A stretch of DNA of 40,134 nt. It comes from Candidatus Eisenbacteria bacterium. Lineage in GTDB: Bacteria > Orphanbacterota > Orphanbacteria > Orphanbacterales > Orphanbacteraceae. The stretch's first letter is position 1. Each line of letters opens with the position of its first letter. The notes beneath the pieces are model-generated. The model saw only the letters and a list, made by a program, of their open reading frames with translations, was not told where the DNA came from and ran no database searches. Below, one piece after another: positions 1 to 40,134 of the stretch. The stretch spans positions 1 through 40,134 of the forward strand of contig VGIW01000023.1 of the NCBI GenBank assembly GCA_016867715.1. The letters are read 5' to 3'. Position numbers and translations under genes: made by a program.

Positions 1-650
1 CCGAGCCGCCTCCGGAACCCCAGCCTATCTCCGATGCGCCCGCAACTCACGACCCCAACCCACACGAAAGGCGGAAGAGCTGGCTTTGATTGGACGCTCT
101 CCTTCGCTCCGTGTTCAGAACGGCCGTCTCCACGGCTCTGCCCCTCCCCCGAGCCCGCACAGAACTGGATGGACGAGCCCCGCTCGTCGAACCCAACTCT
201 TGCATGGGACGGCACGAGGGCGCGAATGAGCTCTCCGCCTGGCGGATGCGCGCGCTTCCTACTGCGGCCGCGGATCGCGGCCTCAAGAGGCCTCCCTTCC
301 GTCGCCGCTTCCTTAGCGTAGCTCCGGGGCTACGCTTCCGGCAGCGGCTCGTCCAGGTCGGCCTCTCGGCGCGCGCTCCGCGTCCTCGCGACGAAACCGC
401 GTGCATCCTCCAGGCGAGGACGCGAGCCCATTCGGGCTCGCTCAGCCGATCTCGCCGGACCCTTGGGCCGATGAGCTCTCGGTGACGATCCTCGATAAGT
501 GTTTGGTGCGGAGCCCAATCTCCGCACCCACTTCGAAGCGAAGACAGACCGTCGAGATGGACCGGACATCCTCGTCGCCTCTCTCAAAGACGGCGGCTCA
601 GGCCGATTTTCGACACTTTCTCTGGCGACTCTCATTGTTTTCAACAAGAT
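1..650. other. gene-free, hairpin-rich region
   Basis: I find no convincing gene here. The open frames on both strands are Arg/Ser/Pro-rich, lack domains and lack Shine-Dalgarno sites. The region is dense in perfect inverted repeats: 234-239/241-246, 266-272/276-282, 279-284/287-292, 315-322/329-336, 379-389/414-424 (11 bp), 422-429/434-441 and 505-513/520-528 (9 bp). None is followed by a T-run, so they do not look like a set of terminators. It could be a structured RNA, a recombination region or the edge of a mobile element. The nature is unknown. Confidence 0.5.
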
Positions 651-669
651 AGAGAGACGCCCGCGGAGT

Positions 670-2375
670 TTGGCACTACGCAGGGATCTCCTCTTGCGGG
701 GGCGAGGGCCCAACTCGCGTGACGGGGGAAGGGGGACGCACTCCCGCGGCTGCGAAGGCATGATGCGCTCCGCCGACCAGGTCGGTGCGGAGGCGGTAGC
801 GCTGGTCGTCGAGATCGACGGTGACCGCCTGCACCTGCCCGAGATCGTGCATGAGGTCCGGCCACGAGCCGTCGACGCCGGCCTCCTCGAGCCGGCGCTG
901 CAGGTCCACCTCGAGACGGAGCGCCAGGAAGCTGGCTACGATGTGTCCGATGCTCGTCTCGTCGCGATGGTGGAAGATCGGTCGCACCTCCAGCGTGGAC
1001 TTCTCCTCGCGGAAGGTCCGTTCGACGCGCCACAGGCTCTTGTACGTCCGGGCGACTTCCCCGGCCGGCAGGTCGGTGTTCGTGGTCAGGACGAACTTCC
1101 CATCGAGACGGGCATCGCGGCGCACCGCCTCGGCGTCGATGCGCACACTTCCCTTCTTCACCTTCACGAAGCGGGCGAAGCCGCGGTTGCCGATGATCGC
1201 CTTCGGACCGTTGCGCTCCAGCGTCACCTGCAGCTTCGCCAAGATCGCCTCGCGGGCGGCCGCGTCCTTCTTGGCCTCCTCGCCATTGCGGCACACCACG
1301 TAGCGGCGCAGGCCCACACGGACCTCCTTGACCTCCAGGTTCTCGGCGGCCTTCTCGTAGCGACCCGCCCGCGCCAAGACCTCCTCGGAGATCTCCCGCT
1401 GCCGGCGCATCCGGCAGCCGAGGATGTAGTCGAAGGGAGCCTCGGGATGATCCGTCAGCAGAGAGAGGGTATCGCGAGCGATCATGCCTCGGTCCGCCAC
1501 CACGATGACCGAACTCACCTCGAAGCGCCGCCGCAGCAGATCGACGATGCGCCGCAACGCCGGCCGGTCGGCCGTGTTGCCGGGGAAAATCTCCCACGCC
1601 ACGGGCCACCCCTGCCGATCGACGGCCACACAGAGAACGAACTGCGGCAGATCCCCGCGACGGTCCCGCGAATACCCCCGCTTGCGCCAGGCCGTCTCCG
1701 TGTCGCGGTAGACGTAGAGGCTCGTCGTATCCACGAACACCAGGTCCAGCTGCTGGGAGAAGAGATCCCGGTCCCGCACGTACAGCCCCCGCTCCAGCTC
1801 CTGGCGCACGTCGAAGAGAAAGCCGCAGGTCCGGTAGAAGTGCTGAAGCTCCAGGCTCTCGAACCCCGGAGCCTCCACCGTCCTCACCCAACCGCTCCCC
1901 TGGAGGTCCGAGCCGGGGCTGCAGAGCCGCTGCAATGCCAGGGCAAAGACCACGCGCTCCACGTCGAAGCGGAACCGCCGACCCACGGCCAGCCGCTCGA
2001 GTTCCTCGGGCAGGCCCTGTCGCTCCCACAGCCGCCCGAACACGAGGGCGGGCCCCCACGCCCGCGCCGAACGCGCCCGCAGACCCTCGGAGCGCACTGC
2101 CTCGACCACCCGCAGGTTCGCGCTGAAGCGCCCAAGGCTCTTCAGCAACTCGTCGAGCTGACCCGAGACGACGAGCTGCTCGCGCCGCCCCAGCGTGGCG
2201 AGCACCTGCTGACGCACCCGCTCGCCCTCGCGGTAGGAGCGCACCAGCTGCAGGTACTCGTAGACATGGCCGCTTTGGACACTACGCTTCACCCGGACAA
2301 ACATGGCGAAAGAGTAGTATACTCTAGGGACCCGTCAAGAAAAATCACCAAGGACAGGTCGATTGTTGGCACTAC
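670..2375 (-). mobile_element. IS1634-type insertion sequence (ends uncertain)
   Basis: The element carries one transposase gene reading leftward. The ten bases TTGGCACTAC occur at 670-679, straddling the transposase stop codon, and again at 2366-2375, about 60 bases upstream of its start. Both copies are in the same orientation, so they are direct repeats and not the terminal inverted repeats expected of an IS. I could not find an inverted copy near either side, so the true ends are not established; the span given is that between the repeats. Confidence 0.5.
676..2304 (-). CDS. IS1634-family (IS4 superfamily) DDE transposase
   Basis: A 542-residue transposase of full family length. It has an RNase H-like DDE core: the first Asp in LVFVDTTSLY, the second in VVADRGM, and the Glu-containing YREK-like block as ERTFREEKSTLEVRPIFH. 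The N-terminal opening (MFVRVKRS, then SYREGERVRQQVLATLGR) is typical of IS1634 proteins. The frame is intact, so the enzyme may be active. A TTGACG box lies at 2333-2338 on the minus strand, with TACTCT (2311-2316) or TATACT (2316-2321) as the possible -10. Either would place the transcription start almost on the start codon, so the message may be nearly leaderless. The gene probably has no functional link to its neighbours. Confidence 0.93.
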   Translation of the reverse strand: MFVRVKRSVQSGHVYEYLQLVRSYREGERVRQQVLATLGRREQLVVSGQLDELLKSLGRFSANLRVVEAVRSEGLRARSARAWGPALVFGRLWERQGLPEELERLAVGRRFRFDVERVVFALALQRLCSPGSDLQGSGWVRTVEAPGFESLELQHFYRTCGFLFDVRQELERGLYVRDRDLFSQQLDLVFVDTTSLYVYRDTETAWRKRGYSRDRRGDLPQFVLCVAVDRQGWPVAWEIFPGNTADRPALRRIVDLLRRRFEVSSVIVVADRGMIARDTLSLLTDHPEAPFDYILGCRMRRQREISEEVLARAGRYEKAAENLEVKEVRVGLRRYVVCRNGEEAKKDAAAREAILAKLQVTLERNGPKAIIGNRGFARFVKVKKGSVRIDAEAVRRDARLDGKFVLTTNTDLPAGEVARTYKSLWRVERTFREEKSTLEVRPIFHHRDETSIGHIVASFLALRLEVDLQRRLEEAGVDGSWPDLMHDLGQVQAVTVDLDDQRYRLRTDLVGGAHHAFAAAGVRPPSPVTRVGPSPPQEEIPA

Positions 2376-2609
2376 ATTTTGAGCGCCGCCCGAAGAGCGA
2401 GCACGCAACGACAAGGACTTACAGCGAAACAAGCCGCCCAAAGGGGAGCAAACTGTCGAAGATGAGTTAAAATCACCGCGCAGGTTAGGAGTGGCCGGCT
2501 GGCACTGGGACGCCCCCCCCGAGGCTGTCCACCAGGCGTTCTACACGTTTTTCGTGCGTCGGAAGAAGACGCGCAGATGGCACCCGATCAGACAGGAGGA
2601 AGGGAATCG
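2305..2609. other. intergenic region, no gene
   Basis: This stretch holds the presumed promoter side of the insertion sequence (to about 2375), then some 230 bases leading into the first secreted protein gene. I see no gene. The only clear element is the AGGAGGAAG ribosome-binding site at 2594-2602 serving the start at 2610. Confidence 0.5.
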
Positions 2610-3281
2610 ATGAAGTTGGTACAAACGATCCTAGCGGCGGCCGCATGCATCGCCTTGTTGGTCCCGGCGGCGAGCGCGGAGCAGTTTCTCCTCTGCGACT
2701 TTCTTGGGTACGACTACACGGCCCCGATGCCGCGCAACCTGAGCAACCCGAACGTCTACGTTGCCCTCGGGGACGTGGACAACATCCACCCGGGCGCGGT
2801 CGTGACCGACCCGCTGAACTACCAGTACACGTTCGTTCTGAACAGCGGAACGTGCACCGCAGCCGATACGGTCGCGGGTATCTACGGGCGGTACTACTAC
2901 AACGCCGGAGACGGAACGTTCTTCATCTACGAGGACCCGATTCTCGGCGGAACGAACCGGAACTACGGCACGAACCCGCCGAACGCCACGGCGCCGTCGA
3001 CTTTCTCCGACGGGACCTTGATTCTCGGCGCGGATTTTGTTAACTTGGTGATCATCGTCAACCTGAACAACTGGACCGCGTCTCTGAACGGCACGCTCGA
3101 CTTCTACTGCGGCGAGGGTTGGGGAAACCTGCCATGCTTCGACGGATGGACGTTCGCCGGCGAGACGATCGAGTCCGGGATTCCGGAAGGCTACATCTGG
3201 GCGGTCGACGGCGTGGTCTACGTCGAGGAAGTGTTGGTCGAGACCACGAACTGGAGCGATATCAAGAAGCTGTTCCGGTAA
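2610..3281 (+). CDS. secreted protein of unknown function, paralogue 1
   Basis: A 223-residue protein with a Sec signal peptide (KLVQTILAAAACIALLVPAA, cleavage likely after ASA). The mature part is acidic, rich in Asn, Tyr and Thr, and probably all-beta; no catalytic motif is visible. The ATG at 2610 is chosen over upstream in-frame starts because AGGAGGAAG lies just before it and the signal peptide begins there. It is paralogous to the next gene: both have a YTF strand, an (F/Y)GTNPP block followed by TF.DG.L(I/V)L, and both end in W-x-x-[IV]-K-x-L-F-R (here NWSDIKKLFR). The shared tail at the exact C-terminus suggests a sorting, anchoring or processing signal, which is inference. No function is assigned. 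Confidence 0.85.
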   Translation: MKLVQTILAAAACIALLVPAASAEQFLLCDFLGYDYTAPMPRNLSNPNVYVALGDVDNIHPGAVVTDPLNYQYTFVLNSGTCTAADTVAGIYGRYYYNAGDGTFFIYEDPILGGTNRNYGTNPPNATAPSTFSDGTLILGADFVNLVIIVNLNNWTASLNGTLDFYCGEGWGNLPCFDGWTFAGETIESGIPEGYIWAVDGVVYVEEVLVETTNWSDIKKLFR

Positions 3282-3376
3282 GATGGCCGGCGCCGAGCGG
3301 AAGCAGCGTTCCCTCGAGACGAGTCGTCGATACGGGGGCCAAGAAGAGGATTCCGATTGAAATTGGGAGGTAAGCT

Positions 3377-4072
3377 ATGAAGGCTTTGCTAAGGCCGTTC
3401 TTGCTGGGAGCGGTTCTGGCCGTGTTCTTCGCCGGCGCTGCGTCCGCCGAGATTCCGGGGATCGTTTGGGATTGGGCTCCCGAGTGCTACGGGTGGGAGC
3501 CGGGATACGCGAACCACATGAGCCAAGCGGGCGCCGTTCTTACGATCGTCGGCAAGGTCGATCGCTTTTTCGATCCCTTCCTCGACCTTGACCCGGTGGC
3601 GACCGAATACACGTTCATCTTCCGCGATCTGGTCTCGCTCGGTTCGATCAATCTGGGCGGCATCATCATCACGAACTACGCCGGCGGGTACTTCGAGATG
3701 TACAAGGACCCGTCGAACAACGCCGACTTCGGCACGAACCCGCCGAGCGTCGTTTCGCCGGCGACGTTCGTAGACGGGGCGCTTGTTCTGAATGGGGAGC
3801 TCTCGAGCTTCTTCGTCCAGATGTTCCAGGGACCGGGCGGATGGTCCGGGACGTACACGGTCGACGTCGAGCTCACCGGTCCGGTCGGGGGCGAGATCTA
3901 CGACCGCACCGGTCCGTGCTCCGGAACGAGCGGCGGCGGCTGGTCGGATCAGGCCCCGACGATTCCACTCGGTTACACGGTGAAGGTGGACGGCCACATG
4001 AACATCGACGAGTGCCACGGAACCGGCACTGAGAACGCGACTTGGGGGTCCGTGAAGACTCTGTTCCGTTAG
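3377..4072 (+). CDS. secreted protein of unknown function, paralogue 2
   Basis: A 231-residue protein with a signal peptide (MKALLRPFLLGAVLAVFFAG, then AASAE). GGGAGG at 3364-3369 precedes the ATG. It lies 95 bases after paralogue 1 on the same strand, so the two may be cotranscribed, and a terminator follows. It shares with paralogue 1 the YTF segment, FGTNPP, the TFVDGALVL block and the terminal motif TWGSVKTLFR. The pair looks like a recent tandem duplication that has diverged in the middle. Role unknown; extracytoplasmic location is well supported by the signal peptide. Confidence 0.85.
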   Translation: MKALLRPFLLGAVLAVFFAGAASAEIPGIVWDWAPECYGWEPGYANHMSQAGAVLTIVGKVDRFFDPFLDLDPVATEYTFIFRDLVSLGSINLGGIIITNYAGGYFEMYKDPSNNADFGTNPPSVVSPATFVDGALVLNGELSSFFVQMFQGPGGWSGTYTVDVELTGPVGGEIYDRTGPCSGTSGGGWSDQAPTIPLGYTVKVDGHMNIDECHGTGTENATWGSVKTLFR

Positions 4073-4095
4073 AACTCTTCCTGTCGATCGTTTCG

Positions 4096-4129
4096 CCGGC
4101 CTCGGGACTTCCCCAGGGCCGGTTTTCCT
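4096..4129 (+). terminator. rho-independent terminator
   Basis: CCGGCC at 4096-4101 pairs with GGCCGG at 4117-4122, with a further GGG/CCC pairing inside the loop. TTTTCCTT follows at 4123-4130. It sits 24 bases after the stop of the second secreted protein and would end that transcript before the sulfate operon. Confidence 0.6.
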
Positions 4130-4252
4130 TTCTCTCTCTTCTCCTTCCTTCCTCTCTCTTCACTTTCCGGACCGGGTCTTCCCCGCGAGGGCCCGGCGTT
4201 CCTTCGGGTTCCTCGGGCGGACAAATCAGACCGAAATGAAACCGCCCTTCGA

Positions 4253-4281
4253 CCGACATTCGAACCTTCTCGCTCTACACT
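4253..4281 (+). promoter_or_regulatory. candidate sigma-70-like promoter of sulfate operon
   Basis: A CCGACA box at 4253-4258 and TACACT at 4276-4281 are separated by 17 bases. Transcription would start near 4288, giving a leader of about 44 bases before the GTG at 4332. This is a pattern match only; no operator was recognised. Confidence 0.4.
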
Positions 4282-4331
4282 GATTGCGGAAAGAGAACGC
4301 TCACCCGGCGGACGAATCCCGGAGCCGTGCC

Positions 4332-6200
4332 GTGTCGATTGTCTTGGAACATCTCTCGAAGGTCTTCGGAGGCCACGGGGTCGTCAGCAACGTCTCTATC
4401 GAGATCGCTGACGGCGAGCTCTTCGTCCTGCTCGGTCCGAGCGGAAGCGGGAAGAGCACCGTTCTTCGGATGATCGCCGGGCTTCTCGATGTGGACGAGG
4501 GGCGCGTACTCCTCAACGGGCGGGACGTCACCGGTCTTCCGCCGCAGAAGCGCGGTGTGGGGTTCGTCTTTCAGCATTACGCGCTCTTCCGCCACATGTC
4601 GGTCGCCGAGAATATCGAGTTTCCGCTCACGATCCGAAAAGTGAAGCCGGCCGAGAGGCGGCGCCGGCGCGACGAGCTGCTCGACGTGGTCGGGCTCGTC
4701 GGTTTCGAGGCGCGGATGCCGCACCAGCTCTCGGGCGGCCAGCAGCAGCGCGTTGCTCTCGCTCGAGCGCTCGCGCATCGGCCGGAGGTCCTCCTTCTCG
4801 ACGAGCCGTTCGGCGCTTTAGATGCGAAGATTCGAGCGGAGCTTCGCCGCTCGTTGCGCCGCATCCAGGGAGAGCTCGGCGTCACGACGATCTTCGTTAC
4901 CCACGATCAAGAGGAGGCGTTCGAGCTCGCCGACCGGACCGGGGTGATGAACTTCGGGCGCCTGCTCGAATTGGGGCCGCCGATGGAGCTGTATCTTCGT
5001 CCGCAGACCGAGTTCGTCGCCACCTTTCTCGGGCGCGCGAACCTGATGGTCGGCGAGTGCGCGTCCGACAGCGTGAGGCTCGGATCGGTCCGGTTCCCTC
5101 TCGACAACCAGATCACCACGACCGGCGGAGAGCGGCGCGTTCAGGTTCTCTTTCGTCCGGAAGACGTCGCGGTGCGCGATTCTCCCAATGTCCTCGCGGT
5201 TCCTCTTCTGGGGAAAGCCGTCGTCGAGGAGGCGGGATCGGTCGGCTCGCTGGAGAAGCTGCGGCTTCGTCTTCCGCCTCTTCCAGGTGTGCGGCCGATC
5301 TCCCCGCCGGTCCCCTTCGGCGTCGATTCGATTCTGGTCGATGCGACCCGTTCGCAGGATCAGGCGAGGCGTTACCCGATGGAGCCGGGGGACGAGGTCT
5401 GGGTGGGGGTCCGGCGCATCCACGCGCTTCTGCATCCGGGTCTCAGCTTTCTCCTCGTCGCGGGCGGCGGTGCGGGGGGCGAAGCGGCCGTGAATCTCGG
5501 CGGCGAGATCGCGCGGCTCGCGCACGCGCGCGTGACGGTTCTCGGGCTGGGCTCGAAGGGGAGCGGGATCGACGAGCGTCTCGATCGGGTGCGCGAGCGG
5601 ATGGGGAGCGGGCTCGCGGCTCTCGAGATGCGGCATTCTTCGGCCGGTCCGGCCGAGGCGGTCGAGCGGGAGGCGAACCGCCAGCTCTTCGATCTCGTCA
5701 TCGCGGGGCGTCCGCCGGAAGGGGCAGTCGAGGCCGCGGAGGCTGCTCTCGGGCGGGGCGAGCATCATGTTCTCGTCGTTCCGGAGGGAAGCTCGATTCC
5801 GAAGAGCGTGCTCATCTGCGTGGCGGTGGGAGAACCGGGGAAGGAGGATGTGCATTTCGCCGGGAGGCTCGTGCGACACGTCGGCGCGCGCGCGACGATC
5901 CTCACGGTTCTTCCGGAGCGCTCTCTCGATTCGGCGCGGGCTCAGGCGGAGCGTTTCCTCGCGGCGGCCGCGAGAAGCCTCTCGGTTCTCGGCGTGCAAG
6001 GCGAGACTCGAATCCGGAAGGGCCGCGTCCTCGAACAGATCCTCGCCGAGTTTCGCGAAGGGAAGCATGACATGCTCGTGCTCGGAGTTCCGCTCGCCCC
6101 TTCGGGCGCGCGGGCGTCCCTCGACGGCCACGCGGCCGAGGTGCTCAAGGAGGTTCGCGATCGGCCCGTTCTTCTCGTGCGGTCGCGCGGGTCCGAATGA
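4332..6200 (+). CDS. cysA: sulfate ABC transporter ATPase CysA fused to tandem UspA domains
   Basis: The ATP-hydrolysing subunit of a sulfate/thiosulfate importer, about 622 residues from the GTG at 4332 (GGAG seven bases upstream; an in-frame TTG at 4284 lacks such a site). Residues 1-240 form the nucleotide-binding domain: Walker A GPSGSGKS (35-42), Q-loop in VFQHYALF, signature LSGGQQQR, Walker B VLLLDEP and switch histidine in VTHDQ. A TOBE-like regulatory segment follows to about 380. The last 240 residues are not part of a normal CysA (about 350 residues): they form two universal-stress-protein-like repeats, each opening with a hydrophobic strand (FLLVAGGG; SVLICVAVG) and ending with DLVIAGRP or DMLVLGVP. 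First gene of the operon with sbp, cysT and cysW. Confidence 0.92.
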   Translation: MSIVLEHLSKVFGGHGVVSNVSIEIADGELFVLLGPSGSGKSTVLRMIAGLLDVDEGRVLLNGRDVTGLPPQKRGVGFVFQHYALFRHMSVAENIEFPLTIRKVKPAERRRRRDELLDVVGLVGFEARMPHQLSGGQQQRVALARALAHRPEVLLLDEPFGALDAKIRAELRRSLRRIQGELGVTTIFVTHDQEEAFELADRTGVMNFGRLLELGPPMELYLRPQTEFVATFLGRANLMVGECASDSVRLGSVRFPLDNQITTTGGERRVQVLFRPEDVAVRDSPNVLAVPLLGKAVVEEAGSVGSLEKLRLRLPPLPGVRPISPPVPFGVDSILVDATRSQDQARRYPMEPGDEVWVGVRRIHALLHPGLSFLLVAGGGAGGEAAVNLGGEIARLAHARVTVLGLGSKGSGIDERLDRVRERMGSGLAALEMRHSSAGPAEAVEREANRQLFDLVIAGRPPEGAVEAAEAALGRGEHHVLVVPEGSSIPKSVLICVAVGEPGKEDVHFAGRLVRHVGARATILTVLPERSLDSARAQAERFLAAAARSLSVLGVQGETRIRKGRVLEQILAEFREGKHDMLVLGVPLAPSGARASLDGHAAEVLKEVRDRPVLLVRSRGSE

Positions 6201-6284
6201 CCCGCGACCCGGCGGGGAACGCGCAAAGCGGGGAATCCCGCGCAATCCAATCGTCGGATGGAAGCCGACAGGAGGAATCGAAAG

Positions 6285-7298
6285 ATGAGAACCGGAAGCC
6301 GTCGATTCGCTCTTCTTGCCGCTCTCGCGGCGGGAGCGCTCTTCGCCGCTTCGGGCGCCGCGGAGATCACGCTCCTCAACGTCTCCTACGACCCGACTCG
6401 CGAGCTGTATCAGGAGCTGAACGCCTCCTTCGCGAAGGAGTGGGAAACGAAGACAGGAGAGAAGATCACCATCAACCAGTCGCACGGCGGCTCCAGCAAG
6501 CAGGCCCGCTCGGTGATCGACGGGCTCGAGGCGGACGTCGTCACGCTCGCCCTCGCATACGACGTCGATATGTTGGCCGAGAAAGGCCTGATTCCGAAGA
6601 ACTGGCAGAGCCGTCTCCCGCACAACAGCTGTCCCTATACATCGACCATGGTCTTTCTCGTGCGCAAGGGAAACCCGAAGAACATCAAGGATTGGGAGGA
6701 CCTCGCCCGCCCGGGCATCGAGGTCGTGACCCCGAACCCGAAGACATCCGGCGCGGCGCGCTGGAACTACCTCTCCGCGTGGGCGTCGGGACTCGATCGG
6801 AGCGGCGGCGACGAGGCGGCGGCGCGCGATCTCGTCACGAGGATCTATCGAAACGTCAAGGTTCTCGACACCGGCGCGCGCGCCTCTACCGTGACGTTCG
6901 TCGAGCGCATGATCGGCGATGTTCTCATCGCGTGGGAAAACGAGGCTCTTCTCGTCACCCGGAAGCTCAATCCCGGCGAGTTCGAGATCGTCGTCCCCTC
7001 GCTCAGCATCCTGGCGGAGCCGCCGGTGACGGTCGTGGATCGCGTGGCCGACAAGCGCGGGACAAGGAAGATCGCGGAAGCGTACTTGGAGTACCTGTAC
7101 ACGCCTTTCGGCCAGGAGCTTGCGGCGAAGCATTACTATCGCCCCCAAGCGGAGGCCGCGCGGGAGAAGCACGCGGCAGAGTTCCCCGAGGTGAAGCTCT
7201 TCACGATCGACGAGGTATTCGGCGGGTGGGCGAAGGCGACAGAGATCCATTTCTCGGACGGCGGCATGTTCGATCGGATCTTCGAGGCCGGCAAGTAG
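6285..7298 (+). CDS. sbp: periplasmic sulfate-binding protein
   Basis: A 337-residue binding protein that delivers sulfate to the CysTWA importer. It has a signal peptide (residues 1 to about 26) and is strikingly close to E. coli Sbp throughout: [72 protein letters not shown] and the C-terminal [11 protein letters not shown]. These blocks separate it from molybdate- or tungstate-binding relatives. The ATG at 6285 follows AGGAGG at 6270-6275; an in-frame ATG at 6258 would place extra charged residues before the signal peptide. It lies 84 bases after cysA and 10 before cysT. Confidence 0.95.
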
Positions 7299-7308
7299 GA
7301 GAGCGCGC

Positions 7309-8136
7309 GTGAGCGGACGTCGCGGTGTTCTTCCGGGGTTCGGGCTCGCCATGGGGTTCACCCTTTGGTACCTGGGCCTTCTTCTCCTCATCCCGCTCGG
7401 AGCGCTCGTCCTCAAGGCGGCCACGGTCGATCCGGAGAAGTTCGCCGCGACGATCACCTCCGGCCGCACGCTCGCAGCTTTCCGTCTCAGCTTCGGCGCG
7501 GCGCTCGTCGCCGCCTGCATCAACGGGGTGTTCGGTCTCTTGCTCGCGTGGGTTCTCGAGCGGTACGACTTCCCCTTCAAGCGGCTCGTGGACGGTCTCG
7601 TCGATCTTCCGTTCGCGCTTCCCACCGCGGTGGCGGGCATCGCGCTCACCACCCTCTACGCGGGGAACGGATGGGTCGGGCGCCATCTTGCCGTTCTCGG
7701 CGTTCAGGTGGCCTACACGCCGCTCGGCGTCGTCGCCGCGCTCACGTTCGTCGGGCTCCCGTTCGTCGTGAGAACCGTTCAGCCGGTTCTCCGCGATCTC
7801 CCGGCGGCGATCGAGGAAGCCTCGGCAAGCCTCGGCGCCGGGAGGCTGCAGACGTTCTTCCGGCTCATCTTTCCCGAGCTCCTTCCGGCCGCGGCGACCG
7901 GGTTCACGCTCGCGTTCGCCCGCGGGCTCGGAGAGTACGGGTCGGTGATCTTCATCTCGGGAAACATGCCGATGAAGACGGAGATCACCCCGCTTCTCAT
8001 CATGATCAAGCTCGAGGAGTACGACTACGCGGGGGCGACGGCGATCGCCCTCGTCTTTCTCGCGATCTCCTTCGCGATTCTTCTCGCGATCAACGCCCTT
8101 TCGCTCCGGAGCGCCCATCCGGTTCGAAGGGGATAG
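7309..8136 (+). CDS. cysT: sulfate ABC transporter permease CysT (CysU)
   Basis: An inner-membrane permease of 275 residues, the usual length, with about six hydrophobic segments beginning at residues 8-30. The cytoplasmic EAA loop that docks on the ATPase is EASASLGAGRLQTFFRL at about 167-183. The start is a GTG with AGGAGAG at 7297-7303, overlapping the stop region of sbp. It forms a heterodimeric channel with CysW, encoded 12 bases downstream. Confidence 0.93.
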   Translation: MSGRRGVLPGFGLAMGFTLWYLGLLLLIPLGALVLKAATVDPEKFAATITSGRTLAAFRLSFGAALVAACINGVFGLLLAWVLERYDFPFKRLVDGLVDLPFALPTAVAGIALTTLYAGNGWVGRHLAVLGVQVAYTPLGVVAALTFVGLPFVVRTVQPVLRDLPAAIEEASASLGAGRLQTFFRLIFPELLPAAATGFTLAFARGLGEYGSVIFISGNMPMKTEITPLLIMIKLEEYDYAGATAIALVFLAISFAILLAINALSLRSAHPVRRG

Positions 8137-8148
8137 AGGAACGGTGTC

Positions 8149-9024
8149 GTGAGGCTTCCGTTCGGCGGACCGAAGAGAGGCGAGAAGACCGGAAGGCCGC
8201 GCAGCCTGAACGAGCCGCCGCTCGTTCGCGGGCTGCTCACGGCCGCGGCGCTCATCTTCATTCTCCTGTTTCTGCTCCTCCCGCTCGGCATCGTGTTTAC
8301 GAAGGCGTTTGGGGAAGGATGGAGCATGTACTCGCGCTCGGTCTTCGAGCCGTACGCGCTCCGGGCGATCCGGCTCACGGCTCTGACCACTCTGATCGTC
8401 GTTCCGCTGAACCTTCTCTTCGGAATCGCGGCGGCTTGGGCGATCTCGAAGTTCGACTTCCGCGGCAAGAACCTCCTGGTGACGGCGATCGACCTTCCGT
8501 TCAGCATCTCTCCGGTGATCTCGGGCATGCTGTTCATTCTTCTCTTCGGCGCGCAGGGGTTCTTCGGTCCGTGGCTTCTCGAACGCGGGATCAAGATCGT
8601 GTTCGCGCTCCCCAGCATCGTTCTCGCCACCCTCTTCGTGACCTCGCCGCTCGTCGCCCGCGAGCTGATCCCGCTCATGCGATCCCAGGGAAGCGAGGAG
8701 GAGGAGATGGCGGTCACCCTCGGCGCGAGCGGTCTTCAGACGTTTCTCAAGGTCAGCATTCCGAAGATGAAGTGGGGGCTCTTCTACGGCGTCATTCTGT
8801 GCAGTGCCCGTTCGGTCGGGGAGTTCGGGGCCGTTTCCGTCGTTTCGGGGCACATCCGCGGTCTCACGACGACCGTCCCCCTGCATGTCGAGATGCTGTA
8901 CAATGAGTATCAGTTCACGGCCGCCTTCGCGGTCGCTTCTCTGCTCACGATGCTCGCCCTCGTGACATTGGTCTTGAAGGGCTTGGTCGAGTGGCGCGCA
9001 TCCTTGAGAGATGAAGGAAGATAG
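8149..9024 (+). CDS. cysW: sulfate ABC transporter permease CysW
   Basis: The second channel subunit, 291 residues, with a hydrophilic N-terminal stretch of about 25 residues followed by six membrane segments. The EAA loop is [20 protein letters not shown]. The motifs [20 protein letters not shown] and [20 protein letters not shown] are typical of CysW. The GTG start has a weak GAGGAA site upstream. It completes the sulfate importer; the next gene, a sensor kinase, begins 52 bases further on and may be cotranscribed. Confidence 0.93.
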
Positions 9025-9075
9025 CCCTGAATCCGAGGCGCCCCTCGTCCCGGGAAGGGGCCTTGGAGGGCGAAA

Positions 9076-11178
9076 GTGCGCAGCGCGCGTCTCGGCGTTC
9101 TCCTCCTTTCCGTCAATCTGGGGATCGCCCTACTCGCGATCGTTCTGGTCGGCGCGGTGGGCGTCGCGCTGCTCGGCAGGCTCGCCGGCGAGAACGCGCT
9201 CCGGCGCGTCGAGCTCGCCGGCGCCGGCGCGGCGCAAGCGATCGAACTGGACGGCGAGCGCCTTCTCGCATCGGCCCGCCTTCTCGGAGAGCGCCCCACG
9301 CTGAACCGCCTGCTCGAGGAGCGCGATCGAGCAGGGATCGAGTCCTTTCTGGAGACGTTTCGCGGAACGAGCGCTCTCGGCGGGTGCGCCGTGCTTTTCG
9401 ATGGAGAGATCGCGTCCTCGATCGGGGGCGAGGCTCTTCCTTGGCGGGAAATGCTCGGCGCGAAACGCGCTGAATCGGGATGGTTCCTCTTCGAGCCGAA
9501 GAACTCGCCGCACCCGATCCTCGTCTCTTGCGCAGAGGCCGCCCGAGTTGCGGGGGCCGTCGTCGGAGCGGCGGTCGTCCTCGACGAGGCTCACGCCCGG
9601 GGGACTGCGGAGAAGGTCGGCGTTCCGGTCGCGATCGTCGGGCGAACGGAGATCGAGAGCGAGGCGGGAGGCGCGCGAGGCGCGCTCCGCGTGCGCGCGC
9701 TCAGCGGAACCTTCGCGGGAGCGGCGCGCATCGATGAGGGAGATCTCTTCGTGGCCGCGGCGCCGCTTCGCGACCCGACGGGGCGCGTGGCGGGGGCGAT
9801 TGAGGCGATACTCCCGGCGCGGGAGATCGATTCCTCGGTCGGCAATCTCGTTCGAGAGCTCGTCCTTCTCGCTCTTGTTGTCGTCGCGCTCGCGACCGTC
9901 TTCAGCCTCGTGCTCGCGCGCATCATCGAGCGCCCCATCCGCTCGCTGACGGAGAGCGCGATCCGCATCGGCCAAGGCAATTTCGGATCGCCGGTCCCGC
10001 GCGTCGGGGGAGTCGAGATCTCCGTTCTCGCCGGCGCGATGGAAGAGATGCGCGAACGGGTTCTCCGTCTCACGAACGATCTCCGCATGCGGCGCGCGGA
10101 GGCGGAGGCGATCCTCACAGGAATCGTCGAGGGGGTCTTCGCGGTCGATCGGGAGCGGAGGATCCGTTACATGAACCCGCAGGCGGCCGCGCTTCTCGGG
10201 GTCCGCGCGGAAGAGGCGATCGGCCGCTTCTGCGGCGACGTGCTGAAGCCTCGCGAGCGAAACGGCGCCCGCCCGTGCGAGGAAAGCTGTCCGATTCTTC
10301 ACGCCCGCTTCCGCGGGAAAGCGCGCGCGACCGAGCTTCTCGAGCCGATCGGGGAAGAGAGCCGTTCGGTAGTGATCACGAGCGCACCCTCCGGCGCGGA
10401 GCTCGACGAGACCGCCGCCGACACGCTCCAGTACCAGGTGATTCGCGACGAAACGGAAGTCGAGGCGACGAGACGCCTCCGCGATTTCGTTCTCGCCAAC
10501 ATCTCCCACGAGTTTCGCACGCCCCTCTCTGCGCAGCTCGCCTCTCTCGAGCTTCTTCGCGATCGGCTCCCCGATCTCGACCCTGGCGAGGTGCGCGAGC
10601 TTGTTCTCTCGATCGAGAGGGGGACGCTGCGGCTCACGCGGCTCATCGACAATCTCCTTGAGAGCACGAGGATCGAGGCGGGACAGGACTCGATCCGGCG
10701 CCGGCCGTGCGCGCTGGACGAGATCATCGAAGAGGCGGTCGAGCTGATGGTCCCGCTCATCAAGCAGAGAAAGCAGACGGTCGAGGTCGATCTGCCGTAT
10801 CCTCTTCCGCCGGTCGACGGGGACACACAGCGTCTCGTGCAAGTCTTCGTCAACCTCCTCGCCAACGCGAACAAGTTCTCTCCCGCCGGAGGGGCGATCG
10901 CGATCGGCGGCGAGGTTCGCGGGGCCGAGGTTCGGATTTGGGTGGAGGACCAAGGACCGGGGCTTCCTTCCGGAACGGTCGAATCTCTTTTCCGCCGCTT
11001 CATGCGCGCGCCCGACGAGGAGCCGGAACCGAGAGGGATGGGCCTCGGTCTCTACATCGTGAAGTCGATCGTGGAGCGCCATGGAGGGCGAGTGGAGGCG
11101 GAGAGCCTCGAACGCGGCACGCGCATGTGCGTCGTTCTTCCGCGGGGAGACGGACATGAAGATCCTGGTGGTCGATGA
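9076..11178 (+). CDS. membrane sensor histidine kinase (HAMP-PAS-HisKA-HATPase)
   Basis: A 700-residue sensor kinase. Order: membrane segment near residues 7-30, a periplasmic sensing domain of about 220 residues, a second membrane segment near 256-285 and a HAMP linker. Next is a PAS domain (about 345-455) with a Cys pair in RPCEESCPIL, then the phospho-acceptor His478 in ANISHEFRTPL. The N box is FVNLLANANKF and the G boxes are EDQGPGLP and GMGLGLYIVKSI. GGAGG at 9065-9069 precedes the GTG start. It overlaps the response regulator gene by 23 bases. Its position directly after cysW suggests it senses sulfate status or a related envelope signal, as PhoR does for phosphate; this is inference. 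Confidence 0.92.
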   Translation: MRSARLGVLLLSVNLGIALLAIVLVGAVGVALLGRLAGENALRRVELAGAGAAQAIELDGERLLASARLLGERPTLNRLLEERDRAGIESFLETFRGTSALGGCAVLFDGEIASSIGGEALPWREMLGAKRAESGWFLFEPKNSPHPILVSCAEAARVAGAVVGAAVVLDEAHARGTAEKVGVPVAIVGRTEIESEAGGARGALRVRALSGTFAGAARIDEGDLFVAAAPLRDPTGRVAGAIEAILPAREIDSSVGNLVRELVLLALVVVALATVFSLVLARIIERPIRSLTESAIRIGQGNFGSPVPRVGGVEISVLAGAMEEMRERVLRLTNDLRMRRAEAEAILTGIVEGVFAVDRERRIRYMNPQAAALLGVRAEEAIGRFCGDVLKPRERNGARPCEESCPILHARFRGKARATELLEPIGEESRSVVITSAPSGAELDETAADTLQYQVIRDETEVEATRRLRDFVLANISHEFRTPLSAQLASLELLRDRLPDLDPGEVRELVLSIERGTLRLTRLIDNLLESTRIEAGQDSIRRRPCALDEIIEEAVELMVPLIKQRKQTVEVDLPYPLPPVDGDTQRLVQVFVNLLANANKFSPAGGAIAIGGEVRGAEVRIWVEDQGPGLPSGTVESLFRRFMRAPDEEPEPRGMGLGLYIVKSIVERHGGRVEAESLERGTRMCVVLPRGDGHEDPGGR

Positions 11179-11845
11179 CGACCTCGAGCTTCTCAGCCTG
11201 ATCGCTTTCGCGCTCCGGCAGACCGGGTATCTCGTCGTCGAAGCGTCGGAGGGAGCCTCGGCTCTCGCCGCGTTCGCGAACGAGCAGCCGGATCTCGTCG
11301 TTCTCGACTACAACCTTCCGCGCATGAACGGGCTCGAGGTGTTGAAGAGAATGCGCGCGGAAGAGAGCCGCGTTCCGATCATGATGCTCACCGTCCGCTC
11401 CGACGAGGAAGACCAGGTCGAAGCTCTCGACCACGGAGCCGACGACTACCTCACGAAACCCTTCAGCCCTCGAACGCTTCTCGCGCGCGTGCGCGCGCTC
11501 CTCCGAAGGTCCGGGGTCGAAAAGCCGGCGCCGCTCGTTTGCGGCGATCTCTCGATCGACGCGGAGAACCGCTCGGTCTCCGTGCGCGAGGGTTCGGCCG
11601 TTCCTCTCACGAAGCTCGAGTTCCGCCTGCTCCAGATGCTCGTCGCGCATGCCGGTCGCACGGTTCCGGTGGAACGCCTCACCTCGCATGTCTGGGGTTA
11701 TCGAGGAACCGGTGATCGCCAGCTTCTCAAGCAGCTCGTTCACAGGCTTCGACAGAAGATCGAGCGCGACCCGGCCGCGCCTCGCTACCTCGTCACGGTC
11801 TCCGGGATCGGATACATGCTCCGAGCGTCGGAGGAGGAGAACTGA
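11156..11845 (+). CDS. OmpR/PhoB-family response regulator
   Basis: A 229-residue DNA-binding regulator, partner of the overlapping kinase. The receiver domain has the acidic pocket DDD at 7-9, phospho-acceptor Asp51 in VVLDYNLPRMNG, the conserved Thr in MMLTVRSD and Lys in YLTKPFSP. The C-terminal winged helix begins near residue 130 (LTKLEFRLLQML) and contains RQLLKQLVHRLRQKIE and YLVTVSGIGYML. The ATG at 11156 (GGGGAG upstream) is chosen because the conserved MKILVVDDD opening starts there. It probably controls genes in or near the sulfate operon, but no target site was identified. Confidence 0.94.
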   Translation: MKILVVDDDLELLSLIAFALRQTGYLVVEASEGASALAAFANEQPDLVVLDYNLPRMNGLEVLKRMRAEESRVPIMMLTVRSDEEDQVEALDHGADDYLTKPFSPRTLLARVRALLRRSGVEKPAPLVCGDLSIDAENRSVSVREGSAVPLTKLEFRLLQMLVAHAGRTVPVERLTSHVWGYRGTGDRQLLKQLVHRLRQKIERDPAAPRYLVTVSGIGYMLRASEEEN

Positions 11846-11881
11846 CGGGCCTCCTTCCGCGCTCGATTCCGCTTGCCGCTC

Positions 11882-12538
11882 CTACTTGATCTCCGCGATC
11901 TTCGCCAGGTCGGCCTCTTTTCCCGCGAGAAGAAGCGTGTCGGAATCCCGGAGCGGTTCGTCCGGATCGGGAATGGTGGAGACGCGATCGGTCAGCACGT
12001 CGTGGACGGCGACGACCGAGACGCGATAGTTCTTCGGAAGTTCGAGCTGCCTCAGCGAGCGGTTGATCCAGGGGAGCGGGACGACCATCTCCTGGATGCT
12101 GAAGCCGGGAGTCAGCTCGACGTAGTTCAAGAGCCATCGGCTCGCGACCCGCCTCCCGAGCCTCATGCCCGATTCCTTCTCCGGGAAGATCGTCTCGGTG
12201 ACGCCGATCTTCTCCATCACGCGAGCGTGGTTGTCCGAGACCACCTTGACGTAGATCTCCTGGACGCCGATATCGCGAAGAGCGAGCGCGGTGAGCACGC
12301 TCTCGGCGATGTCGTCTCCCATGCTGACGACCGCCGCGTCCGCCTCGCGCGCGCCGATCCGCTCGAGGGTCTTAATGTCCTTTCCGTCTCCGACCGCCGC
12401 GAGCGTGACGCGGGGCGCGATCCGTTCCACCCGCTTCTCGTCCGCGTCGAGCGCCGCGACTTCCTGGCCGCCCGCATAGAGCGTCTCGGCGACTGCGGCG
12501 CCGAAATTGCCGAGACCGATGACGACGATCCGTTTCAT
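11882..12538 (-). CDS. ktrA: KtrA/TrkA-type RCK regulator of potassium uptake
   Basis: A 218-residue cytoplasmic gating subunit with one RCK_N and one RCK_C domain, the KtrA size and not the doubled TrkA size. The Rossmann nucleotide-binding motif VIGLGNFGAAVAETL is at the N-terminus, with the ribose-binding acid in ALDADEKRV. The C-terminal part (about 140-218) is the RCK_C domain ending DTLLLAGKEADL. AGGAG precedes the ATG. It lies 21 bases downstream of ktrB on the same strand, so the two form an operon. Nucleotide control of the KtrB channel is known for the family. The gene converges with the response regulator. Confidence 0.93.
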   Translation of the reverse strand: MKRIVVIGLGNFGAAVAETLYAGGQEVAALDADEKRVERIAPRVTLAAVGDGKDIKTLERIGAREADAAVVSMGDDIAESVLTALALRDIGVQEIYVKVVSDNHARVMEKIGVTETIFPEKESGMRLGRRVASRWLLNYVELTPGFSIQEMVVPLPWINRSLRQLELPKNYRVSVVAVHDVLTDRVSTIPDPDEPLRDSDTLLLAGKEADLAKIAEIK

Positions 12539-12559
12539 TTCACTCCTCGTTCGTGAGGG

Positions 12560-13987
12560 CTATCCCACCGCCACGTCTTCGTAGGCAAATCTGAACGGTG
12601 CCTCTGTGCCCTTTCTCCGCAGTGCGACGGCGGAGGCGAGGGAAAGAGGGCCGATCCGCCCGACATACATGAGAAAGATGACGACCGCTTTTCCGGCCGA
12701 GGACAAGGAGGCCGTCTCCCCGATTGAAAGGCCGACCGTGTTGAACGCGCTGATCGCCTCGAACGCGAATTGCGTAAGGCTTCCTCGCGCCGCCGCATGA
12801 TCGACGGGGCCGACCTCGGTTGCCGTCAAGACGAAGACCGCGGAGGCGAGAAGCGCGACCGCGACAACTGAGAGGAGCACCGCGCGATGAATCGTCTCGT
12901 CCGGAATCGTTCGGTGATGAAAGTTCGTGATGCGGCTTCCGCGGAGTCGCGACAGGAGGAGAAGGGCGAGAAGACCCGCGGTCGTCGTCTTCACGCCTCC
13001 CGCCGTCGATCCGGGAGAGCCGCCGATGAACATCAGGATCATCGTGAGGAGGATCGAGGAGTCGGATGCGCGGAAGTAGTCGATCGTGTTGAAGCCGGCG
13101 GTTCGCGCGGTGACGCTCATGAAGAACCCGTTCAGGGGTTTCGCCCATGCGGGAAACCCGCGGAAGGCGATGTCCCACTCGAAAAGCGTGAAGAGGGCGC
13201 TGCCTCCCAACACGAGAACGAGAGTCGCGAGCACGACGAGTCGCGTGTTCAAGGAGAGTCGGGAGGTCTCGCGGTGTCTTCCCGCCCGCGCGCGGAGAGA
13301 GAGGTCCTCCATCGTGAGGAAGCCGATCCCTCCGACAAGGATGAGAGCGGCGACGATGAGAAGGGGCGCCGGATCCTCGCGGAAGGGAGAGAGGCTCGTT
13401 GAGAAGCTGGAGAAGCCGGCGTTGCAGAAGGCGCTGACCGCATGGAAGATCGCGTGGCGAACGGCATCGGTTCCTTCGAAGCGTCCGGCCCATAGAAGAG
13501 AGAGAAGAAGCGCGCCGGCCGCCTCGAAGAAAAGGGTGAAGACGACGACATTTCGGATCAGGTGTTTGAACTCGATCCGGGGAGCGACCTCGCTCCCCGC
13601 CGCCGCGGCGGCTTGGTGGGAAAGAGACAACCTCCCGCCGAGCGCGAGGATGATCATCGAGCTGAGCGTGATGATGCCGAGGCCGCCGAGCTGGATGAGA
13701 AGAAGAAGATAGGCCTGGCCGAAGGGCGTGAATCGCGTGGCCGTGTCGGCGACGACGAGACCCGTGACGCAGACGGCGGACGCGGAGGTGAAGAGCGAGT
13801 CGAGCGGCCCGAGGGGCTCGCCGGTGTAGAGCCCGGGAAGGAGGAGGAACCCGGCGGCGCCCACGAGGATGAGGAGGAGGAATGACCCCGCGAGAAGGCG
13901 CGGAGGCGTGAGGTGCCGGTCCCATCGAGCCAGCGCGCGCGCGATCCTCCTCGAGATCCCCGGAAGGGAGAGCTTCCCTGGCCTCAT
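12560..13987 (-). CDS. ktrB: KtrB/TrkH-type potassium transporter
   Basis: A 475-residue membrane protein of the SKT family, moving K+ (often with Na+). Four pore loops carry the selectivity glycines: CVTGLV, FCNAGFS, ARTAGFNTI and FNTVGLS. About eight to ten hydrophobic segments span the protein. GGAGGAG lies just before the ATG. Encoded directly upstream of its gating partner KtrA. KtrB is favoured over TrkH because the partner is a single-RCK protein. Confidence 0.92.
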   Translation of the reverse strand: MRPGKLSLPGISRRIARALARWDRHLTPPRLLAGSFLLLILVGAAGFLLLPGLYTGEPLGPLDSLFTSASAVCVTGLVVADTATRFTPFGQAYLLLLIQLGGLGIITLSSMIILALGGRLSLSHQAAAAAGSEVAPRIEFKHLIRNVVVFTLFFEAAGALLLSLLWAGRFEGTDAVRHAIFHAVSAFCNAGFSSFSTSLSPFREDPAPLLIVAALILVGGIGFLTMEDLSLRARAGRHRETSRLSLNTRLVVLATLVLVLGGSALFTLFEWDIAFRGFPAWAKPLNGFFMSVTARTAGFNTIDYFRASDSSILLTMILMFIGGSPGSTAGGVKTTTAGLLALLLLSRLRGSRITNFHHRTIPDETIHRAVLLSVVAVALLASAVFVLTATEVGPVDHAAARGSLTQFAFEAISAFNTVGLSIGETASLSSAGKAVVIFLMYVGRIGPLSLASAVALRRKGTEAPFRFAYEDVAVG

Positions 13988-14063
13988 CGATGCTCCTCCG
14001 GCCCATCGCGGCCCCGTCCGGCGGTGCTCCCCGCGGGCAGGGGCGAAGGTCGGACGAGCGTCG

Positions 14064-14069
14064 ATTGTA
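14064..14069 (-). promoter_or_regulatory. possible -10 box of ktrBA
   Basis: TACAAT on the minus strand, 77 bases upstream of the ktrB start. The -35 region at 17-18 base spacing is poor, so this is only a weak promoter candidate. Confidence 0.25.
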
Positions 14070-14173
14070 GTCCAGTGGCCGACATCTCGATAGTCCCGTC
14101 ACCGCCCCGGTTGCCCGGGGAACCCCTTCCCTCGCCAGGGCGGGTTGGTCGAGTTGCCCGCACGATGATAAAT

Positions 14174-14198
14174 AAACGATTGACTAGATCGGTCGTTT
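14174..14198 (+). promoter_or_regulatory. candidate TetR-family operator
   Basis: A 25-base imperfect palindrome with outer half-sites AAACGA and TCGTTT and an inner GA/TC pair (8 of 12 positions matched around the centre). It overlaps the -35 box and spacer of the promoter at 14180-14208, so a bound repressor would block RNA polymerase. It lies 102 bases upstream of the TetR gene and probably autoregulates the efflux operon. Confidence 0.55.
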
Positions 14199-14208
14199 GG
14201 CTTAGTAT
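14180..14208 (+). promoter_or_regulatory. sigma-70-like promoter of tetR-efflux operon
   Basis: TTGACT at 14180-14185 and TAGTAT at 14203-14208 are separated by exactly 17 bases, the best promoter match in the window. Transcription would begin near 14215, leaving a leader of about 85 bases. The palindrome at 14174-14198 covers its -35 box. Confidence 0.6.
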
Positions 14209-14299
14209 GCCGGATAGAAGTCGGGTCCCAAGCCGGCCGGATCGTGTAAGGGCTTGATAGCGAGCAAGATCACCGTTTGGATGAGGAGGATGGGTCCGA

Positions 14300-15010
14300 A
14301 TGGACAGAGAGACCGAGAGGTGGGGATCGCAAGGATTGGCGGGCCCGGCGGGGGCCCTTCGGGCGTTTCTCGAGGAGGCTCCGGGGGATCTCGCGCCTCC
14401 CGCCCCCGGAAGCCCGCGCGAGAGGATCCTCACGTCGGCGCGGTCTCTCTTCGCTGAGCGCGGCTTCGACCGAACGAGCGTGCGCGACCTGGCCGCCGCC
14501 GCCGCCGTGAACCCCGCGATGATCCACTACTACTTCGGAGACAAGAGCCGTCTGTATCGCCGGGTGATCGCCGGAGAGCTTCGGGCGACGATCCGAGGCA
14601 TCTTCGATCGGGTCGACCCCGCGCTCGCCCCGCTCGATCTCCTCGTCCGCATCCCGATCGGGATCATGAAGGAGATGCGCGGGAACCCGGAGCGTCTCGC
14701 GCTTCTCCGCCGCGAGATCGGCGAGGGCGGGGAGCAAGCGCGCCGCGCGATCGCGGAGATGGGATCTCACGGACCTCTCGGCCTTCGGGATCTGATCGCA
14801 TCCGTGATTCGCGATGCGCAGGAGAGAGGAGAAATCCGCTCGATTCCGGTCGATGCGATCCTCCCGTTTCTCGTGTCGGTCGGCCACGGTTCGATGATCA
14901 TGGAGCCTTTCCTTCAGCTCGTGCTGGGGATCGAAGCAGAGGACGACGATTCGTGGAGCCGCCGTCTCGATGGCTTCGAGGCCCTCTTGAGGGGCGCCCT
15001 GACGGTTTGA
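14300..15010 (+). CDS. TetR/AcrR-family regulator (CecR-like position)
   Basis: A 236-residue repressor. After a Gly/Pro-rich extension of about 38 residues comes the helix-turn-helix (RERILTSARSLFAERGFDRT, then VRDLAAAAAVNPAMIHYYFG). The remaining helices form the ligand and dimer domain. AGGAGG at 14284-14289 is ten bases before the ATG. It is the first gene of an operon with TolC, HlyD, ABC ATPase and permease genes, the same arrangement as E. coli cecR-ybhGFSR. It is therefore likely to repress its own operon through the palindrome at 14174-14198 until an exported compound binds. The ligand is unknown. Confidence 0.9.
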   Translation: MDRETERWGSQGLAGPAGALRAFLEEAPGDLAPPAPGSPRERILTSARSLFAERGFDRTSVRDLAAAAAVNPAMIHYYFGDKSRLYRRVIAGELRATIRGIFDRVDPALAPLDLLVRIPIGIMKEMRGNPERLALLRREIGEGGEQARRAIAEMGSHGPLGLRDLIASVIRDAQERGEIRSIPVDAILPFLVSVGHGSMIMEPFLQLVLGIEAEDDDSWSRRLDGFEALLRGALTV

Positions 15011-15020
15011 GGAGATCGAG

Positions 15021-16340
15021 ATGAACCGACGATGTCTCTCTCGTGTCTTCGCCTTCTCGCTCGGAGCGGCGATCGCGTGTTCGCCCGCCGCGGCGGGGGG
15101 GCCGGAGCCGGAAGCCTGGACCTTGGCGCGCTTGCTCGAGGAGGCGCGCGGCGCGTCCCGAACGATCGCCGCGAGGGAGCGCGAGGTCGACGGCGCGGAG
15201 GCGGCCGCGCGGGAGATCACCGCCGCGAGCCTCCCGCGGCTCTCGTTCGGGGGGAGCTATCTCCATACAACCGAGACCATGCGGCTCGACCTCCCGAGCT
15301 TCGGCTCGTTCGACCCGCCGGAAGTCCGCTTCGGCGACGGAAACACATACGACCTCAAGCTGGATCTCTCGTCGCCGCTTTTCACGGGAGGGACGCTGTT
15401 TCATCAGAGACGCGCCGGAGAGGCGGCTGCTCGGGCGTCGAGGCACGTTCTCGCAGCGGAGGATCTCCGTCTCTCGCGCGAAGTTCGGCGAGCCTACTTC
15501 GCCGCGCTCGGCGCCGAGGCGCGCGCGGAGGCGGCGCGAATCGCGGAAGCTCGCTTTCACCGCCACGCCGAGGATGTCGCGTCGGCGGCGAGCGCCGGGA
15601 TGGCGTCGGAAGAGCGCCGCGTGCAGACGCTGGCCCGGCTTCGCCAGGCGGAGCAAGCGCGACTTCGCGCTGAGGCGGAGGCGCGCATCGAGCGGATCAA
15701 CCTCGGGAGGCTCGCCGGTCGTCTGAACGAAGAGATCGCCCCTTCCGGAGACCTCGATGCTTCGCTCGTTCCCGTGGGGCTTCCCGAAGGGACGACGGTC
15801 GATGCCCGCCCCGAGCTCGCCGCTTTGTCGGATCTCGCGGAGCAGGGGGCGCGTCTCGAACGGGCCGCCCAAGGTGCCTACTATCCGACGCTCGCCGCAC
15901 AGGCGGCTTTCCATCATGCGAAGCCGGGCGTCGACGCGATCGCGAACGAGTGGGTGCAGTACGGAACCGTCGGCCTCACCCTCTCCTGGCCGCTCTGGGA
16001 ATGGGGAGCCCGCGGAGAGCGCGTTCGGCAGGCGCGCGCCGCCAAGGAGGCGCTCGAGGAAGAGCGGGCGGAGCTTCGGAAGAACCTCGAGAGCGCGCTT
16101 CAAGCGGCACGCGTTCGGGCCGAATCGGCGCGGGAAGAGGAGGCGCGCGCGGCGGAGCGGGTCGATCTCGAGAGCCGCCGCGTCGGCTTCGTGCGGTCGA
16201 GATACCGCGAGGCGGCCGCGAGCGAGAGCGAGCTTCTCGACGCGCTCGCCGACCTCGCTGCGGCGGAGATCGATGTCGTTCTCGCGAAGGCGGGCGTTCG
16301 CCTCGCGGAGGCGGAGATTCTTTATTGCGTAGGCTATTAA
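15021..16340 (+). CDS. TolC-family outer-membrane efflux protein
   Basis: A 439-residue outer-membrane channel. It has a signal peptide (to about residue 25), then two repeated halves of long amphipathic helices and beta strands typical of the OEP family (about 200 residues each; YLHTTETM... in the first, QYGTVGLTLSWPLWEWGARG in the second). The Ala/Glu/Arg-rich helices form the periplasmic tunnel. GGAG sits before the ATG, 10 bases after tetR. It should provide the outer-membrane exit for the tripartite pump encoded downstream; E. coli ybhGFSR has no TolC gene of its own locally, so this operon is more self-contained. Confidence 0.88.
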   Translation: MNRRCLSRVFAFSLGAAIACSPAAAGGPEPEAWTLARLLEEARGASRTIAAREREVDGAEAAAREITAASLPRLSFGGSYLHTTETMRLDLPSFGSFDPPEVRFGDGNTYDLKLDLSSPLFTGGTLFHQRRAGEAAARASRHVLAAEDLRLSREVRRAYFAALGAEARAEAARIAEARFHRHAEDVASAASAGMASEERRVQTLARLRQAEQARLRAEAEARIERINLGRLAGRLNEEIAPSGDLDASLVPVGLPEGTTVDARPELAALSDLAEQGARLERAAQGAYYPTLAAQAAFHHAKPGVDAIANEWVQYGTVGLTLSWPLWEWGARGERVRQARAAKEALEEERAELRKNLESALQAARVRAESAREEEARAAERVDLESRRVGFVRSRYREAAASESELLDALADLAAAEIDVVLAKAGVRLAEAEILYCVGY

Positions 16341-16423
16341 CCCTCAACAATCGCGTGCCCGCGCGAGCGGAGCGATGGAACGGGCCGGCGACACCGTCCG
16401 CGGACCGGGCGCGTCGGAGGACG

Positions 16424-17380
16424 ATGAGGATGGCGACGGGACGAAAGGTCGAACGGCGCGCGAGGTGGATCGGAACGGTTCTTTCGATTCCGCTCGCCCT
16501 CGCGGCGTGGTCGGCGGCCGGATGCAGCCGCGAGGAGGCCGGCCCGAACCCGTCGGGGACGCTGGAAGCGGCGGAGATCGACATCGCTCCCTCGATGACG
16601 GGGAAGGCGCTCGAGGTCCGCGCGGACCTGGGCGACCGCGTGGCCGCGGGGGACACGCTCGTCGTGCTCGATACGGAGCTTCTCGTTCTTCAGCGCGCAG
16701 AGGCCGAGGCGAACAGAAGGAGTCTCATGGCGCAGAGAAGCGCGGCAGAGGAAGACCGGAAGCAGGCGGAGCGGGCGCTCGCGCTCGCCGAGAAGACGCT
16801 CGGACGTCTTCGCGCGCTCCTTGCCGATGGGACCGCGACCGAGCAGCAAGTGGACGACGCCGAGGCGAAGCGCGACCAGATCGTGAACCAAAGAGAAGCG
16901 GCCCGGCACCGGGTCGCGATGTTCGACGCGGAGATGGAGAAGCTCGCCGCCTCACTCGCCGTCTTCGATCGCCAGATTCGGGACGGCGTTCTTCTCTCTC
17001 CGGAAAACGGTGTCGTGCTTGTTCGCGCGCTGGAACCGGGAGAGATCGCGCTGCCGAACCGTCCGGCGCTTCGCATCGCCGATCTTTCACGTCTCGATCT
17101 TCGCGTCTACCTCGAGGCGGAAGATTTGGGCCGCGTGCGGATCGGGGAGAAGGTCCCGGTCCTCGTCGACGCGCTCGGCGGGAAGGAAGTCGAAGGGAAG
17201 GTGGTTTGGGTGAGCCCGGAGGCGGAGTTCACGCCGAAGAACGTGCAGACGCGCAACGCGCGCGCGCAGCTCGTGTACGCAGTGAAGATCGAGGTGGAAA
17301 ACGCGGACGGCATCCTCGCCATCGGCATGCCGGCCGAGGCGAGGCTTGCGCGCGAGCGGCCGGCGGGGAACGCCCGATGA
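16424..17380 (+). CDS. HlyD/YbhG-like periplasmic adaptor lipoprotein
   Basis: A membrane fusion protein of about 318 residues linking inner-membrane ABC permeases to TolC. The hydrophobic N-terminus ends in a lipobox-like WSAAGC, suggesting lipid anchoring. A biotinyl-lipoyl-like half (GKALEVRADLGDRVAAGDTL) is followed by a long coiled-coil hairpin (about 90-190), the second lipoyl half (GVVLVRALEPGE) and a beta-barrel domain. The longer open frame back to 15950 is spurious because it covers the TolC gene in another frame. GGAGG at 16416-16420 is only three bases from the ATG at 16424 and nine from the ATG at 16430, so the second may be the real start. Its stop overlaps the next ATG. Confidence 0.88.
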   Translation: MRMATGRKVERRARWIGTVLSIPLALAAWSAAGCSREEAGPNPSGTLEAAEIDIAPSMTGKALEVRADLGDRVAAGDTLVVLDTELLVLQRAEAEANRRSLMAQRSAAEEDRKQAERALALAEKTLGRLRALLADGTATEQQVDDAEAKRDQIVNQREAARHRVAMFDAEMEKLAASLAVFDRQIRDGVLLSPENGVVLVRALEPGEIALPNRPALRIADLSRLDLRVYLEAEDLGRVRIGEKVPVLVDALGGKEVEGKVVWVSPEAEFTPKNVQTRNARAQLVYAVKIEVENADGILAIGMPAEARLARERPAGNAR

Positions 17381-18312
17381 ACGATCACGGAGCGCCGATT
17401 CGGGTCGAGGGCCTCCGGAAGTCGTATCGGGAGACGTCCGCCCTCGACGAGGTTTCGCTCGAGGTCGGCGAGGGGGAGATGGTCGGGCTGATTGGCCCGG
17501 ACGGCGCGGGGAAGACGACGCTGATGCGAATCCTCTGCGGGCTTCTCGTGCCGGACTCGGGCTCGGCGACGGTGATGGGTTTCGATTGCGCGCGCGAGGG
17601 TCGGCGAGTGAAGGAACATCTCGGCTACATGCCGCAACGTTTCAGCCTCTATCCGGATCTTACCGTCGCCGAGAACATCCGGTTCTTCGCCGATCTCTTC
17701 GGTGTCGAGGCCGCCGAACGGAAGACACGGGAAGAACGGCTAATGGAGTTCAGCGGTCTCGGTCCGTTTCGGAAACGGCGCGCGGGGGATCTTTCCGGCG
17801 GGATGAAGCAGAAGCTCGCTCTTTCGTGCACACTCATTCACACCCCGGAGGTGCTCGTGCTCGACGAGCCGACGACCGGCGTCGATGTGGTGAGCCGGGC
17901 CGAGTTCTGGGAGATTCTCGACGGTCTCGCGCGAGAGGGGATCGCGCTCCTCGTGAGCACTCCGTACATGGACGAAGCCGCGCGCTTCCGGCGCGTCGTG
18001 CTTCTCCACCGCGGGCGAGTGATCGCCGAAGGAGCTCCGCGGGAGGTGGCGCGCCGCTCCGGAAGAAGGCTCTTGGAGATCCGGGGACCCGACACGGTGC
18101 GCGCGTGGCGTCTTCTTCGCGAAGAAGGTCCGCCGGGAATCGAGGCGCTTCGCTTCGGAGACCGCGTGCATGTCGCGCACGAGTCGGACGAGGAAGAACT
18201 CTCCGTTCGGCGCGCGCTCGCCGATCACGAAGTCGGCATCGAGCGCGCGTCGCCCGGCATCGAGGATGCCTTCGTCGCACTCATGGGAGGCAAGGAGCCC
18301 GGGACGGCATGA
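17377..18312 (+). CDS. ABC efflux ATPase (first half of YbhF equivalent)
   Basis: A 311-residue ATPase starting at an ATG that overlaps the adaptor stop (ATGA). Walker A is GPDGAGKT near residue 40, the signature is LSGGMKQK and Walker B is VLVLDEPTTGVD. The switch position is STPYMDEA, so the usual switch histidine is replaced by Pro-Tyr-Met context, as often seen in YbhF/YhiH-like first domains. A C-terminal extension of about 80 residues follows. With the next gene it corresponds to the two ATPase domains that are fused in E. coli YbhF. Confidence 0.9.
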   Translation: MNDHGAPIRVEGLRKSYRETSALDEVSLEVGEGEMVGLIGPDGAGKTTLMRILCGLLVPDSGSATVMGFDCAREGRRVKEHLGYMPQRFSLYPDLTVAENIRFFADLFGVEAAERKTREERLMEFSGLGPFRKRRAGDLSGGMKQKLALSCTLIHTPEVLVLDEPTTGVDVVSRAEFWEILDGLAREGIALLVSTPYMDEAARFRRVVLLHRGRVIAEGAPREVARRSGRRLLEIRGPDTVRAWRLLREEGPPGIEALRFGDRVHVAHESDEEELSVRRALADHEVGIERASPGIEDAFVALMGGKEPGTA

Positions 18313-19091
18313 GCGAATCGGCAAGAGGGAAGGGGACGTCCCCGGAAAGAACGGCGCGCGGGTTCCTGAACGGACCCGCGCTCGCCGCCCGCGATCTCAC
18401 GCGCCGCTTCGGAGTGTTCACCGCGGTCGATCGGATCTCGGTCGAGGTCGCGCGCGGGGAGATCTTCGGGTTTCTCGGGGCGAACGGCGCCGGAAAGACG
18501 ACCGCCATCCGAATGTTCTGCGGACTCCTCGAACCGTCCGGTGGAGAAGCTTGGGTTGACGGTCTTTCGATCGCGGCCGACGCGGAGACGATCAAGCGGC
18601 GCATCGGCTACATGAGCCAGAAGTTCAGTCTGTACGACGATCTCACGGTGGAAGAGAACCTGCGGTTCAGCGGCGGCATCTACGGATTGCGGAGAGAGGA
18701 AGTCGACGAGCGTGCGGCCCGCTTGTTCGAACGACTCGGTCTCCGGGAGGCGAGACGGCGTCTCACGGGTTCGCTCCCGCTCGGCTACAAGCAACGGCTC
18801 GCGCTCGGCGCAGCCGCGCTCCACGAGCCGCGCGTCCTCTTTCTCGACGAGCCGACCGGCGGCGTCGATCCGGTCGCGCGCCGCGAGTTCTGGGATCTGA
18901 TCTACGAGACGGCCGATTCGGGGACCACGATCTTCGTCACGACGCATTACATGGACGAGGCGGAATACTGCACGCGCGTCTCGATCATGGTGGAGGGGAG
19001 GATCGTCGCGCTCGGCTCGCCGAAGGAGCTCAAGGAGAAGGCGGGCGTCTCCACGATGGAGGAGGTCTTTCTCGAGGCGGTGCGGCGATGA
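18309..19091 (+). CDS. ABC efflux ATPase (second half of YbhF equivalent)
   Basis: A 260-residue ATPase beginning with ATGA overlap. After about 20 polar residues come Walker A GANGAGKT, the Q-loop in MSQKFSLYDDLT, the signature TGSLPLGYKQR (a degenerate LSGG), Walker B VLFLDEPTGGVD and the switch in TTHYMDEAEYC. The degenerate signature and the odd switch of its partner suggest an asymmetric heterodimer with one main catalytic site (inference). It ends in overlap with the first permease gene. Confidence 0.9.
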   Translation: MSESARGKGTSPERTARGFLNGPALAARDLTRRFGVFTAVDRISVEVARGEIFGFLGANGAGKTTAIRMFCGLLEPSGGEAWVDGLSIAADAETIKRRIGYMSQKFSLYDDLTVEENLRFSGGIYGLRREEVDERAARLFERLGLREARRRLTGSLPLGYKQRLALGAAALHEPRVLFLDEPTGGVDPVARREFWDLIYETADSGTTIFVTTHYMDEAEYCTRVSIMVEGRIVALGSPKELKEKAGVSTMEEVFLEAVRR

Positions 19092-20194
19092 AACGCGCTC
19101 TCTCCATCGCGCGCAAGGAAACGGACCATATCCTTCGCGATCGGCGGAGCCTCGCGGTCGCGATCGTGATGCCGATCGCGATGCTTCTCCTTTATGGGTA
19201 CGGGATCAGCACGGAGCTTCGCGATCTCCCGGTCGGGATCCTCGACGAGGACCGCTCGCCGGCGAGCCGCGATCTCGTGGAACGGATGATCTCGAGCGGC
19301 TTCATCGTGGACGCCGGAAGGCTCGACTCGCGCGATGCGATCGAGCCCGGCTTCCGCAAGGGAAAGTGGCGCGCCGTCCTCACCATCGGCGCGGGATTCT
19401 CGGATTCCTTGATCCGTGAATCGGTCGGACGCGTTCAGGTCCTCGTCGACGGATCGGACGCGACGACCGCCGCGACGGTGGATAACTACCTGAAAGCGGT
19501 CCTCGCGCTCGCGGGGGCTCCGCCGGGGGAGTCGGGGAGGAGTTTCCAGAACCTCCCAATCGCCGGGCGCACGCGGATCCTCTTCAATCCGGAGCTCGAG
19601 AGCGCGAACTTCATCGTACCGGGTCTCGCGGCGATCATCCTCGTCATGATCGGAGCGCTTCTCACGAGCATCGCGATCGCGAGAGAAAGGGAGACGGGAA
19701 CGATGGAGCAGATTCTGACGACGCCGGTCGGCCCGCGCGAGATCATCGTCGGCAAGGTGCTCCCCTACCTCGTAATCGCCTATCTCGACGCGGCGCTCGT
19801 GGTCGGAGCGGGGCACCTCGTGTTCGGAGTTCCGATGAACGGCTCGTGGATCGCGCTCGCCGCGTACAGTCTGCTCTATCTTCTTGTCGCGCTCTCTCTC
19901 GGGCTTCTCATCTCATCGCTCGCCCACACACAAAGGGTCGCGATGATGGCCGCGCTCACAGCGACGCTTCTCCCCACGCTCCTTCTCTCGGGGTTCGTCT
20001 TCCCGCGGAGTAGCATGCCCGCACCGCTCCAGTGGATCGGACAGATCGTCCCCGCGACCTACTACCTCACGGTGATCCGCGGCATCATGTTGAAGGGGAG
20101 AACCTGGTTCCCGGTCGAGGGGGCCGTGCTGGCGGGCATGGCCGTTCTCATTCTCGGCGCGGCCGCTGCGCGCTTTCGAACGAGGCTCGAATGA
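19088..20194 (+). CDS. ABC-2 type permease (YbhS/YhhJ-like)
   Basis: A 368-residue inner-membrane permease. One membrane segment near residues 20-40, a large periplasmic domain (about 45-170), then five membrane segments. The intracellular signature ERETGTMEQILTTPVGPREI is between the second and third. The C-terminal block ATYYLTVIRGIMLKG is typical of ABC2_membrane_3 proteins. It pairs with the next permease. ATGA overlaps join it to both neighbours, so translation is coupled. Confidence 0.92.
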   Translation: MKRALSIARKETDHILRDRRSLAVAIVMPIAMLLLYGYGISTELRDLPVGILDEDRSPASRDLVERMISSGFIVDAGRLDSRDAIEPGFRKGKWRAVLTIGAGFSDSLIRESVGRVQVLVDGSDATTAATVDNYLKAVLALAGAPPGESGRSFQNLPIAGRTRILFNPELESANFIVPGLAAIILVMIGALLTSIAIARERETGTMEQILTTPVGPREIIVGKVLPYLVIAYLDAALVVGAGHLVFGVPMNGSWIALAAYSLLYLLVALSLGLLISSLAHTQRVAMMAALTATLLPTLLLSGFVFPRSSMPAPLQWIGQIVPATYYLTVIRGIMLKGRTWFPVEGAVLAGMAVLILGAAAARFRTRLE

Positions 20195-21333
20195 CGAGAC
20201 CGGCGTTCCTTCGCCCCGTCGCGCATCTCGTTCGGAAGGAGTTTCTTCAAGTATTCCGCGATCCGGCTCTTCTTCGCATGATTCTCCTCCTTCCGGTCGT
20301 TCAGCTCTTCGTGTTCGGCTACGCGGCGAACACCGATCTCAAGAACGTGCGTCTTTCGGTTCTCGACGAGAGCCGGAGCCGCGAGAGTAGGCGTCTCGTC
20401 GAGGCCTTCTACCAATCGAGCGTGTTCATTCCGGGTCCCGAGCCGTCCCGGCCGGACGAGATCGAGAAGCTGCTCGCCGAGGGAAAGGCGGAGATCGGGA
20501 TTCGCATCCCGGCCGGATACGCGAGAGATCTCGACGAAGGCAAGCAAGCGATCGTCGGCGTTCTCGTGGACGGTGTGAACAGCAGTTCCGCCGGCCGCGC
20601 GCAAGGCTACGCGGAGCAGATCTTGCTCCGCGAGGCCGCCCGTGTCGCCGAGGCCGATCGCGGATCCGCCGCGCCGGTCGAGGGACGCTCCCGCATCGAG
20701 GGGGAGACTCGCTTCTTCTACAACCCCGAGCTCGAGAGCCGGTACTACATGGTTCCCGGGATCGTCGTTCTCATCATCACGATCATCTCGTCGATGCTCA
20801 CCGGAGTCGCCGTCGTTCGAGAAAGGGAGACGGGAACGCTCGAACAGCTTCTCGTGAGCCCTCTCTCCCCCGCCCAGCTGATCGCGGGGAAGACGATCCC
20901 TTTCGCGATCCTCGCGTTCGCCGATCTCGCTTTCGCCGCGACGATCGCCGTGCTATGGTTTCGCATCCCCCTCGAGGGGTCGGTGCTTCTTCTCGCGTTC
21001 GTCGCGCTTCTCTTTCTTCTCGTTACGTTGGGCGGCGGCCTTCTCGCCTCCACCGTTTCGGCGACGCAGCAGCAGGCGATGTTCACGCTCTGGTTCTTTC
21101 TCGTTTTCGGAATTCTGCTCTCCGGGTTCTTCTACCCGATCGAGAACATGCCGCGCGCGATTCAATACCTGACGTACTTGAACCCGCTCCGCTACATGAT
21201 GAGCATGGTGCGCGGGATTTTTCTACGCGGGGCGGCGCTTCCGGACGTTTGGCCCGATCTTTGGAGACTCTCTCTGATCGGGATCGCGATGTTCTCCCTC
21301 GCCGTTCTCCGGTTTCGCAAACGCGCCCGCTGA
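20191..21333 (+). CDS. ABC-2 type permease (YbhR-like)
   Basis: A 380-residue permease, paralogous to the preceding one: N-terminal membrane anchor, periplasmic domain of about 130 residues, five C-terminal membrane segments, and the motif ERETGTLEQLLVSPLSPAQL. The ending LNPLRYMMSMVRGIFLRG matches YbhR/YhhJ-type proteins. The ATG at 20191 overlaps the previous stop; earlier in-frame starts fall inside the preceding gene. Last gene of the efflux operon; the gene after it converges from the minus strand. Confidence 0.92.
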   Translation: MTRPAFLRPVAHLVRKEFLQVFRDPALLRMILLLPVVQLFVFGYAANTDLKNVRLSVLDESRSRESRRLVEAFYQSSVFIPGPEPSRPDEIEKLLAEGKAEIGIRIPAGYARDLDEGKQAIVGVLVDGVNSSSAGRAQGYAEQILLREAARVAEADRGSAAPVEGRSRIEGETRFFYNPELESRYYMVPGIVVLIITIISSMLTGVAVVRERETGTLEQLLVSPLSPAQLIAGKTIPFAILAFADLAFAATIAVLWFRIPLEGSVLLLAFVALLFLLVTLGGGLLASTVSATQQQAMFTLWFFLVFGILLSGFFYPIENMPRAIQYLTYLNPLRYMMSMVRGIFLRGAALPDVWPDLWRLSLIGIAMFSLAVLRFRKRAR

Positions 21334-21343
21334 CCGGAAGCGC

Positions 21344-23505
21344 CTAATGCGCGATCGGTCGAACCTCGACGCCGAGACGATCGAAGAGAAAACAGTAGAC
21401 GTCGACCGCCCTCTCCTCCCTCTGCGAAAGCGACCCTCCTCCATGCCCGGACTTCATCGAGACGCGAAGGAGAACCGGGCTCGGACTTCCGGCGGCCTGG
21501 AGACGCGCGGTCATCTTGAAGGGCTGCCACGGCTCCACGCGCGGATCGTTGATCCCCGTGAGCGAGAGAACGGCCGGGTACGGGACGCCGTCCTGGATTC
21601 GGTGAAGCGGCGAGTAGTCGAGCATCCCGAGAAACTCGGTCTCGTTCTTCACGGTCCCGAACTCGGTGATGTTGAACTCGCCGTTCGGAGAGAACTCCGA
21701 ACGGATCGCGTCCGCGATGCCGACGTGGGAAACGACGACGGCGGCGACGTCCGGATGGAGCGCGATCGTTCCGTAGACGAGAAGACCGCCGGCGCTCCCC
21801 CCTTCGAGGGCGAGGCGGTCCGGCGATGTGAATCCCTCTTCCGCGAGGAAGCGCGCCGCGGATGCGAGGTCCTCCATCGAGCGTCTCTTCTTCTCCCGGT
21901 TGGCGGCGCGGTGCCATTCGTCTCCGTACTCGCCGCCGCCGCGAACGCACGCGGTCGCGCTGATTCCTCCCTGTTCGGTCCAAACGATGCGAGTCGCTCG
22001 GAAACCGGGCCTCTGGCTGATCCCGTAGCTTCCGTACGCGCCGAGAAGAAGAGGCGCTCCCGTCGAGCGGCGTCCTCTTCCGGTAGACGAGATCGATCGG
22101 GATCTTCACGCCGTCGTCGGCAATCGCGAACACGCGGCGAACCTCGTGATCGCCGAAGTCGGCGGGCGAGGTCGAGACGAGAGCGGTCGCCCGCGGCTCC
22201 GTCCATGCAAGGTCGCATGTGAACCACGCCGGGGGATCGACGTAGCTCTCGCGCCGCACGAGAACGCGGTCCCCTTCCCACCGCGCGAGGCCGGACACGG
22301 AGACGACGTCTCCGAACGGAACGACGCCGAGGTCGCGCCCCTCGAGATCGTAAACGCGAAGGCGAGTCGGGCCGCCGATCATCTCGATCACCCAAAGGCG
22401 CGAGGCGGTCGGCGCGAACGACTGGATCACCCCTTCGCCCTCCGGCACGACGATCTCGGCCCGCGAGAGATCGGGGAGGTCGGGGAGATCGGTTGAGAGA
22501 CGAAGGATTTTCCGACGGGGCGCCTTTGCGGGAGAGGAGATAGAGGGCGCCGTCCGCTCCGAACCGAGCCTGTTCGATCCCATCCTCGAGCCGAGCGAAA
22601 CGGACCCAGCTCCCGTCCTCGCGAAGAAGCCAGTATTCATGCTCGCCGCCGTCCCCGTCGCTCACGCGCGCGAGGATCTTCTTCCCGTCGATGCTCGAGG
22701 CGAAGGCGATCTCCGCGATCTTGGGGAAGCTCTCCCCGAGAACGTAGCGGTCTTCCGAGACGTCGGTCCCGAGACGGTGCCGCCAGATCTGCTGGTAGAA
22801 GGGCAGATCCTCCTCCGGGCGTTCGCCGGGGTAGGGATAGCGCGTGTAGTAGATCGTGTCTTCCGAGGCGGTCCACGCGGCGTCTCCTCCCGCGGTTCCG
22901 CCGTTCACGCGCGGGATCTCGTCGGGGAGCCGCTCGCCGGTGTCGACGCGATAGACGAAGAGCGTGCCGTCCTCCGTCCCGTGCTCCGAGAGCGACACCG
23001 CCACGTAGCGGCCGGTCGGCGAGGGCTCGAAGAAGTCGATCGAGACTCCCCCCTCCGGATCGATCGCGTTCGGATCGACGAGAATCCGCTCATCGTTTGC
23101 TTCGTCGAGAGATTCGAGCACAACGAGGAACGGCTGCTGCTTGGGCGGCTGTCTCTTGATCGCGAAGGTCACGCCGCCGCGGCGGACGATGCCGTAGTAC
23201 GACGGTGTCTGGGCGCGCATGAGCTCCTTCACGCGTTCGGCGATCGCCTCTCTCGCGGGATGCGATTCGAGGCGGCGCGCGGCGTGGTCGTCTTGGGCTC
23301 GGACCCACGCGAGGACTTCCGGATCGGCGAGGTTCTCCATGTACCGATAGTCGTCGACCACGTCGACTCCCCAATACCGATCGATCACGGGGCGCGCGGG
23401 CGCGAGAGGAGGCGGCGCGATCGTCTCGGACGCAAAGGACGCGGCCGGCGAGAGGACGAGCATGAGAATCAAACGAAGGGCGGTCTTCGTTCGGTGCGGT
23501 CTCAT
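21344..23505 (-). pseudogene. prolyl oligopeptidase (S9A), two frameshifts
   Basis: A secreted prolyl endopeptidase of about 720 residues read in three successive frames. It has a signal peptide (LRLILMLVLSPAASFA). The beta-propeller part (APARPVIDRYWGVDVVDDYR, then RYMENLADPEVLAWV) runs to about 22520. The frame changes at the CCCC run on the minus strand (22517-22520), continues as RRKILRLSTDLPDL to about 22060, then changes again to APLLLGAYGSYGIS. The last frame holds the whole catalytic domain: Ser in GGSAGGLLVYG (near 21795), Asp in GINDPRVEPW and His in MKSGHGGG. Each shift would be repaired by removing one base. Either the gene is dying or the assembly has two single-base errors. It is divergent from a peptide transporter. 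Confidence 0.85.
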
Positions 23506-23783
23506 CGAGCGGCCCCTTCTTTCGTTTAGTCGGGACGCTTCGACCGGGGACACGAAGGCGCGGGACGCCACGAACCATTCTAGCCCGTCCCGGCGATTCG
23601 GGGGAGATCTGCGATTCGGCGGCGCCGATGAACCCCGTATCCGTGTGCATCAAAACACGTTGCGCTCCGTCCTGGACCTCCCGCAGGGCCTGATTTCGCG
23701 GGCCGGTTCCCCGGACGGCCGTGATACAATCGCCGGAAACGTCCGGTCCGCGAGGCGTCCAACCCAAGAGCAGGAGCCGATCC
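23506..23783. other. divergent intergenic region
   Basis: A 278-base region between the divergent peptidase and peptide transporter genes. It contains TACAAT at 23725-23730 (plus strand), a good -10 box placing the start near 23737, but no convincing -35. No gene or RNA was recognised. Confidence 0.4.
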
Positions 23784-25304
23784 ATGGAACAACCGAAAGC
23801 ATCGTTCTGGCGGCAGGTCCGTGCCTTTCCCGCGAACTTCTGGTTCGCCAACTTCATGGAGATCTTCGAGAGGCTCGCGTTCTTCGGCGTGCGTGCGATC
23901 GCGCCGCTCTATCTCGTCGCGTCGGCGGAGCGGAACGGGCTCGGCCTCAGCTTCCAGGAGAAGGGCGACATCTACATGTGGTGGGCGCTTCTCCAGTGCC
24001 TCATCCCGATGGTCTCCGGCGGGTACACCGAGCGTTACGGCTATCGGAAGAGCCTCGTCGTTGCTTTTGTTCTCAACATTCTCGGCTACATCGGGATGGC
24101 GCAATCGAAAACGCTCGCCGATGCGTTTTCGGCCCGCGGTTGGGAAGGCGCCAACTACGGCGTGTTCCTGATCGCCGCGTGCTTCGTTGCGACGGGAACC
24201 GCGATTTTCAAGCCGGCCGTGCACGGGACGATCGCGAAGACGACGACCAAGGAGACCTCGTCGATGGGTTGGGGGTTGTTCTACTGGGTCGTCAACATCG
24301 GCGGCGCGCTCGCCCCGATGTGCGCGGCGCCTCTCCGCGGCGAGATCAACTGGCACGTTGTCTTCTATGCCGCCGCAGCGGTGACCGCGTTCAACTTCCT
24401 TCCCGCGTTTCTTCTCTATCGCGAACCGGAAAAGGTCCCCTCGAAGGAAGGAGAGAAGGGACCTGTCGGTGTGTTCGTTTCCTCGATCGGGACGGTCTTC
24501 AAGGATCTGCGCCTCGTTGCGTTCCTTCTCATCTTCTCCTGCTTCTGGCTGATGTTCATGCAGCTCTGGGATCTCCTCCCGAACTTCGTGGAGGAATGGG
24601 TAGACACGTCGGACGTCGCGGGCGTCTTCGGCGCGGTAAGCGGTAGCTGGCTCCTTTCGGACGGCCAGGTGAAACCTGAGATGATCATCAACATCAACCC
24701 GTGGTCGATCATCCTCCTTGTGATCCCGCTCTCCTGGCTGATCGGGCGGATCAACAAGGTGGTCGCGATGGTGATCGGGATGATCGTCTCGCTGGTAGGC
24801 TTCGTCGCGTGCGGATCGACGATGATCGGTTGGCTCGTTTGTCTCATGCTTCTCGTCTTCTCGATCGGCGAGATGATGTGCAGCCCGACGTTCAGCGCGT
24901 ACGTGGGGCTGATCGCGCCTCCGGACAAGAAGGCGCTCTACATGGGCTACTCGAACATCCCGTTCGCGATCGGCTGGGCCGCGGGGAACGGCATCGGCGG
25001 GCGGATGTACGAGGCGATGTCGAGCAAGTTCGATCTGGCGAGGCGTCTTCTCGTCGATCGATTCGGGTTGGCGCGCGAGGCGGCCGAGGGGCTCGAGAAC
25101 TCGGAAGTGCTCGGCGCGCTCGCCGCGAAGATGAACGGCGGCGCGGGCGCCACGATCGACGAGGCGACGCGTCTTCTCTGGAGCACCTACCAGCCCTGGA
25201 AGGTCTGGTACTACCTCGGCGCGTTCGGGCTCGCCGGCACGATCGGGATGCTCCTCTTCTATTTCGCGACGCGGAGATCGATCCAGGAGTCCGCGCGGGA
25301 ATAG
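23784..25304 (+). CDS. POT-family proton-dependent oligopeptide transporter-like MFS protein
   Basis: A 506-residue inner-membrane transporter with about 12-14 hydrophobic segments. The first helix carries the POT-like motif FMEIFERLAFFGVRAIAPLY (ExxERF.Y.G type), followed by GGYTERYGYRKSL and the FKPAVHGTIAKTT motif that matches the POT FKPN block. It probably imports di- or tripeptides with protons. The ATG at 23784 follows AGGAG at 23772-23776. It is divergent from the secreted prolyl peptidase, which would supply peptides. It converges with the DUF362 gene, the two stops being only 10 bases apart. Confidence 0.85.
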   Translation: MEQPKASFWRQVRAFPANFWFANFMEIFERLAFFGVRAIAPLYLVASAERNGLGLSFQEKGDIYMWWALLQCLIPMVSGGYTERYGYRKSLVVAFVLNILGYIGMAQSKTLADAFSARGWEGANYGVFLIAACFVATGTAIFKPAVHGTIAKTTTKETSSMGWGLFYWVVNIGGALAPMCAAPLRGEINWHVVFYAAAAVTAFNFLPAFLLYREPEKVPSKEGEKGPVGVFVSSIGTVFKDLRLVAFLLIFSCFWLMFMQLWDLLPNFVEEWVDTSDVAGVFGAVSGSWLLSDGQVKPEMIININPWSIILLVIPLSWLIGRINKVVAMVIGMIVSLVGFVACGSTMIGWLVCLMLLVFSIGEMMCSPTFSAYVGLIAPPDKKALYMGYSNIPFAIGWAAGNGIGGRMYEAMSSKFDLARRLLVDRFGLAREAAEGLENSEVLGALAAKMNGGAGATIDEATRLLWSTYQPWKVWYYLGAFGLAGTIGMLLFYFATRRSIQESARE

Positions 25305-25314
25305 CCAAGGCGGG

Positions 25315-26217
25315 TCAGATCAGGGCGTCGTCCATCGGGCCGATGCGAACGATGTCGATCCGGTCGATCTCGGCGACGCCGAGCTTCCATCGGGTTTCGG
25401 CGACGCGGACGTGCTTCGCGGATGTTCCTCCGCGCGGCGGCTTCTCGAAGAACGCTTTGCGCTTCTCCTCCAGAAGCTTCACGCCGAGCGCATCGAGGGC
25501 GACCGGATCGGTTCCGACGAGGAGACCGTTGTACGCCCACACATGCGCCGGATCGAAGTGGTGCGGCCCGATTCCGTAGAAGAGAGGCGTGAGAGCGACG
25601 AGCACGTTGAGCCGCGTCTTCCCCTCGCAGACCGGTTCTTTCCAGATCCCGGCGAGGTCGGCGCACGAGTCGCCGTGCCACTTCCACGGTTCCCGCACGA
25701 ACATGACATAGTTCTTGATGCATCCGCCGATCCCCGACCAGTGGTGCGTCCGGATCGGGCGGATGTTGACGAGCGCCGTCGAGCGGAGAAAGACCGGGTC
25801 GTCGAGAACGCGCCGATCGCCGGTCGAGATGTTCTCCTCGCGGATCCCGATCTCGATCGCTCGCCCGCGAATCGCCTCCTCGAGCGGGCGCGGCGTGGGG
25901 AGCGAGGACCAGACGTTCGTCTTGATCCCGAGCACATCCTCGGGCGAGAGAAACGCGCGCCAGGCCGCCTCGGAGCTCTCAGCGTTCGCGAGAGCAGCGA
26001 CCGCGTCGTCCAACATCCTTGTTACAACTTCCGCGTCGACGGTTCCGTCCGGACGCGTCGCGGAAGGATCGCGAACGAGGACGGCGCGCGCTCTCTCCGG
26101 CGGCGAACCGGTCTCCGCCAGAAGATGCTCGGCGGCCGGGAGCGCGAGGGCGAAAGCGGCGGCGCCGGAAGCCCCCGTTCTCAGGAAATCTCTTCTTGTG
26201 TAAATCTTCTCTTTCAC
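25315..26217 (-). CDS. Tat-exported DUF362 protein
   Basis: A 300-residue protein with a twin-arginine signal (TRRDFLRTGASGAAAFALAL). The mature part matches DUF362 proteins: VLGIKTNVWSS, GIGGCIKNYVMF and PVALDALGVKLLEEKR. Unlike some DUF362 proteins it has no ferredoxin-like cysteine cluster. Tat export usually implies folding or cofactor insertion in the cytoplasm. The ATG overlaps the stop of the DUF6599 gene (ATGA), so the two are translationally coupled and probably act together. The biochemical role is not known. Confidence 0.88.
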   Translation of the reverse strand: MKEKIYTRRDFLRTGASGAAAFALALPAAEHLLAETGSPPERARAVLVRDPSATRPDGTVDAEVVTRMLDDAVAALANAESSEAAWRAFLSPEDVLGIKTNVWSSLPTPRPLEEAIRGRAIEIGIREENISTGDRRVLDDPVFLRSTALVNIRPIRTHHWSGIGGCIKNYVMFVREPWKWHGDSCADLAGIWKEPVCEGKTRLNVLVALTPLFYGIGPHHFDPAHVWAYNGLLVGTDPVALDALGVKLLEEKRKAFFEKPPRGGTSAKHVRVAETRWKLGVAEIDRIDIVRIGPMDDALI

Positions 26218-27143
26218 TTCTCGCGTTCCTCCAGCAGGCTTCGGGCCGCGGCGAGATGCTCCTTCGCGCTCGCCGCGTCGGGCGCGTCGAACACGGCGAC
26301 AAGATAGCGCCCCTCGCGCGCGGATCCCGCGAACGACCCGTCCTCGATCGCTGCAACCTCGTTCCGGTGCGATTCCGGAAGGAAGTGCTCAATGAACTGC
26401 TCGCGGGCGAACGCCGCTTCCGCCTCGCCGGGGTAGCGAACGACGAGAAGGAGAAGCCCGCCGTTCCCAGCGGCGTATTCGGCCATCGCCGCGTCGGTCT
26501 GTTCCCCGAGTCCGAGGATGTTCTCATCGGAAACGAAATAGTGTTGGTTGAGATCGGTGTGCTTGTGGAAGTAGCGGATCGATCCGGAATCGAGGCCCGA
26601 TTCCGGAAGGCGCGAAAGAAGGTCGGGGAGCGGTCCGTCCTCGGCCGCGCGCGCGGCGATCGCTTTCCCGATCTCGAAGACCGCCTCGTGCGACGCGGGT
26701 CCTTCGCGGTCGGTCCAGATCGTCGCGAAGAGACGGTTCCTCCAGAACAGAAGATAGCCGGATCGGTATTCGGATCCCTGCCCGATCCCCGCTTCTTCTC
26801 CCGAACGGTTCCGCGAGAAGACGCCAAACGCTTCGGCCGAGCTCCCCATGTCGTAGAGCTCGATGGAGATGGTGTCCTCGGCGGGACCGGGAACGCGCTG
26901 CACGAGAAGCGCGCGGAAATCGTAGGAGAGATAGATCTCCGCGGCTCCGTTCATGTACCGGAAGATCGTCTCCCGATCGTAGAGGGCGCCGGCGTCGGCG
27001 TTTTCGTCGATCGTCTCCGGAAGAAGCGCGCGAAGATCCAGGATCGATTCCTCCCGCCGCGGGTCTCTAGCCGCGGGACGAGTCAAGAGCAAGATGCCGG
27101 CGGCCGCCGCACAAACGATTCGAAACACGATCGGTGTCTTCAT
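26214..27143 (-). CDS. DUF6599 family protein, exported
   Basis: A 309-residue protein with an N-terminal hydrophobic segment (residues 7-22) acting as signal or anchor. Recognisable DUF6599 blocks are LYDRETIFRYMNGAAEIYLS, ISIELYDMGSSAEAFGVFS and SGYLLFWRNRLFATIW. No catalytic motif was seen. It lies immediately upstream of, and overlaps, the Tat-exported DUF362 gene, a pairing that suggests a shared extracytoplasmic task. No clear Shine-Dalgarno sequence precedes the ATG, so the start is less sure. Confidence 0.8.
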   Translation of the reverse strand: MKTPIVFRIVCAAAAGILLLTRPAARDPRREESILDLRALLPETIDENADAGALYDRETIFRYMNGAAEIYLSYDFRALLVQRVPGPAEDTISIELYDMGSSAEAFGVFSRNRSGEEAGIGQGSEYRSGYLLFWRNRLFATIWTDREGPASHEAVFEIGKAIAARAAEDGPLPDLLSRLPESGLDSGSIRYFHKHTDLNQHYFVSDENILGLGEQTDAAMAEYAAGNGGLLLLVVRYPGEAEAAFAREQFIEHFLPESHRNEVAAIEDGSFAGSAREGRYLVAVFDAPDAASAKEHLAAARSLLEEREK

Positions 27144-27585
27144 CGATGGTTGCCGCGACGCCGTCTCGCGGGTCTCCTACGCAGCGCCGCGTCTTATCAT
27201 CCGCGGCGCGAGACCGAAGGGGATCCTTCGCTCATCGTACCTTGAACGAGATCGGCGCGCAAGGGATCGGCGCGGGGCAGGGAGCAAGCGCGGTCCCGAT
27301 CGCGGGGGTTAAAGTTTGTGCATCAAGCGATTGTGTCCGCGCGGATCTCGGACGAGCCGCCCGCGCGGAAAGGGGGCGCGTCTTTCGCGCTCGAGAGAGG
27401 AAGCGGCGGGCGGAAGGGCGGGGGAGGCCGGCCGCCCGGGCCGATCTCCGCACGGGGGCGCGCCGCGCGAAGAAGATTACTCCTTGAAAAGAAACAAGTT
27501 ACGCCCCGCGGTTCCCGCGATCGGCCTCGAGAAAAAAAAGCGCTCCGCCCGTTTTTGGCTTGTCCCCTTCGGCTGAATCAGTTGC
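27144..27585. other. gene-free intergenic region
   Basis: About 440 bases with no supported gene between a minus-strand operon and the polyamine operon. There is a small perfect hairpin near 27503-27515 (CGCGG/CCGCG) and an A8 run close to 27532-27539. Nothing else was recognised. Confidence 0.5.
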
Positions 27586-27591
27586 TACAAT
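27586..27591 (+). promoter_or_regulatory. candidate -10 box of polyamine operon
   Basis: TACAAT with TTGTCC at 27560-27565 as the nearest -35-like box (spacing 20, longer than ideal). Start of transcription near 27598 would give a leader of about 237 bases containing the hairpins described at 27664-27817. Confidence 0.35.
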
Positions 27592-27663
27592 ACTCAGTCT
27601 TGATTGGCACAGGGAAGGATGGGGCCGCGGCCGATCCTCGCGGACAAGGGCCGTTCGGGAATA

Positions 27664-27817
27664 GGCTCCCCGCGGGAGATCCGCGAGCCCCGGAGTAACC
27701 CGAATCCATCAGGGGGTGAGACAAAAATCCCAAGGCGGGCGTCGCGCGGGTTGGTCTTCACGCGCGACAGTGCCCGCGCAAAGCCTGGCTGTGATGGCGA
27801 CGCGCATCGCGCGGTCG
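27664..27817 (+). promoter_or_regulatory. structured mRNA leader with alternative hairpins
   Basis: Three hairpins precede the SpeD-like gene. The first is GGCT+CGCGG/CCGCG+AGCC (27664-27689). The second is a 14-bp stem formed by 27735-27748 with 27761-27768 and 27772-27777, with one 3-base bulge. The third is 27798-27805 with 27809-27817, ending seven bases before the ribosome-binding site. The right arm of the second hairpin (CGCGCGA, 27761-27767) can also pair with TCGCGCG at 27807-27813, which would open the third. That is the geometry of a translational switch. It matches no riboswitch class I know; GC richness makes chance pairing easier. Confidence 0.45.
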
Positions 27818-27834
27818 TCCAACAGGAGAGTGAG

Positions 27835-28278
27835 ATGAAGACTCACGTCGGAGGTCACGGAATCCGATCCGGACGGAGCTCGCATTCCGCCGGAAGCCAC
27901 GTCCTTCTCGACTTCGGCGGCGTGCCTCGCGAGATCTGCGAGGACGACGCGTTCCTCCTCGATCTGATCCGAAAAGCTTCGATCGAATCGGGATCGACGG
28001 TGATCAACTCGTGCCGGTATCGGTTCGGGCACAACTCGCCTTCGGGCTGCACCGCGTTCGTCATGCTGGACGAGAGCCACGTTTCGATTCACACCTATGC
28101 CGAGCGCGGTCTCGTGGCCGCCGACGTCTTCACCTGCGGGCCGACAAGCGAGGAGAAGACGGACTTGATCGTGACCAGGCTGAAGAGCGCCCTGCCCCAC
28201 ACCGAAGTCCGTGACATCCGCCTCCCGAGGTTCGCCCCGATCGCGGAGACCGCTTCGGTTCCGGGAGGTGACGGTTGA
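27835..28278 (+). CDS. speD: SpeD-family pyruvoyl-dependent decarboxylase
   Basis: A 147-residue proenzyme of the S-adenosylmethionine decarboxylase family. It should self-cleave before Ser81 in DESHVSIHT to form the pyruvoyl group; His86 and Cys101 (VFTCG) are the usual processing and proton-donor residues. The ATG is set by AGGAGAG at 27824-27830. The segment after the His reads TYAERGLVAADVF where classic SpeD has TWPEYGYAAVD-like sequence. No spermidine synthase gene is present, but agmatinase is. Since some SpeD homologues are known to have become arginine or ornithine decarboxylases, an arginine decarboxylase role is possible. Its stop overlaps the next TTG start. Confidence 0.88.
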   Translation: MKTHVGGHGIRSGRSSHSAGSHVLLDFGGVPREICEDDAFLLDLIRKASIESGSTVINSCRYRFGHNSPSGCTAFVMLDESHVSIHTYAERGLVAADVFTCGPTSEEKTDLIVTRLKSALPHTEVRDIRLPRFAPIAETASVPGGDG

Positions 28279-29333
28279 AGCGCCGGCTGCACGACGGCCG
28301 GGAAGACGGTCTCGATCCCCTCGAAACGCTCGACTTGCGGAAGACGGAGAGCTTCTCCGATCTCCTCGCGCGCATGTCGAAGACCGCGTTCGGCGGGAGA
28401 GCGCTCGGGGAGGCGTACCACGTCTTCCGCGAGATGGCCGGCGATCCTTCCTGTTTGATCGTCGTCACCGTTTCCGGAGCGATGACGATCGCGAAGATGG
28501 GCAAGGTTCTCTGCGACATGATCGACGAGGGCCTCGCGCACATCGTCGTCAGCACCGGAGCGCTGATGGCCCACGGGCTCTCCGAGGCGATCGGGGGCGT
28601 CCACTACAAACACGACGAGACCAAGGACGACGTCGAGCTCTTCGAGAAGGGCTACAACCGCGTCTACGACACGCTGGAGATGGAGGCGAACCTATGCGCC
28701 GCGGAGCGCCTCGTCTCCGAGGTCCTGGACCGCCACGACTGGTCCCGCCCGACGTCGTCGCACGAGTTCAACCGGGAGATCGGGCGACGTCTCTTCGAGC
28801 TCGGGCAGATGCCGAGCATCCTCGGCAACGCGTACGCGAAGGGAGTTCCGGTGTACGTCCCGGCTTTCACCGATTCCGAGCTCGGCCTCGACGTCGCGAC
28901 CCACGCGATGAAGAAGTCAATGGAGGCGCGCGGATCGAGCGGTACCGACGTTCTCTTTTCGGAAGCCCCGCCCTTCAACCCGTTCTTGGATCTTTTCGAT
29001 TACACGCGAAGAATCCTGGCGGCTAAGACGGTCGGCATCTTCACGATCGGCGGGGGCGTGCCGCGGAACTGGGCTCAGCAAGTCGGCCCCTTCGTCGACA
29101 TCACCAACATGCGCCTCGGGACGGAGATCTCGCAGCCGCGCTTCCGCTACGGGATCCGCATCTGTCCCGAGCCGACGCACTGGGGCGGGCTCTCCGGCTG
29201 CACGTACCGGGAAGGCGTCTCGTGGGGGAAGTTCGTTCCTCGCGAAGAGGGAGGACGTTTCGCCGAGGTGTACTGCGACGCCACGATCGCATGGCCGATT
29301 CTCGTTCGCGCCCTACTCGAAACGAAACGATGA
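28275..29333 (+). CDS. deoxyhypusine synthase-like (homospermidine-type) enzyme
   Basis: A 352-residue NAD-dependent aminobutyl transferase of the DHS fold. The family's catalytic lysine is Lys319 in GVSWGKFVP; other family blocks are CLIVVTVSGAMT, FTIGGGVPRNWAQQ and CPEPTHWGGLSG. Bacteria lack the eIF5A target of eukaryotic DHS, and bacterial homologues are known to make homospermidine or related polyamines. TTG start at 28275 with GGGAGGTG just upstream; the codon overlaps the speD stop (TTGA), so translation is coupled. Product could be homospermidine from putrescine plus a donor, or spermidine-like chemistry from agmatine; not decidable from sequence. Confidence 0.9.
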   Translation: MKRRLHDGREDGLDPLETLDLRKTESFSDLLARMSKTAFGGRALGEAYHVFREMAGDPSCLIVVTVSGAMTIAKMGKVLCDMIDEGLAHIVVSTGALMAHGLSEAIGGVHYKHDETKDDVELFEKGYNRVYDTLEMEANLCAAERLVSEVLDRHDWSRPTSSHEFNREIGRRLFELGQMPSILGNAYAKGVPVYVPAFTDSELGLDVATHAMKKSMEARGSSGTDVLFSEAPPFNPFLDLFDYTRRILAAKTVGIFTIGGGVPRNWAQQVGPFVDITNMRLGTEISQPRFRYGIRICPEPTHWGGLSGCTYREGVSWGKFVPREEGGRFAEVYCDATIAWPILVRALLETKR

Positions 29334-30238
29334 GCGAAGGCCACACCGTCCGCTTTCTGGATCTTCCTCCCTGCCCGATCGAGAAGGCCGAGGTCGTCAT
29401 CCTTTCTCTTCCTTTCGAGAAGACCGTGAGCTACGGACGCGGCGCGGCGACCGGTCCCCAGGCAATTCTCGATGCGAGCCGGCAGATCGAGCTGTTCGAC
29501 GAGGAAACGGAGATCGACTTCGACAGGGGACCGCGCATCCACACGGCCGAGGCGGTCGAGCCGGGCGAGCGGTCGGTCGAGGGCTATCTCGCGGATGTCG
29601 CGCGCCGCACGAGCGCTCTTCGGGATCGTTTCGTTCTTTCTCTCGGCGGGGAGCACACGGTCACGTACGGCGCGGCGCGCGGTCTCGTCCCTTCCCTTCG
29701 CGATCTCACGATCGTCCAGATCGATGCGCACGCGGACCTCATCGACGCTCTCGAAGGGAACAGATGGTCGCACGGCACCGTGATGCGGCGTCTATGGGAC
29801 GAGGGATGCCGGATCGTCTCGATCGGCGTGCGAAGCCTCTCGCGCGAGGAGTTCGATCTCGCGCGAAAAGGAGATCGCATCCGCGTCTTCTTCGCCCACC
29901 GCCTCGAAGAAGAGTGGCGGGACGCGATTCAGCTTCTTCTCGCGCTCGAGGGGCCGGTCTATCTTTCGCTCGACGTGGACGGCCTCGATCCGGCGGTTCT
30001 CCCGAGCACCGGCACGCCGCAGCCGGGCGGTCTCTCCTGGAAGCAGGCGACGGCGATTCTCGAGGCGACGGCGCGCGCGCCGAAGGCTCGGTTCATCGGA
30101 GCGGACATCGTCGAGTACGTGGCGAGCCCGAACCCTCCGGGTTCGGACCTCACGGCGGCGAAGCTCGCGACGCGTCTTCTCGCGTATCGAGAGTCGGCTC
30201 GCCGCACGGGGCGGCCTTCACCGGACGCTGGCGCGTAG
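29330..30238 (+). CDS. speB: agmatinase (ureohydrolase)
   Basis: A 302-residue manganese enzyme converting agmatine to putrescine and urea. Metal ligands are His109 (SLGGEHTVTYG), Asp132, His134 and Asp136 (IDAHADLID), and Asp215 and Asp217 (SLDVDGLDP). The substrate loop WSHGTVMRR is agmatinase-like and differs from that of arginase. ATG overlaps the preceding stop. As last gene of the operon it supplies putrescine to the deoxyhypusine synthase-like enzyme; agmatine must come from an arginine decarboxylase, possibly the SpeD-like first gene. Converges with the HEAT-repeat gene with six bases between stops. Confidence 0.92.
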   Translation: MSEGHTVRFLDLPPCPIEKAEVVILSLPFEKTVSYGRGAATGPQAILDASRQIELFDEETEIDFDRGPRIHTAEAVEPGERSVEGYLADVARRTSALRDRFVLSLGGEHTVTYGAARGLVPSLRDLTIVQIDAHADLIDALEGNRWSHGTVMRRLWDEGCRIVSIGVRSLSREEFDLARKGDRIRVFFAHRLEEEWRDAIQLLLALEGPVYLSLDVDGLDPAVLPSTGTPQPGGLSWKQATAILEATARAPKARFIGADIVEYVASPNPPGSDLTAAKLATRLLAYRESARRTGRPSPDAGA

Positions 30239-30244
30239 TTTCGT

Positions 30245-31093
30245 CTACGCGTTCTTGCGCGCCTTGCCTCCGGGCGCGGTGTTTTTGCGCGCGGCGTCGT
30301 TCGCCTCTGCCTGCAGGGATTCGAGGAGTTGCTCGGCCTCCCTCCGCACGAGGTACGCCCGATCCCACTCGAAGTTCTCGTCCTTCCCGAGAATGAGATT
30401 GCAGGTTCTCTCGAGCGCGACGCGTTCCTCTTCGGTGAGATGTCCGTGCAGTGCGAGCTTCCCGAGGCTCCTCACCGCCTTCGCCCGAATTCCCGGGTGC
30501 AGATCGGCGAGGTTCTTCCGAAGCCGATCGACCGTGCGTGCGCGCGTCGACTTCGGGATCTTCCCCGCCGGGATCGCCTCGGCGAACTTGCCGAGCGCCC
30601 GCACGGCGGTGTCGCGGAGATCGGCGTCTCTCGAGCGCGCGGATTCCAGCGCGAGCGGGACCGCGCGAACAACCTCCGGAGCTTCGATCTTTCCGAGGGC
30701 GTACAGAACGAACGATCGAAGCTCGGCGTTCTTGTGGGCCCGATACGTTCGGATGAGCGGCTCGACGGCCGCGACACCCATCTCGCCCAAGGATTTCGCG
30801 GCGACCATCTGCGCCTTGACGTCGCCGGAGGCGAGTTCCTTTACGAGTAGAGGAATCACATCCGGTCCGAGACGCGCGACCGCAACCGCGGCTTCGTCGA
30901 GGAGAGGAGCGAGATCCGGCCGGTCGAGCGGATCGATATAGAAGAGAGTCGAGAGCACGTCGAACAAGGACTTGATCGTCTTCTTGTCCGCTCGCGGGGC
31001 CGTCTTCTTCGCGAGGGCGAGACCCTTGCGGATGTCCGAAGCCTTCATCCCGGCCAGGAGTTTTGCGATCGTTTCGTGCGTTCCCTTGCTCAT
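30245..31093 (-). CDS. HEAT-repeat protein
   Basis: A 282-residue all-helical protein with several HEAT/PBS-lyase-like repeats between about residues 70 and 220 (for example VKAQMVAAKSLGEMGVAAVE, ELRSFVLYALGKIEAPEVV, DLRDTAVRALGKFAEAIP, GIRAKAVRSLGKLALHG). No signal peptide, so cytoplasmic. The C-terminus is Lys/Ala/Asn-rich and basic. Such proteins are scaffolds; no partner is evident here. GAGGGAG precedes the ATG, and a promoter-like pair lies at 31162-31190. Confidence 0.85.
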   Translation of the reverse strand: MSKGTHETIAKLLAGMKASDIRKGLALAKKTAPRADKKTIKSLFDVLSTLFYIDPLDRPDLAPLLDEAAVAVARLGPDVIPLLVKELASGDVKAQMVAAKSLGEMGVAAVEPLIRTYRAHKNAELRSFVLYALGKIEAPEVVRAVPLALESARSRDADLRDTAVRALGKFAEAIPAGKIPKSTRARTVDRLRKNLADLHPGIRAKAVRSLGKLALHGHLTEEERVALERTCNLILGKDENFEWDRAYLVRREAEQLLESLQAEANDAARKNTAPGGKARKNA

Positions 31094-31161
31094 GGCGACT
31101 CCCTCATGGCGGGTTCGGCGCCCGCCCTCCGCTCGTGCCCTCGATCGATCTTCGGCTTCCG

Positions 31162-31190
31162 ATTGTAACCCGAGCGGCCGGCTCTGTCGC
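31162..31190 (-). promoter_or_regulatory. candidate promoter of HEAT-repeat gene
   Basis: On the minus strand GCGACA (31185-31190) and TACAAT (31162-31167) are separated by 17 bases, giving a start near 31155 and a leader of about 62 bases. Confidence 0.45.
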
Positions 31191-31230
31191 GCGGCTTCGG
31201 CGGGTTCCTGCGAAAGGCGGGCGGAGCCGA

Positions 31231-31863
31231 TCAGCGGGCTTCCGGCGGATCATCGAGGAAGTCGACCGCGCCGGTCTCCAGCGAGTAAACGGCCCCCGCG
31301 ACGACAAGCCGGTCGTCTTTCATCATGCTTCGGAGCGCGCTCGAGCCCTGTCGCAGTCGGAGAACCGACGCGCGCACGTTTTCCCGAACCGCCCGCCGCG
31401 CGAGCGCGTCCGGATCGAGCCCCGGCTCCTCGGCGAGCAGCCCCTCCACCGTCGGGCGGATGCGGTCGATGATCGCGCGCAGGTTCTCCGAAGGCGGCTC
31501 CCTCCGCGACCGTACCGTCTCCACGGTTTCCCGAACCGCTCCGCAACGCGTGTGTCCAAGGACGACGACGAGACGAGTTCCGAAGCGCTCCGCGGCGAAC
31601 TCGATACTGCCGATCTGGGAAGGGCCGGCGATGTTTCCGGCGACGCGAACGACGAAGAGATCGCCCGGTCCCTGATCGAAGACGATTTCGACCGGCGCTC
31701 GCGAATCGGAGCAGGCGAGAACCGCGGCGATCGGACTCTGTCCCTCGACGAGCGCGTTCCAACGGATCGATCCGATGTGCGCAGCAGCGCCGCGATTTCC
31801 GGAGACGAAGCGGCGGTTTCCTTCCCGCAACCGTTCGAGCGCTTCTTGTGCGGAGACGGTCAT
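31231..31863 (-). CDS. beta-class carbonic anhydrase
   Basis: A 210-residue zinc enzyme interconverting CO2 and bicarbonate. Zinc ligands are Cys51, His104 and Cys107 (ACSDSRAP and GHTRCGAV), and the Asp53-Arg55 dyad of the beta class is present. The RVAGNI block lies between them. No signal peptide is evident, so it acts in the cytoplasm. Length is normal for the class. Upstream lies the diadenylate cyclase gene on the same strand, 100 bases away; there is no obvious functional link. Confidence 0.93.
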   Translation of the reverse strand: MTVSAQEALERLREGNRRFVSGNRGAAAHIGSIRWNALVEGQSPIAAVLACSDSRAPVEIVFDQGPGDLFVVRVAGNIAGPSQIGSIEFAAERFGTRLVVVLGHTRCGAVRETVETVRSRREPPSENLRAIIDRIRPTVEGLLAEEPGLDPDALARRAVRENVRASVLRLRQGSSALRSMMKDDRLVVAGAVYSLETGAVDFLDDPPEAR

Positions 31864-31963
31864 GTGTCCTCGCTCCTCGGCGGGGGGGGCGGGCGCTCGA
31901 TCGCGGGCGACCTCACGCCCCGCGTTCCCGCATGAGACCGATGACGAGCCGCCCGCGTCCGGT

Positions 31964-33121
31964 CTAGCTGTTGGGGCGAGCCCCCACGCGGATCCGGTTC
32001 GGCCGGACCTCGGTCACCTCGATCGTCGCGGGACGAGGGATGTCGTCACCGCCGACGAGGAAGGTGTGAATCCCGGGTTGCAGCGACAGGACGGAAAGAC
32101 GCACGGCGGCTCTCTCGATTTCCGCGCGTAGGAGGTGGCGTCGCTCTCCGACGAACGTCACCTCGACCTCCCGCGGCTCCACGTTGTCGATGATCATGCC
32201 GGCCGGAACGTCCGTGAGCACGATCGGCAAGGATCGCGTGATCGTGATCTCCACCGAGCCCGCGGAAAAGACGAGCCAGAGAAGAACCGCGATGCCGAGC
32301 GCGAACGCGGTTTCGAGCCACCGCGTCCCCATCCGTTTCCATGCCGGGGCGGCGGCGCCGGCCGGGCGCGTTGTCTCCTGAAGGAAGTTCCGGAGTTCTC
32401 TGTGCACGTCCTTGCGCTCCGCAAGTGTGCGGAGGGTCCCGTCTCTCGCCAGGGAAACCGTCCCGCGTTCCTCGGAGACCACCACCGTCAGCGAGTCCGT
32501 CCGTTCGGAGAGGCAGAGCGCGGCGGCATGGCGCGTGCCTCTCGTTCCGAGCTGCTCCTGGTTGCCGGAGAGGGGAAGGCGCGCCCCGAACAGGCGCACA
32601 CGGTCCCCCTCGACGAGAATCGCGCCGTCGTGCCCGGGCGAATGCTTGTCGAACAGGCTGAGAAGAAGAGGCTCGCTCGCGAGCGCGTCGAGCGGCACGC
32701 CCCCTTCGAGGTGGCGATCGACCGGTTCCTTTCCGGGGAAGACGAAGAGCGCGCCCGTCTTTCTCTCCGCCAGGTGGACGATCGAACGCGCGACGACCTC
32801 GATGGAGTCCGGCGGCGGCGGCGGCCGCTTCCTTCGCATCGAAAGGACCGCGATCTGCTCGAAGAAGCGCCGAATCTCGTCCTGAAAGACCACGATCACG
32901 ACGATCACGAACGCCGCGAAGAACGCCTCGAGGATCGTCGCCGTTACGTGGAGCCCGAGGAATCGTGCCAGGAGATCGACCCCGCCCAAGATCGAAAGGC
33001 CGATGAGGGCAAGCCGCGCGCGCGTCCGTCGTAACCAGGTGATGCCGATCCAAATGAGAAACGCGACGACGCCGATATCGACGATGTCCCCGAGACGAAT
33101 CCCCCCGTGCCAACCAAACAT
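31964..33121 (-). CDS. cdaA: CdaA-type diadenylate cyclase fused to YbbR (CdaR-like) domain
   Basis: A 385-residue membrane enzyme making cyclic di-AMP from ATP. Three membrane helices (about 12-30, 37-55, 60-79) precede a DAC domain (about 95-230) with the DGA motif at 165-167 in HDGAILVEGD. The RHR motif appears as RHA (197-199) and the following GLSE as CLSE, both departures from consensus. After a Pro/Ala linker comes a fourth membrane helix (about 270-287) and a YbbR-like beta domain to the end (TITRSLPIVLTDVPAGMIID and so on). CdaR is normally a separate protein. The start at 33121 has AGGAG about ten bases upstream; the longer open frame to 33658 overlaps the divergent MBOAT genes and is not used. 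Confidence 0.9.
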   Translation of the reverse strand: MFGWHGGIRLGDIVDIGVVAFLIWIGITWLRRTRARLALIGLSILGGVDLLARFLGLHVTATILEAFFAAFVIVVIVVFQDEIRRFFEQIAVLSMRRKRPPPPPDSIEVVARSIVHLAERKTGALFVFPGKEPVDRHLEGGVPLDALASEPLLLSLFDKHSPGHDGAILVEGDRVRLFGARLPLSGNQEQLGTRGTRHAAALCLSERTDSLTVVVSEERGTVSLARDGTLRTLAERKDVHRELRNFLQETTRPAGAAAPAWKRMGTRWLETAFALGIAVLLWLVFSAGSVEITITRSLPIVLTDVPAGMIIDNVEPREVEVTFVGERRHLLRAEIERAAVRLSVLSLQPGIHTFLVGGDDIPRPATIEVTEVRPNRIRVGARPNS

Positions 33122-33304
33122 GGTCTTGCCGCTCCTCTCGAGCATCCGGATAGTCAACAGTTTGCCCCGGCCGGCGGGAAGTTGCAAGCGCGTGAAGCCC
33201 CCGCGGCCGGTTGACTCAGCCCGTCCCGGATCCGATAATCGGCGAAGACTGGCGGTTCGCGGACCTTCCCGGTCGGAACGTACGGGGTTCATCGGCGGAT
33301 CGAC

Positions 33305-33598
33305 GTGAAGAAGATCGCGAAAACACTCCTTGTGGCCGCCGAGCTCGGCCTCTTTCTCCTGGTGATTCAGCGCCGGTTTCAGGTGGAGAGCCCGGCCTTC
33401 GTCCGGATCGTCGAGCTCGCGATCGCCGGCTTCTTGATCCACGCATTCCTCCCGCGGCGGCTTCGCTTGTCCTTCTTCCTTCTCCTTTCGCTCGCGGGCA
33501 TCCTTCTCGTGTTCGGAGTCCGGGACGGGTTGGGGGTGATCGGCATCGGGCTCGCGCTCGTCGGGCTCTGCCATCTTCCCGTCCGTTTCTCGGCGTGA
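33305..33598 (+). CDS. N-terminal fragment of MBOAT acyltransferase (in-frame stop)
   Basis: A 97-codon frame with three hydrophobic segments (about 8-20, 33-50, 54-90), starting at GTG 33305. It ends at TGA 33596-33598. The same frame continues without any other stop through VALVLVAGAGLAFLRASPGH into the MBOAT core at 33698. This makes the TGA look like a changed tryptophan codon inside one gene. Neighbouring genes use TGA as a normal stop, so code reassignment is unlikely. Treat as the first part of a gene interrupted by a stop (mutation or sequence error); an independent small membrane protein is the less likely alternative. Confidence 0.6.
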   Translation: MKKIAKTLLVAAELGLFLLVIQRRFQVESPAFVRIVELAIAGFLIHAFLPRRLRLSFFLLLSLAGILLVFGVRDGLGVIGIGLALVGLCHLPVRFSA

Positions 33599-33697
33599 GT
33601 CGCTCTTGTTCTTGTCGCCGGCGCGGGGCTCGCCTTCCTTCGCGCGAGCCCGGGACATCCCGCGATCTCACAAGCCGTCTGGCCGATTCTCGGCGCG

Positions 33698-35026
33698 ATG
33701 TTCATGTTCCGGCTCATCGTCTACCTGTACGACCTTCGCCACGAGAAGAAGCCGGCCCCCGCCGCGCAACGGCTCTCGTACTTCTTCCTCCTCCCGAACG
33801 TGTGCTTCCCGCTCTTTCCGGTGGTGGACTACAAGACGTTCGTCGGAACCTACTATGACCAGGACGAGCACCGGATCTATCAGAGGGGAGCGCAGTGGAT
33901 GTTCCGCGGCCTCACCCATCTCGTTCTCTATCGACTGATCTACTACTACGTCACGCTCCCGCCGAACGAGATCGTGAACATCGGCAGCCTCGGGCGGTTT
34001 CTCGTCTCGAACTACCTCTTGTATCTCCGGATCTCGGGCCAGTTTCACATAATCGTCGGGATGCTCTGCCTTTTCGGTTTCGACCTCCCGCGTACGAACA
34101 ACCGGTATCTCCTCGCGTCGAGCTTCAGCGACTACTGGCGGCGGATCAACATCTACTGGAAAGACTTCATGGTCAAAGTTTTCTACTTCCCCGCCTACTT
34201 TCGCCTGCGCGGGCTTGCTCCGACGCCAAGACTTCTCCTCGCGACCGCCTACGTGTTCCTCGCCACCTGGCTTCTTCATTCGTACCAGTGGTTCTGGATC
34301 CGCGGGTCGTTCCCGGTGGCCGGCCCGGACATCGTGTTCTGGGGGGCTCTCGGCGTTCTCGTGGCCGCGAACTCGCTCCGAGAGATGAAAGGAGGCCGCG
34401 GCTCATTGGCGGGGGATCGCGCGTGTTCGATGCGCGAGGCGTTCTTCCTCGCGCTCCGCGTTCTCGGGATGTTCGTCGCGGTGTGCGTTCTCTGGTCGCT
34501 CTGGACGAGCAGGACTCTCTCCGATTGGATCTCCCTCTGGACGCTCCCGGAGGAAGGCCTGTGGGAGGAGACAGGAACCGCGCTCGGCCTTCTCGCGCTT
34601 CTCCTCGCCGCGGGCACGTTGGCGCGCTACGCGGTCGGCCGCGGATGGCGTCTCGGCATCTCCGGCGATTCGCTCTCGTTCGCGAGGTCCGCGGGCGTCA
34701 CGACGGCCGCTCTCGTGCTCATCCTCGTCGTGGGGCATCGATCGATCTACTCGCATTTCGGCGCGACAGCCGCCGACGCCATCTATCCCCTCCGCAAACC
34801 TCGTCTTTCGCGCGGGGACGTCGCTCTTCTCCAGAGAGGCTACTACGAGAACCTGCTCGGGGCGGATCGGGTGAGCTCCCAGCTTTGGGAGGTCTATATG
34901 AAGGAGCCGGCGGATTGGCAGGGGGGACCCGGAGGTGATGTATATCGAGCGGGGCGACTTCCTCGGCCGCGAGCTGAAGCCCCTCGCGGAGTTCACGGCG
35001 AAGCGATTTCCCGTGCGTATCAATAG
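33698..35026 (+). CDS. MBOAT-family membrane O-acyltransferase core
   Basis: Multi-pass membrane acyltransferase, same fold as DltB and AlgI, which move acyl groups from a cytoplasmic donor to an extracytoplasmic acceptor. Family marks: SFSDYWRRINIYWKDFMVKV and the catalytic histidine in TWLLHSYQWFWIRG. Hydrophobic segments run to about residue 355. The final 35 residues (GGPGGDVYRAG and on) look like out-of-frame translation: removing one G from the G6 run at 34921-34926 gives ADWQGDPEVMYIERGDF, which flows straight into the SGNH frame. The intact protein was probably MBOAT-SGNH in one chain beginning at 33305. It heads a cluster with carrier protein, adenylation and dehydrogenase genes. Confidence 0.85.
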   Translation: MFMFRLIVYLYDLRHEKKPAPAAQRLSYFFLLPNVCFPLFPVVDYKTFVGTYYDQDEHRIYQRGAQWMFRGLTHLVLYRLIYYYVTLPPNEIVNIGSLGRFLVSNYLLYLRISGQFHIIVGMLCLFGFDLPRTNNRYLLASSFSDYWRRINIYWKDFMVKVFYFPAYFRLRGLAPTPRLLLATAYVFLATWLLHSYQWFWIRGSFPVAGPDIVFWGALGVLVAANSLREMKGGRGSLAGDRACSMREAFFLALRVLGMFVAVCVLWSLWTSRTLSDWISLWTLPEEGLWEETGTALGLLALLLAAGTLARYAVGRGWRLGISGDSLSFARSAGVTTAALVLILVVGHRSIYSHFGATAADAIYPLRKPRLSRGDVALLQRGYYENLLGADRVSSQLWEVYMKEPADWQGGPGGDVYRAGRLPRPRAEAPRGVHGEAISRAYQ

Positions 35027-35819
35027 TTTAGGCATGAGGGACAAGGAGTACGCTGCGGAGAAGCCCGCGGAAACGGTTCGCTTGGCAATTCTCGGCACGT
35101 CGTATGTCGTAGGGCTCGGCGTCCCGGTCGACGGGACGTTCGAGGCTCTCGCCGAAGAGCGGATGAACCGGGAGAAGACGCCCGAGACGGGCGTTCGGTA
35201 CGAAATCCTCAACATGGGTGTGGGAGGGTATCGCATGGTTCATCGCCTCCAGGCGATGGAGGAGAAGGCATTCCGCCTCGATCCGGACGCGATCCTCTTC
35301 ACCGTGCACGAGACCGACCCGGCGAACCTCAGGGATCTCTCGGACGCAGCCCGGAAGAAGGTCACGATCCACTATCCTGATTTGGCCGAGATGGTCCGAC
35401 AAGCGGGTGTGGACGAAAGCACGCCGGAAGCGGTGGCCGAACGGCGCTTGAAGCCGATCGGTTACGAGATTACCTCTTGGACGTACCGCGAGGTCGTGCG
35501 GAAGTGCCGGGGGCGCGGAATCGCGCCGTTCTGGCTCTTTCTTCCGACGACCGAGGAGCATTTCCCGGCGGACGTCTATCGGAAGCTCCGCGGTTTCGCG
35601 GAGGAAGCCGGCTTCGAGATCCTGGATCTCGCCGGGGTGTACGAAGGCCGCGACGTACGCTCGCTTCGTCTCGGGGACTGGGATCATCACCTGAACGCCG
35701 AAGGCCACCGACTCGTCGCCGACCGGCTGTACGAGGCGCTCGTCGAGAACGGGACCGTGTTCGCCGGAGGCGGAGCGACGAGCGGCGCATTGCCGGGGGC
35801 GCGAGAACCTGAGGAGTAG
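34935..35819 (+). CDS. SGNH-hydrolase-like domain, C-terminal part of MBOAT protein
   Basis: A 294-residue reading. The SGNH nucleophile is Ser56 in AILGTSYVVGLGV. NMGVGGYRM is block III-like and the catalytic Asp/His pair is D250/H252 in DWDHHLNAEGH. These resemble AlgJ/AlgX-type acetyltransferase or esterase domains that work with MBOAT proteins outside the membrane. The nominal GTG start overlaps the MBOAT frame by 92 bases, and in-frame sequence continues upstream of it as GDPEV after a one-base correction. So this is probably the C-terminal domain of the same protein, separated by a G-run slip. GGAGG lies at 34931-34935, so independent translation from the ATG at 34938 cannot be excluded. 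Confidence 0.8.
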   Translation: MMYIERGDFLGRELKPLAEFTAKRFPVRINSLGMRDKEYAAEKPAETVRLAILGTSYVVGLGVPVDGTFEALAEERMNREKTPETGVRYEILNMGVGGYRMVHRLQAMEEKAFRLDPDAILFTVHETDPANLRDLSDAARKKVTIHYPDLAEMVRQAGVDESTPEAVAERRLKPIGYEITSWTYREVVRKCRGRGIAPFWLFLPTTEEHFPADVYRKLRGFAEEAGFEILDLAGVYEGRDVRSLRLGDWDHHLNAEGHRLVADRLYEALVENGTVFAGGGATSGALPGAREPEE

Positions 35820-35837
35820 AACGGAGGATCATCGATC

Positions 35838-36089
35838 GTGGATGAAGGGATCAAGCGAACCATCAAAGAGTACATTCTCAAGGAATTTCTCCCCGGGGAG
35901 AGGCCGGACGCGCTCGGCGATTCGACGCCACTCGTGTCGGGCGGGATCCTCGACTCGATCGCCACGCTGAAGCTCGTGGCGTTCCTGGAAGAGCGGTACG
36001 AGATCCGGCTCGAGGCGCACGAGGCGAGCGCGGAGAACCTGAACACGATCGAGGAGATCGCACGGCGCGTGCAGTCGAAGAAGGGATAA
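35838..36089 (+). CDS. acyl/peptidyl carrier protein
   Basis: An 83-residue phosphopantetheine carrier. The attachment serine is Ser40 in VSGGILDSIATLKLV; the GG.LDS form is typical of stand-alone carriers working with adenylation enzymes (DltC-, PltL- and CloN5-like). GTG start with GGAGG at 35823-35827. It lies 18 bases after the SGNH frame and six before the adenylation gene. In the proposed pathway it holds prolyl and then pyrrolyl thioesters, and presents the acyl group to the MBOAT. Confidence 0.9.
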   Translation: MDEGIKRTIKEYILKEFLPGERPDALGDSTPLVSGGILDSIATLKLVAFLEERYEIRLEAHEASAENLNTIEEIARRVQSKKG

Positions 36090-36094
36090 GAAGA

Positions 36095-37669
36095 ATGGCG
36101 GCAGGCGGGATCTTGCACGCGTATCTCGAGGAGGCGGCGAGGCGTTTCTCGGATCGGCGCGCGGTGGAAGAGACGGACGGACGCTCCCATTCTTATGGAG
36201 AGCTCGCGGCCCTTTCCGATCGGGTGCGCGACCGTCTGGTCCGCTGGGGAGTCCGTAAGGGGGACCGCGTCGGCTTCTACACGCACAAGTCGATCGACGC
36301 GGTCGCGATGCTCAACGGGATTCTGAAAGCGGGGGCGGCGTACGTGCCGGTCGATCCCAGCGCGCCCGCTTCGAGGAACGCGTTCGTCCTCGCCGACTGC
36401 GCGGTTCGGGTCGCCGCGGTCGAAGAGATCTTTGCGGAGAGCTTCCGCGCGGAGACGGCGAAGATCGGGAAGACCGTCCCCCGTCTTCTCCTTCTCGGGC
36501 GCGTGGGGGGCGGGGAGGCTCTCCGCGAGGCGCTCGATCGCGAGGATCGGACCGACCCCGCGCCCCGGGCCGAGACGGTTCGTCCGGATCCCGAGGACCT
36601 CGCCTACATCCTCTACACATCCGGCTCGACCGGCAAGCCGAAGGGGGTCGCGCTCTCCCACCGGCACGCGGCGAGCTTCGTGGATTGGTGCTCCGAGACC
36701 TTCGAGCCTCGCGAAACCGACCGCTTCTCATCTCATGCGCCGTTTCATTTCGATCTCTCGATTCACGACATCCATGTCTCCTTGAAGCACGGGGCGGCCC
36801 TCGTCCTCTTCGGCGAGGCGGTCGGGAAGGATCCCGGGAGCCTCGCTTCCCTGATCGCCGAGAAGAGGATCTCGATCTGGTACTCGACGCCGTCGATCCT
36901 CACGCTTCTCGTCCAGTACTGCGGCCTCGAGAAGCTCGAGGTTCCGGCCCTTCGCTTGGTTCTCTTCGCCGGCGAAGTTTTTCCCATCAAGCATCTTCGG
37001 ACGATCAAGACGCTCTGGCCCCGCCCGTGCTACGCGAACCTTTACGGGCCGACGGAAACGAACGTGTGTACCTGGTACGAGATCCCGCGCGAGATACCCG
37101 CCGATCGAACCGAGCCCTATCCGATCGGGAAAGCCTGTTCGCACTGCCGGACGAAGGTGGTGGATCCCGATGGGAAGGACGTGCCGCCGGGGAACGAAGG
37201 GGAGCTCGTCGTGGCGGGTCCGGCTGTCCTCAGCGAGTACTGGAACCTCCCGGAGCAGACCTCCCGCGCCTTCCTTGTCGATGGCTCGGGGGAGCGCTGG
37301 TACAAGACCGGCGATCTCGTGATCGAGGAGGCGAACGGAGATTACGCCTTCCTCGGGCGGCGCGATCGGATGGTCAAGCGGCGCGACTACCGGGTCGAGC
37401 TCGGCGAGATCGAGGCGGGGCTCTACAAGCATCCGGCGATCGAGGAAGCGGCCGCGATCGGAGCGGAGGACGAGGAGTCCGGCGTGCGGATTCTCGTCTT
37501 CCTGAAGTGCGCGGGAAGCGAGCGGCCCTCGATCGTCGAGCTCAAACGCTTCAGCGCCGAGAACCTCCCCCGCTACATGATCCCGGACGAATTCCGCTTC
37601 GTCGACGTGATCCCCAAGACATCGACCGACAAGATCGACTATCAAAGACTGAAGGAGATGAAGGCATGA
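36095..37669 (+). CDS. stand-alone amino acid adenylation enzyme, predicted L-prolyl-AMP ligase
   Basis: A 524-residue ANL enzyme that activates an acid with ATP and loads the carrier. Core motifs: YILYTSGSTGKPKGVALSH (171-189), NLYGPTETNVC (315-325), YKTGDL, the hinge around GRRDRMVKRRDYRVELGEIE, and catalytic Lys513 in PKTSTDKIDY. Aligning to GrsA pocket positions 235-331 gives D220, L221, H224, Y263, L290, A292, L316, V324 and C325, plus the lysine: D-L-H-Y-L-A-L-V-C-K. From memory the proline ligases of the pyrrole pathway (PltF, CloN4) have D-L-L-Y-L-A-L-V-C-K, so only one position differs. Asp220 indicates an alpha-amino acid substrate. The ATG overlaps nothing and follows AAGAAG only, a weak site; coupling to the carrier gene is likely. 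The stop overlaps the dehydrogenase ATG. Confidence 0.88.
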   Translation: MAAGGILHAYLEEAARRFSDRRAVEETDGRSHSYGELAALSDRVRDRLVRWGVRKGDRVGFYTHKSIDAVAMLNGILKAGAAYVPVDPSAPASRNAFVLADCAVRVAAVEEIFAESFRAETAKIGKTVPRLLLLGRVGGGEALREALDREDRTDPAPRAETVRPDPEDLAYILYTSGSTGKPKGVALSHRHAASFVDWCSETFEPRETDRFSSHAPFHFDLSIHDIHVSLKHGAALVLFGEAVGKDPGSLASLIAEKRISIWYSTPSILTLLVQYCGLEKLEVPALRLVLFAGEVFPIKHLRTIKTLWPRPCYANLYGPTETNVCTWYEIPREIPADRTEPYPIGKACSHCRTKVVDPDGKDVPPGNEGELVVAGPAVLSEYWNLPEQTSRAFLVDGSGERWYKTGDLVIEEANGDYAFLGRRDRMVKRRDYRVELGEIEAGLYKHPAIEEAAAIGAEDEESGVRILVFLKCAGSERPSIVELKRFSAENLPRYMIPDEFRFVDVIPKTSTDKIDYQRLKEMKA

Positions 37670-38814
37670 ACTTCTCCTTGACGGAGGAGCAGAAGACGCT
37701 CCGCGAGAGCATCGTCCGCTTCGCCCGCAACGAGCTGAACGAGGATGTCGTCGAGCGGGACAGAACCCAGACCTTCCGGCGCGATCTCTGGACGAAGTGC
37801 GGGGAGATGGGGATTCTCGGGCTCCCGATTCCGGAGGAGTACGGGGGGAGCGGGCTCGACCCGTTCTCGACGGCGATCGCGCTCGAAGCTCTCGGATACG
37901 GATGCGGCGACGCGGGCCTCGTCTTCTCGATCTCCGCGCATCTTCTTCCGTGCGTCGTGCCGATCGGGATGTTCGGGGCGGAAGAGCAGAAACGGCGCCT
38001 TCTCCCCGATCTCTGCGGGGGGAAGAGGATCGCCGCGAACGCGATGACCGGGCCGGGCACCGGCTCGGACGCGTTCGGAATGAAGAAGCGCGCCGTGCGG
38101 GATGGAAAGGGCTTTCGTCTCACCGGGACCAAGATGTTCTGTTCGAACGGCCCGATCGCCGATCTCGCGGTCGTCTTCGCCGTGACCGATCCGGAGAAGG
38201 GCTATCACGGCGGGATCACAACCTTTCTCGTCGAGAAGGAGACCGAGGGGTTCCGGGCGAGCCAGAAGTTCGAAAAGATGGGACTCCGCACCTCGCCGAT
38301 CGGCGAGCTCGTCCTCGAGAACGCGTTCGTCTCGGAAGATGCGGTTCTGGGCGGCGTCGGCGGCGGGGCGGCGGTCTTCGCCCACTCGATGGACTGGGAG
38401 AGAATCCTCCTCTTCGCGACGCATGTCGGGACGATGGAGCGGCTTCTCGAAAAGGCGGTCGAGTACGCGAGGACCCGCACCCAGTTCGGCCAACCGATCG
38501 GGAAGTTTCAGGCGGTCGCGCACAAGATCGCCGACATGAAGGTGCGCCTCGAAGCAGCCCGTCTTCTCGTCTATCGCTCGGCCTGGAAGCTCGGCGAGAA
38601 GAAATCGGTGTCGATGGACGCGTCGATCACGAAGCTCTTCGTCAGCGAATCGCTCCTCGAGACCGCTCTCGACACGGTGCAGGTGTTGGGCGGCTACGGG
38701 TTCATGACCGAGTACGAGGTCGAGCGCGCGCTTCGCGACGCGATCGGGAGCACGATCTACTCCGGCACTTCCGAGATGCAGCGGAACATCATCGCCCGCT
38801 GGCTCGGGCTGTAG
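37666..38814 (+). CDS. acyl-CoA dehydrogenase-family flavoprotein, predicted prolyl-carrier dehydrogenase
   Basis: A 382-residue FAD enzyme of the acyl-CoA dehydrogenase fold. It has the N-terminal helical domain (MNFSLTEEQKTLRESIVRFA), the beta domain (NAMTGPGTGSDAFGM; LTGTKMFCSNGPIADLAVVF) and the C-terminal domain (TRTQFGQPIGKFQAVAHKIA; VLGGYGFMTEYEVERALRDA). The usual medium-chain catalytic Glu position reads IYSGTSEMQ, with Ser in place of Glu. Instead Glu245 in SMDWERILL occupies the isovaleryl-CoA-dehydrogenase site, which also serves PigA/PltE/CloN3-type prolyl-carrier oxidases. With the adenylation enzyme and carrier it should convert prolyl to pyrrole-2-carboxyl thioester. The ATG overlaps the preceding stop (ATGA). 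An ordinary fatty acyl oxidation role is less likely in this context. Confidence 0.88.
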   Translation: MNFSLTEEQKTLRESIVRFARNELNEDVVERDRTQTFRRDLWTKCGEMGILGLPIPEEYGGSGLDPFSTAIALEALGYGCGDAGLVFSISAHLLPCVVPIGMFGAEEQKRRLLPDLCGGKRIAANAMTGPGTGSDAFGMKKRAVRDGKGFRLTGTKMFCSNGPIADLAVVFAVTDPEKGYHGGITTFLVEKETEGFRASQKFEKMGLRTSPIGELVLENAFVSEDAVLGGVGGGAAVFAHSMDWERILLFATHVGTMERLLEKAVEYARTRTQFGQPIGKFQAVAHKIADMKVRLEAARLLVYRSAWKLGEKKSVSMDASITKLFVSESLLETALDTVQVLGGYGFMTEYEVERALRDAIGSTIYSGTSEMQRNIIARWLGL

Positions 38815-38817
38815 TTC

Positions 38818-38838
38818 GGGGGGCACCGGGTCCCCCTT
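38818..38838 (+). terminator. GC hairpin after dehydrogenase gene
   Basis: GGGGG (38819-38823) pairs with CCCCC (38832-38836) directly after the stop at 38814. Only two T follow, so it may slow or end transcription but is not a typical intrinsic terminator. Confidence 0.3.
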
Positions 38839-38970
38839 CGCGCGCGCCGGACACTTTCCCCTTCGGATCCTGCTTTCACGATCGTGCTGGCCATCCGACG
38901 GGACGTGCGGTATGCTCATTCCCCGAGACCGACGGGAGTAGCCGAAGGCCGTGACGGCGCGAGAGGCAGC

Positions 38971-40134
38971 ATGATCGAAGGACTCGAGAAACGCGCGGGA
39001 GAATTCTTCGGCCACCCCAAGGGGCTTTTCGTCCTCTTCTTCTCCGAGCTTTGGGAGCGCTTCAGCTTCTACGGGATGCGCGCGCTCCTCGTCCTCTACA
39101 TGACGAAGGCGCTCCAGTACGCGGACGAGCGGGCCTACGGCATCTACGGCGCGTACGTCGGCTTCGTCTACGCGACCCCCCTCATCGGCGGCATGCTCGC
39201 CGACCGCTTTCTAGGAGCGCGGCGCGCGATCGTCATCGGCGGGATCCTGATGGCGTTCGGCCATTTCTCGATGGCGATCGAGCACCCGGTCTTCTTCTTC
39301 GGCGCGATGGCGCTCATCATCGCGGGGAACGGCTTCTTCAAGCCGAACATCTCGACCCTCGTCGGCTCGCTCTACAAGAGAGGGGACGCGCGCCGCGACG
39401 GCGCCTTCACGATCTTTTATATGGGAATCAATATCGGGGCGGGGCTCGCGCCGCTCCTTTGCGGCTACTTCGGCGAGAGGCTCGGCTGGCACTGGGGCTT
39501 CACGCTCGCCGGAGTCGGGATGCTCGTCGGGCTCTCGGTCTTTCTATGGGGTCAGCATCTGATCGGCGAGTTCGGCCGCCCGCCGCGGCCGGAGGCGCTC
39601 CGCGAGAAGCTCGCCGGAATCCCGAAACCGTTCGTTCTCTACGCCGCGATCCTTCTCTTCGTCCCGTTCGCCGCGTACATGCTGACGAGGCCCGCGTGGG
39701 TGCAGACCGGCGTCTACGCGATCGCCCCGCTCTTCGTCCTCTATGTCGTCTTCGAGGCGCTTCGAAGCAGCCCGGAGGAGAGGGGGAGGCTCTTCGTGAT
39801 CCTCGTCCTCATCCTCTTCTCGATGCTCTTCTGGGCGAGCTTCGAGCAGGCGGGAAGCTCGATGAACATCTTCACCGACCGCCACGTCGATCGGCACGTC
39901 TTCGGATGGGAAGTCCCGACGACCTGGTTCCAGGCGGTGAACCCGGCGTTCATCATTCTGCTCGCGATTCCGTTCAGCACGCTTTGGGTTCGGCTCGGGC
40001 GCGCGGGAAGGAACCCCTCCTCGCCGGTCAAGTTCGGGTTTGGGCTTCTTCAGCTCGCGCTCGGGTTCATCGCGATGGTGGTCGCGGCGAGCCGCGCGAG
40101 CGACAACGGCTCCTCGCATCTCTTCTGGCTCGTG
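38971..40134 (+). CDS. POT-family peptide transporter (3' end beyond window)
   Basis: The first 388 codons of a proton-coupled oligopeptide transporter; the frame is open to the window edge. The classic POT signature is clear: SELWERFSFYGMRALLVLYM in the first helix, with the ExxERF proton-coupling motif, then GGMLADRFLGARRAIVIGG and GFFKPNISTLVGSLY (the FKPN motif). FWASFEQAGSSMNIF corresponds to the later helix EQ.gS motif. Eight to nine membrane segments are in view. It is a closer match to DtpT/PepT than the transporter at 23784. Start at ATG 38971 (GAGAGG at 38961-38966). Upstream, TATGCT at 38911-38916 is a weak -10 candidate. Confidence 0.93.
   Translation, partial: MIEGLEKRAGEFFGHPKGLFVLFFSELWERFSFYGMRALLVLYMTKALQYADERAYGIYGAYVGFVYATPLIGGMLADRFLGARRAIVIGGILMAFGHFSMAIEHPVFFFGAMALIIAGNGFFKPNISTLVGSLYKRGDARRDGAFTIFYMGINIGAGLAPLLCGYFGERLGWHWGFTLAGVGMLVGLSVFLWGQHLIGEFGRPPRPEALREKLAGIPKPFVLYAAILLFVPFAAYMLTRPAWVQTGVYAIAPLFVLYVVFEALRSSPEERGRLFVILVLILFSMLFWASFEQAGSSMNIFTDRHVDRHVFGWEVPTTWFQAVNPAFIILLAIPFSTLWVRLGRAGRNPSSPVKFGFGLLQLALGFIAMVVAASRASDNGSSHLFWLV

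Follow-up and report, generated by a model that had tools for sequence, protein, structure and literature searches.

A short C-terminal tail on exported proteins of Candidatus Eisenbacteria and related bacteria is a candidate sorting or anchoring signal

INTRODUCTION

Work on C-terminal sorting tags has more than once uncovered a new sorting enzyme, as with exosortase, rhombosortase, and myxosortase. The PEP-CTERM, GlyGly-CTERM, MYXO-CTERM, and LPXTG signals each combine a motif with a membrane helix and a basic cluster (PMC1569441, PMC3237569, PMC11980579). Proteins of the type IX secretion system (T9SS) carry longer signals, among them the type-A C-terminal domain (CTD; TIGR04183/Por_Secre_tail), a beta-sandwich of 70 to 100 residues with a PNPF start and a GxY motif. 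The type-B CTD (TIGR04131) constitutes a second class, served by a shuttle protein of its own (PMC12618676), and Prevotella intermedia has "short" T9SS CTDs of ~40 to 55 residues that retain three strands along with motifs B, D, and E and that match T9SS profiles (PMC11969387).

Here we describe a tail, W-x-x-[IV]-K-x-L-F-R, that ends two proteins encoded in the window, a 40,134-nucleotide stretch of DNA from a Candidatus Eisenbacteria bacterium (contig VGIW01000023.1, assembly GCA_016867715.1), and many other proteins besides. Like the type-A CTD, the tail is C-terminal, is carried by Sec-exported proteins in dozens per genome, is found on the same passenger families at the same junction, and has Leu at −3 and a basic last residue. 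Like the PEP-CTERM, GlyGly-CTERM, MYXO-CTERM, and LPXTG signals, it is a short C-terminal homology on unrelated signal-peptide proteins, many per genome, and it has the "choice-of-anchor" kind of carrier in common with signals of the PEP-CTERM type. As with the short CTDs of P. intermedia, it would be a reduced C-terminal signal present alongside long ones in one organism.

RESULTS

The preliminary description reported two signal-peptide proteins with a shared terminal tail; both ORFs are present, with typical predicted signal peptides and with the tails directly at the stop codons (Table 1). Protein 1 ends in ...TTNWSDIKKLFR (NWSDIKKLFR) and protein 2 in ...NATWGSVKTLFR (TWGSVKTLFR). The ATG at 2610 gives protein 1 the N terminus MKLVQTILAAAACIALLVPAASA/EQ, and a second open ATG lies upstream at 2577. 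The two proteins had been called otherwise diverged; they are instead paralogues from end to end (26% identity; E value, 2e-15), and the pair by itself is therefore no proof about the tail. Searches with both proteins gave no match in Pfam and only weak matches, far under the cut-off, in NCBIfam. An orthologous tagged pair in MAG DeMMO4_6 (L068) adjoins the same ABC transporter gene, that of the ATPase, as in the window. There, an ABC-type import cluster (positions 4284 to 9024, plus strand) comprises genes for an ATPase, whose ORF extends well past the ABC domain, an extracellular solute-binding protein, and two permeases. An intact-looking DDE transposase gene (PF01609; E value, 7e-18) lies immediately upstream of the tagged pair, at 676 to 2304 on the minus strand.

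Table 1. Features of the two tagged genes (window positions)
Feature	Position	Strand	Basis
Tagged exported protein 1 (P0001)	2610..3281	+	ORF, translation, signal peptide rule, orthologue L068
Protein 1, predicted signal peptide	2610..2678	+	Inferred from sequence and a crude rule
Protein 1, tag linker and N-cap part, VLVETTN	3231..3251	+	Carrier alignment consensus, [TV]-x-[TV]-E-x-[TSA]-[ST] in the family
Protein 1, nine-residue C-terminal tag WSDIKKLFR	3252..3278	+	Stop codon immediately next
Tagged exported protein 2 (P0002), paralogue of protein 1	3377..4072	+	ORF and comparison
Protein 2, predicted signal peptide, MKALLRPFLLGAVLAVFFAGAASA/EI	3377..3448	+	Sequence and crude rule
Protein 2, tag linker and N-cap part, TGTENAT	4022..4042	+	Carrier alignment
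Protein 2, nine-residue C-terminal tag WGSVKTLFR	4043..4069	+	Stop codon immediately next

A DNA pattern search for W-x-x-[IVL]-K-x-L-[FY]-R followed by a stop codon found 34 sites in the 3.5-Mb genome to which the window belongs (G000) and none with the reversed pattern, which clearly disposes of the possibility, raised in the preliminary description, that no other exported protein bears the tail. When the stop codon was not required, the motif occurred at 39 sites, 34 of them exactly C-terminal; four of the remaining five lay 1 to 4 residues from the C terminus (endings LFRKVL, LFRRVFR, LFRDLF, and LFRS, of which LFRS belongs to a lipoprotein-like protein), and only one site was internal to an ORF. 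Strict-pattern counts miss variants of the tail (MFR, IFR, MYR, MWR, and LWQ), and a relaxed pattern gave 39 sites in this genome and 22 to 74 in six other genomes of the phylum, with controls of 0. Each of the seven phylum genomes examined holds 17 to 55 copies of the tail; a chance origin was rejected, the control being 0 in all seven, although the hits in DnaJ (L143) and at L035 and L100 are probably chance matches. The tail is thus almost certainly a real tag on exported proteins. Two tandem arrays were observed: at G003:C8:333806-336003, five tagged genes spaced ~550 bases apart, where small tagged proteins have expanded locally, and at L165:1886-4618 (G000 C13), three paralogous genes for exported proteins that carry the three longer extended tags, all in the same hydrophobic register.

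Signal peptides were predicted by a crude, rule-based method in 25 of 27 carriers of the window's own genome and in 117 of 126 carriers elsewhere (142 of the 153 carriers with a closed 5′ end) compared with 145 of 461 background ORFs. Trimmed of these peptides and of the tail, 146 carriers fell into 51 unrelated clusters, several of which are gene families in their own right. Pfam and NCBIfam matches comprised beta-helix (13), PPC (4), CHRD (3), LTD (2), cupredoxin, and C-type lectin domains, together with the NCBI "choice-of-anchor" domains W, X, E, and F; these are kinds typical of secreted or surface proteins. "Choice-of-anchor" is the NCBI name for domains found with varying C-terminal anchors, and their occurrence here thus supports a sorting role. 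The tail is the sole feature common to the beta-helix, cupredoxin, LTD, and FN3 carriers, and no model in Pfam or NCBIfam covers it.

Comparison of 146 to 170 carriers gave the consensus [TV]-x-[TV]-E-x-[TSA]-[ST]-W-[GS]-x-[VI]-K-x-L-[FY]-R-stop, in which conservation at W, K, R, L, F, and G is partly by construction, since the search pattern fixed W, K, R, and largely L and F and the database scan fixed G too. At positions free of the search patterns, E occupies −13 in 106 of 170 tails and S or T occupies −10 in 145; with N and D included, 155 of the 170 have a residue at −10 that suits a helix cap. In a helical-wheel projection, one face comprises W, V/I, L, and F, with K and R on its flanks and the variable positions opposite, and the natural extensions (LFRRVFR, LFRKVL, and LFRDLF) prolong this hydrophobic face. 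The hydrophobic moment peaks at 100 to 110 degrees (0.61 to 0.65) against a strand value of 0.55, and because this excess is slight, it supports a helix without proving one. In the AlphaFold model of the FN3 family described below, W122 to L128 form a terminal helix after a linker, at low confidence (block pLDDT, 59); the tail is likewise a terminal helix in the model of a window protein, which is so poor (pLDDT, 44.6) that we claim no fold from it. A stretch resembling a membrane helix was present in the last 60 residues of only 1 of 170 carriers. The models and the residue pattern suggest that the tail probably consists of a flexible linker, a Ser/Thr cap, and a nine-residue basic amphipathic helix (W-G-x-[VI]-K-x-L-F-R).

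In contrast to the type-A CTD, the tail has about nine conserved residues plus a linker, has no PNPF start, and is predicted to form a helix rather than strands. Of 170 tails, 6 had a GxY motif near the C terminus; in the same genomes, the motif was present in 62 of 64 CTD ends. Membership in the type-A family was rejected on this ground. Por_Secre_tail was absent among the Pfam families matched by 122 carriers and among the listed NCBIfam families, and no CTD finished in the tag; taken together, these observations indicate that the tag replaces the CTD and is not a part of it. The shared basic residue is a weak criterion, common to many tails: K at −5 and R at −1 were required by our pattern, and most CTDs have K or R at −1. 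The tail is also much shorter than the shortest T9SS signals described (about 40 to 55 residues; PMC11969387) and, unlike those of P. intermedia, has neither motifs B, D, and E nor three strands nor a match to a T9SS profile. Type-B CTDs are 100 to 235 residues long and often have a PorP/SprF gene alongside, whereas the tagged genes have no recurrent neighbor. Unlike the PEP-CTERM, GlyGly-CTERM, MYXO-CTERM, and LPXTG signals, the tag lacks a membrane helix and a cleavage motif, and no dedicated enzyme was found for it; known CTERM signals were rejected, with no tail model matching, and the missing membrane segment makes a co-occurring exosortase, rhombosortase, or sortase unlikely. The BAM beta-signal calls for a barrel strand with an aromatic end; the tail ends in Arg, and the Pfam-matched carriers (beta-helices, PPC, cupredoxin, CHRD, and similar) include no barrel family. 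The preliminary description was therefore right to set the tail apart from LPXTG, PEP-CTERM, and classic T9SS domains. No paper naming it was found among open-licence papers.

One passenger bears either ending. Among distinct homologues of a beta-helix family (L010) with a readable C terminus, followed across the phylum, 12 end in the tag, 16 end in a type-A CTD, and none has both. The junction is identical in both groups: after ...SPC...GxxGAxGxGC... comes a linker, short in the tagged proteins, and then either the tag (e.g., ...TAVEHTSWGAVKGMWR) or the CTD; a few homologues (L204 and L232) stop at the junction with neither.

The T9SS translocon SprA (TIGR04189) was present in all seven phylum genomes, each of which also holds 100 to 148 type-A CTDs, and in 0 of 14 control genomes. 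At a cut-off E value of <1e-30, SprA was found in 30 of 31 genomes with at least three tags, the exception being a bin named Reyranella, compared with 6 of 33 random genomes with no tag or a chance match (Fisher P value, 3e-11); it was also found in 18 of 21 genomes with one or two tags. Since the phyla share T9SS by descent, this association is confounded by phylogeny; it is consistent with a functional link to T9SS and does not prove one. T9SS also occurs without the tag, in G007, G009, G012, G015, G036, and most Bacteroidota. The preliminary description proposed testing for co-occurrence with a candidate processing enzyme, and none was found: comparison of gene neighborhoods revealed neither a recurrent gene around the multicopy tagged genes nor a conserved neighbor of the single-copy FN3 gene. 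The former is what would be expected of scattered substrates of a central machine.

The window's genome appears to group with Candidatus Eisenbacteria MAGs (OFTM309 and Dive96_bin2.117) and with MAGs labeled "Gemmatimonadetes" (DeMMO4_6 and SS_bin_27). Among the matches listed in a GTDB scan, Eisenbacteria, Krumholzibacteria, and related MAGs have 3 to 53 copies per genome; genomes reached through loci were picked for carrying the tag, and random genomes have 0 or 1. Ignavibacteria, Chlorobi, Calditrichota, and Zixibacteria have one copy, on a protein of ~130 residues made up of a signal peptide and an FN3 domain (L063:1552-1944, L123, L145, L099, L147, and others). This protein is apparently undescribed so far; its last residues, RTWGSIKALFR, are its most conserved stretch, a fold search returned an ordinary FN3-like fold, and no informative relative emerged when PDB sequences were searched with the family. 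About two dozen of 297 Bacteroidota genomes have one WGSIKALFR-like copy, and none has several. Of the earlier suggestion of a "lineage-specific export tag," then, the export tag is supported and the restriction to one lineage is not.

DISCUSSION

We propose, with a probability of roughly 0.6, that the tail serves Sec-exported proteins as a compact C-terminal signal for sorting or anchoring, plausibly linked to T9SS. Its presence on many unrelated signal-peptide proteins, its strict C-terminal position, and its exchange with the CTD on one passenger give it the look of a C-terminal sorting signal and support the export-tag reading. On sequence evidence, that it sorts or anchors its carriers is quite probable, and that T9SS itself reads it is possible, at somewhat less than even odds. 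Tagged proteins would first be exported to the periplasm by Sec; there, the machinery for export across or attachment to the outer membrane could offer all tail helices a single docking receptor, most plausibly a shuttle or anchor protein associated with T9SS, and the proteins would thereby reach, or remain at, a common envelope site without a domain of ~70 to 100 residues. A bolder and more doubtful version is that the nine-residue capped helix represents a second class of C-terminal signal for T9SS secretion or attachment, with its own receptor, doing the job of the CTD. The tag is strict and frequent, is present across several uncultured phyla, and lacks annotation in Pfam and NCBIfam; it groups dozens of "hypothetical" proteins per genome into a single class of exported proteins. 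That it alternates with the T9SS domain on shared passengers opens the question of the smallest signal that T9SS or a partner pathway can read.

The main rival is retention or anchoring independent of T9SS, in which the helix would hold the protein in the envelope by binding a periplasmic receptor, peptidoglycan, or the outer membrane at its inner leaflet; tag versus T9SS domain would then decide whether a protein stays inside or is sent out. A basic amphipathic helix with a compact hydrophobic face and no T9SS motif would suit this role, and most T9SS-positive Bacteroidota lack the tag. The passenger swap fits both readings, since tag and CTD could denote opposite destinations as well as equivalent ones. 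We consider this rival unlikely, given that a plain membrane-binding helix needs no near-invariant order of W, K, L, F, and R, the strictness of which indicates a specific receptor, and that the carriers are of kinds typical of surface-exposed proteins.

Much less probable is a docking peptide that gathers exported proteins on one scaffold (an envelope layer, matrix, or vesicle) in the manner of encapsulation peptides or dockerins. Encapsulation peptides consist of a linker and a short amphipathic helix, which the tail would resemble by analogy, and 34 scattered genes per genome fit a many-to-one relation. Against this, nearly all carriers have signal peptides, which excludes cytosolic compartments, no scaffold candidate was found, and the single copy in Ignavibacteria and Chlorobi would have nothing with which to coassemble. 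Descent from one gene family, suggested by the paralogy of the window pair and by the families among the clusters, is refuted by the 51 unrelated clusters and by beta-helix, cupredoxin, LTD, and FN3 carriers otherwise without similarity, and it retains a negligible probability. The same is true of a DNA-level repeat or mobile element read by chance as a tail: the copies are short, many, and scattered genome-wide, but they use different synonymous codons (four for Arg and three for Leu, and GTG or ATC), have flanking DNA that is on average 29 to 31% identical, lie invariably in frame at the stop, and recur in Bacteroidota as the same peptide with different codons.

If the tag is such a second class of signal for T9SS, it may go back a long way in the Fibrobacteres-Chlorobi-Bacteroidetes group: Ignavibacteria and Chlorobi would have retained it on one FN3 protein, and phyla of the Eisenbacteria/Krumholzibacteria type would have expanded it to dozens of proteins. 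Stygiobacter electus (record 09-Me) carries the single-copy form and may offer a simpler organism in which to study the tag. The Reyranella sp. bin without SprA (G053), labeled alphaproteobacterial, has two adjacent tagged beta-helix genes (L064; JAGNNA010000121.1); two of its three tag copies thus lie on one contig, which is probably misbinned.
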